From Parvibaculum lavamentivorans DS-1 (GTDB lineage Bacteria; Pseudomonadota; Alphaproteobacteria; Parvibaculales; Parvibaculaceae), in the NCBI RefSeq assembly GCF_000017565.1, contig NC_009719.1, positions 3,393,001 through 3,457,000 on the forward strand: a DNA stretch of 64,000 nucleotides, read 5' to 3'. The translations under genes were made by a program, and so were the position numbers. A model generated the notes under the pieces. The model was given only the letters and a program-made list of their open reading frames with translations, did not search any database and was not told the DNA's origin. Shown piece by piece: positions 1 to 64,000 of the stretch (its first letter is position 1; each line of letters opens with the position of its first letter).

Positions 1-382
1 CAACGGCGACAACCTTGGCAACAAGGGGGCCCGACATTGGCCTTGCCAGCACAGGCGCGGCAACCATTTGCGCCCGCAAAACGGCGGCTCCAAAGCCCAG
101 AAGGAGAAAAAAACCGATTCCGGCGCAAAGCGCTTTTACTGGATGATTCCGCGAGAGCCAGAGCGCCGCCAGCGCCAGTGGCAAAAGCACCGCAGCGGGC
201 CAAGGCTGCGGCTCAAAACCGAGTGAAAAATAGGTTCCGACACCGGCTGCCACCAGTACCGGCGACCATAGAAAGAGCCGGTCGCTGTCTGCTGTAAAGG
301 AGGCACGCAGCCACGCTGCTCCGAGGCCGGCTGCTTCGAAAGCGGCCCGGGCCCGAATCTTCAAAGACAGTCGTTTCGGCAT
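1..382 (-). CDS. comEC: ComEC/Rec2-family DNA uptake channel protein, N-terminal part (runs off window)
   Basis: An uninterrupted frame of 127 codons reads leftward from ATG 380-382 to the window edge, so only the N-terminus is visible and the stop lies outside. The peptide starts MPKRLSLKIRARAAFEAAG and has three hydrophobic stretches (about residues 38-55, 65-80 and 87-105). The third is followed by an arginine and VAAPVLARPMSGPLVAKVV, which resembles the N-terminus of ComEC proteins before the OB-like soluble domain. ComEC forms the inner-membrane channel for transforming DNA. A comEC gene divergent from gltX is a common alphaproteobacterial arrangement. An in-frame GTG at 398-400 is an alternative start. 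The family call rests on a short N-terminus plus context. Confidence 0.62.
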   Translation of the reverse strand, partial: MPKRLSLKIRARAAFEAAGLGAAWLRASFTADSDRLFLWSPVLVAAGVGTYFSLGFEPQPWPAAVLLPLALAALWLSRNHPVKALCAGIGFFLLLGFGAAVLRAQMVAAPVLARPMSGPLVAKVVAV

Positions 383-652
383 ACCGGCATCTAATGCCAC
401 GCCATTCCCCCAAAGCGGTCCCCGGAGCGTGCCGCATCCAGAGGAGTTACGCCTAACACCCTGCCACCAAACACTTTTCGTGGATCGTCCCCACGCTCAT
501 TTCGGACTTACGTTGCGTCGCCGCAATGTGGTAGAAAATCCCCTGCCCCCGCAGCGGACCCAAGGCATTGCGCCCTATTTCCGGGTCGAAGCTTGCCAAC
601 ATTCAGTCTAGTTGCATACCCGCGCGGCTGCGGAGCCGGATCGCAGGAGATC
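383..652. other. Divergent intergenic region between comEC and gltX
   Basis: These 270 bases separate two divergent genes and should hold promoters for both. I could not identify a convincing -35/-10 pair or an operator. Short frames here do not look like genes. Confidence 0.4.
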
Positions 653-2065
653 ATGACGGAAAAGAAGACAGTCATCACCCGTTTTGCCCCTTCGCCTACC
701 GGGTATCTTCATATCGGGGGCGCCAGGACTGCGCTGTTCAATTGGCTGTTTGCTCGCCACCATGGCGGCCAATTCCTGCTGCGCATCGAAGACACGGATA
801 GGGAGCGGTCAACAACCCCCGCTATCGATGCCATTTTCGAAGGCTTGCAATGGCTCGGGCTCAGCTGGGACGCCGAGCCTGTTTTCCAGGCGTCACGCGC
901 CGCGCGCCATGTGGAGGCGGTGCAGGAATTGCTTGATCGGGGCAAGGCGTACCACTGCTACGCAAGCCAGCAGGAACTTGAAGAAATGCGTGAAAAAGCT
1001 CGCGCCGAAGGCCGCCCCATTCACTATGATGGCCGTTGGCGGGACCGGGACCCTGCTGAAGCTCCGGCAGGCGTGCGGCCTGTCGTTCGCTTCCGGTCTC
1101 CCAATGATGGAGAAACAATCGTCCGCGACCACGTTATGGGAGACGTGCGTTTTCCCAATGAACAACTGGACGATCTGATCCTTCTCCGAAGCGACGGAAC
1201 GCCAACTTACAATCTTTCCGTCGTGGTGGACGATCACGACATGTCGATTACTCATATCATCCGCGGCGACGATCACCTCACGAACGCCGCGCGGCAGAGT
1301 CAGATTTATGAAGCCCTCGGCTGGGAAGTACCTGAATTTGCTCATGTCCCTCTGATCCATGGACCGGACGGCGCAAAATTGTCGAAACGTCACGGCGCTC
1401 TGGGCGCGGAAGCCTATCGCGACCTTGGCTATCTTCCTGAGGCGATGCGGAACTACCTCGTCAGACTCGGCTGGAGCCATGGCGACGATGAGCTGTTTTC
1501 TACAGAGCAGGCCATTGAATGGTTCAACCTCGAAAGTATTGGCCGTTCGCCCGCACGCTTTGATTTCGCCAAGCTCGAAAACCTCAATGGCCATTACATT
1601 CGTGAAGCGGATGACGAGCGCCTGGCCGACGAGACGATTGCACTGATGACCCGCAACGAAGGCTGGAAAACGGATGACGAGTTCCGGAAGAAGCTGATTG
1701 CGCTCATGCCAGGATTGAAAGAGCGGGCAAAGACGCTTGTTGAAATCGGCAAAGGAGCAGCCTTCCTGCTCGTTCATCGCCCGCTCACCTGTGACGACAA
1801 GGCATTGCAGCTGCTGAACCCGGAGGCCCGCGCCTTGCTTGCGCGCCTCGTCAGCCGGCTCGAAGCTCGCAACGACTGGATCCTCAGCGAAATTGAAACC
1901 ACGGTTCGCGCCTTCGCGGAGGAGGAAAATCTCAAGCTCGGCAAGGTGGCACAGCCGCTTCGAGCAGCCGTGACCGGCAGCACCGTTTCTCCGCCCATTT
2001 TTGACGTGCTGGCGACACTGGGCCGCGACGAAGCGCTGGGACGAATAAAGGATCAAGCCGCATAG
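653..2065 (+). CDS. gltX: Glutamate--tRNA ligase
   Basis: Class I aminoacyl-tRNA synthetase that charges tRNA-Glu (in many alphaproteobacteria also tRNA-Gln, later amidated). The 470-residue product has the class I signature as HIGG at residues 20-23, preceded by [10 protein letters not shown], and the KMSKS equivalent KLSKR at 242-246. The length is normal for bacterial GltX. I place the start at ATG 653, after AGGAG at 645-649, although the 3-base spacing is short. The frame continues to a TTG at 593, but that adds residues without homology and has no ribosome binding site. gltA follows on the same strand after 111 bases. Confidence 0.96.
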
Positions 2066-2176
2066 GCTCCTCACATTGTTGAGGGCTTTTGCGCGAGAAG
2101 ACGACTTTTACAAACTGTCCGGCTCTACTGCTGAAACGCAGTGTACCAGCCGGCCAAACATGACAGGTAGGCAGGT

Positions 2177-3493
2177 ATGACAAAATTCGGAACCAAAGCC
2201 GGCGCGATTTCAAACGCGACCCTTTCGGTGGACGGCAAGTCTTACGAGTTGCCAGTCTATGGCGGCTCACTCGGTCCGAGCGTCGTAGATATCTCCGCCC
2301 TATACGGCAAAAGCGGACACTTCACTTACGACCCTGGCTTCACGTCGACCGCTAGCTGCGAATCCGACATCACGTATATCGATGGCGAAGAAGGCGTGTT
2401 GCTGTATCGGGGCTATCCGATCGATCAGCTGGCCGATCACGGCAATTTCATCGAAACCTGTTTTTTGCTGCTAAATGGCGACCTGCCGACCGCAGCCGAA
2501 TACCGGGAATTCGAGCGCGCCATCACCATGCACACGATGGTGCACGAACAGATGACCTTTTTCCTGCGCGGATTCCGCCGGGATGCTCATCCCATGGCCA
2601 TCATGTGTGGCATGGTCGGAGCACTTTCCGCCTTCTATCATGACTCCACCGACATCAACGATCCCACGCAGCGCATGATCGCGAGCCGCCGCCTGATTGC
2701 GAAGATGCCGACGATTGCGGCGATGGCATACAAATATTCTGCCGGCCAGCCGATCGTCTATCCCCGCAACGATCTCGATTACGCGGAAAACTTCCTGCAC
2801 ATGTGTTTCTCGGTACCTGCCGAGCAATACAAGGTGGATCCCATTCTCGCTCGGGCGATGGACCGCATTTTCATCCTGCATGCCGATCATGAACAGAATG
2901 CCTCCACCTCGACTGTGCGGCTTGCCGGTTCGTCAGGGGCCAATCCCTTTGCCTGCATCGCCGCCGGTATTGCCTGTCTTTGGGGTCCGGCCCACGGTGG
3001 TGCAAACGAAGCTGCGTTGAACATGCTCCAACAGATCGGCACGGTCGACCGTATTCCTGAGTTCATCAAGCGCGCCAAGGACAAGAACGATCCCTTCCGT
3101 CTGATGGGCTTTGGTCACCGCGTGTACAAAAACTACGATCCTCGCGCGCGCGTGATGCAGCAGACATGCCACGAAGTTCTCAACGTGCTCGGCATCAAAG
3201 ACGATCCGATGCTGGATGTAGCCTTGGAGCTTGAGAAGATCGCACTTAACGACGAGTATTTCGTCGAGAAAAAGCTCTACCCGAATATCGATTTCTATTC
3301 CGGCATCACCTTGAAGGCGATGGGTTTCCCGACGACGATGTTCACGGTTCTCTTTGCGCTCGCCCGTACGGTGGGCTGGGTCGCTCAGTGGAATGAGATG
3401 ATCGAAGATCCGGGTCAGCGTATCGGTCGTCCGCGCCAGCTTTATACCGGCGCGCCGCGTCGCGACTATGTTGACGTCGGGAAGCGCAAATAG
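2177..3493 (+). CDS. gltA: Citrate synthase
   Basis: Type II (hexameric, Gram-negative type) citrate synthase of 438 residues. It condenses oxaloacetate and acetyl-CoA to start the TCA cycle. The family's catalytic residues appear as His273 in GPAHGGANE, His314 in [14 protein letters not shown] and Asp372 in YPNIDFYSG. The N-terminal beta-rich region and the [10 protein letters not shown] motif are as in E. coli GltA. ATG 2177 follows a GGCAGGT ribosome binding site. The gene ends just before a strong terminator shared with the convergent lpxB. Confidence 0.97.
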
Positions 3494-3517
3494 AAGCGCA
3501 AATAAAAGAGCTGATAC

Positions 3518-3548
3518 AAAAAGGGCGCCTCTATAGGGCGCCCTTTTT
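3518..3548. terminator. Bidirectional intrinsic terminator between gltA and lpxB
   Basis: A perfect 7-bp stem GGGCGCC (3523-3529) / GGCGCCC (3537-3543) has a 7-base loop, an A5 run on the left and a T5 run on the right. Either strand therefore gives a hairpin followed by U residues. It sits 25 bases after the gltA stop and abuts the lpxB stop, which suits two convergent genes. Confidence 0.9.
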
Positions 3549-4735
3549 CATTCAACAGGGGTAACGGGCTCCAGAATATCCAGCACCGCCCGAGCCGCAC
3601 GTCGGCTTGGCGGCTCGCCTGTCACCCCCATGCGCACACGAAACTCGTCGAGATCCGCCAGAGCACGCCGTCTTTCCGGAGTGTCGCGCATCAATGGCCG
3701 TAGCCCCTGCAACAGATCATCTGCTTTGCAGCGACCCTGCAGATATTCTTGAACAGCGGGCCGGTCGAGAATGAGGTTTACGAGCACGACAGATGGCACC
3801 TTGAGTACTTTGAGCGCAAACCAGCCGACCAGCGCTTCGGCGCGATAAGCTATGACCATCGGAACGCGAGCCAGACCGAGCTCCAGCGCAACAGTGCCAG
3901 AGGCCGCAAGAGCCGCAGTGCTGGCATCGAAAGCCGCACGCTTTTCTTCATCGTCCTCGATGATTTCGACGTTCACCGGCCATCGCGTCACCGATGCTTC
4001 AACAAGTCCCCGCACATGCGGAACGGTCGGCACTAAAACTCGCAGTGATGGCAATTCGGCTGCGAGCTTCTCCACCGTCTCGCCAAAAATAGCGAGGAGA
4101 TGCTTCACCTCGTTGATCCGGCTTCCGGGCAAAACCAGCAGAACCGGTCCCGTGGGGTCAATTCCCCGAGCGGCCCGGAACCGTGCGCCGCTTCCCTCAT
4201 CAGGTATCCGGTTGATCGCGGGATGCCCGACATAGACGCAGTCCACACCGGCCGACTTCAGGAAGACCGGTTCAAAGGGTAGAAGAGCAAGAACACGACG
4301 TATGTATTTACTCATCGCCCGCGCGCGCCCCTGACGCCAGGCCCAGACACTTGGCAAAACATAATTGACGATGGGAATGGACGGAGCACGACGATAAATT
4401 CGCCGCGCAACCATATGAGTGAATTCCGGGCTATCAATCACAACGACTACATCAGGTTTCTTGTCGACAGCATGTCGCACTGTCTGCCAAATCCGGCGAA
4501 AAATAAGAGGAAGGCGCGGAATGATTTCGCGCGGTCCCATTACCGCAATATCAGACATGGGGAATATCGAGGGAAGTCCTTCTCTCTCCATACGGGGACC
4601 GCCAACTCCCGAGAAACGTATGGACCTGGTCGAAATTTCTCTCAATGCAATCATGAGGTCCGAGCCGAGCGCATCGCCGGAGGTTTCTCCAGCAACCAGC
4701 ATAATATGAATGCCTTCTCGCTCGGCGGCGTTCAC
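3548..4735 (-). CDS. lpxB: Lipid-A-disaccharide synthase
   Basis: Glycosyltransferase (GT19) that joins lipid X and UDP-2,3-diacylglucosamine into the lipid A disaccharide at the inner face of the inner membrane. The 395-residue product has the N-terminal motif MLVAGETSGDALGSDLM, the central VLPSVWAWRQGRA and PGSRINEVKHLL, and the acceptor-region stretch ASGTVALELGLARVPMV. The start is GTG 4735, whose GTGA overlaps the lpxI stop. This gives the usual roughly 10 residues before LVAGE; an internal ATG at 4702 is less likely. It is the last gene of the lpxD-fabZ-lpxA-lpxI-lpxB run. Confidence 0.95.
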   Translation of the reverse strand: MNAAEREGIHIMLVAGETSGDALGSDLMIALREISTRSIRFSGVGGPRMEREGLPSIFPMSDIAVMGPREIIPRLPLIFRRIWQTVRHAVDKKPDVVVVIDSPEFTHMVARRIYRRAPSIPIVNYVLPSVWAWRQGRARAMSKYIRRVLALLPFEPVFLKSAGVDCVYVGHPAINRIPDEGSGARFRAARGIDPTGPVLLVLPGSRINEVKHLLAIFGETVEKLAAELPSLRVLVPTVPHVRGLVEASVTRWPVNVEIIEDDEEKRAAFDASTAALAASGTVALELGLARVPMVIAYRAEALVGWFALKVLKVPSVVLVNLILDRPAVQEYLQGRCKADDLLQGLRPLMRDTPERRRALADLDEFRVRMGVTGEPPSRRAARAVLDILEPVTPVE

Positions 4736-5607
4736 GGAACTTGCATCTCTATGCGGGCGCGGCTCAATCCCAACACAAAAAGCCCCTTCGCATTCGCGGC
4801 TCGAGCAACAGCTTCGCCGTCCACTACAAGAGTGCCGCCTGCTTCGACGGCAATTCCCGCCAGGCCTGCGGCGGCTGCGTTCTCGACTGTCTGAATACCG
4901 ATCGTCGGCATGTCGACGCGGCGTTCTTGCCCGGGCTTTGATAACTTCACGAGTACACCGTCCGGCACTTCCGGCGATCCCGTCAGCTCAGCGGGCAATC
5001 GCGCCACACGATGAAGCATTTCGTCAGTCCCCTCCGCCGCTTCAAGGGCGAGGACAATACCCCGGCATGCTACCGCTCCCTGGCCGATATCCAATGCACC
5101 GATAGCGAGCGCTGCGCGAATGGCGGTGTCAATATCTCTCTCTTGCTGATCCGACGGCGCAGCTTTGGTGAGAAGCGCTTCCGGCATCAGCAAGCTCGCG
5201 GCAATCTCATGAGCGCCCACGACATGAAAACCATGATCTTTCTCAAAATACTCCGCCAGGCCGCGTAGAAGTCCATCGTCGCCTTCCTTCATCCAGCGCG
5301 CGACCCGAGGAAGCAGTTTCATGCCGGTCACGTCGAGCCCCAGCTTGCTGATATCGGGACGGCGGAGGCCTCCGATCAGCACAATGTCCTGACACCCTGC
5401 GCTCTTCAACAAACGAAGGAATTCGCCCATAGCTCCGAGCTTCACCCATGCATGCGGAAAGCGGGCGATGTCCTCATTCGCGGCCCCTTCGATACCCACG
5501 ATAAAAACTTCGCGTCCCGCAGCCTGCGCCGCTTCCGCCAAAGCAACAGGCAAAGGACCGGCGCCTGCGGCTATGCCAAGTTTTCGAGGTTTCTCAACGG
5601 TGGTCAT
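4732..5607 (-). CDS. lpxI: UDP-2,3-diacylglucosamine pyrophosphatase LpxI
   Basis: LpxI (formerly DUF1009) hydrolyses UDP-2,3-diacylglucosamine to lipid X and UMP. It replaces LpxH, the enzyme used by E. coli, in alphaproteobacteria. The 291-residue protein starts MTTVEKPRKLGIAAGAGPLP and carries the C-terminal domain with GQGAVACRGIVLALEAAEGTDEML and VKLSKPGQERRVDMPTIG, both typical of the family. It lies between lpxA and lpxB, exactly where the pathway step is needed, and overlaps lpxB by four bases. Confidence 0.93.
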   Translation of the reverse strand: MTTVEKPRKLGIAAGAGPLPVALAEAAQAAGREVFIVGIEGAANEDIARFPHAWVKLGAMGEFLRLLKSAGCQDIVLIGGLRRPDISKLGLDVTGMKLLPRVARWMKEGDDGLLRGLAEYFEKDHGFHVVGAHEIAASLLMPEALLTKAAPSDQQERDIDTAIRAALAIGALDIGQGAVACRGIVLALEAAEGTDEMLHRVARLPAELTGSPEVPDGVLVKLSKPGQERRVDMPTIGIQTVENAAAAGLAGIAVEAGGTLVVDGEAVARAANAKGLFVLGLSRARIEMQVP

Positions 5608-5618
5608 TCAGCCCGTTT

Positions 5619-6419
5619 TCATGCGGCCCGGTCATGCCGGGGCATACATATTGCGCGGTCCGATTCAGCGCGAATGAAATTCACGATATCCATGACTTCC
5701 GGATGGTCTGCGAATCGAGAAGCAGCGATCTCCACCCGTTCGCGTAATGTGCCTTCCTCGGAGAAGAGGACACCGTAAGCTTCCCGCATCGCCTGAATCT
5801 GTTCGCGCGAAAATCCCCGCCGCTTCAATCCGATGAGGTTGAGCCCCATTAGATGCGCGCGGTTTCCGACGACGAGCCCGTAGGGAATGACGTCATTCTC
5901 AACCGCGCTCATTCCTCCGACAAAGGCGTGTTTTCCGACGCGACCGAACTGATGAAGCGCAGCGCCGCCACCAAAGATGACGAAATCGCCGATCTTGCAG
6001 TGCCCCGCCAACATCACATTATTCGAGAACACCACATGGTCGCCGATAATGGAATCGTGTCCGACATGCGCGCTGGCAAGGAAGGCACAATGATTGCCGA
6101 CGCGCGTCTGCATGCCGCCGCCCTCTGTACCGGGGTTCATCGTTACGTGTTCCCGGATGAGATTGTCCGTTCCGATATCCAGGGTGCTCGGCTCGCCTTT
6201 GTACTTAAGGTCCTGTGGTGGATGTCCGATGGACGCGAATGAATATATCTGCGTCCGCGCGCCAACCGTTGTTCGCCCTTGGATGACGACGTGGGAATGG
6301 AGAACAACGCCAGTGTCGAGGACGACATTTGGTCCAACAACGCAATAGGGGCCAACAGCCACATCCTGAGCGATCTGTGCCTTGGGATCGACAATAGCCG
6401 TCGGATGCACCTCGGTCAT
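5619..6419 (-). CDS. lpxA: UDP-N-acetylglucosamine acyltransferase
   Basis: First enzyme of lipid A synthesis: it transfers 3-hydroxyacyl from ACP to UDP-GlcNAc. The 266-residue product is a left-handed beta-helix of hexapeptide repeats starting [20 protein letters not shown]. His121 in AHVGHDS matches the catalytic His125 of E. coli, and the C-terminal helical domain follows [18 protein letters not shown] 6419 forms an ATGA overlap with the fabZ stop. The frame extends 13 codons upstream, but that part lies inside fabZ and looks non-native. Confidence 0.96.
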
Positions 6420-6892
6420 TTCGTCCCCTGACCGGCGATCATCGCACCAAGATCGCATTCAGCGACCAACTGACCATTGACCTTGCCCTCGCCATGGTAC
6501 TTCCACACCGAACCACGGCTTTGAATCTTTGTGACGTGCACATGGAGCACATCGCCCGGAACAACCGGCTTTCGAAAGCGCGCGCGATCAACAGTCATAA
6601 AATAGACAAGCTGATTACTTCCCGATGTACCCAGATGATTGATGACAAGTGCGCCTGCCGTTTGAGCCATAGCCTCTACGATCAGCACTCCCGGCATAAC
6701 CGGATGTCCGGGAAAGTGCCCCTGAAAGAACGGCTCATTGTTGGTTACATTCTTGATTCCGATAGCTGACTCATCGCTCTTCATCTCGATGATGCGATCG
6801 ATCATCAACATGGGATAGCGATGTGGCAAAAGTTCCAGCACCCGATTTATGTCGGCACTGTCCAGCTTCTCCGGCACTTCAGCCTCGCTCAT
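6416..6892 (-). CDS. fabZ: 3-hydroxyacyl-ACP dehydratase
   Basis: Hot-dog fold dehydratase of fatty acid elongation, 158 residues. The active-site histidine is H59 in [10 protein letters not shown] and the glutamate is E73 in [10 protein letters not shown], matching E. coli FabZ H54 and E68. [12 protein letters not shown] near residue 22 is also characteristic. A GGAAGGA ribosome binding site precedes ATG 6892. FabZ competes with LpxA for hydroxyacyl-ACP, so its place between lpxD and lpxA is functionally sensible. Confidence 0.97.
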
Positions 6893-6926
6893 GCGTTCGT
6901 GTCCTTCCAGGGCTTTTCATTTCAGC

Positions 6927-7988
6927 TCAGTCGTCCGCCTTGGTGCCGGACCTGCGACGTCTGCCAAGCTTGCGCAGCTCTACGACCTCGCGACGCCATT
7001 CCGCAATAGGCTTCGCCGGCACGCCACCATACTGCTGGCCGGCTGGTACGTCATGAACCACAGCACCGCGCGCAGCAATTTGCGCGCCGGAATTTATTGT
7101 CAGATGGCCAGTAACACCCACCTGAGCCGCCAGGACGACGAAATCACCCAGCTTGGTGCTCCCGGCGATACCTGTTTGCGAGACAATAATGCACCCTCGG
7201 CCGATTTCCACGTTGTGACCGATCTGCACAAGATTATCGATCTTGGTTCCCTCACCGATCACTGTGTCGGGGCCCGCCCCCCGATCCACTGTTGAATTTG
7301 CGCCGATCTCTACATCATCCTGCACAATGACGCGCCCCAACTGCGGCACCTTCTCATGTCTCGGCAGGCCCATTGCGAAACCGAAACCGTCCTGGCCGAT
7401 GCGTACGCCGGGATGGACCATTACCCTGTCTCCCAGATGAGCATGGCTGAGTGTGACGTTCGGCCCGATAAAGCAATCCTTGCCGACTGTGCACCCCTTG
7501 CCAACACTCGTGTTCGTGCCGATGACTGTGTTGTTGCCGATCTCTACGCCGGCTCCAATCGTGACGCCCGGCTCCAATGTCACCCCTGTCCCGAGTTTTG
7601 CTGTCGGATGAACCGTGGCTCTTGGATGAATTTCACCGCGCGCGCCGAATGTGTCCGCACCATGCGCCTCATCCGGATGAAATATTTGAGCTACAAGCGC
7701 GTAGGCACGGTAAGGCTGGTCGGAGAGGATCAGCGCAACATTGTCCGGCGCGCGCTCTGCGAAACGCGGATGGACAATGCAGGCGCCGGCCGCTGTGGCA
7801 TAAAATGCTTCAGCATATTTCGGATTGTCGAGAAAGCTCAGATCGTTGGAGCCTGCGGTATCAAGCGGCGCCACGCCGGTTACGATACGGCTCCCATCAT
7901 CAGCATCGGCAAGCGCGGCCCCGATGCGCCCGGCGATCTCGCCGAGCGACAGTGGCTCTTTTGCCTCGAAGAAGCGTTTGTCCGCCAT
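6927..7988 (-). CDS. lpxD: UDP-3-O-(3-hydroxyacyl)glucosamine N-acyltransferase
   Basis: Third lipid A step (N-acylation of UDP-3-O-acyl-glucosamine), 353 residues. An N-terminal uridine-binding domain ([20 protein letters not shown], then [13 protein letters not shown]) precedes a long run of hexapeptide repeats from about residue 110. The His in QIGHNVEIG is the expected catalytic base. The tail [17 protein letters not shown] is helical and basic, as in other LpxD trimers. The ribosome binding site before ATG 7988 is weak. Confidence 0.96.
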
Positions 7989-8035
7989 AGCCGTCGTATC
8001 TCGGCGGCCGGGGAGCGGCGCGCCTGCCCTTTATG

Positions 8036-8629
8036 CTACTGACCGCTTTTCTGTGCGGCTGCCAACTCTTCGGCCGTCATCGGCTTCACTTCGACCGTCG
8101 TGAGCTTCTCGTTAAGCCGCTTCAACACCTCACCGGAAATATCGAGATCGGCGCCACCGGCGAGCACGACAGTCTGATCGAACAGGACTGTGCCGCCCCT
8201 CTCCCGCAGAACCTCGGCAAAGATGGGGCGCAGTGCCGCCTCCACCTTTGAGTTGGCCCTCTGCAGACCCAGTTGGAGCGACTGCCCCTTGCGCTGCATC
8301 GATTGCTGGAATTCGGCTTCTCGCTTCTGCAAGGCCTGGAACTTCTTTTGAAGGTCCTCGGGTGAAAGAAGTGCGCGCTCTTCGCTCAGCTTCTTGGCGT
8401 CCGCCTGAATGGCGTCCTCAGTCTTCTTTCCTTCGGCCTGAAGTTTTTTCGCCTGATCTTCAAACTGTGTACGAATGCTCTGCCCGACCTTCGACTGCGC
8501 GAAGACGGCTTCCGTATCGACAATGAATATCACGGCAGGTGTCGCCGCTACGGACATTGACGGCAATGAAACACCTGTCGCCAGCGCCGCAGCGACCAGA
8601 AGGCGCGAAACAATCAACTTGAACTTCAT
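8036..8629 (-). CDS. ompH: OmpH/Skp-family periplasmic chaperone
   Basis: Small periplasmic chaperone that holds unfolded outer-membrane proteins for the Bam complex; 197 residues. A signal peptide (MKFKLIVSRLLVAAALATG, cleavage probably after SMSVAA) is followed by VIFIVDTEAVFAQSKVGQSI. The long charged coiled coil of about residues 60-140 is rich in Lys, Glu and Gln, as expected for the Skp tentacles. It sits directly downstream of bamA and upstream of lpxD, the standard order. Confidence 0.9.
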   Translation of the reverse strand: MKFKLIVSRLLVAAALATGVSLPSMSVAATPAVIFIVDTEAVFAQSKVGQSIRTQFEDQAKKLQAEGKKTEDAIQADAKKLSEERALLSPEDLQKKFQALQKREAEFQQSMQRKGQSLQLGLQRANSKVEAALRPIFAEVLRERGGTVLFDQTVVLAGGADLDISGEVLKRLNEKLTTVEVKPMTAEELAAAQKSGQ

Positions 8630-8676
8630 TTACGAACGCCCCTTTGAGCTTTGTTATGGACCTGCTCGCGCGGTCC

Positions 8677-11061
8677 TTAGAACGATGTACCAGCGCTGAA
8701 GCGGAAAGCTTCCCTCTCGTCATAGGGCTCATCCAGCAGCACTTGCGCGAGATCAAGCCGGATGGGTCCGAATGGCGACTGCCAATAGAGGCTGACACCC
8801 ACCGACGCGCGCGGAGCGAAATCATCGACAATGCCCGGATAGAGCGCCTGGTCATAGTCAGACAAACCAATAAACCCACCGTCGGTGAATAGGGAAGTCT
8901 TGATCCCCAATGCTTCTGGCAGTCCGTTCGGGAAGGTAATTTCAGCGGTGCCGAAGATATAAGCGGTCGCACCAACCGCGTCCTGGTTTGTCGAAACTAC
9001 GTCTCGAGGACCGATGCCTCCGCGGGCAAAGCCACGGATATTGTTTCCGCCTTTGAAGAAATGATCGTTCAAGGGCACATCGTCACCGAGACCGTAGATA
9101 TAACCGCCATCGAGACGCCAGCTCGTCAGGAATTCCTTGGACAATTCGTAATAGTAACGAGTGAGAATTTCGGTCGATACATAGCGGACGGTGCCGCCGA
9201 GACCGGCGAAGTTCTGGGTGAACAGGAAGTCCCAACCGCCCGTCGGCTCCACAGGATCATTGCGGTTATCGTAGTAGTAGTCGTAGCCAACGATGGACCG
9301 GAACTCCGTACCTTCGGCGTCCTTTACGATCGGAGACACGCAATAGGTTCCGGGCACATAAGCCGGATCAGTACAGGAAAGGTAACGGACGTTGAAAATC
9401 TCGTCGAAGCGGAACTGATACCGCAACAGGAAACGGCTCTTTTCCGAGAGAGGGAAACCGAACCGGAGCCCGAAGCCCTGCGAACGAGAGTCGAATGAGG
9501 ATTCGTTCTGAAAGTTGGTCTCACTTCCGAAAAGATCTATGCCGCCGAGAAGGTTGCGGTCCAGGAAATAGGGGTCCGTATAGTGGAATTCGATCAGCTG
9601 GCGGCGCTTGGAGATCGAAAGCGCAGTGCTCAACTGAAGGCCTCGACCGAGGAAATTCCGTTCCGATAGCTGGATGCCGGCCACAGCATTATCAAGCGTC
9701 GAAAAACCCGCACTGAGCGAGAGTGAGCCCGTCGACTGCTCCTGGACGTCGACATTGACGATCGTCTTGTCGGGCGCAGAGCCCGGGCTTTGCGTCACTT
9801 CGACTTTGCTGAAGAATTGCAGCGCGCGAATATTCTTCTCGGATCTGTCGAGCAGAACCTTGTTGAAGGCGTCGCCTTCAGCCATTCGCATTTGACGGCG
9901 CACCACCCTGTCGAGAGTACGCGAGTTACCGGTGATATTAATCCGTTCGACATAAACGCGCGGACCTTCGGTGATCTGGAATGTCAGATCGATCACGCGT
10001 TCGTCGCGACGCCGTTTGATACGCGGGCGGACCTCCGCGAAGGCATAGCCGCTGGTGCCGGCGGCAAAGGTCAGCGCATCGATTGTCTCATCGATAAGCC
10101 CGGCGTTGTAGACGTCGCCCGACTTCGGCAACAGAAGCGCTTCAAGCTCTTCCTTGTTCAGCTTGTCCAACTCGGTCGTAACCTCGACCTCGCCAAACTC
10201 GTAGATTTCTCCCTCTTCCACAGTGAATGTGATGTGGAAGGCGGCATCGCCGCGGCTCAAGTCTGCCACAGCGGAAACAACTCGGAAGTCGGCGTAGCCG
10301 CGCTGAAGATAATAGCGGCGCAGAAGTTCGCGGTCATAGGTCAGACGATCAGGATCATAACTGTCGGATGATGACAGAAACTTCCACCAGGCAGACTCGC
10401 CCGTCGAAATCACTTCTCTCAATGTTCCGTCACTGAACTCGTCGTTGCCGATAAAGTTGATCGAGGCGATTTTGGTCTTCGGACCTTCGGTGATTTCAAA
10501 GACGAGATCGACGCGGTTCTGCGGAAGCTGAATAACCTTGGGTTCGACGGTAGCCGAGAAACGTCCGCTGCGACGGTACAGCTCGATCATCCGCGTTACG
10601 TCGCCCTGCACCTTCGCGCGCGTGTAGACCACGCGCGGCTGAAGCTGCACTTCCTTTTTCAGATCTTCTTCCTTGAGCGCACTGTTTCCTTCGAAGGCGA
10701 CGCGATTGACGATCGGGTTCTCGACCACGGACACAACGAGACGCGAACCGTCGAGATGCATCGTTATGTCTGCAAAAAGGCCTGTACCAAAAAGCTGCTT
10801 GAGCGACTGGTCGGCGACCTGAGGGTCGTACTCTGTTCCCGGCGTAATCAGCATGTAAGAGCGGACAGTTTCCGCTTCGATGCGCTGATTTCCCTGAACG
10901 ACGATTTCACTGATGACAGGCTGTTCTGCGGCGTATGCAGCAGAGACACCGAATTTGCCTTCGCCGGCACCCCAGCCAGCAATGAGCCACGCAAGAACAA
11001 ACGCCACGGAAATCCGTACCGCACGCGCAGTCATGGTCTTGTTATCGGCCAGTCGCCCCAT
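8677..11061 (-). CDS. bamA: Outer membrane protein assembly factor BamA
   Basis: Omp85-family core of the beta-barrel assembly machine, 794 residues. After a signal sequence (hydrophobic region about residues 15-30, then AAYAAEQPVISEIVVQGNQR) come about five POTRA repeats, for example NRVAFEGNSALKEEDL and ERINITGNSRTLDRVV. A C-terminal 16-strand barrel has the conserved loop-6 motif NNIRGFARGG and ends in an aromatic F (FSAGTSF). ATG 11061 follows AGGGGACG, a good ribosome binding site, so I prefer it to the internal ATG nine codons later. Confidence 0.96.
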   Translation of the reverse strand: MGRLADNKTMTARAVRISVAFVLAWLIAGWGAGEGKFGVSAAYAAEQPVISEIVVQGNQRIEAETVRSYMLITPGTEYDPQVADQSLKQLFGTGLFADITMHLDGSRLVVSVVENPIVNRVAFEGNSALKEEDLKKEVQLQPRVVYTRAKVQGDVTRMIELYRRSGRFSATVEPKVIQLPQNRVDLVFEITEGPKTKIASINFIGNDEFSDGTLREVISTGESAWWKFLSSSDSYDPDRLTYDRELLRRYYLQRGYADFRVVSAVADLSRGDAAFHITFTVEEGEIYEFGEVEVTTELDKLNKEELEALLLPKSGDVYNAGLIDETIDALTFAAGTSGYAFAEVRPRIKRRRDERVIDLTFQITEGPRVYVERINITGNSRTLDRVVRRQMRMAEGDAFNKVLLDRSEKNIRALQFFSKVEVTQSPGSAPDKTIVNVDVQEQSTGSLSLSAGFSTLDNAVAGIQLSERNFLGRGLQLSTALSISKRRQLIEFHYTDPYFLDRNLLGGIDLFGSETNFQNESSFDSRSQGFGLRFGFPLSEKSRFLLRYQFRFDEIFNVRYLSCTDPAYVPGTYCVSPIVKDAEGTEFRSIVGYDYYYDNRNDPVEPTGGWDFLFTQNFAGLGGTVRYVSTEILTRYYYELSKEFLTSWRLDGGYIYGLGDDVPLNDHFFKGGNNIRGFARGGIGPRDVVSTNQDAVGATAYIFGTAEITFPNGLPEALGIKTSLFTDGGFIGLSDYDQALYPGIVDDFAPRASVGVSLYWQSPFGPIRLDLAQVLLDEPYDEREAFRFSAGTSF

Positions 11062-11148
11062 CTCGTCCCCTAACCTGCCACGCAGTGCCGTAATGACACC
11101 GCCCGCCTAGAAACTTTCATTGTCGCAGATACGATCTGCTTCCGTCGA

Positions 11149-12318
11149 TCAGCTGAATAGTCCACTCAAAAATGAAAAGACCTGCAGATGAACCAGGTCG
11201 TTCCATGTGGCGAATACCATCAACATCATGACGAGCGCCAGACCGATCCTGAATCCATATTCTTGTGCCTGTTCGCCCAGCGGACGTCCGCGAACCGCCT
11301 CTACGGCGTAATACAGAAGATGACCGCCATCGAGCATCGGCACCGGAAACAAATTCAAAAGCCCGATACTTACAGAGAGCATCGCGGTCATACTGATGAG
11401 CGCCGCGAAGCCGATAGTGGCGACCTGACCTGAAACCTGCGCAATGCGCAAGGGGCCGCCCAACTGATCTGGATCTTCGGTTCCGGTGAAAATGCCACCG
11501 ATATAGCTGAGGGTGCGTTCGGCCACGAACCAGGTTTCCTTGGCCCCTAGCCAAAGCGCAGTTACCGGGTCGCTTCGCACAACCTCAACATTGCCGCTAT
11601 CGACGTGACGCACGATGCCCAGCATGGCTATGCGATGCACATTTCCAAAACGGTCGGTAACTTCCTGAACCTCAGGTACAGCCGTCAGCGCGACCGTTTC
11701 TTCGCCTCGCGCGACATCAAAGCGGAGTTCGGCACCGCCATTGCCCGTAACAATGCGCTGCATCTGCTCGAAGCTGGCGATCGGCGATCCGTCGATCGCG
11801 ACAATCCGGTCGCCCGCCACAAATCCAGCCGCAGCAGCGGCGCTGTCCGGCCTGACTTCATCCACCACCGGCGTCGCGATGCTGCGACCGAGAAAGGTGA
11901 AGATGCAGGCGAAAATCACCGTCGCCAGAATGAAATTGGCGATGGGCCCCGCCGCCACAACGGCAGCACGCTGATGCAACGGTTTGAAATGAAAGAGCCC
12001 GGAGCGCTCTTCAATTGGGGTTCGCTCCAGTTGCTCCCGGCTCGGCATGCTTGCTGCGTTTTCGTCACCGGCGAATTTGACGTATCCGCCCAGGGGAATC
12101 CAGCTCACCTTCCAGCGTGTGCCGTGGCGATCATTCCAGCCGAAAATCTCCCGGCCAAACCCGATGGAGAAGGTGCTGACCTTGACCCCGCACCAGCGCG
12201 CCACCGAGAAGTGACCCAACTCATGGAAAAAGACGACCACGGTCAAAACAAACAGGAAAGGAATGAGGTAGCTCCAGAGAGACTCTCCAAAGCCGCCAAG
12301 CCCTGCTAGCAGATCCAT
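11149..12318 (-). CDS. rseP: Site-2-type intramembrane zinc metalloprotease RseP
   Basis: M50 family intramembrane protease that cleaves membrane anti-sigma factors in envelope stress responses. HELGH in TVVVFFHELGHFSVARW supplies the zinc ligands, and NLFPVPMLDGGHLLYY near the C-terminus supplies the second motif. Only one PDZ domain (AAAAGFVAGDRIVAIDGS) is evident, whereas E. coli RseP has two, in keeping with the shorter 389-residue product. No clear ribosome binding site marks the start. ATG 12318 gives a standard N-terminus, and a GTG at 12340-12342 would add eight residues. Confidence 0.92.
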   Translation of the reverse strand: MDLLAGLGGFGESLWSYLIPFLFVLTVVVFFHELGHFSVARWCGVKVSTFSIGFGREIFGWNDRHGTRWKVSWIPLGGYVKFAGDENAASMPSREQLERTPIEERSGLFHFKPLHQRAAVVAAGPIANFILATVIFACIFTFLGRSIATPVVDEVRPDSAAAAAGFVAGDRIVAIDGSPIASFEQMQRIVTGNGGAELRFDVARGEETVALTAVPEVQEVTDRFGNVHRIAMLGIVRHVDSGNVEVVRSDPVTALWLGAKETWFVAERTLSYIGGIFTGTEDPDQLGGPLRIAQVSGQVATIGFAALISMTAMLSVSIGLLNLFPVPMLDGGHLLYYAVEAVRGRPLGEQAQEYGFRIGLALVMMLMVFATWNDLVHLQVFSFLSGLFS

Positions 12319-12453
12319 CGCGTTCAAGCTGTTATCCCACACAAGAGCGGCGCGGATCGCCTTCCATCAAAGGCGACCGAACCGTTTCCCCCACTATACC
12401 TGTCGTATTCCCCAAGTCGTAACGACTCGTGATCGACTGCCGGACAGACTACG

Positions 12454-13683
12454 TCAGCGGGCGCGATTTTGCACCCATTCCTCGGTCTGAATCCGCGCAA
12501 TCCGGTCAATTTCGTAAACTGTCTCCAAGTCAGCCGGGACCGCAACGGCGCCTGTTCCGAGAGCCAGAACGGACGCAACCGCCGAAGCAATATCCAGAAA
12601 TCCGATACGGCCGGCCAAAAACGCCGCAACGGCCACTTCGTTGGCTGCGTTCAGGACCGTTGACGCAGCTGCGCCGGCACATAATGCCTCCCGCGCAAGG
12701 GCGAGGGCCGGAAAGCGTTTGAAATCAGGTGCTTCGAAGGTTAACTGCCCTATCTGAGCAAGGTCAAGCCTCGCGCAGGGCGTCGCCATCCTGCTCGGCC
12801 AGGCTAGTGCATAGGAGATGGGCGTACGCATATCCGGTGAGCCGAGCTGAGCCAGGACCGAGCCATCTTCATAGGCCACCATGCTATGGACGATGGACTC
12901 AGGATGAATAATGACGTCGAGGCGGGGCTCGCCAACCGGGAAGAGGTAGTGGGCCTCTATCAGCTCGAGCCCCTTGTTCATGAGCGTTGCGGAGTCGACC
13001 GAAATTTTTGCTCCCATGTCCCAGCGCGGATGGGCGACAGCCTGTTCCGGGGTTGCAGCAGCCATCTCGGCCTCGCTCCACGTCCTGAACGGTCCGCCTG
13101 AGGCTGTCAGAACTATCTTCTCCACCGAACCGAGCTGGTTCGCGTCCAGCACCTGGAATATGGCGTTATGTTCGGAATCGACCGGCAACAACGTGGCACC
13201 GGATTTCGCCACTTCTTCAAGGAAAAGCGGGCCGGCCGATACCAGACACTCCTTGTTCGCCAGCGCTACGCAGGCGCCGCGCCTCACCGCGGTAAGCGTA
13301 GGCGCCAGCCCCGCCGCGCCGACGATGCCCGCCATTACCCAGGCAGCAGAGCGGCCCGCGGCGTCGATCACGGCTTCCTCGCCCGCCGCGACCTCGATGC
13401 CGGTCCCCTGAAGGCCTTCCTTGAGCTCCGTATAGAGGCTTCGATCGGCAATAACGGCAAGTTGCGGCCGGTGCTGTCGCGCCTGTTCGATCAGTCGGCG
13501 GACGTTCCGATGCGCCGTCAGCGCCACGAGGTCAAACCCGTCTCTGTCGCGCGCGATCAGGTCGAGCGTCGAACATCCGATCGAGCCGGTGGAACCGAGG
13601 ATGGTGATGCTCTTCCTGCCGCCTGCCGCCGCCCGGGAGCTTGCGCCTGTTTCTGCGTTATGAGCCTCTGCGATCAGGGCCAA
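12454..13683 (-). CDS. dxr: 1-deoxy-D-xylulose 5-phosphate reductoisomerase
   Basis: Converts DXP to MEP in the non-mevalonate isoprenoid pathway, supplying precursors for UppS two genes away. The 409-residue product has the NADPH-binding motif [18 protein letters not shown], the metal/substrate motif [13 protein letters not shown] and [19 protein letters not shown]. The start is an unusual TTG (13681-13683) inside the end of cdsA. It is supported by AGGAG seven bases upstream and by the absence of any later ATG or GTG before the Rossmann motif. Confidence 0.94.
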
Positions 13684-14537
13684 ATCAACACTCCTGCGGC
13701 GGGTGAGGCGGCGCTATGGGCCAATGCCAGTGCAGCCGCACCGACGGCAACCGCGATAAGACCATCGACCCGGTCCAGGATACCCCCATGCCCGGGGATA
13801 AGCGTACCGGAATCCTTTACGCCCGCCCGCCGCTTGAAAGCGGATTCCGCGAAATCCCCTGCTTGTTCGAAGATGGCCAGAACGGCAGCAACGACAGCCA
13901 GCAATGCGGCTGAACCTTCACCGAGCCAGGCGGACGTGGCAACTGCAACCGCCACCGCACCCGCCATGCCGCCGATCAGTCCGGCCCAGGTCTTTTTCGG
14001 CGAGATGCGTGGCGCCAGCTTGGGGCCGCCAATGAACCGGCCTGCAAAATAGGCGCAGATGTCTATGGCCCATACCGTTGCCAGAAGCCAGACGACAACC
14101 ACCAGCCCCAGCGCCGGATCCGTCCGAAGCCAGATCAGCGCGACCAGCGGCAGCAACAGATAGGGATAGGCGACCAAGGCGGGCCAGAGCCTTTCTCGTT
14201 TCCAGCTTCGGGCGGCCAACTCAAAAGCGAGGCCGGCTGCGGACGCGGCCAAGGCGGCTGCCGCCAATCCAGCCGACGCGAGCGCGATCGCCACGAGCGA
14301 GGTTGCCGCCAGAAGACCCGCACGGCGAAGTCCTCCTCCGCCAAACAGCAAGCCTGCAATTTCATGCGCCATCAGCACCGCTGCAGCGGCCAGCATCAGC
14401 GAAAAAGCCCAACCGCCATACCACACGGCCACAAGAACGACGGGAGCCAGAACCAGCGCCGACAGAATTCTGACCCGCAGATCGCTACGCTGAACTGGAG
14501 TTATATCGCCCGATTGCGCGCTTGGCCGTTCACTCAT
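13674..14537 (-). CDS. cdsA: Phosphatidate cytidylyltransferase
   Basis: Integral membrane enzyme that makes CDP-diacylglycerol for phospholipid synthesis, 287 residues. Several alanine/leucine-rich membrane segments precede the CDS family signature near the C-terminus: [20 protein letters not shown], continuing [13 protein letters not shown] 14537 lies four bases after the uppS stop and has a weak AAGGCG ribosome binding site. The last codons overlap the dxr start, indicating translational coupling. Confidence 0.95.
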
Positions 14538-14541
14538 CCGT

Positions 14542-15306
14542 TCACGCCTTGCCGCCTGGTTCCGGTTCTCCGACCGCCCCGAACCGCCGGCTTCGCCGCT
14601 GATACTCGGCCACGGCATCACGAAGGCAATCCGGAGTGAAGTCCGGCCAGAAAATGTCCGAGAATACGAGCTCCGAATAAGCGCTCTGCCATATCAGAAA
14701 ATTCGAGAGACGCTTCTCGCCGCTGGTGCGGATGATGAGGTCGGGATCCGGCACGCCGGCCGTGTCCAGAAAACCGGAAATGGTCTCGGGCGATATTGCT
14801 TCCGGATCGAGCCGGCCTGCCTTGACTTCGTATGCCATACGGCGCGCCGCGGAAGCTATCTCGTTCTGACCGCCGTAGTTAAAGGCAATCACAAGTTGCA
14901 GCCTGTCATTGCTGCGGGTCAAAGCTTCGGCCTCGTCGATCAGCGCCACGATGTCTGCGTCGAGATGATCGCGTTCTCCGATGATACGGACCCGCACTCC
15001 ATTCTGGTGAAGCTCGGCAAGATCACGCCGGATAAACAGCCGCAGGAGGCCCATGAGGTCGTTGACCTCTTCGACAGGGCGTTTCCAGTTCTCCGAACTG
15101 AAGCCGTAAAGCGTGAGGTATTCGATGCCCAGCTCGCCGGCTGCGCGCACGATCACACGGACCGTCTCCACACCCTGGCGATGACCGGCCGCGCGCGGAA
15201 GATGGCGCTTTGCCGCCCAGCGGCCGTTGCCGTCCATAATGATGGCGACATGCCGGGGCGGCTTGCCCGGCGCTATGTCGCTCATCTTATGGCTGGACGT
15301 CAGCAT
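14542..15306 (-). CDS. uppS: Undecaprenyl diphosphate synthase
   Basis: cis-prenyltransferase making the C55 carrier lipid for peptidoglycan and O-antigen. The catalytic motif [19 protein letters not shown] lies near the N-terminus, with ISEx-like [20 protein letters not shown] and FWPDF near the end. The frame opens at a GTG inside the frr stop (15378), but ATG 15306 has GAGG five bases upstream and gives 254 residues, almost exactly the E. coli length, so I use it. Confidence 0.95.
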
Positions 15307-15374
15307 CTTATCCTCAGGTTTCCATTCAATAACGGCTGATAACGTCACATCTTGACGCCGCAGGGATGCGGCAT

Positions 15375-15938
15375 TCACACCTGCATAATATCAGCTTCCT
15401 TGTGAGCAAGAGCAGCGTCGATTTCGCCGATGACCTTGTCCGTCAACTTCTGCACCTTTTCCGACCAGCTCTTGTGATCGTCCTGGCTCATATGTGAGTC
15501 TTTTTCGAGGCGCTTGAGTTCATCCATCGCATCGCGGCGGACGTTGCGCACGGCGATACGGGCCTGCTCGGTATATTTGGCCGCGATCTTCGTCAGTTCC
15601 GCGCGGCGCTCCTGGTTGAGCTCGGGAATGGGCAGGCGGATCAGCATGCCATCGACATTGGGGTTCAAGCCGAGCCCCGAGCTGCGGATGGCCTTCTCGA
15701 CGGCGGAAATCATCCCCTTATCCCAGACCTGCACGGTCAGCATGCGCGGCTCGGGAACGCCGATCGTACCCACCTGGTTGATGGGCATGCTCTGCCCATA
15801 GGCTTCCACCACAATCGGCTCCAGAAGACTTGCTGTCGCCCGGCCGGTGCGGAGGCCCGCAAATTCCTGCTTCAGCGACTGGAGCGCTCCCCGCATCCGG
15901 CGTTCCGTATCGTCGATGTCGAAAGTCGTGTCAGCCAT
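15375..15938 (-). CDS. frr: Ribosome recycling factor
   Basis: Splits the post-termination ribosome with EF-G. The 187-residue protein starts [20 protein letters not shown] and has the conserved [39 protein letters not shown] and [20 protein letters not shown] segments of the three-helix bundle. A ribosome binding site AAGGACAG precedes ATG 15938. It follows pyrH after 30 bases in the usual tsf-pyrH-frr order. Confidence 0.97.
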
Positions 15939-15968
15939 TTTCTGTCCTTTTCTTCTGGTCGATCGAGC

Positions 15969-16694
15969 TCAGGCCGCGTCGGAGATTATGGTGCAGCGGC
16001 CGGCACCGGTGAGAACTTCGGCGAAGCCTCCCGGTTCGTCGATCGAATAGACGATGATCGGAATTGCATTCTCGCGCGCCAGCGCAATCGCGGAGGCATC
16101 CATTACCTTCAGGTCGCGGGCGAGGACGTCCATGTAGGTCAGCCTGTCATAGCGTTCGGCATTGGCAACCTTGTGCGGATCCGCCGAATAGACGCCATCC
16201 ACCTGGGTTCCCTTGAGCAGGGCGTCGCAGCCCATTTCCACAGCGCGGAGGGCAGCGGCAGTATCTGTCGTGAAGAAGGGGTTGCCGGTGCCGGCGGCGA
16301 AAATCACCACACGGCCCTTTTCCATGTGGCGGACGGCGCGGCGGCGGATGTAGGGCTCGCAAACCGTCATCATCGGAATGGCCGACTGGACGCGCGTGGG
16401 AACGCCGATGGCTTCGAGGGCCGTTTGCATGGCGAGCGCATTCATGACGGTGGCCAGCATGCCCATATAGTCGGCGCTGGCGCGCTCCATGCCCTTGGCG
16501 GCGCCGGAGAGGCCGCGGAATATGTTCCCGCCGCCGATCACCAAGCAGACCTGAACGCCTGCATCGATGGCCTGCTTTATGTCGCGCGCGACGCGGTCGA
16601 CGGTGTCGAGATCGATCCCGTACTGAGCGGGGCCCATCAAAGCCTCGCCAGAGACCTTGAGAAGAACGCGCGAATAAAGAGGTTTATCAGACAT
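15969..16694 (-). CDS. pyrH: UMP kinase
   Basis: Amino-acid-kinase-fold enzyme that phosphorylates UMP to UDP; 241 residues, hexameric in this family. [20 protein letters not shown] at the N-terminus, [11 protein letters not shown] for phosphate binding, and [17 protein letters not shown] for UMP/ATP contacts are all present. It lies between tsf and frr as in most proteobacteria. A hairpin sits upstream, after tsf. Confidence 0.97.
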
Positions 16695-16781
16695 TTACAG
16701 CGTTCCGTTGCGGCTGGCCCTAAGGCCGTTTCTGGACGTGCGCCTGAGCGGACATTGCCCGAATCTCGGCTCCCCCGACAA

Positions 16782-16817
16782 TAACGCCCCCAGCACCGTC
16801 TGGCGAAGGGGGCGTTA
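16782..16817 (-). terminator. Hairpin downstream of tsf
   Basis: Ten-base arms TAACGCCCCC (16782-16791) and GGGGGCGTTA (16808-16817) enclose a 16-base loop 20 bases after the tsf stop. No T-run follows on the minus strand, so it may attenuate, act Rho-dependently or protect the 3' end of rpsB-tsf mRNA. Confidence 0.5.
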
Positions 16818-16836
16818 CTTCAATCGGCAATTCGTC

Positions 16837-17763
16837 TCAGCCGCGAGCGGCAGCCGCTACTTCGGCCGCGAAATCGGACTCTTCCTTCTCGATGCCCTCA
16901 CCGAGAGCGAAGCGCAGGAAGCCGACGACCGTAATGGGAGCACCCACATCGGCTTCTGCTGCCTTTACGGCTTTTTCGACCGTATCGTCGGGATTGATGA
17001 CGAAGGCCTGCGAGAGGAGGACGACTTCCTCGTAGAACTTGCGGATGCGGCCCTCGACCATCTTCTCGATGATGTTGTCGGGACGGCCGGATTCCTTGGC
17101 TTCCGCGATCAGGACATTGCGCTCGCGCTCGACGAGGGCGGGATCCATCTCTTCCTTGCGGGTCGCCAGCGGGTTGGTCGCGGCGATGTGCATGGCGATC
17201 TGGCGGCCGAGTTCGAGGAGCTTCGTCTTGTCGCCCTTGGACTCCAATCCGACCAGCACGCCGATCTTGCCGAGGCCGGGAACGACCTGGCTGTGGACGT
17301 AAGCCGCCACGGCGCCGTCGCTCACGGAGATGCAGCCGGCGCGGCGGACGCTCATGTTCTCGCCGATTGTGCCAACCATTTCAGTCACATAGTCCTGAAC
17401 GGACTTGGACGAGCCGGGATAGGTCGAGGCGACGAGCTTGTCGAAATCGCCTTCGACCGACAGCGCCGCCGAGGCGATGTCGGACACCATCTTCTGGAAC
17501 TGCTCGTTGCGCGCCACGAAGTCGGTTTCGGAATTCACTTCGACGATCGCGCCGGCGGTGCCGTTCGCGACAACGCCGATAAGGCCTTCGGCGGCTACGC
17601 GGCCAGCCTTTTTGGCGGCTTTCGCGAGGCCCTTGGTGCGCAGCCAGTCGATGGCTGCTTCCATGTCGCCGCCCGTTTCGGTGAGGGCGGATTTGCAATC
17701 CATCATGCCTGCGCCAGTGGTCTCGCGCAGTTGTTTCACCATGCTCGCGGTGATTTCAGCCAT
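16837..17763 (-). CDS. tsf: Elongation factor Ts
   Basis: Guanine nucleotide exchange factor for EF-Tu, 308 residues. The N-terminal UBA-like region with [19 protein letters not shown] is diagnostic, followed by [10 protein letters not shown]-like and [14 protein letters not shown] motifs in the core and HIAATNPLA near residue 150. GAGGACATCCG precedes ATG 17763. It is transcribed after rpsB with 95 bases between, which hold a stable hairpin. Confidence 0.97.
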
Positions 17764-17810
17764 CGGATGTCCTCGGTTTCTGTCGCCCCAGCGGGGCTCA
17801 GGTCAGGTTT

Positions 17811-17833
17811 GGCCCGGCATCAAATGCCGGGCC
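17811..17833 (-). terminator. Perfect hairpin between rpsB and tsf
   Basis: GGCCCGGCAT (17811-17820) and ATGCCGGGCC (17824-17833) form a 10-bp stem with a 3-base loop, 25 bases after the rpsB stop. It lacks a T-tract, so it is more likely an attenuator or mRNA-stability hairpin setting the rpsB:tsf ratio than a full terminator. Confidence 0.5.
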
Positions 17834-17858
17834 TAATGACTTGATTCCGTTGCCCTAA

Positions 17859-18620
17859 TCAGGCTTCGGCGGCGGCCGGAATTTCGACCGCAGGTTCGGC
17901 TTCGGCACCGACATCGACGCCGGAGGCCGACTGGCTCTGCGAGATGCCGTCGATGACGGCGCGCGAGACCAGATCGCAATAAAGGCTGATCGCGCGGGCA
18001 GCGTCGTCATTGCCGGGGACCGGGAATGCGATGCCGTCCGGGTTCGAGTTGGAATCAAGGATCGCGACGACGGCGATGCCCAGTTTGCGGGCTTCCTGGA
18101 TCGCGATTTCTTCCTTGTTCGTGTCGATGACGAAGATCAGGTCGGGCAGACCGCCCATGTCCTTGATGCCGCCGATGGCGCGCTCAAGCTTGTCGCGCTC
18201 GCGGGTCAGGTTCAAAACTTCCTTTTTCGTCAAGCCCTTAGCTTCGCCGGCGAGCATCTCGTCGAGCTGGCGCAGGCGCCGGATCGAATTCGAAATGGTC
18301 TTCCAGTTGGTCAGCATGCCACCGAGCCAGCGGTGGTTGATGTAGTACTGGGCGCACTGGCGGGCAGCGGCAGCGACGGGGTCCGACGCCTGGCGCTTGG
18401 TGCCGACGAAAAGCACGCGGCCGCCACCGGCGACGACGTCGCGGACGGTGACGAGAGCCTGATGCAGAAGCGGAACAGTCTGCGCCAAGTCTATGATATG
18501 AATGTTGTTTCGGTCACCAAAGAGGAAGGGCTCCATCTTCGGATTCCAGCGGTGGGTCTGGTGGCCGAAGTGAACGCCGGCTTCCAGCAATTGACGCATA
18601 GAAAAATCGGGAAGTGCCAT
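17859..18620 (-). CDS. rpsB: 30S ribosomal protein S2
   Basis: Small-subunit ribosomal protein, 253 residues. Starts [20 protein letters not shown], followed by the conserved [15 protein letters not shown] and [13 protein letters not shown], and [20 protein letters not shown]. The C-terminal tail is acidic and alanine-rich ([20 protein letters not shown]), a lineage-variable region. AAGGAG lies ten bases upstream of ATG 18620. It is the first gene of the rpsB-tsf unit. Confidence 0.98.
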
Positions 18621-18752
18621 GGCACTTGTGCTCCTTTTCCGGTTGAACCTCCGCGGGGAGTGAACGACTGATGTCGCACCGGACCGACTAACCCTATGTT
18701 TTCCTTGAGAAAAGGAAGTGGGAGAGCCGAACCCCGCGTGTGGAATGGCGCC

Positions 18753-18781
18753 TTGATAGGCTTAAAAGCGGGAAAAAGCAA
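18753..18781 (-). promoter_or_regulatory. Probable sigma-70-type promoter of rpsB-tsf
   Basis: On the minus strand TTGCTT (18776-18781), a 17-base spacer and TATCAA (18753-18758) form a plausible -35/-10 pair. Transcription would start near 18746, leaving a leader of about 125 bases before rpsB, long enough for S2 autoregulation. Judged by eye only. Confidence 0.45.
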
Positions 18782-18841
18782 GCGTTACAGCGTCTTAGGC
18801 GGTTATCCCCGGCCGACTGTCATCGAACCGTCAACGAACCG

Positions 18842-21800
18842 TCATATGTCCTGGATCTCGACGATGCCGGGAACCGATTTTATCGCGCCTCGGAGCTGGG
18901 GGGTGACGCGGTAGCGGTCTTTCAGTTTGAGTTCGACCTCCCCTCCACCCTCGGTCATGAGGATGAGGGAGACGATGCCCTTGCCGCGTTCGGCGAGACG
19001 CGATTTCAGGGGCTCGATGGAGGACTTATCCTCGATGAAGATCTTGAGGCCGGCGCCGGTGTCCTTCACGACCTCGTCGACGCTGCGGAGCGACTGGGCG
19101 CGGAGTTTCACCTCCTCGCCGATGCGCTCGATCTCGACATTGAGGACGACGGCGCTGCCCGGCTCCATGAGCTGGCGGGACTGGGCGAGGACTTCGGAGA
19201 AGACGACGATCTCGAACTGGCCGGTCGGGTCCGACAGGGAGAGGAAGGCGAAGGGATTGCCCTTCTTGGATTTGCGCTCCTGCTTCGCGGTGACGGTGCC
19301 TGCGATCTTGGCCGCCGTCGAGGTCTTCCCGAGCAGCTCGGCATAGGTCACGACGCCCGCGCGCTGAAGGGCGGTCCGGTAATCATCCAGCGGGTGGCCG
19401 GAGAGATAGAAGCCGACGGCATTGAATTCCTCGGTGAGGCGGTCCATCGGCAGCCAGGGCTCGATAGCGGGGAGTGCCGGGTGAGCGGCGGCGACGCCGC
19501 TTTCCTCGCCGAAGAGGCCGACCTGTTTGCTCTCGCGCTCCTGCGCGGCGACGTTCGCGGTGCCCAGCAGGAGATCGGCGGCGGCGAGCACCTGGGCGCG
19601 GTTGGGGTTCAGCGCATCGAAGGCCCCTGCCCGCGCCAGATTTTCAAAGGTGCGCTTGTTGATAAGACGCGGATTGATGCGGCGCGCGAAATCGAAGAGG
19701 TCGCGGAAGGGGCCGCCCTCGCGGCGAACCTCCACGATGTGCTCCATGGCCTGAAGGCCGACATTCTTGATGGCGGCGAGCGCATAGAGGATTTCGCCGT
19801 CGGCGACGCCGAAGAGGCCTTCGGAGCGGTTTATGCAGGGACGGCGCACCTTCAGGCCGAGGCGCTCCGCCTCCTGCTTGAAGAGGCCGAGCTTGTCGGT
19901 GTTACCGAGATCGAGGCTCATGGAAGCGGCAAGGAACTCGACCGGGTGGTTCGCTTTCAGCCAGGCGGTCTGATAGGCGACGAGCGCATAGGCGGCGGCG
20001 TGGGACTTGTTGAAGCCGTAGCCCGCGAACTTGTCGACCAGTTCGAAGATGCTGGCGGCTTGCGCCTTGTCGATCTGCTTGGCGACGGCGCCGGTGACGA
20101 AACGCTCCTTTTGGGCCTCCATCTCGGCCTTGATCTTCTTGCCCATGGCGCGGCGAAGAAGATCGGCTTCGCCGAGCGAGTAACCGGAGAGGATCTGCGC
20201 GATCTGCATCACCTGCTCCTGATAGATGATGACGCCGTGCGTCTCCTTCAGGACGGGCTCAAGCAGCGGATGGAGGTAGTCCGGCTTTTCGGTTCCGTGC
20301 TTGCGCTTCACATAGGACGGGATGTTGTCCATCGGGCCGGGACGATAGAGCGCGACAAGGGCGATGATGTCCTCGAAACGGTCGGCCTCCAGCTTGCGCA
20401 GCACATCGCGCATGCCCGAGCTTTCAAGCTGGAACACACCGATCGTCTCGCCCCGGCCGAGCATGGCAAAGGTCTTTTCATCCGCCAACGGAAGATTGAG
20501 CAGGTCGATCTGGATGTCGCGGCGGGCGAGAAGCTTCACGGCGCGGTCCAGGACGGTGAGCGTTTTCAGGCCGAGAAAGTCGAACTTCACGAGGCCGGCG
20601 GGCTCGACCCATTTCATGTTGAACTGGGTGACCGGCATGTCGGAGCGCGGGTCGCGGTAGAGCGGCACCAGCTCATCGAGCGGACGGTCGCCGATGACGA
20701 CGCCGGCCGCATGGGTCGATGCGTGGCGATAGAGACCTTCGAGGCTCTGGCCGATTTCAAGAAGCTTCGCCACCGTCTCGTCGGCGCGCTGTTCTTCCTG
20801 AAGACGGGGCTCGCCCTTGATGGCTTCAGGCAGCGTGACCGGCGCGGCCGGATTGTTCGGCACCAGCTTGCAGAGACGGTCCACCTGTCCATAGGGCATT
20901 TGCAGCACGCGGCCGACATCGCGCAGCACGGCGCGGGCCTGCAGCTTTCCGAAGGTGATGATCTGAGCGACCTTGTCCTCGCCGTAGCGCGCCTGCACAT
21001 AGCGGATCACTTCGTCGCGGCGGTCCTGACAGAAGTCGATGTCGAAGTCGGGCATCGAGACGCGTTCGGGGTTCAGGAAGCGTTCGAAGAGGAGACCGAA
21101 GCGCAGCGGATCGAGGTCGGTGATGGTGAGCGCCCATGCGACGACGGAGCCCGCGCCCGAGCCACGGCCGGGGCCGACGGGAATGCCCTGCCCCTTCGCC
21201 CATTTGATGAAGTCGGCAACGATGAGGAAGTAGCCGGGGAAATCCATCTTGATGATGACGTCGAGCTCGAAGTTCAGGCGGGCGCGATACTCCTCTTCCG
21301 GCGCGACGGCTTCGAGCGTCGCGAGGCGCATGGTGAGCCCCTCCTCCGCCTGACGGCGCAGCTCGTCCGCCTCGCTGGTGCCGGCGGCGAATTTCGGCAG
21401 GATCGGATTGCGGGTCTGCGGACGATAGGCGCAGCGGCGCGCGATCTCGACGGTGTTTTCAATCGCTTCCGGCAGGTCGGCGAAGAGGGCCGCCATCTCG
21501 TCCTGCGACTTGAAGCGGTGCTGCGGCGTGAGGCGGCGGCGATCCGACTGCACGACATAGGCGCCGGCGGCGATGCAGATCAGTGCGTCATGCGCCTCGT
21601 ATTCGGATTCGCGCGTGAAATAGGGTTCGTTGGTGGCGACGAGCGGCAGCTCATGCTTGTAGGCGAGTTCTATCAGCGGGCCTTCCACGATTTGCTCGCG
21701 GGGAAGATCGTGGCGCTGAAGCTCGACATAGAGACGGTCGCCGAAGATGCGCTTGAGGCGCAGCAGAAGTTCCGCGGCGGCATCGGGCTGGCCCGCCTCT

Positions 21801-22261
21801 ATGAGGCGGTTGACGAGGCCGTCCGGTCCGCCGGTGAGGCAGATCAGGCCTTCCTGGAATTCCTCGACCTTTTCCATCGTGACATGGGCGGGCTCGGCGG
21901 CATCCGGCCCGAGAAAGGCGAGGCTCGACAGCTTCATCAGGTTTTCGTAGCCGCGCTCATCCTTGGCGAGGAGCGCGAGATTGCCGGAGGGCTCGCGCCG
22001 GATCGGACCGCGCGTCGGCTCGTCGGAGGTATCGAGAAGGACGGGGAGCGTGCAGCCGGTGATCGGCTGGATGCCTTCCTTCGCGAGTGTCTCCGAGAAC
22101 TCCAGCGCGCCGAAGAGATTGGCCGTGTCCGTGAGGGCGATGGCGGGCATGCCGTTCGCCTTGCAGAGCTTCGGGATGTCCTTGATGCGGATCGCGCCTT
22201 CCAGCAGCGAATAGGCCGAGTGAAGGCGGAGATGGATGAATTTGGGGGGCGAGTCGGACAT
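18842..22261 (-). CDS. dnaE: DNA polymerase III alpha subunit
   Basis: Replicative polymerase of 1139 residues. An N-terminal PHP domain begins FIHLRLHSAYSLLEGAI. The palm has GPGRGSGAGSVVAWAL and the catalytic aspartates in MPDFDIDFCQDRRDEVI. A helix-hairpin-helix region (FNKSHAAAYALVAYQTAWLK) and a C-terminal OB domain (SLSDPTGQFEIVVFSE) complete the DnaE1 architecture. The gene sits between lolD and rpsB, but an accessory insertion separates it from lolD. Its minus-strand coding throws a full-length open frame on the other strand, which is not a gene. Confidence 0.97.
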   Translation of the reverse strand: MSDSPPKFIHLRLHSAYSLLEGAIRIKDIPKLCKANGMPAIALTDTANLFGALEFSETLAKEGIQPITGCTLPVLLDTSDEPTRGPIRREPSGNLALLAKDERGYENLMKLSSLAFLGPDAAEPAHVTMEKVEEFQEGLICLTGGPDGLVNRLIEAGQPDAAAELLLRLKRIFGDRLYVELQRHDLPREQIVEGPLIELAYKHELPLVATNEPYFTRESEYEAHDALICIAAGAYVVQSDRRRLTPQHRFKSQDEMAALFADLPEAIENTVEIARRCAYRPQTRNPILPKFAAGTSEADELRRQAEEGLTMRLATLEAVAPEEEYRARLNFELDVIIKMDFPGYFLIVADFIKWAKGQGIPVGPGRGSGAGSVVAWALTITDLDPLRFGLLFERFLNPERVSMPDFDIDFCQDRRDEVIRYVQARYGEDKVAQIITFGKLQARAVLRDVGRVLQMPYGQVDRLCKLVPNNPAAPVTLPEAIKGEPRLQEEQRADETVAKLLEIGQSLEGLYRHASTHAAGVVIGDRPLDELVPLYRDPRSDMPVTQFNMKWVEPAGLVKFDFLGLKTLTVLDRAVKLLARRDIQIDLLNLPLADEKTFAMLGRGETIGVFQLESSGMRDVLRKLEADRFEDIIALVALYRPGPMDNIPSYVKRKHGTEKPDYLHPLLEPVLKETHGVIIYQEQVMQIAQILSGYSLGEADLLRRAMGKKIKAEMEAQKERFVTGAVAKQIDKAQAASIFELVDKFAGYGFNKSHAAAYALVAYQTAWLKANHPVEFLAASMSLDLGNTDKLGLFKQEAERLGLKVRRPCINRSEGLFGVADGEILYALAAIKNVGLQAMEHIVEVRREGGPFRDLFDFARRINPRLINKRTFENLARAGAFDALNPNRAQVLAAADLLLGTANVAAQERESKQVGLFGEESGVAAAHPALPAIEPWLPMDRLTEEFNAVGFYLSGHPLDDYRTALQRAGVVTYAELLGKTSTAAKIAGTVTAKQERKSKKGNPFAFLSLSDPTGQFEIVVFSEVLAQSRQLMEPGSAVVLNVEIERIGEEVKLRAQSLRSVDEVVKDTGAGLKIFIEDKSSIEPLKSRLAERGKGIVSLILMTEGGGEVELKLKDRYRVTPQLRGAIKSVPGIVEIQDI

Positions 22262-22541
22262 GGGGCATTTTCGGATGCCCTTGCTTCAGAGTCACGCGGC
22301 GGGTGGTCTAAAGCTGTGGACAACTCGTTCGGCTATGAGGACGCGGCGATGCCGCGCCCCTCCCCAAACCGCTTGCAGCTGTTTGCCCATCCCTCAGGGG
22401 AAGGGTGGGAAGGACCTTGTCACTTGCTCAGTGCTCCCACCCCGAAATTTGCGAGGGCAAATTTCATCCTTCAGGAGGATGGGAGAAAGCAGCGCCTCCT
22501 ATCCTTCATCCCTTCGGGCTATACTCTTCACCTTTCAGCCA
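22262..22541. other. Intergenic region upstream of dnaE with palindromic repeat
   Basis: The 280 bases between the DUF262 stop and the dnaE start hold a REP-like palindrome (listed separately) and presumably the dnaE promoter, which I could not define. No credible gene is seen. Confidence 0.4.
22444..22481. repeat. REP-like palindromic element, copy 1
   Basis: GAAATTTGC (22444-22452), loop GAGG, GCAAATTTC (22457-22465), then a second small stem CATCCT (22465-22470) / AGGATG (22476-22481). The first stem recurs at 33162-33183 with loop GAGA, again followed by a second stem ending GGTGGGA or ATGGGA. Two copies in intergenic DNA point to a genome-wide repeat family. Confidence 0.75.
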
Positions 22542-23714
22542 TCAAAGCGTGTCCAGAATCTCCAAGAATTTTTGCTCTCTCGTCGTGCGCCGCCCCGGAT
22601 GAGTCGTCTGCTTTGCAGCTGCACCCATGTACTCACTTAAAGCTTCCGCTACCGTTTGGCTTTTCGGGGGCTTTGCGCCCTCCTTGATGAGTTTGGAGAA
22701 AGCAAGGAGTTTGCGTCGGACATTTGGATAGTCCGGAGCCGCGCCGCCAGCATCCAGCAACTCCGAGGACAGCAGTGTTGTTACCATTGTATAGAAATGT
22801 GGTAGGTCGCGTGCCAGCCGGCTTTCACCAAGGGGCGTTTCGTCGTAGCTAACGTCCAAAAAGGCAAAGACGCGTTGAAGCTTTCTTTTTTCTGCCGCCG
22901 CCAGAGCGTGGCTATCGTCGCCTTTTTCTACCTTTATGAAGGTCTTCAGAATTTGATTCGGTTGACGATGTTTGCCTGTTCGGTTCATGAGTACCAACTC
23001 GAATAGACGCTCCCACATTCGGTCAACTTTCTGACTGGGGTCAGATGCTGCCTCTACTATCTGAAGCTTGTCTAGCACTCGCGAATAGGCTGTGTTTTTA
23101 GGCTTGAAGTACTTGTCTTGCTTGCGGATCTGCTCCTGGGCGACCAATTCGAACACGCTCGATAGAAGTTTGTTCTTCTTACCAATTGCTTTGACGATAT
23201 CGAATCTTTTTACCTTCTCACCCTGTTGGTTGATGTCGACAAACAGGTTGATAATCTCGTCGAGCGACGTTTCATCGTCGAGGTCAATTTCTATGGTCGG
23301 GATAGCGTACTCTCTGAAGTCACGCACGACTTCATCCGACAAATTCTTGAACATTGTCTTTTTGCCATCCACTTCAATCTGGAAGTGGATTTGAGAACGC
23401 TCTTTTTCAGAAAAGAAATAGTCTTTGACGCCAGCGACGTTCATATCCTTCCTGTTGGAACCGATGAACAGGATTAGGCTTTCTAGCCGCTGTTTTCCGT
23501 CAAGAATGTTGTATTCGAAGGTCGAACCAGCCGGCTCTTTATAAAGGAAAATGGCCGGTATAGGACGCCCAGCAACCATGTTTTCCAGCAGGCGCTTTCG
23601 ATGCTCCGGTTTCCAAACATGCCCGCGCTGAAACGGCGGGATTAGATTTATTTTCTTTCCGTTGAAGTAACCGATCAGCTGATCGAGCTTCATCTGCGAG
23701 TTAGTATAATGCAT
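22542..23714 (-). CDS. DUF262 (ParB/GmrSD-N-like) domain protein
   Basis: 390 residues from ATG 23714, which follows the G-rich GGGGGGGAAG. The N-terminal region has the DUF262 pattern: IPPFQRGHVWKPEHRKRLLE, then YNILDGKQRLESLILFIG, where DGxQR is the signature of the ParB/sulfiredoxin-like fold in GmrS-type proteins. No C-terminal DUF1524/HNH motif is evident; the protein ends with charged helices and RRTTREQKFLEILDTL. The gene is visibly more AT-rich than its neighbours and interrupts the lolD-dnaE linkage, suggesting transfer. DUF262 proteins often act in phage defence, but a role here is only inferred. The frame continues upstream to 23792 without support. Confidence 0.8.
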   Translation of the reverse strand: MHYTNSQMKLDQLIGYFNGKKINLIPPFQRGHVWKPEHRKRLLENMVAGRPIPAIFLYKEPAGSTFEYNILDGKQRLESLILFIGSNRKDMNVAGVKDYFFSEKERSQIHFQIEVDGKKTMFKNLSDEVVRDFREYAIPTIEIDLDDETSLDEIINLFVDINQQGEKVKRFDIVKAIGKKNKLLSSVFELVAQEQIRKQDKYFKPKNTAYSRVLDKLQIVEAASDPSQKVDRMWERLFELVLMNRTGKHRQPNQILKTFIKVEKGDDSHALAAAEKRKLQRVFAFLDVSYDETPLGESRLARDLPHFYTMVTTLLSSELLDAGGAAPDYPNVRRKLLAFSKLIKEGAKPPKSQTVAEALSEYMGAAAKQTTHPGRRTTREQKFLEILDTL

Positions 23715-23767
23715 CTTCCCCCCCCGGGTTGTGAGCCATTCTCCCCTTGTTCTCAATAGCACAAGAT

Positions 23768-23784
23768 TCTGACTCGGAGTCAGA
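23768..23784. promoter_or_regulatory. 17-bp perfect palindrome upstream of the DUF262 gene
   Basis: TCTGACTC (23768-23775), one central base, GAGTCAGA (23777-23784). It lies 54 bases upstream of the DUF262 start and just downstream of the small membrane protein gene. There is no T-run, so an operator is more likely than a terminator. A second inverted repeat, CTTGT (23746-23750) / ACAAG (23761-23765), lies beside it. Confidence 0.45.
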
Positions 23785-23812
23785 GCTCGCACTATTCTCC
23801 GTTGGCCCTGCT

Positions 23813-23947
23813 CTAGCCGATCAGGGTTTGGGCGATGACGGTCCAGGTGCTGACGACCCAGATGAAGGCGCCGACGGAGATGAGGGCCGCGACGTCCTTG
23901 AACCAGCCATCCGATGTGCCGCCCGCCTTGTTCCAGATACCGCGCAT
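23813..23947 (-). CDS. 44-residue single-span membrane protein
   Basis: A short frame with a strong ribosome binding site (GGAGGG, seven bases before ATG 23947). The product starts MRGIWNKAGGTSDGWFKD and continues with one hydrophobic helix of about 26 residues, VAALISVGAFIWVVSTWT onward, ending AQTLIG. Codons are the GC-rich type of the host, unlike the neighbouring DUF262 gene. It has no recognised family. The soluble N-terminus followed by a transmembrane helix, together with the good ribosome binding site, makes it a credible gene. Confidence 0.6.
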   Translation of the reverse strand: MRGIWNKAGGTSDGWFKDVAALISVGAFIWVVSTWTVIAQTLIG

Positions 23948-24100
23948 TTTGAAGCCCTCCAGTGGATGTTCATCAAATGTTCCGAACTGGAATGTTGCTC
24001 ATTTGTTCTCATCTGTCAAGCAGGCGTCATTGCGGCTAATCCTGCTTCTCATGGCCGCCGCCCGCGCTATTCTCCGGGCCCCGCAGCAAGAGTGTGCAGC

Positions 24101-24631
24101 ATGGCCAAGATATTTTTCGGAATGAACCAGTCGCTGGACGGCTATGTCGACCATATGGGCTTTGCGCCCGGCCCCCGGCTCTTCCGTCACTTCATCGAGC
24201 AGACGCGCGGGCTGACAGGGAGCCTTTATGGCCGCCAGCTCTATGAGATCATGCGGTACTGGGACGAGGAGCATCCTGAATGGGGAGCGCCGGAGCGCGA
24301 GTTCGCGGCGGCGTGGCGGAGCAACCCGAAATGGGTCGTGTCGCGCACGCTGAAATCCGTCGGGCCCAACGCCACGCTTGTCGCGGGCGAGCTCGCGGCA
24401 GCGATACGCAAGCTCAAAGCCGAGTTCGACGGGGAGATCGAAGTTGGCGGACCGGAGCTGGCGCGAAGCCTGACGGAGCTCGGCCTGATCGACGAGTACC
24501 GGATCTATCTCCATCCCGTGGTGCTGGGCAGCGGCACGCCCTTCTTTGCCGGTCCGCGGCCGCCGCTCCGCCTTGCCGCCAGCGACCCGATGGGCGAGGA
24601 CGTGATCCGGCTGACCTACGTTCCCGCCTAG
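24101..24631 (+). CDS. RibD C-terminal/dihydrofolate reductase-like protein
   Basis: 176 residues in the DHFR-like fold used by RibD_C family reductases. MAKIFFGMNQSLDGYVDHMG matches the typical start (S-L-D-G-Y/F). LYGRQLYEIMRYWDEE, WVVSRTLKSVGPNATLV and EIEVGGPELARSLTELGLID continue the pattern, and the C-terminus has the family's YLHPVVLGSGTPFFAG. Such proteins probably bind NADPH, but the substrate is unknown and neither folate nor riboflavin genes are nearby. ATG 24101 fits the conserved N-terminus; the frame runs open further upstream without homology. Confidence 0.85.
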   Translation: MAKIFFGMNQSLDGYVDHMGFAPGPRLFRHFIEQTRGLTGSLYGRQLYEIMRYWDEEHPEWGAPEREFAAAWRSNPKWVVSRTLKSVGPNATLVAGELAAAIRKLKAEFDGEIEVGGPELARSLTELGLIDEYRIYLHPVVLGSGTPFFAGPRPPLRLAASDPMGEDVIRLTYVPA

Positions 24632-24710
24632 GCGCTCTCAGTAGCGGGCGAAGGTCTCGCGGGTGCCTGTGACGCCGTGGGTGGGGCGCCCCCTCACCCT
24701 TCCCACCTAT

Positions 24711-24762
24711 GCGGCTTCGCCGCTTCGGCGGGCCCCTTCCCTCTCCCCGAGGGGAGAGGGAG
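24711..24762. repeat. Intergenic palindromic repeat (CCCTCTCCCC type)
   Basis: GCGG/CCGC (24711-24723) and a 10-bp stem CCCTCTCCCC (24739-24748) / GGGGAGAGGG (24751-24760) lie between the reductase and AHSA1 genes. Similar GC-rich intergenic palindromes are common in alphaproteobacteria. It could also act as a transcription end for the upstream gene. Confidence 0.55.
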
Positions 24763-24796
24763 CCGTGACTTGACCGCGGCGCGAACGGGCGGCACA

Positions 24797-24814
24797 CTTA
24801 ACCTCTTAGTTAAG
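24797..24814. promoter_or_regulatory. Operator-like inverted repeat before the AHSA1 gene
   Basis: CTTAAC (24797-24802), six bases, GTTAAG (24809-24814), 27 bases upstream of the start codon. AHSA1/SRPBCC genes are often controlled by a linked ArsR-type repressor binding TTAAC-type palindromes. No arsR-like gene is adjacent here, so the regulator would act from elsewhere. Confidence 0.4.
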
Positions 24815-24841
24815 CTTCCCGTAACCAGTGCGAGCGATGTC

Positions 24842-25312
24842 ATGACCGCTTCCCCCCAAGAGCAGCCTTCTGCCGGCGCGGAGACAGGTTCCAAGCCGAG
24901 CCTGATGATGCGGCGGAAGTTCAATGCGCCGCGCGACAAGGTCTATGCGGCGTGGACGGACCCGGCGCAGCTGATGCAGTGGTTCGGGCCGGAGAATGTG
25001 ACCATGGCGGAGGCCACCTGCGATGTGCGCGTGGGCGGGCATTTCCATGTCGTGATGATCGAGGACAATGGCGAGCGGCACGAGGTGAACGGCGTCTACA
25101 AGGAAGTGGTGCCAGGGGAGAAGCTCGTCTTCTCATGGGCCTGGTACACGACGCCGGACCGGGAATCCCAGGTGACGGTGCGCTTCAAGGATGAGGGCGA
25201 GGCGACAATGCTGACGCTGATCCATGAGCAGCTTTTCGACGAGGCGGCGAAGGCCGGCCATACGCATGGCTGGACAGGCTCGCTCGAGAAGCTGGAAGCG
25301 TTTCTGGGATAA
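24842..25312 (+). CDS. SRPBCC-superfamily protein (AHSA1-like, START/Bet v1 fold)
   Basis: 156 residues with the AHSA1 pattern: MMRRKFNAPRDKVYAAWTDP, QLMQWFGPENVTMAEATCDV, RVGGHFHVVMIEDNGERHEV, GVYKEVVPGEKLVFSWAW, and the closing HTHGWTGSLEKLEAFL. The fold forms a hydrophobic cavity; the ligand is unknown. These proteins often accompany ArsR regulators. ATG 24842 gives about 20 extra residues before the domain, with no obvious strong ribosome binding site. It is the last plus-strand gene before the minus-strand lol block. Confidence 0.85.
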   Translation: MTASPQEQPSAGAETGSKPSLMMRRKFNAPRDKVYAAWTDPAQLMQWFGPENVTMAEATCDVRVGGHFHVVMIEDNGERHEVNGVYKEVVPGEKLVFSWAWYTTPDRESQVTVRFKDEGEATMLTLIHEQLFDEAAKAGHTHGWTGSLEKLEAFLG

Positions 25313-25379
25313 GGCGGGCGCAACGCAGCAGCGAACCGCCGCGAAAGCGGCGGCCTTGCATCCGCGCACGGCGCTTTGG

Positions 25380-25604
25380 CTAGGCGCGCCTTGCCTTCAG
25401 CCGGGCGTTGCGCGCCGCGCTGGCGGACACGTCCCGCGCCGTCCGTCCCGCAGGGGCGAAGAACAGCGCATAGACGACCAGCATGAACGCCACGCCCATC
25501 CAGGCCAGGACACCCGGGCCCCAATCCGCCGTCAGGAACGGCGACAGGCTTTCCGACACGTTCACATAGGACTCGCGCAGATCGCCGGCGACAAGTTGTT
25601 GCAT
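25380..25604 (-). CDS. Small membrane protein of unknown function (74 aa)
   Basis: From ATG 25604 the product reads MQQLVAGDLRESYVNVSESL, then a transmembrane segment within GPGVLAWMGVAFMLVVYAL, and a basic alanine/arginine-rich cytoplasmic tail (ARNARLKARRA). A G-rich stretch lies immediately upstream of the ATG. The frame continues to 25637. It is not recognised. It is convergent with the AHSA1 gene and sits just downstream of lolD. Confidence 0.5.
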   Translation of the reverse strand: MQQLVAGDLRESYVNVSESLSPFLTADWGPGVLAWMGVAFMLVVYALFFAPAGRTARDVSASAARNARLKARRA

Positions 25605-25696
25605 CTCCCCCCTCAAGGATCTGCCCTCCCTCTCCATGTCTCCCTGAGAGAAGCCTAGGACGGATTCGCGCTATGCCAAAGCGATTTGAGGGGGTG

Positions 25697-26425
25697 TCAG
25701 AGGCTCTGATAGGCGGCCGCTATGTCGGTGCCTTCGTGGAGGGTGCCATCATGGAGGAGGACGACGCGGTCCATATGGCCGGCGAGGTCGAGATTGTGGG
25801 TGGCGACGAGGGCGGCGACGCCTTCCGAGCGGCAGATATTCAGCAATTCGCCGAAGACCATGCGCGAGGTTTTCGGATCCAGGTTGCCGGTCGGCTCGTC
25901 GGCGAGGAGGAGACGCGGACGGTTGGCGAGCGCGCGGGCGATGGCGACGCGCTGCTGCTCGCCGCCGGACAGCTCCGCCGGGCGGTGCATCGCACGGTCG
26001 GCGAGACCCATACGGCCGAGGAGGTCCATCGCGAATTCACGCGCGGCGCGTTTCGGCACGCCTGCGATCATCTGCGGCAGGATCACGTTTTCGACGGCGG
26101 AGAATTCGGGCAGGAGATTGTGGAACTGGTAGACGAAGCCGACCTGGCTGCGGCGCATGGCGGTGCGCCGCGCATCCGACAGGGCGACGCCGTTGACGCC
26201 GCCGACCCAGACCTCGCCATCGTTCGGCGCCTCGAGCAGGCCCGCGATGTGGAGGAGCGAGGATTTGCCGGAACCGGAGGGACCGACCAGCGCGACGATC
26301 TGGCCTTCATAGATGTCGAGATCGGCGCCGGCGAAAATATGCAGCGCCTCCTCGCCCTGGCGATAGGTGCGTGTGATGCCGCGAAGGGCGAGGACGGGAT
26401 CGCCGCTCATGATGCGCTCATTCAT
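25697..26425 (-). CDS. lolD: Lipoprotein-releasing ABC transporter ATPase LolD
   Basis: ATPase of the Lol system that extracts lipoproteins from the inner membrane; 242 residues. Walker A is [12 protein letters not shown], the ABC signature [17 protein letters not shown], and Walker [14 protein letters not shown]. The Q-loop region [17 protein letters not shown] is typical of LolD/MacB-class ATPases. It overlaps the end of the permease gene by eight bases, so the two are translated together. Confidence 0.94.
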
Positions 26426-27701
26426 AACGGAGCGCCTCTACCGGATCGAGCGAGGCGGCGCGCCAGGCGGGATAAAGCGTGGCGGCGAAGGACAGGAAGA
26501 GCGCCATGGCGACGACCGCGCCGACCTCGCCGGGATCGACCTCGGCCGGCATGTGGGTGAGGAAATAGACTTCCGGCGAGAAGAGCTCGGTGCCGGAAAG
26601 ATCCGAGAGGAATTTGCGCAGCGTTTCGATGTTGAGGCAGAAGGCAAGGCCGAGCAGGAAGCCCGCCAGCGTGCCCGCGCAGCCGATCGAGGCGCCGGAG
26701 ATGAAGAAGGCCCGCATGACGGCGCCGCGCGTGGCGCCCATGGTGCGCAGGACGGCGATGTCCCTGCCCTTGTCCTTCACGAGCATGATGAGGCCGGAGA
26801 TGATGTTGAGGGCTGCGACGATGAGGATGAGCGTGAGGATGAGGAACATCACGTTGCGCTCGACCTGGAGCGCGCTGAAGAAGCTCTGGTTCATCTGCTG
26901 CCAGGTGAGGACGTTGCAACAGGGGCCCGCCGCCTCCATGACCGGGCGAATGAAATCATTCACCTTGTCGGGGTTCTGGAAGCGAAGCTCGAGGGCGCTG
27001 ACGCCTTCATAGGTGCGGAAGAAACCGCGCGCCTCGTCGAGCGGCATGAAGACGAAGCTCGCGTCATATTCCGACATGCCGATTTCGAAGATGGCGCGGA
27101 TCGGGAAGGAGGCGACGCGGGGGGCGGTGCCGAAGGGCGTGATGGCGCCGCGCGGCGAGAGGAGCGTGATGCTGTCGCCGACGGTGAGGCCCATGTTCTG
27201 CGCGAGACGCGAACCGATGGCGACGCCGCCCTCGTCGAAGCCGTCCAGCGAGCCGACTGTTATGTTATCGGCGACGACGGAGAGGCTCTTCAGGTCCTGC
27301 TCGCGCAGGCCGCGGACAAGCGCGCCGCTGGCATTTTGCGGGCTCTGCACCATGACCTGGCCATCGACCAGCGGCATGACGCTGACGACGCCGGGGACGG
27401 AGCGGATGCGCTCTGCGATGGCGTCGTAGTCGGCGATGCTGGCGCCGACGCCGCGCACGAACATGTGGCCGTTGAGACCGAGGATGCGGGAGAGAAGTTC
27501 GGTGCGGAAACCGTTCATCACCGACATGACGATGATGAGGACGGCGACGCCGAGCATGATGCCCGCGAAGGAGAAGCCGGCGATGACGGAGATGAAGCCC
27601 TCGCGGCGGCGGGCGCGGAGATAGCGCATCGCGAGCAGCCATTCGAAGGCGCCGAAGGGGCGGCTGCTGCCGGCGCGGGCTCTGCTTGTCGTGTCCGTCA
27701 T
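26418..27701 (-). CDS. lolC: Lipoprotein-releasing ABC transporter permease, LolC/E family
   Basis: 427 residues with one N-terminal membrane helix ([20 protein letters not shown]), a large periplasmic domain (about residues 60-290) and three C-terminal helices including [20 protein letters not shown], followed by [20 protein letters not shown]. The FtsX-like C-terminal pattern is the family mark. Only one LolC/E-type gene accompanies lolD here, unlike the E. coli lolCDE operon, so the transporter may be LolF-like with two identical permeases, or a partner lies elsewhere. Confidence 0.92.
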
Positions 27702-27723
27702 GTGCCGTCCTTGTTGGCGGGGG

Positions 27724-29043
27724 TTACCCCGCTATCTTCGCCAGTGCGGCTTCGGGGCTCAGTTCTTCCTTTTCGCCGGTGGCGCGGCGCTTCAGTTCGA
27801 CGGTGCCAGACTTGAGGCCGCGCGGGCCGATGACGAGCTGCCAAGGGAGACCGATCAGGTCCATGTTCGAGAACTTGGCGCCGGCGCGCTCATCCGTGTC
27901 GTCATAGAGGACGTCGATCCCTTGCGCGGTGAGCTTCTCATAGATGCTCTCGCAGGCGGCATCGGTTTCGGCATCACCGGACTTCAAATTTATGAGACCG
28001 ACCGTGAAGGGCGCGACGGCATCCGGCCAGACGATGCCGGCGTCGTCGTGGCTCGCCTCAATGATGGCGCCGACGAGGCGGGAGACGCCGATGCCGTAGG
28101 AGCCCATCTGGACGGGGACTTCCTTGCCGTCCGGCCCGGTGACGAGGGCGCCCATGGATTGTGAATATTTGGTGCCGAAGAAGAAGATGTGGCCGACCTC
28201 GATACCGCGCGCGGAGAGCTGCTTGTCCTTCGGGACTTCGGCGTCGAACTTCGCGGCGTCGTGCTTCTCGTCGGTGGCGGCGTAGAGGTCGGTGCGGGCG
28301 GCGATGACGGGGTTGAGGTCCGTCTCGTAGTCGATGTCGTCGCCGGGGACGGCCATGTCCACGAGGTCGCGGTGGCAGAAGACGGCGCTCTCGCCCGTCT
28401 CGGCCAGGATGATGAATTCATGGCTCATGTCGCCGCCGATGGGGCCGGTGTCGGCGGCCATCGGGATCGCCTTCAGGCCCATGCGCGCGAAGGAGCGGAG
28501 ATAGGAGACGAACATCTTGCGATAAGCGCGGCGCGCACCCTCGACATCGAGGTCGAAGGAGTAGCCGTCCTTCATGAGGAATTCGCGGCCGCGCATGACG
28601 CCGAAGCGGGGGCGGATCTCGTCGCGGAACTTCCACTGGATGTGGAAGAGGTTGCGCGGCAGGTCGCGGTAGGAGCGGACGGCGCCCCGGAAGATGTCGG
28701 TGATCATCTCCTCGTTGGTGGGGCCGTAGAGCATGTCGCGCTCGTGACGGTCGACGATGCGGAGCATTTCGGGCCCATAGGCATCGTAGCGGCCGGACTG
28801 GCGCCAGAGGTCGGCGGACTGGAGGGTCGGCATCAGGAGCTCGATCGCCCCTGCCCGCTTCTGCTCGTCGCGGACGATGCCCTCGATCTTGCGGAGCACG
28901 GCGAGGCCGAGCGGCAGCCAGGCATAGATGCCTGCGGCGGTCTGGCGGACCATGCCGGCGCGGAGCATCAGCCGGTGCGACGCGATCTGCGCCTCGGCGG
29001 GGTTTTCCTTCAGTGTGGGCAGGAAATATCTGGAAAGGCGCAT
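27724..29043 (-). CDS. proS: Proline--tRNA ligase, short form without the INS editing domain
   Basis: Class IIa synthetase of 439 residues starting [20 protein letters not shown]. Motif 2 lies in [20 protein letters not shown], with the downstream [13 protein letters not shown], and motif 3 in [21 protein letters not shown]. coli ProRS has 572 residues because of an insertion (INS) that edits Ala-tRNA-Pro. Here the sequence between motifs 2 and 3 is too short to hold it, as known for alphaproteobacterial enzymes. An anticodon-binding domain follows to the end. Sequence upstream of ATG 29043 is open but unrelated. Confidence 0.95.
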
Positions 29044-29135
29044 GATGACCCTGAAAATGGCTGCCGGACGGAAACGCGGCAACCCGCGGCCGGACCCTTG
29101 AGCCCGCCGGAAGCTTGCAATATGGGCGTCAAGTT

Positions 29136-30836
29136 TTAGGGGGTCCCGGCCGGATTCGCAATGTCGGCGCGCGGGCCGGCACCGCGTTGGGCGACGCCGG
29201 TGAGATATGCCTTCACATCGATATCCGGCCCCTGCTCCACGCCCCGCCCGGTGCGCAGGCCCCAAGGGCCGCTTTCCAGCTCGGCGATGGAATAGCCCAT
29301 ATCGACATCATAGGTGCGGTCGATCTGGTTGCGGAGGTAACGCTGGGCTTCGTACCAGCGGGTCTTCTGCGCGCCATCGCGGCAGGAGGCGAGCTCCTCG
29401 CCCTGCGCGCCCCAGCGGCGCTCCACACATTGATAGGGATCGAAGGAAAGGTCGTAGAGGCGGTGGGCGATACGGTCGATGGAAAGCTCGACGGTGCGGC
29501 CATCCGAATTGCGGTAGGAGATGCTGCATGCCGCGTTCTGTTCCTCATAGGCGGCGAGGAGATCGCGGGCGAGATTGTCGCCTTCATAATGAAGGCGCGG
29601 CGCGTCCACCATGTCCATCTTGATGAACTCTACGACGAGATCGTACATCTCCTTGAAGGCGGTCTTCATGCGCGCATCCCGCGAGGGCGTGGAGTAAAGC
29701 TCCCACACACCGTCGGTGCCGTAGATGTTGCGCGGCAGACGATCTGGCGGCGACATGTTCTGAATGCCGCGCCCGACCGAAATCTCTACCGCCTGCTTGC
29801 GCGAGCGCAGGTCGAAGCAGATCGACTGCATCATGGATTTCATTTCCGCGACGGGATGGTATTCGAGTTCGCCAGCGGAGAGGCGCGCGCGGAGATAGGT
29901 ATAGAAATCCATGTTCTCGCCGTTCCAGACCCAGGAGGCGGTGCGCCAGCCATAAGGACTGCCGGGCGGGCTGCCCTGATATTGCTCCAGAGAAAAATCG
30001 GGAATGTCGGCGTTGCGGGCGCCGACGATCCTGCCGCCGACAAGCGCGCCATTCGGCGCACGCGTTGCACCGACGACTTCGATGGGGCGGAACTTCTGGA
30101 AGATGGAGCCGAGCTGCGGGCCGGTGCGCAGAAACTCACGGCCCAGGAATGTGCGGCTCAGCGAATGATCCGGGTGGGAGGAGAAGATGAGGACGCGGCC
30201 ACCGGACTCGACCTTCCAGACGAGCGAGGCGTGGCCGTTCACGTCATAGGCGATAGTGCCGGGAACGATCGCCTCGCGATCTAGGCGCGGCGAATAGGTG
30301 TCCGCGAACATGCCGGGCTCGTCCCATGTCGCATCGCGCCGGAACATGGCCGTGGAGACGACGTTGACGAGCGTGTGCAGGACGGAGATTGCGTTGACGC
30401 CCGAGGCGGCGCGGGGGACGGAATCCCGGCCAACGATGACGTTGCCCTCCTCGGAATAGCGAATATCCGCACCCGGACCATCGGACGATTTCATGGCGCT
30501 CTGCCAAGCGAATGGCAGGCCGTTCTTCCAGGCGAAATAGGCGCGCAAGACATAGGGCATGTCGGCGCAATCGACATAGAAGCGGGTTTTCGGATCGGTG
30601 TGGCGATAGGGATTGGCGGCGCTCTTTATGCACTCGTCGAAGGTCCAGCAATCGGCGCCGCCGAGTGCCGCGACGAAATCCTGCCATGCCTTTTCGTCCG
30701 CATCGCTCCACCGCTCCTGGGTGATGCGCCAGCGTGCATCCTGCGCGGCGGCAGGCAGAGCCGTGGCCGCCAGCCAGAAAACGGCCATGCAAAAACACGC
30801 GGCGGAAACCACCGCCTTCCGGCAGAACAAACGCAT
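29136..30836 (-). CDS. Exported protein of unknown function, possible Cys/His hydrolase fold
   Basis: 566 residues from ATG 30836 with an N-terminal signal peptide (hydrophobic core about residues 10-27, cleavage likely after LPAAA). I do not recognise the family. Cys90 in [19 protein letters not shown] and His202 in [12 protein letters not shown] resemble the order and flavour of catalytic residues in NlpC/P60 or transglutaminase-like folds, with HPD at 221-223 as a possible third position; this is inference. The C-terminal half is rich in aromatic and charged residues with no membrane span. It lies between proS and a second exported protein, in a segment that interrupts a conserved gene order. 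A TTG at 30863 would add nine residues. Confidence 0.7.
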
Positions 30837-30913
30837 TGAAAGCCACCCCAACATTGCAGCCAAGGGTGCGGGCGGGGCCGGGCCATGTCAATCAAAGGGG
30901 GATATGGCGCGGG

Positions 30914-31345
30914 CTATTTCACCGGCTTGTGATGCAATCTTGCACAGGCTTCGGCGATGGCATGGTTACCGCCGGAAACATCCTGACCATCCATCGTGGT
31001 GTGGCCGGTATCCATATCGATGACGACGCGGGCGACGCTCATTTTGGTGGCGGAATTAAAGGCCGGATTGCGGCCTATCAGCGGATCGAGCGTCACATCG
31101 AATTCATAAACGGGGCGATTGCCATAGCGGTAGCCGTCGAGGTCGGCAGGGGCCACGGCGCTGCCATCCGCCGCGACGCCGGGGACATAGTCGGCGCCGC
31201 CGGGCTGATAGAGGGCGATGCGGCGGCAATCGGCTTCGGATATCTGCGCGTGACGCAGCTCATCCGCGCCGGCGAGCATTTCCTCCGCCGCGAGGGGGGA
31301 AACGATCAGCAGGCCGAGCAAGGGGACAAGGGCGGGCTTCATCAT
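30914..31345 (-). CDS. Small exported protein of unknown function
   Basis: 143 residues: signal peptide MMKPALVPLLGLLIVSPLAA, then a soluble domain. Two cysteines (EADCRRIALY and AEACARLHHK) could form a disulfide. YRYGNRPVYEFDVTLDPLIG and KMSVARVVIDMDTGHTTMDG suggest a beta-rich fold. No family is recognised. It is divergent from the NCS2 permease with an 86-base gap, and reads toward the larger exported protein. Confidence 0.65.
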   Translation of the reverse strand: MMKPALVPLLGLLIVSPLAAEEMLAGADELRHAQISEADCRRIALYQPGGADYVPGVAADGSAVAPADLDGYRYGNRPVYEFDVTLDPLIGRNPAFNSATKMSVARVVIDMDTGHTTMDGQDVSGGNHAIAEACARLHHKPVK

Positions 31346-31431
31346 GCTTCCATACTGCGCGCGGGGCGTTTAAGGAATTGTTGCGGGGATTTGGCGGCGA
31401 GGCAAATCAGGGCCTGGGCGGGGGTAGCAGA

Positions 31432-32742
31432 ATGGCGGATGGGGGAAGCGGGATTTTCGAGCGGGTGTTCGCCTTGCGGGCGAACGGCACGACGATCCGC
31501 ACAGAGGTGCTGGCGGGGGCGACGACCTATCTCACGATGGCCTACATCATCTTCGTGAACCCGGCGATCCTGGCGGCGGCCGGGATGGATTTCGGGGCGG
31601 TGTTCGTGGCTACCTGTCTTGCGGCGGCGGCGGGCTCTCTCATCATGGGGCTTTATGCGAACTATCCCGTGGCGCTGGCGCCGGGGATGGGGCTCAACGC
31701 CTATTTCGCCTTTGCCGTGGTGCCGCTGTTCGATGGCGACTGGCGGCTTGCGCTTGGTTGCGTGTTCGTTTCCGGCTTTCTTTTTCTGCTGTTGTCGCTG
31801 TCGCCCTTGCGCGAGCGGATGGTGAACTCGATTCCGCGCTCGCTCAAGTACGGGATCGGTGCGGGCATCGGTTTTTTTCTCGCGCTGATCGGGCTGAAGA
31901 ATGCGGGCGTTGTCGCGGACGATCCGGTGACGCTTGTTGCGCTTGGCGATCTCGGTCATCCGGCCGCCCTGCTCGCCTGCGCCGGCTTTGTCGTACTGGT
32001 GGCGCTGCAATACAGGCGCGTACCCGGCGCCATCATGCTGACGGTTCTCGCGATTACGCTCGCGGCATTGTTGCTCGGCCTGCAGGAGTTCAAGGGTGTG
32101 GCGGCGGCACCGCCTTCGCTTGCGCCGACATTCCTGCAGATGGATCTGGCCGGTGCATTTCAGGCGGGTTTCGTCACCATCGTTTTCGTGTTTCTGCTGG
32201 TCGACCTGCTCGATACGACCGGCACGCTGGTGAGCGTGGCGCAGCGGGCCAACATGGTGGGCGCGGACGGCAATATTCCACGGCTGCGAAAGGCGATGGT
32301 GGCGGATTCATCCGCAACGATCATCGGCGCGGCGCTCGGCACATCGACGACGACGAGCTATATCGAAAGCGCGGCGGGCGTCGATGCGGGCGGGCGAACG
32401 GGGCTGACGGCGGCGACCGTCGGCGGGCTCTTCATTGCGAGCCTTGTCCTTGCGCCGCTTGCCGAGATGGTGCCGCTCTATGCGACGGCGCCCGCGCTCG
32501 TCTTCATCGCCTGCCTGATGGCGCGCAGCCTCGCCGATATCGACTGGGGCGATGTGAGCGAGACGGCGCCCGCCATCCTGACGGCGATTGCCATTCCCCT
32601 CACCTTCTCGATCGCGACGGGCATTGGCCTTGGGTTGATTTCCTATGTCGCGATCAAGCTGCTGGCCGGGCGGGGGCGGGAGCTGAACATTGCGGTAGTG
32701 GCGATTGCGGCGGCCTTCGTGCTCAAGCTGGCTTTGCAATGA
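31432..32742 (+). CDS. NCS2-family purine permease (AzgA/PbuG type)
   Basis: 436-residue inner-membrane transporter. The start MADGGSGIFERVFALRANGT, TYLTMAYIIFVNPAILAAAG and PVALAPGMGLNAYFAF are characteristic of the AzgA-like hypoxanthine/guanine/adenine permeases, as is STTTSYIESAAGVDAGGRTG in the second half. About 12 to 14 membrane segments are expected. Start ATG 31432 follows GGGGGTAG. The substrate is inferred from family membership only. It is the sole plus-strand protein gene in a long minus-strand region. Confidence 0.9.
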   Translation: MADGGSGIFERVFALRANGTTIRTEVLAGATTYLTMAYIIFVNPAILAAAGMDFGAVFVATCLAAAAGSLIMGLYANYPVALAPGMGLNAYFAFAVVPLFDGDWRLALGCVFVSGFLFLLLSLSPLRERMVNSIPRSLKYGIGAGIGFFLALIGLKNAGVVADDPVTLVALGDLGHPAALLACAGFVVLVALQYRRVPGAIMLTVLAITLAALLLGLQEFKGVAAAPPSLAPTFLQMDLAGAFQAGFVTIVFVFLLVDLLDTTGTLVSVAQRANMVGADGNIPRLRKAMVADSSATIIGAALGTSTTTSYIESAAGVDAGGRTGLTAATVGGLFIASLVLAPLAEMVPLYATAPALVFIACLMARSLADIDWGDVSETAPAILTAIAIPLTFSIATGIGLGLISYVAIKLLAGRGRELNIAVVAIAAAFVLKLALQ

Positions 32743-32829
32743 AACGCCGGTGTTGCGATCAATCCTGTCGGTAAGTTGCGGGGGGTGTGCGTAATGCTTG
32801 CAAAAATTTCGCGGAGTGCAAAAAGACGC

Positions 32830-32858
32830 GTGACAGGATGACGCAGGGTGGCTATAGT
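32830..32858 (+). promoter_or_regulatory. Promoter of the ncRNA candidate
   Basis: GTGACA (32830-32835), a 17-base spacer, TATAGT (32853-32858): a near-consensus sigma-70-type promoter. It points to a start around 32865 and is followed by no start codon with a ribosome binding site. Confidence 0.6.
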
Positions 32859-32864
32859 CCCTTC

Positions 32865-33004
32865 AACAAAAAGGGAAAAGCGCGATAGCGCGAGCCCAAG
32901 TTTAGGGAGGGAACGCTGACCTTGACCGTCCGAAAAGGATGGCGAGGGCGCGACCGAGGGAACACTACCGAGCAAGGCCACGAAAGTGGACCTTGCTTTT
33001 TTTT
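32865..33004 (+). ncRNA. Candidate standalone small RNA, about 140 nt
   Basis: The segment runs from just after a good promoter to an intrinsic terminator and has no credible ORF. Predicted local structure: CGCG (32881-32884) / CGCG (32889-32892) with a 4-base loop; CCGTCC (32926-32931) / GGATGG (32937-32942) around GAAAA; and a terminator of GCAAGGCCAC (32972-32981), loop GAAA, GTGG-A-CCTTGC (32986-32996) followed by eight T. Single-stranded purine-rich stretches lie between (around 32901-32915 and 32955-32965). It does not match tmRNA, RNase P RNA or SRP RNA as I know them; 6S RNA cannot be fully excluded. Downstream genes are all on the other strand, so it is not a leader. Confidence 0.6.
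32972..33004 (+). terminator. Intrinsic terminator of the ncRNA candidate
   Basis: A 10-bp stem with one bulged A (32972-32981 with 32986-32996), GAAA tetraloop, then T8 (32997-33004). One of the strongest terminators in the window. Confidence 0.85.
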
Positions 33005-33027
33005 GGGCTCAGAAAAGTCTCGAGATT

Positions 33028-33115
33028 CGTCATGGCCCGGCTAGTCCGGGCCATCCACGACTTGGCGTTGTCAGCCAAGAAAGACGTGGATGACCCGCAT
33101 AAAGCGGGTCATGAC
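33028..33115. repeat. Multi-stem palindromic repeat element
   Basis: Three nested or adjacent stems: ATGGCCCGG (33032-33040) / CCGGGCCAT (33046-33054); TCCACG with CTTGGC opposite GCCAAG with CGTGGA; and ATGACCCGC / GCGGGTCAT ending near 33113. Translated, this type of element gives pseudo-peptides such as MARLVRAIHDL...KAGHDG, which turn up in many alphaproteobacterial annotations as spurious short proteins. Confidence 0.75.
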
Positions 33116-33161
33116 GGTTTTGTTTAGATGGCCCGCCTAGCTGGCTCAGAGCCCCCGCCCC

Positions 33162-33205
33162 GAAATTTGCGAGAGCAAATTTCGACCCTCCCCCCAGGGG
33201 AGGGT
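33162..33205. repeat. REP-like palindromic element, copy 2
   Basis: GAAATTTGC (33162-33170), loop GAGA, GCAAATTTC (33175-33183), then ACCCTCCCC (33185-33193) / GGGGAGGGT (33197-33205). The first stem matches the copy at 22444-22465 apart from one loop base. Confidence 0.75.
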
Positions 33206-33253
33206 GGGAGGAAGATCGGTGCCGCGGGTAAAGTCCGACCCGGTTGCTCGGGT

Positions 33254-33532
33254 TCAGTATTCGTTGCTGAGGTCGGGCATGAAGGGGATGCTGTCGAGGG
33301 GGATTGGCTGGTAGATCCATATCCACGCGACAAAGGACCAGGCGATCGCGGCGATGATCGTGGTTATGCCCGCCTTGATGAGCAGGCCATGGCGCGCGGG
33401 GGCGCCGGCATCCGTTCCGGGGATGACTTCCTCACCGCTTTCGGTGCGGGATTTGATGCCCCAGGGCAGGACCGCGAAGAGCGTGACCCACCAAAGGATG
33501 AAATAGATGGCGAGGCCTGCGGGCCAATCCAT
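33254..33532 (-). CDS. DUF1467 family membrane protein
   Basis: 92 residues with two hydrophobic helices (IYFILWWVTLFAVLPWGI and GITTIIAAIAWSFVAWIWIY). The pattern YFILWWVTLFAVLPWG followed by a short hydrophilic loop with a GAPARHGLL-type segment is typical of DUF1467. The family is conserved next to mce and proS in alphaproteobacteria; the function is unknown. It is transcribed directly after mce. Confidence 0.85.
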   Translation of the reverse strand: MDWPAGLAIYFILWWVTLFAVLPWGIKSRTESGEEVIPGTDAGAPARHGLLIKAGITTIIAAIAWSFVAWIWIYQPIPLDSIPFMPDLSNEY

Positions 33533-33564
33533 GAATGCTTCCCCTGCCCGGTTTGCCCCGGGCC

Positions 33565-33969
33565 TTATGCCTGTTCCAGCTCGACCAGCGTGCCGTAAAG
33601 GTCTTTCGGGTGGAGGAAGACGACCGGCTTGCCATGGGCGCCGATGCGCGGCTTGCCCGTTCCGGTGATCGTGACGCCTTCGGTGTTCATTTTTTCGCAG
33701 GCGCTGTCGATATCCTCGACCTCGATGCAGATGTGGTGGATGCCGCCCTTCGGATTCTTGGCGAGGAAGCCGGCGATGGGCGAATTCTCACCCAGGGGCT
33801 CCAGCAGCTCGATCTTGGTGTTGCCGAGATCGACGAAAACGGTGGTCACGCCGTGGTCTGGCTGCGGCACGGCGTCCGAGACCTTGGCGGCAAATTTCGT
33901 GCGGTACATCTCGCCCGCCGCGCGCACGTCCGGCACGGCGATGGCAACGTGATTGAGGGGACCGAGCAT
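33565..33969 (-). CDS. mce: Methylmalonyl-CoA epimerase
   Basis: Vicinal-oxygen-chelate fold enzyme interconverting (R)- and (S)-methylmalonyl-CoA in propionate and branched-chain catabolism. It is 134 residues, a normal length. MLGPLNHVAIAVPDVRAAGE opens the first module; His7, one of His78/His79 in GGIHHICIEV, and Glu130 in LYGTLVELEQ are the likely metal ligands. KPVVFLHPKDLYGTL is characteristic. It sits after rnj in the conserved alphaproteobacterial order. Confidence 0.92.
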   Translation of the reverse strand: MLGPLNHVAIAVPDVRAAGEMYRTKFAAKVSDAVPQPDHGVTTVFVDLGNTKIELLEPLGENSPIAGFLAKNPKGGIHHICIEVEDIDSACEKMNTEGVTITGTGKPRIGAHGKPVVFLHPKDLYGTLVELEQA

Positions 33970-34050
33970 ATGCCTGTTCCTTAACCGTTGAATTCCGATG
34001 GCCCATGTTTAGGCCGGTTTCGGAGGCGGGGCAAGGCAAGCAGGAGGGGA

Positions 34051-35754
34051 TCAGATGCGGATGACGGCGATGGCGACCTGGGCCTTTTTGCCCCAGTAGC
34101 GGCGGATATCCCCACGGACGGCGCGGCGCAGGAATTCCGCTACGGCATCGTCGTCGCCGCGGCGCTTTTTCGGCAGGCGGTCGAGGGCGTCCTCCACCGC
34201 ATCCAGCGCCCGGTCCTCGAAGGAGACGCCGTTGCCATCTTCCTCGGGCAGGCCCATGAGGCGGACCTGCGGCTCGCCACGGACCTCTCCCTTGCCGTCC
34301 AGCACCAGGCTGACGAAGACGGAGCCGGCGAAGGCGAGCTTGCGCCTTTCGCGGACCGCGCCCTCATCGGACTCGGTCAATACATCGCCATCGAGATAGA
34401 TGCGGCCCGAGGGGACCTCGCCGACAATTTCGGCCGGGCCCGGCGCCAGGCGGACCATGAGGCCGTTGCGGATGACCACCTGCTCCGGCACCTGAAGCTC
34501 GCGCGCGAGGACGGCATGTTCCGCGAGGTGGCGGGCCTCGCCATGAACCGGCACGGCGACTTCCGGCCTGATCCATTGATACATGCGGGCGAGCTCATCG
34601 CGGCAGGGATGGCCCGAGACGTGGACGAAGTGGTCCTTCTCGGTGACGACGCGGACGCCGCGCTCGGCCAGCAGGTTCTGCAGGTCGAAGATCGAGGTTT
34701 CATTGCCGGGGATGATGCGGGACGAGAAGACGACGGTGTCGCCCTCCTCCAGCACGATGTGGGGATGACCGTCCTCGGCGATGCGGGCAAGCGCGGCACG
34801 CGGCTCGCCCTGCGACCCGGTGCAGATGAACAGCACCTTGTCTCGCGGAAGATAAGCGGCGTCATGCTCGCTGACGAAGGGCGCGAGGCCGGTGAGATAA
34901 CCGCATTCGCGGGCGGCGCCGACGACGCGGTACATGGAGCGGCCGACCAGCACGGCGTGCCGATCGCAGGCTTCGGCGGCGCGGGCGATACTTTCGAGAC
35001 GGGCGACATTGGAGGCGAAGGTGGTGACGGCCACCCTGCCCTCGCAGGATTTGATGAGTTCTATGAGGCTCGACGCGACATCGGCCTCGGAGCCGGAGGT
35101 GCCGGGCGAGAAGACGTTGGTCGAGTCGCAGACGATGGCGCGGACGCCTTCGTCGCCGATTTCGCTCAGGCGGGCGATGTCCATGTCGTCGCCGGCGACG
35201 GGATCGGGGTCGATCTTCCAGTCGCCCGTATGCATGACGAGGCCGAGCGGCGTGCGGATGGCGAGCCCGTTCGGCTCCAGGATCGAATGGGTGAGCGTTA
35301 CCAGTTCGATGTCGAAGGGACCGAGGGCGAAGCGGTGACCGAGGGGGATGATGTGCATCGGCACTTCGTTTTCGATGCCGGCCTCGATGAGCTTGCCGCG
35401 CACCATGGCGGCGGTGAAGGGCGTGGCGTAGACGGGGCAGCGCAGACGCGGCCAGATATGCGCGACGGCGCCTATGTGATCCTCATGGGCGTGGGTCAGC
35501 ACGATGCCGAGCAGGTCTTTCTTGCGCTCCACAATGAAGGCGGGATCCGGCATGATGACGTCGACACCGGGGGTGCGGTCGTCGCCGAAGGTCACGCCGA
35601 GATCGACCATGATCCACTGACGCGCCTTTGGCGGGCCAAAGCCATAGAGATTGAGGTTCATCCCAATCTCGCCCGAGCCGCCAAGGGGCAGAAAGATCAG
35701 CTCATCATGCGCGCCGGGCGCATGGGGGGAGGCAACGGAAGCAGACATACTCAT
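34051..35754 (-). CDS. rnj: Ribonuclease J
   Basis: Metallo-beta-lactamase/beta-CASP nuclease with 5'-3' exo- and endonuclease activity in mRNA and rRNA processing; 567 residues. The zinc motif is THAHEDHIG with His88, His90, Asp92 and His93. LPLGGSGEIGMNLNLYGFG is the usual opening, VCDSTNVFSPGTSGSE and CTGSQGEPRAALARIAEDGH mark the beta-CASP core, and VHVSGHPCRDELARMYQWIR with VPVHGEARHL follows. A second ATG two codons in (35748) is an alternative start. It lies between birA and mce. Confidence 0.95.
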   Translation of the reverse strand: MSMSASVASPHAPGAHDELIFLPLGGSGEIGMNLNLYGFGPPKARQWIMVDLGVTFGDDRTPGVDVIMPDPAFIVERKKDLLGIVLTHAHEDHIGAVAHIWPRLRCPVYATPFTAAMVRGKLIEAGIENEVPMHIIPLGHRFALGPFDIELVTLTHSILEPNGLAIRTPLGLVMHTGDWKIDPDPVAGDDMDIARLSEIGDEGVRAIVCDSTNVFSPGTSGSEADVASSLIELIKSCEGRVAVTTFASNVARLESIARAAEACDRHAVLVGRSMYRVVGAARECGYLTGLAPFVSEHDAAYLPRDKVLFICTGSQGEPRAALARIAEDGHPHIVLEEGDTVVFSSRIIPGNETSIFDLQNLLAERGVRVVTEKDHFVHVSGHPCRDELARMYQWIRPEVAVPVHGEARHLAEHAVLARELQVPEQVVIRNGLMVRLAPGPAEIVGEVPSGRIYLDGDVLTESDEGAVRERRKLAFAGSVFVSLVLDGKGEVRGEPQVRLMGLPEEDGNGVSFEDRALDAVEDALDRLPKKRRGDDDAVAEFLRRAVRGDIRRYWGKKAQVAIAVIRI

Positions 35755-35763
35755 AATTTGAAC

Positions 35764-36522
35764 CTATCCCGTCGCGGGGCGAAAGAATACATCTCCGGCC
35801 GCAACGAGGCGGAGTTCGCCATCCGGCATTCGCAACTGCAAGGTGCCATCGGGGGCGAGGCCTTCGAAAGTTCCATCATAGGTGCCGTCCGCGAGGCGCA
35901 CGGTGACGGGCCCGCCGAGGCCCTGGGCGCGTTTCAGCCATGCCTCCCGGATGACGGCGAAGCCCTGCACGCCGCGCCACTTTGTGAGCCAGCTATCAAA
36001 GGAGGCGGCGAGCGCCTGCTGCGCCTCGTCCGGCGTGACCAGGCCTACGCTCATGGCGGCGAGGGAGGTGGCGGGATATTCGAGGCCTTCCGGGTGATGC
36101 GCGAGGTTGATCCCCATGCCGATCGCCACCCAGGCGACTTCGGCGCCCGCCATGCCCGAGGATTCGAGCAGGATACCTGCGAGCTTCGCCTTGTCGTGGA
36201 GAAGATCGTTCGGCCATTTGAGCCGGAGGCCGGCGCGGAGATGCGGCGGCAGGAGGCTTTCCACCGCATCATGGACGGCGACGGCGGCGACGAAGGAGAG
36301 CTCGCCTGCCTGGCGCGGACCGCAACGCGGGCGGAACAGCAGCGTGCCCATGAAATTGCCGGTGGGCGAGACCCAGTTGCGGCCACGGCGGCCACGGCCC
36401 GCCGTCTGCCGCTCGGCAACGAGCCAGAGCGGGCCCGGCTCTCCCGCCTCGGCGAGACGCCGCGCCTCCTCGTTCGTGCTGTCGATCTCTGCGAAACGGC
36501 GAACGGGCGGAAGCGGGCTCAT
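35764..36522 (-). CDS. birA: Biotin--[acetyl-CoA-carboxylase] ligase
   Basis: Attaches biotin to biotin carboxyl carrier proteins; 252 residues. The catalytic loop GRGRRGR is at residues 42-48, with KWPNDLLHDKAKLAGILLES following and an SH3-like C-terminal domain (VRLADGTYDGTFEGLAPDGT). There is no N-terminal helix-turn-helix, so this is a monofunctional ligase rather than a BirA repressor. ATG 36522 starts 8 bases below the nuoN stop; open sequence further upstream is shadow of nuoN. Confidence 0.93.
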   Translation of the reverse strand: MSPLPPVRRFAEIDSTNEEARRLAEAGEPGPLWLVAERQTAGRGRRGRNWVSPTGNFMGTLLFRPRCGPRQAGELSFVAAVAVHDAVESLLPPHLRAGLRLKWPNDLLHDKAKLAGILLESSGMAGAEVAWVAIGMGINLAHHPEGLEYPATSLAAMSVGLVTPDEAQQALAASFDSWLTKWRGVQGFAVIREAWLKRAQGLGGPVTVRLADGTYDGTFEGLAPDGTLQLRMPDGELRLVAAGDVFFRPATG

Positions 36523-36529
36523 GCCTGCA

Positions 36530-37981
36530 TCAAGGCAGGAGCGCGCGGACGGCGGCCTGCGAGGCGAGGATGAGCGGCGCCGGATAGACGAAGAAAAAGA
36601 GCGTGAAGACGCCGGAGATGCCGAGCACAGCGGTGAGCTCGCCCGGCATTGGCTGGATGAAGGGCTCCGCCGCCTCGTCGAAATACATGATCTTGACGAT
36701 GCGCAGATAGTAGAAGGCGCCGACGACGCTGGCCAGGACGCCGATGACGGCGAGCGGATAGAGCCCGGCCTCGACGGCGGCCATGAAGACATAGAACTTG
36801 CCGAAGAAGCCCGCGAGAGGCGGCACGCCAGCAAGCGAGAACATCAGCATGGCCATCATGAAGGCGACCATGGGCTGATTGCGCGAGAGGCCGGCGAGAT
36901 CGGAGATGTTCTCGACATAGCCTTCCTTGCGCTGCATGGCGAGGATGCAGCAGAAGACGCCGGCATTCATGACCACATAGATCACGAGATAGATGAGCAC
37001 GCCACGCACGCCTTCCGGCGTTCCGGCGGCGAGGCCGACCATGGCGAAGCCCATATGCGAGATGGAGCTGTAGGCCATGAGGCGCTTGATGTTGGACTGG
37101 CCGATGGCGGCGAAGGCGCCCAGCACCATCGAAGCGATGGCGATGAAGACGATGATCTGCTGCCACTCGCTCTCCATCGACGGGAAGGCGACGAAGAGGA
37201 CGCGCAGGATGAGCGCCATGGCGGCGACTTTCGGCGCGCCTGCGAAGAAGGCGGTGACGGGCGTCGGCGCGCCTTCATAGACGTCCGGCGTCCACATATG
37301 GAAGGGCACGGCGGAAATCTTGAAGGCGAGGCCGGCGAGCACGAAGACGATGCCGAAGATGACGCCGATATTCGTGCCGTCCGCCTGAAGCACCGTGGCA
37401 ATGGAGCCGAACTGGACGCTGCCGGTGAAGCCATAGATCAGCGAGGCACCATAAAGCAGCATGCCGGAAGCGAGCGCGCCGAGGACGAAATATTTCAGGC
37501 CGGCTTCCGTTGCGCGCGTGTTGTCACGATGGAATGCGGCAATGACATAGAGCGAGAGGCTCTGAAGCTCGAGGCCCATATAGAGCGAGATGAGGCCGTT
37601 TGCCGACACCATCATGAACATGCCGAGCGTGGCGAGGATGATGAGGACCGGATATTCAAAGCGGTCCATGCCTTCGCGGCGGATGAAGGTGAGCGACATG
37701 ACGATGGCAGCAGCGGCGGCGAGCAGGATCAGGAGCTTCATGAACTTGGTGAAGCCGTCGATAACGAACATGCCGCCGAAGGTTTCCACATAGGCGTTCG
37801 GCTCGATGATGAGGAAGGCGCCGACGAGCGCGAAGAGAGCGAGCGCGCCGAGGCTTGTCTCGCGTGCGTCACAATCCTTGCGGAAGACACCATACATAAG
37901 CAGCGCCATGGCGCCGACGGCCAGGAGAATTTCCGGCAGGGCGGGCAAAAATTCCGGAACGGTGGAGATTGCGTTTTCCAT
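36530..37981 (-). CDS. nuoN: NADH-quinone oxidoreductase subunit N
   Basis: Antiporter-like proton-pumping subunit of complex I, 483 residues, about 14 membrane helices. Conserved elements include GLELQSLSLYVIAAFHRDN, FKISAVPFHMWTPDVYEGAP and QSNIKRLMAYSSISHMGFAM, which carry the lysine and histidine residues of the hydrophilic axis. It is the last gene of the 14-gene nuo operon and is followed closely by birA. Confidence 0.97.
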   Translation of the reverse strand: MENAISTVPEFLPALPEILLAVGAMALLMYGVFRKDCDARETSLGALALFALVGAFLIIEPNAYVETFGGMFVIDGFTKFMKLLILLAAAAAIVMSLTFIRREGMDRFEYPVLIILATLGMFMMVSANGLISLYMGLELQSLSLYVIAAFHRDNTRATEAGLKYFVLGALASGMLLYGASLIYGFTGSVQFGSIATVLQADGTNIGVIFGIVFVLAGLAFKISAVPFHMWTPDVYEGAPTPVTAFFAGAPKVAAMALILRVLFVAFPSMESEWQQIIVFIAIASMVLGAFAAIGQSNIKRLMAYSSISHMGFAMVGLAAGTPEGVRGVLIYLVIYVVMNAGVFCCILAMQRKEGYVENISDLAGLSRNQPMVAFMMAMLMFSLAGVPPLAGFFGKFYVFMAAVEAGLYPLAVIGVLASVVGAFYYLRIVKIMYFDEAAEPFIQPMPGELTAVLGISGVFTLFFFVYPAPLILASQAAVRALLP

Positions 37982-38005
37982 GTTCTTCTATCCTCGGCCT
38001 TCCGC

Positions 38006-39550
38006 CTAGTTTCCGGTCAGCAGGCTTGCGACCTGAGACATCATGCCCGGCCCTTCGGCGGAGCGGTACGCCTCGACGGCGGCCGTGTAATTCGTCACGA
38101 GATTTTCAACCGAGACCGCCGTTACATCCATGATCGGCGAGGGATAGACGCCGAAGAAGATGGTGGCGGCGAGAAGCGGCGCGATGGTGATGACCTCGCG
38201 GCGGTTCAGATCGGCGATGGATTTGAGCGAGTCCTTCTCCAGCACGCCGAAGATGATGCGCCGATAGAGATAAAGCGCGTAACCCGCAGCGAGGATGACG
38301 CCGGTGGCGGCGATGGCGGCTACCCAGGTGTTGACCTTGAAGACGCCGAGGATCGTCAGGAACTCGCCGATGAAACCGCTGGTGCCCGGCAGGCCGACAT
38401 TCGCCATGGTGAAGACCATGAAGGCGACGGCATAGAGCGGCATACGATTGACGAGCCCGCCATAGGCCGCGATCTCGCGCGTATGGATACGGTCATAGAT
38501 GACACCGACGCAGAGGAAAAGCGCGCCGGAGACCCAGCCGTGGGAAAGCATCTGGAAGATGCCGCCCTGCACGCCCTGCTGGTTGGCGGCGAAGATACCC
38601 ATCGTCACGAAGCCCATATGCGCGACTGACGAATAAGCGATCAGCTTTTTCATATCCTCCTGCACCAGCGCAACGAGCGACGTATAGACGATCGCTATGA
38701 CGCTGAGGCCGAAGACGAGCCAGGCAAGATCGGCGGAGGCGACCGGGAACATGGGCAGCGAGAAACGCAGGAAGCCGTAGCCGCCCATCTTGAGCAGGAT
38801 GCCCGCCAGGATGACGGAGCCCGCTGTCGGCGCCTCCACATGCGCATCCGGCAGCCAGGTGTGGACCGGCCACATCGGCATCTTCACCGCGAAGGAGGCG
38901 AAGAAGGCGAGCCATAGCCAGAACTGCATACCGGCCGGGAAGTCATGTTCCAGCAATACGGGGATGCTGGTGGTGCCGGCACTCCAGTACATCGCCATGA
39001 TGGCGAGCAGCATCAGCACCGAGCCGACGAAAGTGTAGAGGAAGAACTTGAAGCTCGCATAGATGCGGCGCGCGCCGCCCCAGACGCCGATGATGAGGAA
39101 CATCGGGATGAGGCCGCCTTCAAAGAAAAGATAGAAGAGCACCAAATCCAGCGCGCAGAAGACGCCGATCATCAGCGTCTCCAGCACGAGGAAGGCGATC
39201 ATGTATTCCTTCACGCGCGTATTTATGGATGTCCAGCTGGCGAGAATGCAGGCGGGCATCAGGAAGGTCGTCAGGATGACGAAGAGCATCGAGATGCCGT
39301 CGACCCCCATATGGTAGTTGATGGCGCCGCCGAGCCACTCCGTCTGCTGGACGAACTGGAAATCGGCCGTGGTGGGATCGAACTTCCACCAGATGTAGAG
39401 CGAGACGAGGAAGGTGGCGCCCGTAGTCCACAGCGCGACGTAGCGCGCATTGCGGGCGACGGTCGCCTCGTCGCCGCGCGTCGCCAGAATGACGAGCGCG
39501 CCGATGAGCGGCAGGAAGGTGATGAGCGAGAGAATATTGCCGTCGGTCAT
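38006..39550 (-). CDS. nuoM: NADH-quinone oxidoreductase subunit M
   Basis: Antiporter-like complex I subunit, 514 residues. [17 protein letters not shown] carries the conserved glutamate of helix 5, [20 protein letters not shown] and [20 protein letters not shown] the channel residues, and [16 protein letters not shown] the later helix. ATG 39550 overlaps the last base of the nuoL stop. Confidence 0.97.
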
Positions 39551-41481
39551 CAGTGCGTTCCCCCGACCATGAACCAGGTCACCAGGCCCGCGACGCCGAG
39601 CAGCATGGCGAAGGCATAGTGGTAGAGATAGCCGCTCTGAAGACGGACCACGCCGCGCGAAATGTCGAGCACGCGGGCGGAGATGCCATCGGGGCCGAGA
39701 CCATCGATGATGCGGCCGTCACCCTGCTTCCAGAAGATACGGCCGAGCGCAAAAGCGGGACGGACGAAGATGAAGTTGTAGATCTCGTCGAAGTACCACT
39801 TGTTGAGCAGGAACTGATAGAGCGAGTCATGCGTGCGGGCGAGCTGCCTGGGCATATCCGGCCGCGCGATGTAGAAGAGCCAGGCGGTGGCGAAACCGAG
39901 GATCATCATGAGCGTGGGCACGAAGGGCACCCAATCCGGTACGTCGTGGAACGCATGCATGATGTGGTTTTCAGCGCCGCGATAGATTGCCTCGAGCCAG
40001 AATGCTTCATGCGCATGGCCGATGAAGAGCGGCGCGAAGACGGCACCGGCGCCGAGCGCGCCGACGGCGAGCACCACAAGCGGCACCAGCATGACGAGCG
40101 GCGACTCGTGCACGTGGCTCAGGGTTTCGTTCGAGGCGCGGCTTGTCCCATGGAAGGTCATGAAAATCAGGCGCCATGAATAAAACGAGGTGAGGAGCGC
40201 GGCGGCAACCGTCAGCGTGAAGGCATACATATGCGCGGCGTTGTGGCCGGCATAGGCGGCTTCGATGACGGCATCCTTGGAATAGTAGCCCGCGGTGAAG
40301 GGGAAGCCCGTCAAGGCAAGCGTACCGATCACCATCATGATCCATGTGACGGGGATGAGCTTGTAGAGCCCGCCCATTTTCCGCATGTCCTGTTCGTCGC
40401 TCATGGCGTGGATGACGGAGCCGGAACCGAGGAACAGCAGCGCCTTGAAGAAGGCGTGGGTGAAGAGGTGGAACATCGCCACCTCGTAGGCGCCGACGCC
40501 GACGGCCACGAACATGTAGCCGAGCTGCGAACAGGTCGAATAGGCGATGACGCGCTTGATGTCGTTCTGCACCAGGCCCACGGTGGCGGCGAAGAAGGCT
40601 GTCGTTGCGCCGATCACAGTGACGAAGGTGAGCGCCGTGGCCGAGAATTCAAAGATGGGTGACAGGCGGGCGAGCAGGAAGACGCCGGCCGTGACCATCG
40701 TCGCGGCATGGATGAGCGCGGAAACGGGGGTCGGGCCTTCCATCGCATCCGGCAACCAGGTGTGGAGCAGGAACTGTGCCGACTTGCCCATCGCGCCCAT
40801 GAAGAGCAGGAGGCAGGCGGTGGTGACCACAGGCACATCATAGCCGAGGAAGGAAAAAGTGCTGTCCGCGATTTCCGGGATGGCCTTGAAGACGGTGTCG
40901 AAATCGACCGAGCCGATGGTGAAGAAGAGCGTGGCGATGCCGAGGATGAGGCCGAAATCGCCGACGCGGTTCACCACGAAGGCCTTGATGGCGGCGGCAT
41001 TGGCGCTCGGGCGCTGGTACCAGAAGCCGATCAAGAGATATGAGGCGAGGCCCACGCCTTCCCAGCCGAAGAAGAGCTGGATGAAATTGTCCGCCGTGAC
41101 CAGCATCAGCATGGCGAAGGTGAAGAGCGAGAGATAGGCAAAGAAGCGCGGCTGGTGCGGATCGTGGCTCATGTAGCCGATCGAATAGATATGCACGAGC
41201 GCGGAGACGGAGGTGACGACGACGAGCATGACGGCGGTAAGCGTGTCGATGCGGAGGCGCCAGTCGGCTTCGAAATCGCCGGAGTCGATCCAAGTCATGA
41301 CCTGGACGCGCTCAGTCTCGCCGCCAAGACCGACCGAGACAAGCGCGGCGACAGAGAGAAGGGCCGATATGACAAGCAGGCCGGAGGTGACGATCTGCGC
41401 GCCACGCGGGCCAAGCCAGCGCCCGAAAATGCCCGCGACCAGGAAACCCAGAAGCGGCAGGAAGACGATTGCCGAGTACAT
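39550..41481 (-). CDS. nuoL: NADH-quinone oxidoreductase subunit L
   Basis: Largest antiporter-like subunit of complex I, 643 residues, with the long C-terminal lateral helix region that clamps M and N. Conserved stretches are [40 protein letters not shown] and [20 protein letters not shown]. It directly follows nuoK with a 5-base gap. Confidence 0.97.
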
Positions 41482-41486
41482 TCCCC

Positions 41487-41795
41487 CTACCCCTTCATCA
41501 TATTGATATCCTCAACCGCGATGGAGCCGCGGTTGCGGAAGAAGACGACGAGAATGGCGAGGCCGATGGCCGCTTCGGCGGCGGCCACGGTGAGCACAAA
41601 GAGTGCGAAGACCTGGCCCGCAAGATCGCCCAGATGGGTGGAGAAGGCGACCAGGTTGATATTCACCGCGAGCAGCATCAGCTCGATCGACATCAAAATG
41701 ACGATCACGTTTTTCCGGTTCAGGAAAATGCCGAAGATGCCCAGCGTGAACAGGATCGCCGCCACCGTGAGATAGTGTTCGAGGCCGATTGCCAT
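41487..41795 (-). CDS. nuoK: NADH-quinone oxidoreductase subunit K
   Basis: Small three-helix complex I subunit, 102 residues starting [19 protein letters not shown]. The conserved membrane glutamates lie in [20 protein letters not shown] and [24 protein letters not shown] lies seven bases before ATG 41795; an adjacent ATG (41798) would add one methionine. The open frame further upstream to 41843 is unrelated. Confidence 0.95.
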
Positions 41796-41898
41796 CATTT
41801 TCTCCTGCCCCTCGCGCCGCAACGCAGGGGCCAGTCCCCTCATCTTTGTTTGGCCGCGCCGTCTTCAGTTCAAAGCCCGGCGGCGCGACCGCCGATAC

Positions 41899-42513
41899 CT
41901 AAAGCCCCTGACCCGGCTCAACCTTCTTCAGTTCCACGCCCGTCTCCCGCGTGCGGGCGACTTGATCGGAAATAACCTGGCGCTTCACATTCGTCTTGTG
42001 ACGCAATGTGAGCACGATGGCGCCGACCATCGCGACCAGCAGGATGAGCCCGGCGGCCTGGAAGAGATAAACATATTGCGTGTAGATGACCTGTCCGAGG
42101 GCGCGCGTGTTGTCGACATCGGTCAGGATCGGCGTGGGCGAGGCCGCAACGCTGCCCGCCCCCGGCGCGATGACCCAGCCGCCCAGCACGAGCAACAGCT
42201 CGATCAGCAGGATGATGCCGATGAGCGCGCCGATGGGCAGATACTGCAGGAAGCCTTCGCGCAGCTCCACGAAATCCACATCGAGCATCATGACGACGAA
42301 GAGGAACAGCACCGCGACCGCGCCGACATAGACAATGACGAGGATGAAGGCGATAAATTCCGCGCCAAGCAGCACGAAGAGCGCCGCCGCATTGAAGAAC
42401 GCGAGGATGAGAAACAGCACCGAGTGAACCGGGTTGCGCGCCGAGATCACCATGAAGCCCGCGGCGACGGTGATCCCCGCGAAGAGGTAAAACGCGATGG
42501 CGGTGCCAATCAT
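41899..42513 (-). CDS. nuoJ: NADH-quinone oxidoreductase subunit J
   Basis: Membrane subunit of complex I, 204 residues. FYLFAGITVAAGFMVISARN, NPVHSVLFLILAFFNAAAL and EFIAFILVIVYVGAVAVLFL (the pi-bulge helix important for coupling) identify it. A hydrophilic C-terminus of about 40 residues extends past the last helix. Confidence 0.96.
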   Translation of the reverse strand: MIGTAIAFYLFAGITVAAGFMVISARNPVHSVLFLILAFFNAAALFVLLGAEFIAFILVIVYVGAVAVLFLFVVMMLDVDFVELREGFLQYLPIGALIGIILLIELLLVLGGWVIAPGAGSVAASPTPILTDVDNTRALGQVIYTQYVYLFQAAGLILLVAMVGAIVLTLRHKTNVKRQVISDQVARTRETGVELKKVEPGQGL

Positions 42514-42533
42514 CTATCTGGACCCTTCGTCCC

Positions 42534-43025
42534 TTATCGGTATGGCGCGTCGAGCGCGATGTTCTTCGCGATCTCGCGTTCCCAGCGGTCGCCATTCGCG
42601 AGCAGCCGGTTCTTGTCGTACATCAGCTCTTCGCGCGTTTCCGTCGCGAATTCGAAATTCGGACCTTCGACGATGGCATCCACGGGGCAGGCTTCCTGGC
42701 AGAGGCCGCAATAGATGCATTTCGTCATGTCGATGTCGTAGCGCGTGGTGCGGCGCGTACCGTCGTTGCGGCGGGGGCCGGCCTCGATGGTGATGGCGAG
42801 CGCGGGGCAAATGGCCTCGCAAAGCTTGCAGGCGATGCAGCGTTCTTCGCCGTTCGGATAGCGGCGCAGCGCATGTTCGCCACGGAAGCGCGGGCTGAGC
42901 GGCCCCTTCTCGAAGGGATAGTTCAGCGTCACCTTGGGCTTGAAGAAATAGCGCATGGCGAGCAGGAAGCTCGACACAAACTCGGCGAGGAAGAGCGACC
43001 GCGCCGACTGATCCAGCCAGGCCAT
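42534..43025 (-). CDS. nuoI: NADH-quinone oxidoreductase subunit I (two [4Fe-4S])
   Basis: Ferredoxin-like subunit of 163 residues carrying clusters N6a and N6b. Two C-x2-C-x2-C-x3-CP motifs are visible: [20 protein letters not shown] and [20 protein letters not shown]. The N-terminal amphipathic region [19 protein letters not shown] docks it to the membrane arm. It lies between nuoH and nuoJ. Confidence 0.97.
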
Positions 43026-43065
43026 TATTCAGTCCTTTCCCGTATTGCGATCATGATCCCGGCCC

Positions 43066-44079
43066 TCAATGCTGCGGCACGATGTCGAAGCCGACCAGCA
43101 CACCCGCCGTGAGCACGACCCAGAAGAGCGAGATCGGCAGGAAGACCTTCCAGCCGAGACGCATCAACTGGTCGTAGCGGTAGCGCGGCACGAACGCCTT
43201 GACCATCGCGAACATGAAGAAGACCAGAAAGACCTTCAGCAGGAACCAGATGACGCCCGGCACCATGTTGAAGGGAGCGATATCGATGGGCGGCAGCCAG
43301 CCGCCGAGAAAGAGGATCGTCGTCATGGCGCACATGAGCAGGATGCTCACATACTCGCCCAGCATGAACATCATGTAGGCGGTGGACGAATACTCGACCA
43401 TGAAACCGGCGACGAGCTCGGACTCCGCTTCCGCGAGATCGAAAGGCGGCCGGTTCGTTTCCGCGAGCGCCGAGATGAAGAAGATCACGAACATCGGCAG
43501 GTGCGGAATGAAATACCAGATGGTGCGCTGGGACTCGACGATGGCCGTGAGATTGAGCGAGCCTGCCGTCATGAGCACACAGACGATGACGAAGCCGATG
43601 GAGACTTCGTAGGAGACCATCTGCGCGGCGGCGCGGAGGGCGGACAGGAACGGATATTTCGAGTTCGACGCCCAGCCCGCCATGATGACGCCGTAGACGC
43701 CCAGCGACGAGATGGCGAAAATATAAAGAATGCCGACATTGATGTCGGCGATGACCATGCGCGCGTCGAGCGGGATGACGGCCCAGCCGGAAAGCGCCAG
43801 CACCACCGTCACCAGCGGCGCGAGCAGGAAGATGCCCTTGTTCGCGCCTGCTGGAATGACGATTTCCTTGAAGACGAATTTCAGCAGGTCGGCGAAGGAC
43901 TGCAGCAGGCCGAAGGCGCCGACGACGTTCGGACCACGGCGCAGCTGAACGGCCGCCCAGATCTTGCGATCGGCGAGCAGCACATAGGCGGTGACGAGCA
44001 GCAGCGCGACGATGAGCGCGAGCGACTGCGCGGCAATGATTGCCAGCGGAATTCCATATGCGATCAGAACATCCGTCAT
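43066..44079 (-). CDS. nuoH: NADH-quinone oxidoreductase subunit H
   Basis: Membrane subunit forming the quinone site with NuoB and NuoD, 337 residues. [20 protein letters not shown] is the invariant first loop, with [19 protein letters not shown] and [20 protein letters not shown] further on; the last carries conserved acidic residues of the E channel. Confidence 0.97.
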
Positions 44080-44089
44080 TGCCCCACCC

Positions 44090-46132
<2,043 letters not shown>

Positions 46133-46137
46133 TGCCC

Positions 46138-47427
46138 CTACTCCGCCGCTGCCTGCGCGGCGCCGCGCTTCGATGCTATACGCTCTTCGATCGTGCCCCG
46201 GAAGTGGCGGATGAGACCTTGCACGGGCCAGGCCGCCGCGTCGCCCAGGGCGCAGATGGTGTGCCCTTCGACGCGTTTCGTCACATCGAGCAGCATGTCG
46301 ATTTCCTGAACTTCGGCGTCGCCCGCGACCAGACGCTCCATGACGCGCCACATCCAGCCTGTTCCTTCGCGGCAGGGCGTGCACTGGCCGCAGCTTTCAT
46401 GCTTGTAGAAGGCAGAGAGCCGCGCGATCGCCTTTATGACGTCGGTGGATTTATCCATGACGATGACAGCGGCGGTGCCGAGGCCAGACTGCACATTCTT
46501 CAGCGAGTCGAAATCCATCAGCACATCATCGCAGACAGACTTCGGCAGGAGCGGCACGGAAGAGCCGCCGGGAATGACGGCGAGCAGATTGTCCCAGCCG
46601 CCGCGCACGCCGCCCGCATGCTTTTCGAGAAGCTCGCGCAGGGGGATGCCCATTTCTTCTTCGACATTGCAGGGCCGGTTTACATGGCCGGAAATGCAGA
46701 AAAGCTTGGTACCCGTGTTGTTCGGCCGACCGAGACTGGAGAACCAGGTCGCGCCACGGCGAAGGATCGTCGGTGCGACCGCGATCGACTCCACATTGTT
46801 GACGGTGGTGGGAGCGCCGTAGAGGCCGACATTCGCCGGGAAAGGCGGCTTCAGGCGCGGCATGCCCTTCTTGCCTTCGAGGCTTTCGAGCAGTGCCGTT
46901 TCTTCGCCGCAGATATAGGCACCTGCGCCGTGATGCACATAAATTTCGAAGTCCCAGCCGGAGCCGGCGGCATTCTTGCCGACAAGACCCGCTTCATAGG
47001 CTTCATCAATGGCGGCCTGAAGCTGCTCACGCTCGCGGATGAACTCGCCGCGGACATAGATGTAGCAAGCATGGGCACCCATAGCGAAGCTGGCGATGAG
47101 GCAGCCTTCGATGAGCTTCTGCGGATCGTGTCGCAGGATGTCGCGGTCCTTGCATGTGCCGGGCTCGGACTCGTCGGCGTTCACCACGAGGTAATGCGGG
47201 CGGCCGTCGGATTCCTTCGGCATGAAGGACCATTTGAGGCCGGTCGGGAAACCGGCGCCGCCACGGCCGCGCAGACCCGACTTCTTCATCTCATCGAGAA
47301 TCCAGTCGCGGCCCTTCGCGATGATGTCGGCGGTACCATCCCAATCGCCACGGCTGCGCGCCGCCTTGAGGCGCCAGTCCTGAAGGCCGTAGAGATTGGT
47401 GAAAATGCGGTCTTTATCTTCAAGCAT
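46138..47427 (-). CDS. nuoF: NADH-quinone oxidoreductase subunit F (NADH/FMN)
   Basis: NADH- and FMN-binding subunit, 429 residues, starting [40 protein letters not shown] contacts [23 protein letters not shown] is conserved; [20 protein letters not shown] plus a later Cys ([13 protein letters not shown]) bind cluster N3. The ATG overlaps the nuoE stop (TGATG), so the two subunits of the NADH module are coupled. Confidence 0.97.
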
Positions 47428-48053
47428 CAGTTGCCCCCGCCCGTCCCGGTTTCCTGCCCGACATTCGTGAGGCTGGTGAGCCCGCCCGCAGGCTCGGACG
47501 CGTGACGTTCGTTTTGCGGTCCCGGCTTCACATCCTTGCCGGAACGGAGATCGGCGAGGACACGCTCGAACGACGCCGCATCGAGGTCCTCGAAGAAGTC
47601 GGCATTGATCTGCACCATCGGCGCATTGACGCATGCACCGAGACACTCGACTTCAAGCCAGGAGAATTTTCCATCCGCGCTTACCGTGCCTTCCGGGCCG
47701 ATATGCTTGCGGCAGACTTCCTTCAACTCATCCGCGCCGCGCAACCAGCACGGCGTCGTGCCACAGAGTTGCACATAGTGTTCGCCTACCGGCGAGAGAT
47801 TGAACATGGTGTAGAAGGTCGCCACCTCGATGGCGCGGATATATTCCATGCCGAGCATATCCGCGACATGGCGGATCGCAGGCTCGGGCAGCCAGCCGTC
47901 ATGCTGCTCCTGCGCGCGCCAGAGAAGCGGAATGATCGCGGAGGCCTGCTTGCCTTCCGGGTATTTCGCAATCTGCTGCTTTGCCCATTCCACATTTTCC
48001 GCCGTGAAGGCGAAGCTTGCAGGCTGATTGGGATCCAGTCGCCGTACGCTCAC
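47427..48053 (-). CDS. nuoE: NADH-quinone oxidoreductase subunit E
   Basis: Thioredoxin-fold [2Fe-2S] (N1a) subunit, 208 residues. Ligands are the two cysteines of [14 protein letters not shown] and the two of [10 protein letters not shown]. The start is GTG 48053, with AGAGG eight bases upstream and a GTGA overlap with the nuoD stop. A Gly/Pro-rich C-terminal tail of about 35 residues after the fold is longer than in E. coli (166 residues). Confidence 0.95.
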
Positions 48054-49228
48054 CGGTCCACCTCTCCGAAAACGATGTCGATAGAACCGAGAATGGCCGA
48101 TACGTCCGCAAGCATGTGACCCTTGCAGAGATGGTCCATGGCCTGAAGATGCGCGTAGCCGGGAGCACGGATCTTGCACTTGTAAGGCTTATTACCACCA
48201 TCCGACACGAGGTAGACGCCGAACTCGCCCTTGGGCGCTTCGACGGCGGCATAAACCTCGCCGGCGGGCACGTGGTAGCCCTCGGTATAAAGCTTGAAGT
48301 GATGAATAAGCGCTTCCATCGAGCGCTTCATCTCGCTGCGCGACGGCGGCACGACCTTGCCATCGAGCACATGCACAGGACCACCCGGCATCAACTCGAT
48401 GCACTGCTTCATGATGCGCAAGGACTGGCGCATTTCTTCCATGCGGCAGAGATAGCGATCGTAGCAGTCGCCGTTCTTGCCTACGGGAATGTCGAAATCG
48501 AGTTCGGAATAAACCTCATAGGGCTGCGCGCGGCGCAGGTCCCAGGCCATGCCTGAGCCGCGCACCATGACGCCGGAGAAGCCCCACTCCAGCGCCTCTT
48601 CCTGCGAGACGACGCCGATGTCGACGTTGCGCTGCTTGAAGATGCGGTTGTCGGTGATGAGACCTTCGAGATCGTCCAGCACCTGCGAACACGGGTCGCA
48701 AAAATTGTAGATATCCTCGAGCAGCTTTGGCGGCAGGTCGCGATGCACACCGCCCGTGCGGAAATAATTTGCGTGAAGGCGGGCTCCGGACGCACGCTCA
48801 TAAAAGATCATGAGCTTTTCGCGTTCTTCAAAGCCCCAAAGCGGCGGGGTGAGCGCGCCGACGTCCATCGCCTGCGTCGTTACGTTGAGCAAATGCGCGA
48901 GGATGCGGCCGATCTCGGAATAGAGGACGCGGATGAACTGGGCGCGGCGCGGCACCTCGAGGCCAAGCAAACGCTCGGCGGCAAGCACGAAGGCGTGCTC
49001 CTGGTTCATCGGCGCAACGTAATCGAGCCGGTCGAAGTATGGGGTCGCCTGAAGATAGGTCTTGTACTCGATCAGCTTTTCCGTGCCACGGTGCAGAAGA
49101 CCGATATGCGGGTCCACGCGCTCGACGACTTCGCCATCGAGCTCCAGCACGAGGCGCAGCACACCATGCGCGGCCGGATGCTGCGGACCGAAATTCAGGT
49201 GATAATTGCGGAGTTCCTGTTCGGCCAT
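48050..49228 (-). CDS. nuoD: NADH-quinone oxidoreductase subunit D
   Basis: 49-kDa-type subunit forming most of the quinone pocket, 392 residues. [20 protein letters not shown] contains the quinone-contacting histidine; [40 protein letters not shown] and the C-terminal [11 protein letters not shown] are conserved. It is separate from nuoC, unlike the fused nuoCD of E. coli. Confidence 0.97.
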
Positions 49229-49231
49229 GAT

Positions 49232-49834
49232 CTAGTGCTCCGCCTTCTCATCGCCCGGCAGCAGGTATTCCGCGCCTTCCCAAGGGCTCATGAAATCGAA
49301 GTTGCGGAACTCCTGCACCAGCTTCACCGGCTCGTAGACCACACGCTTCTCGTCGTCGTCGTAGCGCACTTCGACATAGCCGGTAAGGGGAAAATCCTTG
49401 CGGAGCGGATAGCCGTTGAAACCATAGTCCGTGAGGATGCGGCGAAGGTCCGGATGATCGGAAAAGAGCACCCCGTACATGTCGAAGGTTTCACGCTCAT
49501 ACCAGTTAGCGGAGGGATAAACCGCGACCACGCTCGGCACTGCGGTTTCCTCGTTGGTGCGGACCGTTACGCGGATGCGCTGGTTCTGGTGCATCGACAG
49601 GAGATGATAGACGACGTCGAACCGCTCCGGACGTTGCGGGTAGTCGACGGCCGTGATGTCCAGAAGCGTTCCGAAGCGGCAGGCGGGGTCATCGCGCAGG
49701 AACTTCAGGACCCGTGCGATCGACTGGGCCTGAGCCAGAACGTTGAGTTCGCCGAAAGCGACGTGAAATCCCAACACGGACTCTTCGAGCGTGCCAAGAA
49801 TGTGTTCGCCCAGTTCTGCAAGACTTTCGTCCAT
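49232..49834 (-). CDS. nuoC: NADH-quinone oxidoreductase subunit C
   Basis: 30-kDa-type peripheral subunit, 200 residues. [40 protein letters not shown] and the following [19 protein letters not shown] are the family signature. It starts at ATG 49834, 70 bases after the nuoB stop, the largest gap in the front half of the operon. Confidence 0.96.
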
Positions 49835-49904
49835 CGGTGCGGTCTCGAAACTCGGGAGCGGGGTCTGCTTCCGGGCGGAAGCGGCTCACCTATTTTGTAA
49901 AAAA

Positions 49905-50480
49905 TCAGCGGTCGAGCGTACCCGTCCGACGGATCTTCTTCTGAAGCGCCAGGATGCCGTAAAGCAGCGCCTCGGCGGTGGGAGGACAGCCGGGCACGTA
50001 GATGTCGACCGGGACGATCCGGTCGCAGCCGCGCACCACGGAATAGGAGTAGTGGTAGTAACCGCCGCCATTCGCACATGACCCCATCGAGATCACATAG
50101 CGCGGCTCCGGCATCTGGTCATAGACCTTGCGCAGCGCCGGCGCCATCTTGTTCGTCAAGGTGCCGGCGACGATCATCACGTCGGACTGGCGCGGACTGG
50201 CGCGGGGCGCGACACCGAAGCGTTCGGCATCGTAGCGAGGCATCGAGGTCTGCATCATCTCGACCGCGCAGCAGGCGAGACCGAAGGTCATCCACATCAG
50301 CGAGCCGGTGCGCGACCAGTTGATGAGATCATCAACCGTCGTCAGCACAAAGCCCTTGTCGGCAAGCTGGTCCGTCGCCTGACGGAAAAAAGCATCATCC
50401 TGCCAAGCCGGAACCGACGTAGCGGGATCGACCACGCCCGGCGTGTTGGAGATTACCTTGTCGGGGTTCGTCACTCCCAT
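49905..50480 (-). CDS. nuoB: NADH-quinone oxidoreductase subunit B (cluster N2)
   Basis: 20-kDa-type subunit binding the terminal [4Fe-4S] cluster N2, 191 residues. Ligands are the tandem cysteines in [15 protein letters not shown], the Cys in [19 protein letters not shown] and the Cys in [18 protein letters not shown] 50480 overlaps the nuoA end by ten bases; an in-frame extension to 50501 is unlikely. Confidence 0.96.
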
Positions 50481-50836
50481 TCCAGAGCACCCTTCCGCCA
50501 CTCATAGGTAAAGCCAATCGTCAGCACACCCAGGAAAACCATCATCGACCAGAAACCAAAGCCGCCGACATCGCCGAGCGAAACTGCCCAGGGAAACAGA
50601 AAGGCGACTTCCAGATCGAAAATGATGAAAAGGATGGCGACCAGATAATATTTCACGTCGAACTTCATTCGCGCGTCGTCGAAGGCGTCGAAACCGCATT
50701 CATAGGCAGCGAGCTTTTCCGGATCCGGCTTGCTCGGCGCGATCACGAAAGGCGCAATCAACAGCGCGAGGCCCACGACGAGAGACAGGCCCATAAAGAT
50801 CAGTATGGGCAGGTACTCGAGCAGCAGGTCTTCCAT
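50471..50836 (-). CDS. nuoA: NADH-quinone oxidoreductase subunit A
   Basis: Three-helix membrane subunit, 121 residues, first gene of the operon. The loop [20 protein letters not shown] and [18 protein letters not shown] with its conserved acidic residues identify it. A GAGGAC ribosome binding site precedes ATG 50836. A promoter lies about 120-150 bases upstream. Confidence 0.96.
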
Positions 50837-51117
50837 CCGAATTTGTCCTCACAAGGTACCGGCGCAAAACGCACCGGCGGGGGCGGCCATGTTGCTCGCG
50901 CCAGCGCGCGAAACGGGATGAGAATCATCCATAGCCGGGCCGCCCAATTCGGCGCGCAGTATAGCCCTCGCAATTGCAGAATCAAAGGGTGGCTAACGAT
51001 TTCACAAAGCAAAAAGCCGTTGATTTATCTGCTCTTGCGCCACCATCCGCATAACGCACAGCAAGCCCCCGCAAGGAGGATGCGCGGCCGATGCCGGCCC
51101 GGCGATAATGGAAGTGA
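50837..51117. other. Intergenic region between tRNA-Asp and the nuo operon
   Basis: 281 bases with the nuo promoter and presumably the tRNA transcript end. No gene is supported. Confidence 0.5.
50958..50985 (-). promoter_or_regulatory. Probable nuo operon promoter
   Basis: On the minus strand TTGATT (50980-50985), a 16-base spacer and TATACT (50958-50963). A start near 50951 would give a leader of about 115 bases before nuoA. Judged by eye. Confidence 0.5.
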
Positions 51118-51194
<77 letters not shown>

Positions 51195-51308
51195 TTTGCC
51201 GACGGCGAGCCGTCTGAAGGTGCGCGTCTCGTAAGCCAAGGTCCCGGCGCTGTCAAGGCGCATCGAAGCTGCGAGAGCGAGATCGGCAAAAGGGTCACGC
51301 GTGAGGCG

Positions 51309-51384
51309 TGGTGGGCGGTGACGGGCTCGAACCGCCGACCCTCTCGGTGTAAACGAGATGCTCTACCAACTGAGCTAACCGCCC
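51309..51384 (-). tRNA. tRNA-Val (UAC)
   Basis: 76 bases with encoded CCA. GGGCGGT pairs with ACCGCCC; the anticodon stem TCTCG/CGAGA carries loop TTTACAC, giving UAC. Probably transcribed with the downstream tRNA-Asp. Confidence 0.97.
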
Positions 51385-51534
51385 GCCGGATATTCCGGCA
51401 TTCAATCCGCCGAAACTCCTATCGGATGGGCCTTGCGATTGCAATCGGAACCCAAATGGGGGCATTGCAATCCTTTCGCAAACCCGCGATCCTGAACGTC
51501 CACCTCATATGTTCACGAATGATCGGGTGTTTCG

Positions 51535-52818
51535 TTGCCCCGCACCCTTGCACCCGTTTTTTCCCTGTTGCTGGCTACGGCAATCCTGCTGATCGGCAAT
51601 GGCCTGCTTGGCACGCTCATACCGATTCGCGCCGGCATAGACGGTTTCGCCATAACGACCGTGGGCGTGATCGGCAGCGTCTATTTCGCGGGCTTTCTGG
51701 TCGGCTGCATGGCGACGCCGCATGTGGTGCATCGGGCAGGACACATCAGAAGCTTTGCGGCCTTTTGCGGCCTCGCATCCGTCGCGCCGCTGATTCACGC
51801 ACTTTCTTCAGATCCGTTCATTTGGGGCCTCATGCGCATCCTGACGGGTTTCTGCTTCGCGGGGCTCTACATGGTGATCGAGAGCTGGCTGAACGAGCAG
51901 TCCACGAATGAGACGCGCGGGCGCTTCTTTTCCACCTATGTGATCGTGAACCTGTCGGCGCTGACTGTCGGGCAGTTCATGCTCAACGCGGCGGACCCGG
52001 GCGGCTTTGCCCTTTTCGCCGTGTGCTCGATCCTCACTTCGCTGGCGCTGGTGCCCGTAGCCCTTACAACGTCAGTGCAGCCGATGCCCATCCAGAGCAC
52101 GCGGATCGATGTCTGGAAGCTCTATGCACTGTCTCCCGTGGGCTTGATAGGGTCGTTCGTGGTTGGCCTTACCAATGCACCGTTCTGGACGCTGGCGCCC
52201 CTCTATGCGAGCGAGAGCGGCCTCGACATGAGCGGCATTTCGCTTTTCATGGCAGCGGCCATCATCGGCGGGGCGATAGCGCAGTGGCCGATCGGGCGGC
52301 TTTCGGACCAAATGGACCGCCGGCGGGTCATAGTCGTCGTCAGCATCGGCGCGGCACTGGGCGAGATTGCCCTGGTGATCGCTGGGAGCGGCGGCAGCGT
52401 GACGGCGGTGATGCTGGCAGGCTTCCTGTTTGGTGTGTTCGGCCTGACGCTCTATTCGGTCTGTGTGGCCCATATGAACGACCATGGGCAGAGCGAAAGT
52501 TTCGTGGCGATATCGGGGGGGCTGCTGATCGTCTTTTCCATTGGGTCGATCATCGGCCCGACGGTGGCGTCCATCGGCGTTTCGACTTTCGGCATTGCCT
52601 CCATTTTCCTGGTAACGGCGACAGTTCACCTGCTTTTTGCGGCGTATACCGGCTACCGGATCACTTCTGCCCCTGCGCTGACCGGGGAGCAGCGCAGCGA
52701 CTTCGTCGCGGTGCCTTTTACCCAGGTGCAGCCGCTGCCGACAGAGCTCGACCCGCGGGCCTCGGACGAAGCTCTGGCGCCGGAAGAGGCGAGCGAGACG
52801 GACGCAACGGCACGTTGA
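51535..52818 (+). CDS. MFS transporter (YcaD-like)
   Basis: 427-residue major facilitator with about 12 helices. GVIGSVYFAGFLVGCMATPH, LMRILTGFCFAGLYMVIESW with LNEQSTNETRGRFFSTY, and GRLSDQMDRRRVIVVVS (the loop 8-9 motif) match the YcaD-type subgroup. The C-terminal 45 residues are hydrophilic and acidic. The only start without an intervening stop is TTG 51535, with a weak GGGTG upstream. The substrate is unknown. It ends at a bidirectional terminator facing hupB. Confidence 0.85.
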   Translation: MPRTLAPVFSLLLATAILLIGNGLLGTLIPIRAGIDGFAITTVGVIGSVYFAGFLVGCMATPHVVHRAGHIRSFAAFCGLASVAPLIHALSSDPFIWGLMRILTGFCFAGLYMVIESWLNEQSTNETRGRFFSTYVIVNLSALTVGQFMLNAADPGGFALFAVCSILTSLALVPVALTTSVQPMPIQSTRIDVWKLYALSPVGLIGSFVVGLTNAPFWTLAPLYASESGLDMSGISLFMAAAIIGGAIAQWPIGRLSDQMDRRRVIVVVSIGAALGEIALVIAGSGGSVTAVMLAGFLFGVFGLTLYSVCVAHMNDHGQSESFVAISGGLLIVFSIGSIIGPTVASIGVSTFGIASIFLVTATVHLLFAAYTGYRITSAPALTGEQRSDFVAVPFTQVQPLPTELDPRASDEALAPEEASETDATAR

Positions 52819-52840
52819 AACGAAAAGACCGGGAAATGAA

Positions 52841-52877
52841 AAGGCCGGCCTCCCGTTTCCGGTGGCCGGCCCTTTTT
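52841..52877. terminator. Bidirectional terminator between the MFS gene and hupB
   Basis: GGCCGGCC (52843-52850) and GGCCGGCC (52864-52871) form an 8-bp stem with A residues before and a T5 run after. It serves two convergent genes. Confidence 0.85.
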
Positions 52878-52896
52878 GGAATTCCCTACGGAAAGA

Positions 52897-53172
52897 TCAG
52901 CTGTTTACAGCGTCTTTCAGGCCTTTGCCGGCCTTGAACTTCGGCTGCTTGGAGGCCGGGATCTGGATGGTTTCGCCGGTACGCGGGTTTCGGCCTTCGG
53001 TTGCGGCGCGGTTCGAAACATTGAATGTCCCGAAGCCTACCAGCCGGACCTCTTCGCCCTTTTTCAGCGAGTCCGTAATGATGTCGAACACGTAATCGAC
53101 GGCTTTCGTCGCATCGGCCTTCGATAGACCGCTTCGGTCCGCCACTTCTGCAATGAGATCGTTCTTGTTCAC
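52897..53172 (-). CDS. hupB: HU-family DNA-binding protein
   Basis: Nucleoid protein of 91 residues. MNKNDLIAEVADRSGLSKAD opens the helical dimer body; VGFGTFNVSNRAATEGRNPR then TGETIQIPASKQPKFKAGKG form the beta-arm region with the PxxG-type minor-groove contacts. The start is GTG 53172 after AGAGGGGCC. It follows lon, as in many proteobacteria, but has its own promoter. Confidence 0.96.
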   Translation of the reverse strand: MNKNDLIAEVADRSGLSKADATKAVDYVFDIITDSLKKGEEVRLVGFGTFNVSNRAATEGRNPRTGETIQIPASKQPKFKAGKGLKDAVNS

Positions 53173-53228
53173 GTGAGGCCCCTCTGGATGCGATGACGGG
53201 AATCGAGAGGATTCCCCTAAGAGTTAAG

Positions 53229-53258
53229 AGTCTACCTGTCTGCCAAGAAGAGGGTCAA
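53229..53258 (-). promoter_or_regulatory. Probable hupB promoter
   Basis: On the minus strand TTGACC (53253-53258), an 18-base spacer and TAGACT (53229-53234). It lies downstream of the lon terminator, so hupB is likely transcribed independently. Confidence 0.5.
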
Positions 53259-53305
53259 AGTAAAAACAAAGGATTTCTGCGGAAAATTGACATTTCGCAG
53301 ATGCG

Positions 53306-53330
53306 AAAAACGGGAGCCGAAGGGCTCCCG
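53306..53330 (-). terminator. Intrinsic terminator of lon
   Basis: CGGGAGCC (53311-53318), 4-base loop, GGCTCCCG (53323-53330); on the minus strand the stem is followed by T5. It begins about 30 bases after the lon stop. Confidence 0.88.
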
Positions 53331-53358
53331 TTTCCGTATTTTCGTCTGAAATGGCCGC

Positions 53359-55815
53359 TTAATGCGCCATAACCTGTTCCGGCGTATCGGATTGCCGCTT
53401 ACCGGCGGCAGCCTGTTCCGCCAGCCACGCTTCCTCGTCCCACTCAATGGGATCCGGAACGCGGGTCAGCGCATGCTTGATCGCCTCGTCCAACGTGTTC
53501 ACCGGCACCAGCTCCAGACTGTTCTTCACGTTGTCCGGGATGTCCGCCAGGTCCTTCACGTTGTCCTGCGGGATCAGCACCTTCTTGATGCCGCCACGAA
53601 GGGCCGCAAGGAGCTTCTCCTTCAGGCCGCCAATGGGCAGCACCCTGCCCCTCAGCGTCATTTCGCCCGTCATGGCAACGTCCTTGCGGACGGGGATGCC
53701 GGTCATGACAGAGACGATGGCGACCGTCATGGCCACGCCGGCGGACGGACCATCCTTCGGCGTCGCACCTTCGGGCACGTGGACGTGGATGTCCCTGCGG
53801 TCGAAGAGCGGAGGCTCAATGCCGAAGCGGGTCGCCCGTGAGCGCACGAATGAACTCGCGGCGGAGATCGACTCCTTCATCACATCGCGAAGGTTGCCCG
53901 TTACCGTCATGCGGCCCTTGCCGGGCATCATGACGCCTTCGATGGTGAGCAGCTCGCCGCCGACTTCCGTCCATGCGAGACCGGTGACGATACCAACCTG
54001 GTCCTCGCCTTCGGCTTCGCCGTAACGGTACTTCGGCACGCCGGCGTAATCCGCGATGTTCTCCATCGTGAGCTTGATCGACTTCCTGCCCGGCGTGGTG
54101 AGGATTTCCTTCACCGCCTTTCGGGCGAGATTGTTCAACTCACGCTCGAGATTGCGGACGCCCGCCTCCCGCGTATAGACGCGGATGAGATGGCGCAGCG
54201 CCTCGTCGTCGATCGACCACTCGCCCTTGCGAAGACCGTGTCCCTCAACCGCCTTCTGGATCAGATGGCGACGGGAGATTTCGACCTTCTCATCCTCGGT
54301 GTAACCGGCGATGCGGATGATCTCCATCCGGTCCATCAACGGCTCAGGGATGTTGAGCGTGTTCGCCGTCGTCACGAACATGACGTCGGAGAGATCGTAG
54401 TCGACCTCCAGATAATGGTCGGCGAACGAACCGTTCTGCTCCGGGTCGAGCACTTCAAGAAGTGCCGAAGACGGATCGCCACGGAAGTCCGAGCCCATCT
54501 TGTCGATCTCGTCGAGCAGGAAGAGCGGGTTCGTGTGCTTCACCTTCTTCATCGACTGGATGACCTTACCGGGCATCGAGCCGATATAGGTGCGGCGGTG
54601 ACCACGGATTTCCGCCTCGTCGCGAACGCCGCCGAGCGACATGCGCACGAAGTCGCGGCCGGTCGCACGCGCGATCGACTTGCCGAGCGAGGTCTTGCCC
54701 ACGCCGGGCGGTCCGACAAGGCACAGGATCGGCCCCTTCAGCTTGTTCGACCGGCTCTGCACGGCGAGATATTCGACGATGCGTTCCTTGACCTTGTCGA
54801 GGCCGTAGTGATCGGCATCGAGGATCTGTTGTGCACTGAGCAAATCCTTCTTCACGCGGCTGCGCTTCTTCCACGGAACCGACAGCAGCCAATCGAGATA
54901 GTTGCGCACGACAGTCGCTTCGGCCGACATCGGGCTCATCTGCTTGAGCTTCTTCAGCTCAGCCATGGCCTTTTCATGGGCTTCCTTGGACAGCTTGGTC
55001 TTCTGGATGCGCTCTTCGAGCTCGCGCATCTCGTCCTTACCATCCTCGCCGTCGCCGAGTTCCTTCTGAATGGCCTTCATCTGCTCGTTCAGATAGTACT
55101 CGCGCTGAGTCTTCTCCATCTGACGCTTGACGCGGCTGCGGATACGCTTTTCCACCTGGAGGACGCTGATCTCGCCTTCCATAAGCGAGTAGACACGCTC
55201 CAGCCGCTCCGCGACGGACGACATTTCGAGAAGCTCCTGCTTCTCGGGAATCTTGATGTTGATGTGGCTTGCAACTGTGTCGGCGAGCTTGGCCGGGTCA
55301 TCGATCTGACCGATCGACCCGAGCACTTCCGGCGGCACCTTCTTGTTGAGCTTCACATAGCCTTCGAACTGCGACACGACGGATCGCGACAGACCTTCGA
55401 GCTGTTCGTCGTCCGCATCAGTCTCGTCGATGAGTTCCACTTCGGCTTCGAAGAATTCCTCGTTGCCGGTATAGCGCTTCACGCGGGCGCGGCGAACGCC
55501 CTCGACCAGCACCTTCACAGTGTTGTCAGGAAGCTTGAGCAACTGCAGCACCGAACCGACGGCGCCGATCTCATAAATATCTTCCGTAGCCGGATTGTCG
55601 TCGGCAGCATTCTTCTGGGCCACAAGCACAATCTGCTTGTCGTCCTGCATTACATTTTCAAGCGCACGCACGGACTTCTCGCGACCGACAAAAAGCGGCA
55701 CGATCATATGCGGGAAGACCACGATGTCGCGCAGCGGCAGCACGGGAAGCACCAAAGCGCCTTCCTTGCCGGAGCCGCCGGCGGGAGCCTGCTTGTTATC
55801 GTCTTTCTCTGTCAT
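53359..55815 (-). CDS. lon: ATP-dependent protease Lon
   Basis: Cytoplasmic AAA+ serine protease of 818 residues. The N-terminal substrate domain begins [20 protein letters not shown]; Walker A is [15 protein letters not shown]; the catalytic Ser691 lies in [17 protein letters not shown]. The start ATG 55815 (MTEKDDNKQ) follows a weak AGGTG; the frame runs open for another 184 codons upstream through non-coding DNA. Its upstream region contains three consecutive inverted repeats, and it lies downstream of clpX with its own leader. Confidence 0.96.
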
Positions 55816-55869
55816 GGTCGCACACCTGCTTTCACTAGTTCTCTGCCGCCCGCAGCGATGCTTAAGCCT

Positions 55870-55943
55870 AGCATTCGATTCTGAATGAATGCTGAGTTGC
55901 CGGCCGTCCCTCTCAGAATAGAGGGATTCGGGCTTGCCGCCCG
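55870..55943 (-). promoter_or_regulatory. Structured leader region of lon
   Basis: Three inverted repeats follow each other: AGCATTC (55870-55876) / GAATGCT (55887-55893); TCCCTCT (55907-55913) / AGAGGGA (55920-55926); CGGGC / GCCCG (55929-55943). They end 55 bases before the lon start codon. Function unknown; an operator, attenuator or RNA thermometer are all possible. Confidence 0.35.
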
Positions 55944-56035
55944 GAATTCGGACGGTTCTGGACGAAAGTCCACCGGAGTAGTTGTTCGGCTCCGGCGACT
56001 TCGCATCGCTGGCGGACGTGCCTGTTGAAATGAAA

Positions 56036-56067
56036 ATGGCCCTGAAAGCTCGTGCTTTCAAGGCCAT
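56036..56067 (-). terminator. Hairpin terminator of clpX
   Basis: 14-base arms (56036-56049 and 56054-56067, one mismatch, TCGT loop), followed on the minus strand by TTTTC. It starts about 35 bases past the clpX stop. Confidence 0.7.
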
Positions 56068-56101
56068 CTCCGATTTCGAAAATGCCGATTTTGGATATGC
56101 C

Positions 56102-57367
56102 TCAGGCGCCGGTCCCGACGTCGCCCTGGCGCTCCGCATAAATATACAGCGGGCGAGCCTTGCCCTCCACCACTTCGGCGCTGATGACCACTTCCTCGAC
56201 CCCTTCGAGCGTCGGCAGCTCGAACATCGTGTCGAGCAGGATCGATTCGAGGATCGAGCGGAGGCCGCGGGCACCCGTTTTGCGCTCGATTGCCTTGCGC
56301 GAGACTGCGCGAAGCGCTTCCTCGGAGAAGGTGAGCCGCACATTTTCCATCTCGAAAAGGCGCTCATACTGCTTTACCAGCGCGTTTTTGGGCTGGGTGA
56401 GAATGGTCAGCAGCGCTTCCTCATCGAGATCTTCCAGCGTCGCGAGCACCGGCATACGGCCAACGAATTCGGGGATGAGGCCGAATTTCAACAGATCTTC
56501 CGGCTCCAGGTCCTTCAGAATGTCGCCGGTACGCCGGTCTTCGACCGACTGCACTTTTGCACCGAAACCGATGCCTGCGCCCTTGCCGCGCTGACCGATG
56601 ATCTTTTCAAGGCCCGCAAAGGCGCCGCCGCAGATGAACAGGATGTTCGTCGTGTCGACCTGCAGGAATTCCTGCTGCGGATGCTTTCGTCCGCCCTGCG
56701 GCGGCACGGAAGCCACAGTGCCTTCCATGATCTTCAACAGCGCCTGCTGGACACCCTCGCCTGACACGTCACGCGTGATGGACGGGTTATCGGACTTGCG
56801 GCTGATCTTGTCGACTTCGTCGATATAAACGATGCCACGCTGCGCGCGCTCGACATTGTAGTCGGCCGATTGCAGCAGCTTCAGAATGATGTTTTCAACG
56901 TCCTCACCGACATAGCCGGCTTCCGTCAGCGTCGTCGCATCCGCCATCGTAAAGGGAACGTCCAGGATACGGGCAAGCGTCTGCGCGAGCAGTGTCTTGC
57001 CGCAACCGGTCGGGCCGATCAGCAGGATGTTGGACTTGGCAAGTTCGACGTCGTTGTTTTTTGCAGCGTGGTTGAGGCGCTTGTAGTGGTTGTGAACGGC
57101 GACCGACAGCACGCGCTTCGCGTGCTGCTGCCCAATCACGTAATCGTCCAACACTCCACAGATTTCCTGCGGCGAGGGAACACCGTCACGCGACTTCACC
57201 AGCGAGCTCTTGTTCTCCTCGCGGATGATGTCCATGCAGAGTTCGACGCATTCGTCACAGATAAAGACGGTCGGTCCCGCGATCAGCTTCCGCACCTCAT
57301 GCTGGCTTTTGCCGCAAAAGGAACAGTAGAGCGTGTTCTTGGAGTCGCCGCCGCTCACCTTGCTCAT
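56102..57367 (-). CDS. clpX: ATP-dependent Clp protease ATP-binding subunit ClpX
   Basis: AAA+ unfoldase that feeds ClpP; 421 residues. The N-terminal C4 zinc-binding domain has [18 protein letters not shown] and [12 protein letters not shown]. Walker A is [15 protein letters not shown], Walker [10 protein letters not shown], and the pore loop is in [24 protein letters not shown] lies five bases before ATG 57367. It follows clpP with a 320-base gap. Confidence 0.97.
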
Positions 57368-57687
57368 AAGAACTCCTTAGTAACCCACAGGCCGGTACAG
57401 ATGCATTCAACCAAACCTTATGCACCAACCGTGCCCGCCTTCCGGTGGCGGATCAAGATGACCCATATTCCCCTTACGTTTGAAGGGGCGAAATGGATGC
57501 CTCAGCCAGTCACCTTCTCGACATACGAGCATGTTATTCGGCGAGGGATCAACATTTCATTACTTCGTACAACGCTCTTCCGCGTCCGCTCCGGCGCAGA
57601 AAAGTGAAGAAATACCGGCCCGATTCTTAGGCAAACGGCATTCAGTTTTGCCTCGCTGCGCATCGCCCGAGGGAAAAAGGCATTATT
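57368..57687. other. Intergenic region between clpP and clpX
   Basis: 320 bases without a gene. Near clpP are a terminator-like hairpin and an inverted repeat AGGCAAA (57629-57635) / TTTGCCT (57647-57653). The size suggests a separate clpX promoter, but I could not identify a convincing one. Confidence 0.45.
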
Positions 57688-57698
57688 TCAGCCTTTTT
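57674..57698 (-). terminator. Terminator-like hairpin at the end of clpP
   Basis: AAAAAGGC (57674-57681) and GCCTTTTT (57691-57698) form a stem whose 3' arm on the minus strand is T-rich. It overlaps the clpP stop codon region (57688-57690). Confidence 0.6.
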
Positions 57699-58329
57699 TG
57701 GCGCCTTCCGAACCGGATAGCGGCGGACGATCCACCCCGACGTGGTCGATAATTCCGAATTCCAAAGCACGCTCGGGGCTCATGAAGTTGTCGCGCTCCA
57801 GCGCGTCTTCAACCGCCTTGAGGCTCTGGCCGGTGTGTTTGCAGTAGATATTGTTTAGCCGTTCGCGAATCGCGATCGTTTCGCGCGCATGAATCTCGAT
57901 GTCGCTCGCCTGGCCCTGAAAACCACCCGACGGCTGATGGACCATAATCCGCGCGTTCGGCAGAGCGAAGCGCATGCCCTTTTCACCGGCAGCGAGAAGC
58001 AGCGACCCCATCGAAGCCGCCTGCCCCATGCAAACCGTCGAAACGGGGGGGCGGATGTGCTGCATGGTGTCGTAGATCGCAAGGCCCGATGTCACCACGC
58101 CACCCGGCGAGTTGATGTACATCGAGATTTCCTTTTTCGGATTCTCGGCCTCGAGAAAGAGAAGCTGAGCGGTAACAAGCATCGCCATTCCGTCCTCGAC
58201 GGGACCGGCAACGAAAATGATGTGCTCCTTCAGCAGGCGCGAGAAGATATCGTATGCCCGCTCGCCACGATTGGTCTGCTCGACCACCATCGGTACGAGG
58301 TTCATGTAGGTTTCGATGGGGTCTTTCAT
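57688..58329 (-). CDS. clpP: ATP-dependent Clp protease proteolytic subunit
   Basis: Serine peptidase forming the tetradecameric barrel; 213 residues. The catalytic triad is Ser106 in [14 protein letters not shown], His131 in [15 protein letters not shown] and Asp180 in [32 protein letters not shown] is the oxyanion region. AGGAG precedes ATG 58329. The usual tig-clpP pairing is broken here by a GNAT gene and a decarboxylase. Confidence 0.97.
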
Positions 58330-58509
58330 TGTCTCTCCTGAGCGTCAGCCCGTTTCCGCGGCATGGCATGAAAGGCGACGGCGCCCTTTTCGGCGCGGCA
58401 CACCTCGCATTCCACGAGACCGCATGGAACAGGGATAGTTCGATTCGGTAAATGGACGGTTCAGAACTGTAGCGCAAGAGCAATATAAGGTCAGGTGCGG
58501 CAGATTTCG

Positions 58510-58532
58510 CCCCCTCAAGATGCGGGGGCTTT
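58510..58532 (-). terminator. Hairpin after the GNAT gene
   Basis: GCCCCC and GGGGGC arms enclose a 9-base loop about 12 bases past the GNAT stop, in the clpP upstream region. No clear T-run on the minus strand, so termination efficiency is uncertain. Confidence 0.4.
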
Positions 58533-58543
58533 TGCCGCAGCGT

Positions 58544-59110
58544 TCAGGCGGCCCTTCCGGCCTTCTGTTCACGCTCTGCACCGGCCGGCCGGCCAATCAT
58601 GCCGCCAACACCCGCAAGGGCCCCTGCGGCCAGCTCGCGGGCGAGGAATCGGGCCGGATCGACCCAGCCAGGCAGCTCCAGGCGGCGCGCCAGGGCCCGG
58701 TGGAAGCCGAAACGGCGGTAGTAGGGTTCATCCCCCACCAACACCACGATCCGATGCCCCTGAGCCGCCGCACGGGCAAGGCCTTCATGCATGAGCTTGC
58801 TGCCGATGCCCTCGCCCTGCCGCTCCGGGCAGGTGACAAGGGGACCCAGCAGGAGAGCCGGTACTTGACCGGCGATTTCCACCGGCCAGAAGCGGAGCGT
58901 TCCGACAACCTTGCCCTTGTCGATGGCAACCAGGGAAAGCGATGCCTCGGCATCGACGCCGTCCCGGAGCCGGTAGACGGCTTTTGCGAAGCGGTCGGGG
59001 CCGAAGGCGTCCGCGACCAGGCTTTCGACCTGCGGCGTGGGTGAGCCAGATTCAACAACGATCTTCATCGGCGTTTCCAAGGTGGACGGCGCGAGCCGGT
59101 TCGCGTTCAT
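58544..59110 (-). CDS. GNAT-family N-acetyltransferase (YhbS-like)
   Basis: 188 residues from ATG 59110, or 174 from the internal ATG 59068 (MKIVVESG), which may be the true start; neither has a strong ribosome binding site. The acetyl-CoA motif is LGPLVTCPERQGEGIGSKLM, with VLVGDEPYYRRFGFHRA at the C-terminal side, a pattern of YhbS-like enzymes. The substrate is unknown. It lies between the decarboxylase and clpP, all on one strand; a polyamine acetyltransferase role is possible by context but unproven. Confidence 0.85.
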   Translation of the reverse strand: MNANRLAPSTLETPMKIVVESGSPTPQVESLVADAFGPDRFAKAVYRLRDGVDAEASLSLVAIDKGKVVGTLRFWPVEIAGQVPALLLGPLVTCPERQGEGIGSKLMHEGLARAAAQGHRIVVLVGDEPYYRRFGFHRALARRLELPGWVDPARFLARELAAGALAGVGGMIGRPAGAEREQKAGRAA

Positions 59111-59163
59111 GCGCGAACCCGGCTGCCCGTCTCATACGAGGGTGTGGGTTATTTCCGTCGCTG

Positions 59164-60465
59164 TCAGATGCAGACGCTTGCCAGCGGCGGGAAGCCATTG
59201 AACGCGACGGCCGAGTAGGTCGTCGTGTAGGCGCCCGTGGCGAGGATCCAGACCTTGTCGCCAGCCTCCAGCTCCGACGGGAGACGATAGTCCGTCTTCT
59301 CGTAGAGGATGTCGGCACTGTCGCAGGTCGGACCGGCAAGGACGACTGGCGAGGTCTCGCCGCCATCGCGCGATGTCAGGAGGCGGTATTTGATCGCCTC
59401 GTCCATGGTTTCGGCGAGGCCGTGGAACTTGCCGGCATCGAGATAGACCCATCGTCGGGCGTCGTCGCCGCCCTTCTCCGAGACGAGAACGACTTCTGCC
59501 TGGATGACACCGGCATCGCCGACGACGCCGCGGCCCGGTTCGACGATGACATCCGGCTGACTGTCACCAAAGTGTCGCAAAAGTGCCTCACGGATCGCCG
59601 CGCCGTAGGCGGAGATCGAGGGCACATCGGTGCGGTAGCGGGACGGGAAACCGCCGCCCATGTTGACCATGCGAAGCTTGACGCCACGCGCTTCGAGATC
59701 GCGGAAGAGCGACAGCGAAAGGGCCAGCGCCTTGTCGTATTGCGTGAGATCGGTCTGCTGCGAGCCGACGTGGAACGACACGCCATAGGCATCGAGGCCG
59801 AGGGCCTTCGCGCGCACGAGCAGGTCAACGGCCATGGCCGGCTCGCAACCGAACTTGCGCGAGAGCGGCCATTCGGCGCCTTCGCATTCCATGAGCACGC
59901 GGCAATAGACCTTCGATCCCGGAGCGACGCGCGCGATCTTGTCGAGCTCGGCGGTGCTGTCGAAGGCGAACATGCGGACGCCCTTGGCATAGGCAGCCGC
60001 GATGTCGCGCTCCTTCTTGATCGTGTTGCCGAAGGACAGACGGTCGGCCGAAACCCCGTGCGAGAGGCAGAGGTCGATCTCGCCCATGCTGGCGGTGTCG
60101 AAGGACGAGCCGAGGCCCGCGAGGCGGGAGACGATCTCGTCGGCAGGGTTCGCCTTCACGGCATAGAAGATGCGCGCATCGGGAAGCGAGCTGGCCAGTT
60201 CCCCGAAGTTGTGGGCGACGATGTCGACGTCGACAACGAGGCAAGGCGACGGCAGATCGGCGGTCGCGAGATAGCGCGCGATCTTGGGCGGCAGGCCGCC
60301 GCGATCCAGCGGCAGCTCGGCCGCCTTCGGCACGAGCCGCAGACGAGGCTTGCGACGCGGACCCGACTTGACGGGCGCACCCGGCTTAGTGGCGGGAACC
60401 GACTTCGCGGCGGATTTCATGGAGATGCGCGAACGGGCACGGCGGCCCTGCTCGGAAGCGAACAT
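59164..60465 (-). CDS. Ornithine/lysine/diaminopimelate decarboxylase-family enzyme, probably ornithine decarboxylase
   Basis: PLP-dependent fold type III decarboxylase of 433 residues. The PLP lysine lies in IFYAVKANPADEIVSRLAG, the glycine-rich phosphate loop in MVNMGGGFPSRYRTD, DVIVEPGRGVVGDAGV follows, and the catalytic cysteine is in LAGPTCDSADILYE. These suit ornithine decarboxylase making putrescine; lysine as a second substrate cannot be excluded. ATG 60465 has AAGGG eight bases upstream; a GTG lies three codons earlier. A Lys/Arg/Pro-rich N-terminal extension of about 55 residues precedes the usual start of the fold. A 35-codon leader ORF lies upstream. Confidence 0.9.
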   Translation of the reverse strand: MFASEQGRRARSRISMKSAAKSVPATKPGAPVKSGPRRKPRLRLVPKAAELPLDRGGLPPKIARYLATADLPSPCLVVDVDIVAHNFGELASSLPDARIFYAVKANPADEIVSRLAGLGSSFDTASMGEIDLCLSHGVSADRLSFGNTIKKERDIAAAYAKGVRMFAFDSTAELDKIARVAPGSKVYCRVLMECEGAEWPLSRKFGCEPAMAVDLLVRAKALGLDAYGVSFHVGSQQTDLTQYDKALALSLSLFRDLEARGVKLRMVNMGGGFPSRYRTDVPSISAYGAAIREALLRHFGDSQPDVIVEPGRGVVGDAGVIQAEVVLVSEKGGDDARRWVYLDAGKFHGLAETMDEAIKYRLLTSRDGGETSPVVLAGPTCDSADILYEKTDYRLPSELEAGDKVWILATGAYTTTYSAVAFNGFPPLASVCI

Positions 60466-60488
60466 CGTAAACACCCTTTTTCAGACCC

Positions 60489-60504
60489 GGCTTTCAAACC
60501 GGCG
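60489..60504 (-). promoter_or_regulatory. Hairpin between leader ORF and decarboxylase start
   Basis: On the minus strand CCGGTT and AGCCGG form a 6-bp stem (one G-U) with a 4-base loop. The leader ORF stop codon lies inside it, and the decarboxylase ribosome binding site (AAGGG) begins about 10 bases later, so ribosome position on the leader could change its folding. Confidence 0.4.
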
Positions 60505-60601
60505 TGATCCAAAAAGGACGCTTCCGTCGTTGCATAAACCAACTAAGGGCCAGCGGCACGTGCGTGTGCGTCTTGTGATGCGCGGAGATATAGATACGCA
60601 T
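60494..60601 (-). CDS. Candidate regulatory leader peptide of the decarboxylase
   Basis: A 35-codon ORF in the 5' leader reads MRIYISAHHKTHTH, then VPLALSWFMQRRKRPFWITPV and stop, 28 bases before the decarboxylase ATG. It has a His cluster, aromatic residues (W, F, W) and a basic stretch QRRKR. The enterobacterial speF gene is controlled by the ornithine-sensing arrest peptide SpeFL, also short and rich in His, Arg and aromatics; an RNA motif upstream of speF-type genes is known in alphaproteobacteria. The stop codon lies within a hairpin (CCGGTT / AGCCGG, 60489-60504) close to the decarboxylase ribosome binding site. No strong ribosome binding site is visible for the leader. Confidence 0.5.
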   Translation of the reverse strand: MRIYISAHHKTHTHVPLALSWFMQRRKRPFWITPV

Positions 60602-60702
60602 GAGTCCGCGCAACAGGTTTTTCTTCTTCAGCCCAATTTTTTTACTAAAGAAATCTTAATGCGCCCCGTCGCATTTGCGCCTCAATTCGGCGCGGCGAAA
60701 AC

Positions 60703-60729
60703 AAAAAGGCCCGGAGCGAACTCCGGGCC
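60703..60729 (-). terminator. Intrinsic terminator of tig
   Basis: GGCCCGGAG (60708-60716), loop CGAA, CTCCGGGCC (60721-60729); on the minus strand T5 follows. It isolates tig from the decarboxylase leader. Confidence 0.9.
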
Positions 60730-60755
60730 TCTTCGTGGCGGGCTGCAGGAGCCGC

Positions 60756-62294
60756 TCAGTCTTCTTTTTTCTTCTTGGCCGGCGCCTTCTTGGCGGCGGG
60801 CTTCGCCTCGCCGTCGTCCGACTTGGCGGCAGCCTTCTTTGCGGCAGGCTTCTTCTTCGGCTTCTCGTCGCCGTGGTCGTGATCGTGGCCGTGATCATGG
60901 TCATGGTCGTGATCATGATCATGATCGTGGTCATGATGGTGATGCTCGTGCTCGTCGGCATCGGGATCGGCAAAGAGCTCGTCCCGGCTCACCACCTTGT
61001 CCTCGACCTTCGCGAGTTCCGCGATGAAGTCGACGACCTTGTCCTCAAAAATCGGCGCACGCAGTTCCTGAATGGCCTGCGGGTTCTGCTGGAAGTAGCG
61101 ATAGAGCTGCTGCTCCTGCCCCGGGAACTGGCGAGCGCGCTCGGCGAGAGCCTGGTTCAGCTCCTGCTCGGTCACGGTGATGTTGTTCTTCTCGCCAACC
61201 TCGGCAAGGAGGAGACCGAGGCGGACACGGCGCTCGGCGATCTTGCGGTATTCCGCCCGCACGTCTTCCTCCGGCTCGTCGAGATCGGCCGCGGTCTTGT
61301 TCTGGTGGCTCAGCTCGTGCTCGAACTGCTGCCAGATCTGCTGGAACTCCTGCTCGACCATTGTCGGCGGGAGCTCGAAGCTGTGCAGCTCGTCCAGCTT
61401 GTCCAGCATGGCGCGCTTCAGGTGCATGCGGGACATCCGGGCATATTCGCCCTTCATCTGCTCGCCAAGCGCCTCGCGCAGCTTCTCCATGCTCTCGAGG
61501 CCGAAGCGCTTCGCCAGCTCGTCATCGAGCTTTACTTCGGCGGGCGCCTTCACTTCCTTCACCTTGACGTCGAAGACAGCATCCTTGCCGGCAAGATGCT
61601 CGGCGCCGTAATCGGCGGGGAAAGCAACCTTCACCTGAGTCTCGTCGCCGACCTTCACACCGACCAGCTGCTCCTCGAAGCCGGGGATGAAACGGCCCGA
61701 GCCGATTTCCAGATTGGCGTCTTCAGCGGAACCGCCTTCAAAGGCTTCGCCGTCGATCTTGCCGACGAAATCGATCGTCAGCAGGTCGCCGGTTTCGGCC
61801 TTGGCACCCTCTTCACGCGGTTCGAAATTCTTCTGGTTCTCGGCGAGGCGCTTCAGCGCGACGTCGATGTCCTCATCTTTTACTTCAGCAGTGAGGCGTT
61901 CGAGCGAAACCTTTGAAAAGTCCGACAGTTCAAAAGCCGGAATGACTTCAAAGCTCATCTTGAATGTGAGGTCGGCCTTGCCGTCCAGCACGTCCTGAAT
62001 TTCGCCTTCGAGGTCGATGGAGGGCTGGAATGCCGGCCGGAGGCTTTCGTCCTGAAGAGCCTGCTGGCTCGACTCGCCAACCGTTTCCTGGATGACGTCG
62101 CCCATGACCTGCTTGCCGAAGGTCTTGCGGAGATGACTGACCGGCACCTTGCCCGGGCGGAAGCCCTTCAGGCGGACCTGATTTTTCATCTCGTCCAACT
62201 TGGCGCCGAGTTTGGCTTCAAGTTCCTGGGAGGGGACCTGAACCTTCAATTCGCGCTTCAGACCGTCCGCGTTTGTAACCGTGACCTGCATCAT
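60756..62294 (-). CDS. tig: Trigger factor with Asp/His-rich and Lys/Ala-rich C-terminal tail
   Basis: Ribosome-associated chaperone and prolyl isomerase, 512 residues. The N-terminal ribosome-binding domain has the loop motif VRLKGFRPGKVPVSHLRKTF; the FKBP-like PPIase domain is around residues 160-245 (GDLLTIDFVGKIDGEAFEGG); the helical chaperone body follows. From about residue 443 the sequence leaves the family and becomes an Asp/His repeat with 15 histidines (DEHEHHHHDHDHDH...) and then a Lys/Ala/Pro tail ending KKKKED. E. coli trigger factor has 432 residues, so the tail adds about 70. A second ATG is adjacent (62291). Confidence 0.95.
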   Translation of the reverse strand: MMQVTVTNADGLKRELKVQVPSQELEAKLGAKLDEMKNQVRLKGFRPGKVPVSHLRKTFGKQVMGDVIQETVGESSQQALQDESLRPAFQPSIDLEGEIQDVLDGKADLTFKMSFEVIPAFELSDFSKVSLERLTAEVKDEDIDVALKRLAENQKNFEPREEGAKAETGDLLTIDFVGKIDGEAFEGGSAEDANLEIGSGRFIPGFEEQLVGVKVGDETQVKVAFPADYGAEHLAGKDAVFDVKVKEVKAPAEVKLDDELAKRFGLESMEKLREALGEQMKGEYARMSRMHLKRAMLDKLDELHSFELPPTMVEQEFQQIWQQFEHELSHQNKTAADLDEPEEDVRAEYRKIAERRVRLGLLLAEVGEKNNITVTEQELNQALAERARQFPGQEQQLYRYFQQNPQAIQELRAPIFEDKVVDFIAELAKVEDKVVSRDELFADPDADEHEHHHHDHDHDHDHDHDHDHGHDHDHGDEKPKKKPAAKKAAAKSDDGEAKPAAKKAPAKKKKED

Positions 62295-62337
62295 TCAATC
62301 CGTTATTTGTCGGCCGTTATTTACCGGGGCTCCGGGC

Positions 62338-62422
<85 letters not shown>

Positions 62423-62534
62423 CAACTGGGCCCTGGCGAGACCCGAAACGATCCAGCCGCTCCCCAAATTGGCGCTCTCTATATCAAGGGCCTCCGGGGA
62501 TTGCCAGTAAAAGCGCAAAGACGAACCGAAGGCG

Positions 62535-64000
62535 TCACAAGACCGGGAGAAGATCCCTCAGAACGGCAGGCAGCATCTCGGGCAGATCCTCGGAGATGAG
62601 GCCGGGGCCGAAGCAGGAGCCGGCCTCGCCATGGAGCCAGACGCCTGCGCATGCCGCCTCGAAGGGGGGCATGGCCTGAGCCAGGAGGCCGAGAATGATG
62701 CCCCCCAGCACATCGCCAGACCCGGCGGTAGCAAGCTCGGGACCACCATTCATGGCAATGGCGGCCCGGCCGTCCGGCGCGGCGACGACCGTGTCGGCGC
62801 CCTTGAGCACGATGATGGCTGACGCCTCGGCAGCGGCGGCCCGGGCGCGGGCAAGCTTGCTCCCCTCCCCCTCGGCTATCCGGGGGAAGAGACGCCCGAA
62901 CTCGCCCTCGTGGGGCGTCATGACGACGGGACCCGCGAAGTAGCCCGCAATGGCAACGAAGAGGTCGCGCGGGATTTCGGCGAAGGAGGTGAGCGCGTCC
63001 GCGTCCAGCACCATGGCCGCGCCGGAGAGGAGCGCGGCCAGCACATTTTCGCGCGTGTGGGCGCCGATTCCCGCGCCGGGGCCGATGAGCAGCGCGTTCT
63101 TGCGCTTGTCCTCAAGGATCGTCGTGAGAGCGTCGGCACCATCGAAGGGCTGGAGCATGACCGATGTCAGATGCGCCGCATTGACGAGGAGCGCGGATGG
63201 CGGCGAGGCGAGTGTGACAAGCCCAGCGCCGGCCCTCAACGCGCCGCGCGCGGCGAGACGGGCCGCGCCTGTATGCGAGGCACCGCCCGAGACGACGACG
63301 GCATGGCCGCGTGTGTATTTGTGGCTGTCGAGGCGCGGACGGGGAAAGGATGACGACCAGAGCTGCGGCTTGTCGATGAATGTTTGCGGGGCAATCTCGT
63401 CGAGTACATCCGGCGCGATGCCGATATCGGCCACCTGCAACTCGCCGCAATGAAGGCGGCCGGGGAGCAGAAGATGACCCGGCTTGGCGCGGAAGAAAGT
63501 CACGGTGAGCGCGGCATCGAAAGCAGCGCCCCTTACCTGCCCCGTATCTCCATCAATACCCGTCGGAATATCGACGGCGACGACGGGCGTTTGCCGTTCG
63601 GCGATACGCGCTATTGCGTCGGCGGCAATGCCCGATACTTCTTTTGATAGGCCAGCGCCGAAGATCGCGTCGACGACCAGGGAAGCACCATGTCCGGCAT
63701 CCGCCGACAGCGGATGGACAGCTCCCGGCCAGCGGTTTGCCGCTTCGGCTGCGTCGCCCTTCAAACGATCGCGGCCGCCGAGAAGGAAGAGCGAAACCGG
63801 CCAGCCCTCCTCCGCCAGCAGGCGCGCGACGACAAAGCCATCACCGCCATTATTGCCGGGACCGCAGAGAACGGAGACAGGGCCCTGAGGGAAGCGCGCG
63901 ACAATCGCCTCTGCGACGGCGCGGCCGGCGTTTTCCATAAGGGCCGTGCCGGGCGTGCCGCGTTCGATGGTCAGCGCGTCGGCGCGGCCCATCTCGGCGA
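62535..64000 (-). CDS. nnr: Bifunctional NAD(P)H-hydrate epimerase/dehydratase (partial, 5' end outside window)
   Basis: Metabolite-repair enzyme acting on hydrated NAD(P)H. The visible 488 codons include the N-terminal epimerase half (TALMENAGRAVAEAIVARF, VLCGPGNNGGDGFVVARLL, VVAVDIPTGIDGDTGQVRGA) and the C-terminal ADP-dependent dehydratase half (VVSGGASHTGAARLAARGAL, VVMTPHEGEFGRLFPR, ATAGSGDVLGGIILGLLAQ). The frame remains open at the window edge, reading ...AEMGRADAL, so only a few N-terminal residues are missing. It follows no obvious partner; tRNA-Leu lies downstream. Confidence 0.93.
   Translation of the reverse strand, partial: AEMGRADALTIERGTPGTALMENAGRAVAEAIVARFPQGPVSVLCGPGNNGGDGFVVARLLAEEGWPVSLFLLGGRDRLKGDAAEAANRWPGAVHPLSADAGHGASLVVDAIFGAGLSKEVSGIAADAIARIAERQTPVVAVDIPTGIDGDTGQVRGAAFDAALTVTFFRAKPGHLLLPGRLHCGELQVADIGIAPDVLDEIAPQTFIDKPQLWSSSFPRPRLDSHKYTRGHAVVVSGGASHTGAARLAARGALRAGAGLVTLASPPSALLVNAAHLTSVMLQPFDGADALTTILEDKRKNALLIGPGAGIGAHTRENVLAALLSGAAMVLDADALTSFAEIPRDLFVAIAGYFAGPVVMTPHEGEFGRLFPRIAEGEGSKLARARAAAAEASAIIVLKGADTVVAAPDGRAAIAMNGGPELATAGSGDVLGGIILGLLAQAMPPFEAACAGVWLHGEAGSCFGPGLISEDLPEMLPAVLRDLLPVL

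What the first reader, a model, noticed from the sequence alone, without database searches (positions are those of the whole stretch)
32830..33004. Promoter-to-terminator small RNA candidate with no ORF
GTGACA-17-TATAGT, about 140 bases with two small hairpins and purine-rich linkers, then a GAAA-loop terminator with T8. It is intergenic, reads away from all neighbouring genes, and does not resemble tmRNA, RNase P or SRP RNA. The unpaired G/A-rich segments could pair with ribosome binding sites.
Basis: seen in the sequence. Interest (0 to 1): 0.58.

Follow-up and report, generated by a model that had tools for sequence, protein, structure and literature searches.

The report
Small RNA complementary to MmgR
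The spot encodes a real, widely conserved bacterial small RNA whose core is the mirror complement of another small RNA (MmgR/αR8), so it most likely acts as a 'sponge' that captures and silences that regulator; this also suggests a job for an orphan rhizobial RNA, αr9, known since 2007.

Summary
The promoter-to-terminator unit is real (window 32830-33004) and conserved in Parvibaculum and its whole family. The G/A-rich segment is not an anti-RBS. It is the complement of the anti-RBS linker of another sRNA, MmgR/αR8 (Rfam RF00519), encoded 1.2 Mb away: 24 consecutive pairs, two of them G·U. In an unbiased search of the own genome, that linker is the best match after the locus itself.

Homologues at the same spot (beside rnj-mce-DUF1467) occur in 12 further alphaproteobacterial families; 0 of 25 αR8 control loci sit there. 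In Sinorhizobium meliloti this spot holds αr9 (SmrC9/SmelC289, RF02343), an expressed RNA of unknown function. αr9 pairs its own MmgR over 20 of 21 nt, including a lineage-specific block (CGCGGUC/GACCGCG) that P. lavamentivorans MmgR lacks. Core pairing holds in 728 of 736 cells over 46 genomes.

Best reading: an αR8 sponge, like the experimentally shown CrfA of Caulobacter, and the divergent Parvibaculum counterpart of αr9. The Rfam ar9 model misses it. Direct binding, expression in Parvibaculum and homology to CrfA remain untested.

The parts
32798..32824 (+). Conserved upstream element TTGCAAAAATTTC..GCAAAAA (possible operator or UP element)
   Evidence: Seen conserved in the alignment of genus loci; function not tested
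32830..32858 (+). Promoter GTGACA-17-TATAGT
   Evidence: GTGAC-(17 or 19)-TAnnnT called in 34 of 39 family loci
32866..33004 (+). sRNA (about 139 nt), proposed αR8 sponge; start inferred by analogy with αr9, whose 5' end was mapped in S. meliloti
   Evidence: PMC2780559 passages
32866..32875 (+). A-rich 5' end ACAAAAAGGG; also complementary to the terminator 3' arm and U tail of MmgR
   Evidence: pairing with MmgR's CCCUUUUUUUG appears in the cofold
32880..32891 (+). Hairpin 1 (GCGC-GATA-GCGC)
   Evidence: variable sequence in relatives
32894..32917 (+). Anti-αR8 site GCCCAAGTTTAGGGAGGGAACGCT, complementary to the MmgR linker (MmgR gene: G000:C1:2181288-2181361:+, outside the window)
   Evidence: core is the best conserved part of the RNA body (mean column identity 0.96) and mostly unpaired
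32920..32947 (+). Hairpin 2 (variable stem)
   Evidence: several pairs with changes on both sides
32971..33004 (+). Intrinsic terminator with GAAA loop and T8
31378..32742 (+). Context: xanthine/uracil permease (PF00860)
33254..33532 (-). Context: DUF1467 gene, convergent; syntenic marker
33565..33969 (-). Context: methylmalonyl-CoA epimerase (mce); syntenic marker
34051..35754 (-). Context: RNase J (rnj); syntenic marker

Best explanation
The locus encodes a trans-acting sponge (anti-sRNA) for the αR8 sRNA MmgR and is the Parvibaculum counterpart of rhizobial αr9 (SmrC9/SmelC289). Shown by computation: a conserved promoter-to-terminator gene without an ORF; a mostly single-stranded core that is the near-perfect complement of the MmgR linker (its anti-RBS 10-mer and flanks); conservation of that complementarity, with paired changes, across the class; the same chromosomal spot across families, which in S. 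meliloti holds αr9. Inferred: when made, it pairs with MmgR (24 bp in P. lavamentivorans), blocks the UUUCCUCCCU element with which αR8 RNAs repress mRNAs, and so frees those mRNAs. The long duplex probably also leads to decay of MmgR (RNase III or RNase E), possibly with Hfq. The physiological theme is probably carbon storage or carbon starvation, by analogy with MmgR (PHB) and CrfA.
For: In a search of the own genome with the 175-base region, the best match after itself is the MmgR linker on the opposite strand (E 0.002; next E 0.17), and Rfam confirms MmgR there (78.2 bits). Own pairing scores 23.0 over 24 nt (shuffles: mean 10.2, max 15.5, 0 of 400). The complementarity spans 46 genomes: 728 of 736 core cells pair; sponge C at one position occurs only opposite αR8 G (9 of 9), and sponge G in 3 of 3 where αR8 has C at another. 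In S. meliloti, αr9 pairs its own MmgR over 20 of 21 nt (score 18.5, 0 of 400 shuffles reach it), while P. lavamentivorans MmgR against S. meliloti αr9 is at chance level (62 of 400). Synteny: 18 of 22 sponge-like class loci have DUF1467, mce or rnj beside them against 0 of 25 αR8 loci. A model built only from this family (R2) matches αr9 at full length (E 0.0003). αR8 sponging is an experimentally established mechanism: CrfA (PMC12559287; outline, section 7 and passages read). αr9 is a detected transcript with a mapped 5' end (PMC2780559, passages).
Against: No expression or binding data for Parvibaculum. The Rfam ar9 model does not hit the window. The covariation test is modest once relatedness is reduced: one sequence per clade gives p about 0.07 (12 clades), against 0.001 for 22 unique combinations. 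The reverse cross-pair, S. meliloti MmgR with P. lavamentivorans sponge, still pairs well (19.0), so specificity is one-sided. In G154, G345 and G257 the only RF00519 hit over the cut-off is the opposite strand of the sponge-like locus, and in G137 and G298 no RF00519 hit reaches the cut-off, so strand assignment or the partner is unclear there. Four of the 22 sponge-like loci lack the markers. Eight Caulobacteraceae genomes have rnj-mce-DUF1467 but no recognisable core nearby. The whole-RNA duplex energies exceed shuffles only moderately (z -3.5 and -2.8; at least one S. meliloti shuffle was lower).
Confidence: 0.8

Rival explanations
1. It is an ordinary trans sRNA that regulates mRNAs through other loops, and the αR8 complementarity is a by-product of imitating a ribosome binding site.
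For: The core contains GGGAGG, an RBS-like string; other conserved parts exist (GAGGGAA-ACTA in the genus, CCACATCACG in related genera).
Against: The complementarity reaches far past the RBS-like string on both sides and follows lineage-specific changes of αR8, as in CGCGGUC/GACCGCG of S. meliloti.
Confidence: 0.1
2. αR8 is the regulator and this RNA its target, for example a leader or short mRNA with an RBS that αR8 represses.
For: RBS-like GGGAGGGAACG; pairing has no direction in itself.
Against: No closed ORF in the window transcript, and no conserved ORF: no closed ORF at all in 13 of 38 relatives. A conserved terminator follows within 90 nt.
Confidence: 0.05
3. The locus is a silent relic, conserved by chance or for a DNA-level reason.
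For: No transcript data for Parvibaculum were available; no call speaks for silence.
Against: Promoter, core and terminator are the conserved parts while stems vary; the S. meliloti counterpart gives a Northern band (PMC2573895 and PMC2780559 passages).
Confidence: 0.03

Closest known systems
αr9 (SmrC9 / SmelC289 / sra32; Rfam RF02343 ar9), Sinorhizobium meliloti and relatives
   Same: Same chromosomal spot and orientation relative to rnj-mce-DUF1467, similar length (149 and about 139 nt), A-rich 5' end, anti-αR8 core, CAAGGC..GCCTTG terminator; matched at full length by a model built from Parvibaculaceae alone
   Different: The Rfam ar9 model does not detect the window; hairpins differ in sequence; the αr9 site has a U.U mismatch and a different flank that fits rhizobial MmgR
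CrfA sponge of αR8 sRNAs SisA-D, Caulobacter crescentus (PMC12559287)
   Same: An sRNA that pairs with the conserved αR8 core UUUCCUCCCU; G/A-rich pairing site
   Different: No sequence homology shown: model R2 gives one hit in six Caulobacter genomes at E<=10, and that is an αR8 gene antisense. CrfA's protected site is 15 nt against 24 nt here. CrfA's own sequence was not obtained
MmgR / αR8 / suhB RNA (RF00519)
   Same: The opposite strand of the sponge resembles αR8: 19.6 bits for the window, 42 bits in G006, above the cut-off of 41
   Different: It is the complement, not a copy; it lies elsewhere in the genome and has its own promoter and terminator

Membership tests
Rfam ar9 (RF02343) | Covariance-model score at or above the gathering cut-off (45 bits) | tested here: not met
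   No ar9 match in the window at gathering nor at E<=10 over 32750-33130; S. meliloti, Sinorhizobium and Shinella loci score 129-142
Rfam ar9 (RF02343) | Chromosomal position beside DUF1467 (and proS in rhizobia) | tested here: met
   DUF1467, mce and rnj beside both; proS is not among the genes read beside the window locus, but is present in the intermediate genome G078
Rfam ar9 (RF02343) | Sequence and structure homology over the full RNA | tested here: met
   Model R2 (Parvibaculaceae only) matches L357 over positions 1-139 of 139, E 0.0003 over 25 kb; Shinella E 0.0003; Sinorhizobium sp. E 0.006
αR8 sponge (CrfA-like function) | Complementarity to the αR8 core 10-mer in the same genome | tested here: met
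αR8 sponge (CrfA-like function) | Measured pairing in the cell, Hfq dependence, lowering of αR8 level | not testable with these tools
   Needs experiment
CrfA as a sequence family | Homology to CrfA (CCNA_R0093) | tested here: inconclusive
   CrfA sequence could not be obtained; R2 finds no sponge in six Caulobacter genomes; pattern searches found αR8 genes, a TPP-riboswitch-like thiC leader (named from recall) and other sites
MmgR/αR8 (RF00519) | Score at or above 41 bits on the transcribed strand | tested here: not met
   Only the opposite strand matches, 19.6 bits

The most novel reading that the evidence does not exclude
αr9 and this RNA are one ancient, class-wide family of dedicated anti-αR8 sponges that has co-evolved with αR8 across the Alphaproteobacteria. 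It was born from the opposite strand of an αR8 gene: its 5' half (A-run, hairpin, anti-linker) mirrors the 3' half of αR8 (linker, terminator hairpin, U tail) so closely that Rfam's αR8 model scores its wrong strand up to or above cut-off in several genomes. CrfA would be either its lost-synteny Caulobacter form or a convergent replacement.
Probability: 0.35. Interest if true: 0.75.

Novelty: new variant of a known kind. Interest (0 to 1): 0.62.

Why it matters
It proposes a concrete, testable function for αr9, a conserved rhizobial sRNA detected in 2007 and described in the papers read here without a function. It says that the sponge principle shown for Caulobacter CrfA is probably general in Alphaproteobacteria. 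A naturally co-varying sRNA/anti-sRNA pair also gives many ready-made compensatory pairs for testing.

Tried and rejected
CrfA homology: I tried to reach CrfA through Caulobacter genomes. Model R2 in six genomes gave one hit, which is an αR8 gene antisense. Pattern AGGGAGGAAA in two genomes gave six places: five αR8 genes and one apparent RBS. Pattern AGGGAGGN{0,4}RAACG in six genomes gave, among others, a thiC-leader-like site (TPP riboswitch, named from recall) in all six; no site among those printed looked like a sponge sRNA. CrfA was not located, so no claim is made.

Rejected: that the class-wide pattern hits outside the family are sponges. The exact pattern gave five places outside the family, in four genomes; the four loci scanned (L112-L115) are αR8 genes on the opposite strand, and the fifth (G043:C135, L118) coincides with an RF00519 hit.

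Rejected: mir-5882, a chance fit to the palindrome downstream, 32.8 bits against a cut-off of 95.

Of 63 class hits of R2 read (the own-family sponges and the window genome's MmgR antisense were left out), 22 were kept as sponge-like: 19 with a calculated terminator of -11 kcal/mol or better on the sponge strand, and 3 of family f116 by eye because their T-run is interrupted. One of the 22 (G342) scores 49.1 bits for RF00519 on the opposite strand and lacks synteny, so it may be an αR8 paralogue. The other 41 were treated as αR8 antisense or unclear. In one search, G378 and G034 were absent because the script failed to extract one partner; 46 genomes remained. One search printed its first part before an error; one search failed; one search completed it.

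Full report
WHAT IS THERE. The window is bases 3393001-3457000. At 32830-32858 lies GTGACA-17-TATAGT, at 32971-33004 a terminator with a GAAA loop and T8, and between them an RNA of about 139 nt without a closed ORF. The upstream gene is a permease on the same strand; downstream and convergent come DUF1467, methylmalonyl-CoA epimerase (a glyoxalase-fold protein in Pfam; named by its matches) and RNase J.

THE CLUE. A permissive Rfam scan showed a weak match to suhB/mmgR (RF00519) on the opposite strand (19.6 bits, cut-off 41). A search of the own genome with the 175-base region gave, after itself, a 23-nt match on the opposite strand (E 0.002; next best E 0.17). That place is the single strong MmgR/αR8 gene of the genome (78.2 bits; two further RF00519 matches there score about 30 bits). 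Window 32894-32917 pairs with the MmgR linker over 24 consecutive positions, two of them G.U; no shuffle of 400 comes near it.

CONSERVATION IN THE FAMILY. The unit was found by DNA similarity through the genus and by a covariance model in 40 of 40 genomes of the order held. For G020 (57% complete) the only match is the MmgR gene antisense, so 39 of 40. In 38 aligned sequences the core CAAGTTTAGGGAG has a mean column identity of 0.96, against 0.53 for hairpin 1 and 0.61 for the linker and hairpin 2; only the terminator and T tail (0.84, 0.97) are comparable. The core is mostly unpaired (mean 0.62 against 0.40 for the rest; higher in 31 of 38). In the genus-level alignment, 7 of 22 predicted pairs show changes on both sides. 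The promoter was called in 34 of 39 loci, with a 17-nt spacer in 32 and 19 in 2; one of the five misses is cut by a contig end.

PAIRING ACROSS GENOMES. For 46 genomes with both RNAs in hand, 728 of 736 cells of a 16-column core form standard pairs. Sponge C at column 7 occurs in 9 genomes, all with αR8 G; where αR8 has A (31) the sponge always has T; the other 6 are T opposite G. At column 3, αR8 C (3 genomes) always faces sponge G. Shuffling partners among 22 unique combinations gives 7 mismatches observed against 11.5 expected (p 0.001). With one combination per clade (12 clades) p is about 0.07, so this test alone is not decisive. The sequences were found by similarity to this core, which favours matches to it.

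BEYOND THE FAMILY. A model of the 38 family sequences was run on 385 class genomes: 63 genomes matched at E<=1e-4. Such hits are a mixture, because the opposite strand of any αR8 gene also matches. Of 63 hits read (own-family sponges left out), 22 looked like sponges: own terminator on that strand. Of these 22, 18 have DUF1467, mce or RNase J in the flanks, in 12 families besides the own one; of 25 αR8 loci used as control, none has. The four without are G081, G298, G342 and G120; G081 keeps another neighbour of the window. This independent positional agreement is the strongest sign of common descent.

LINK TO αr9. The literature places S. meliloti SmrC9/SmelC289 between SMc01933 and proS (PMC2780559, PMC2573895, PMC3927594, PMC7143759; passages, and one section of PMC3927594). 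A public S. meliloti record shows rnj-mce-DUF1467-hypothetical-[RNA on the other strand]-proS. The RNA there is Rfam ar9 (141.8 bits) and is also matched at full length by the model made from Parvibaculaceae only (E 0.0003). S. meliloti MmgR (L361, next to an N-formylglutamate amidohydrolase gene) reads UCCUCCCUAGACUUGACCGCG, and αr9 reads CGCGGUCAAGUCUUGGGAGGA: 20 of 21 pairs. The block GACCGCG replaces the GGGC of Parvibaculum, and αr9 carries the matching CGCGGUC. P. lavamentivorans MmgR with S. meliloti αr9 is at chance level (62 of 400 shuffles as good), though the reverse cross still pairs well. The passages read say that seven Smr RNAs were differentially expressed, most of them lower in stationary phase, and that smrC9 was not detectable in nodules, whereas MmgR accumulates on entry into stationary phase (PMC7143759 passage). 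That fits opposed roles but proves nothing.

MECHANISM. Established elsewhere: in Caulobacter the sRNA CrfA pairs with the core UUUCCUCCCU of αR8 sRNAs SisA-D, lowers SisA and frees its targets (PMC12559287, section 7 and passages). Inferred here: this RNA does the same to MmgR. The long uninterrupted duplex makes joint decay by a double-strand nuclease plausible; that is an inference. In the cofold the A-rich 5' end also pairs with MmgR's U tail, which could compete with Hfq; also inference.

NOVELTY. The mechanism is of a known kind. The RNA is a divergent relative of a known orphan family that Rfam's model does not reach. The link αr9-αR8 was not seen in the searches made nor by term search in PMC12559287 or in PMC8844928, PMC7143759 and PMC3927594. 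The held library lacks most subscription papers, so this is not proof of absence.

OPEN POINTS. CrfA's sequence was not obtained. In G154, G345 and G257 the only RF00519 match over the cut-off is the opposite strand of the sponge-like locus itself, and in G137 and G298 none reaches the cut-off. Eight Caulobacteraceae genomes keep rnj-mce-DUF1467 but no recognisable sponge core within the fetched stretch.

Noticed in passing
window 33028-33116: Imperfect palindrome of about 89 bases directly after the sRNA terminator (REP-like); fits mir-5882 far below its cut-off.
   Followed up: partly
window 32798-32824: Conserved TTGCAAAAATTTC..GCAAAAA upstream of the promoter, flanked by an inverted repeat in several species (e.g. 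TGCTGC..GCAGCA); possible operator.
   Followed up: no
G006:C3:34268-34341 (opposite strand of its sponge, L029): Scores 42 bits with RF00519, above the cut-off of 41, so automatic annotation would place a false mmgR on the wrong strand of a sponge gene.
   Followed up: partly
L110, L111, L119-L124, L126: Sponges of two related genera share a loop CACATCACG that the own genus lacks; it may be a second binding site.
   Followed up: no
L012, L022, L024, L030: A second terminator-like copy (GCGAAAGC..CCTTGC-TTTTTTT or similar) follows the first in some Parvibaculum genomes.
   Followed up: no
window 30914-31345: Hypothetical protein (143 aa) without a Pfam match; homologues lie next to the sponge in several distant families.
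   Followed up: partly
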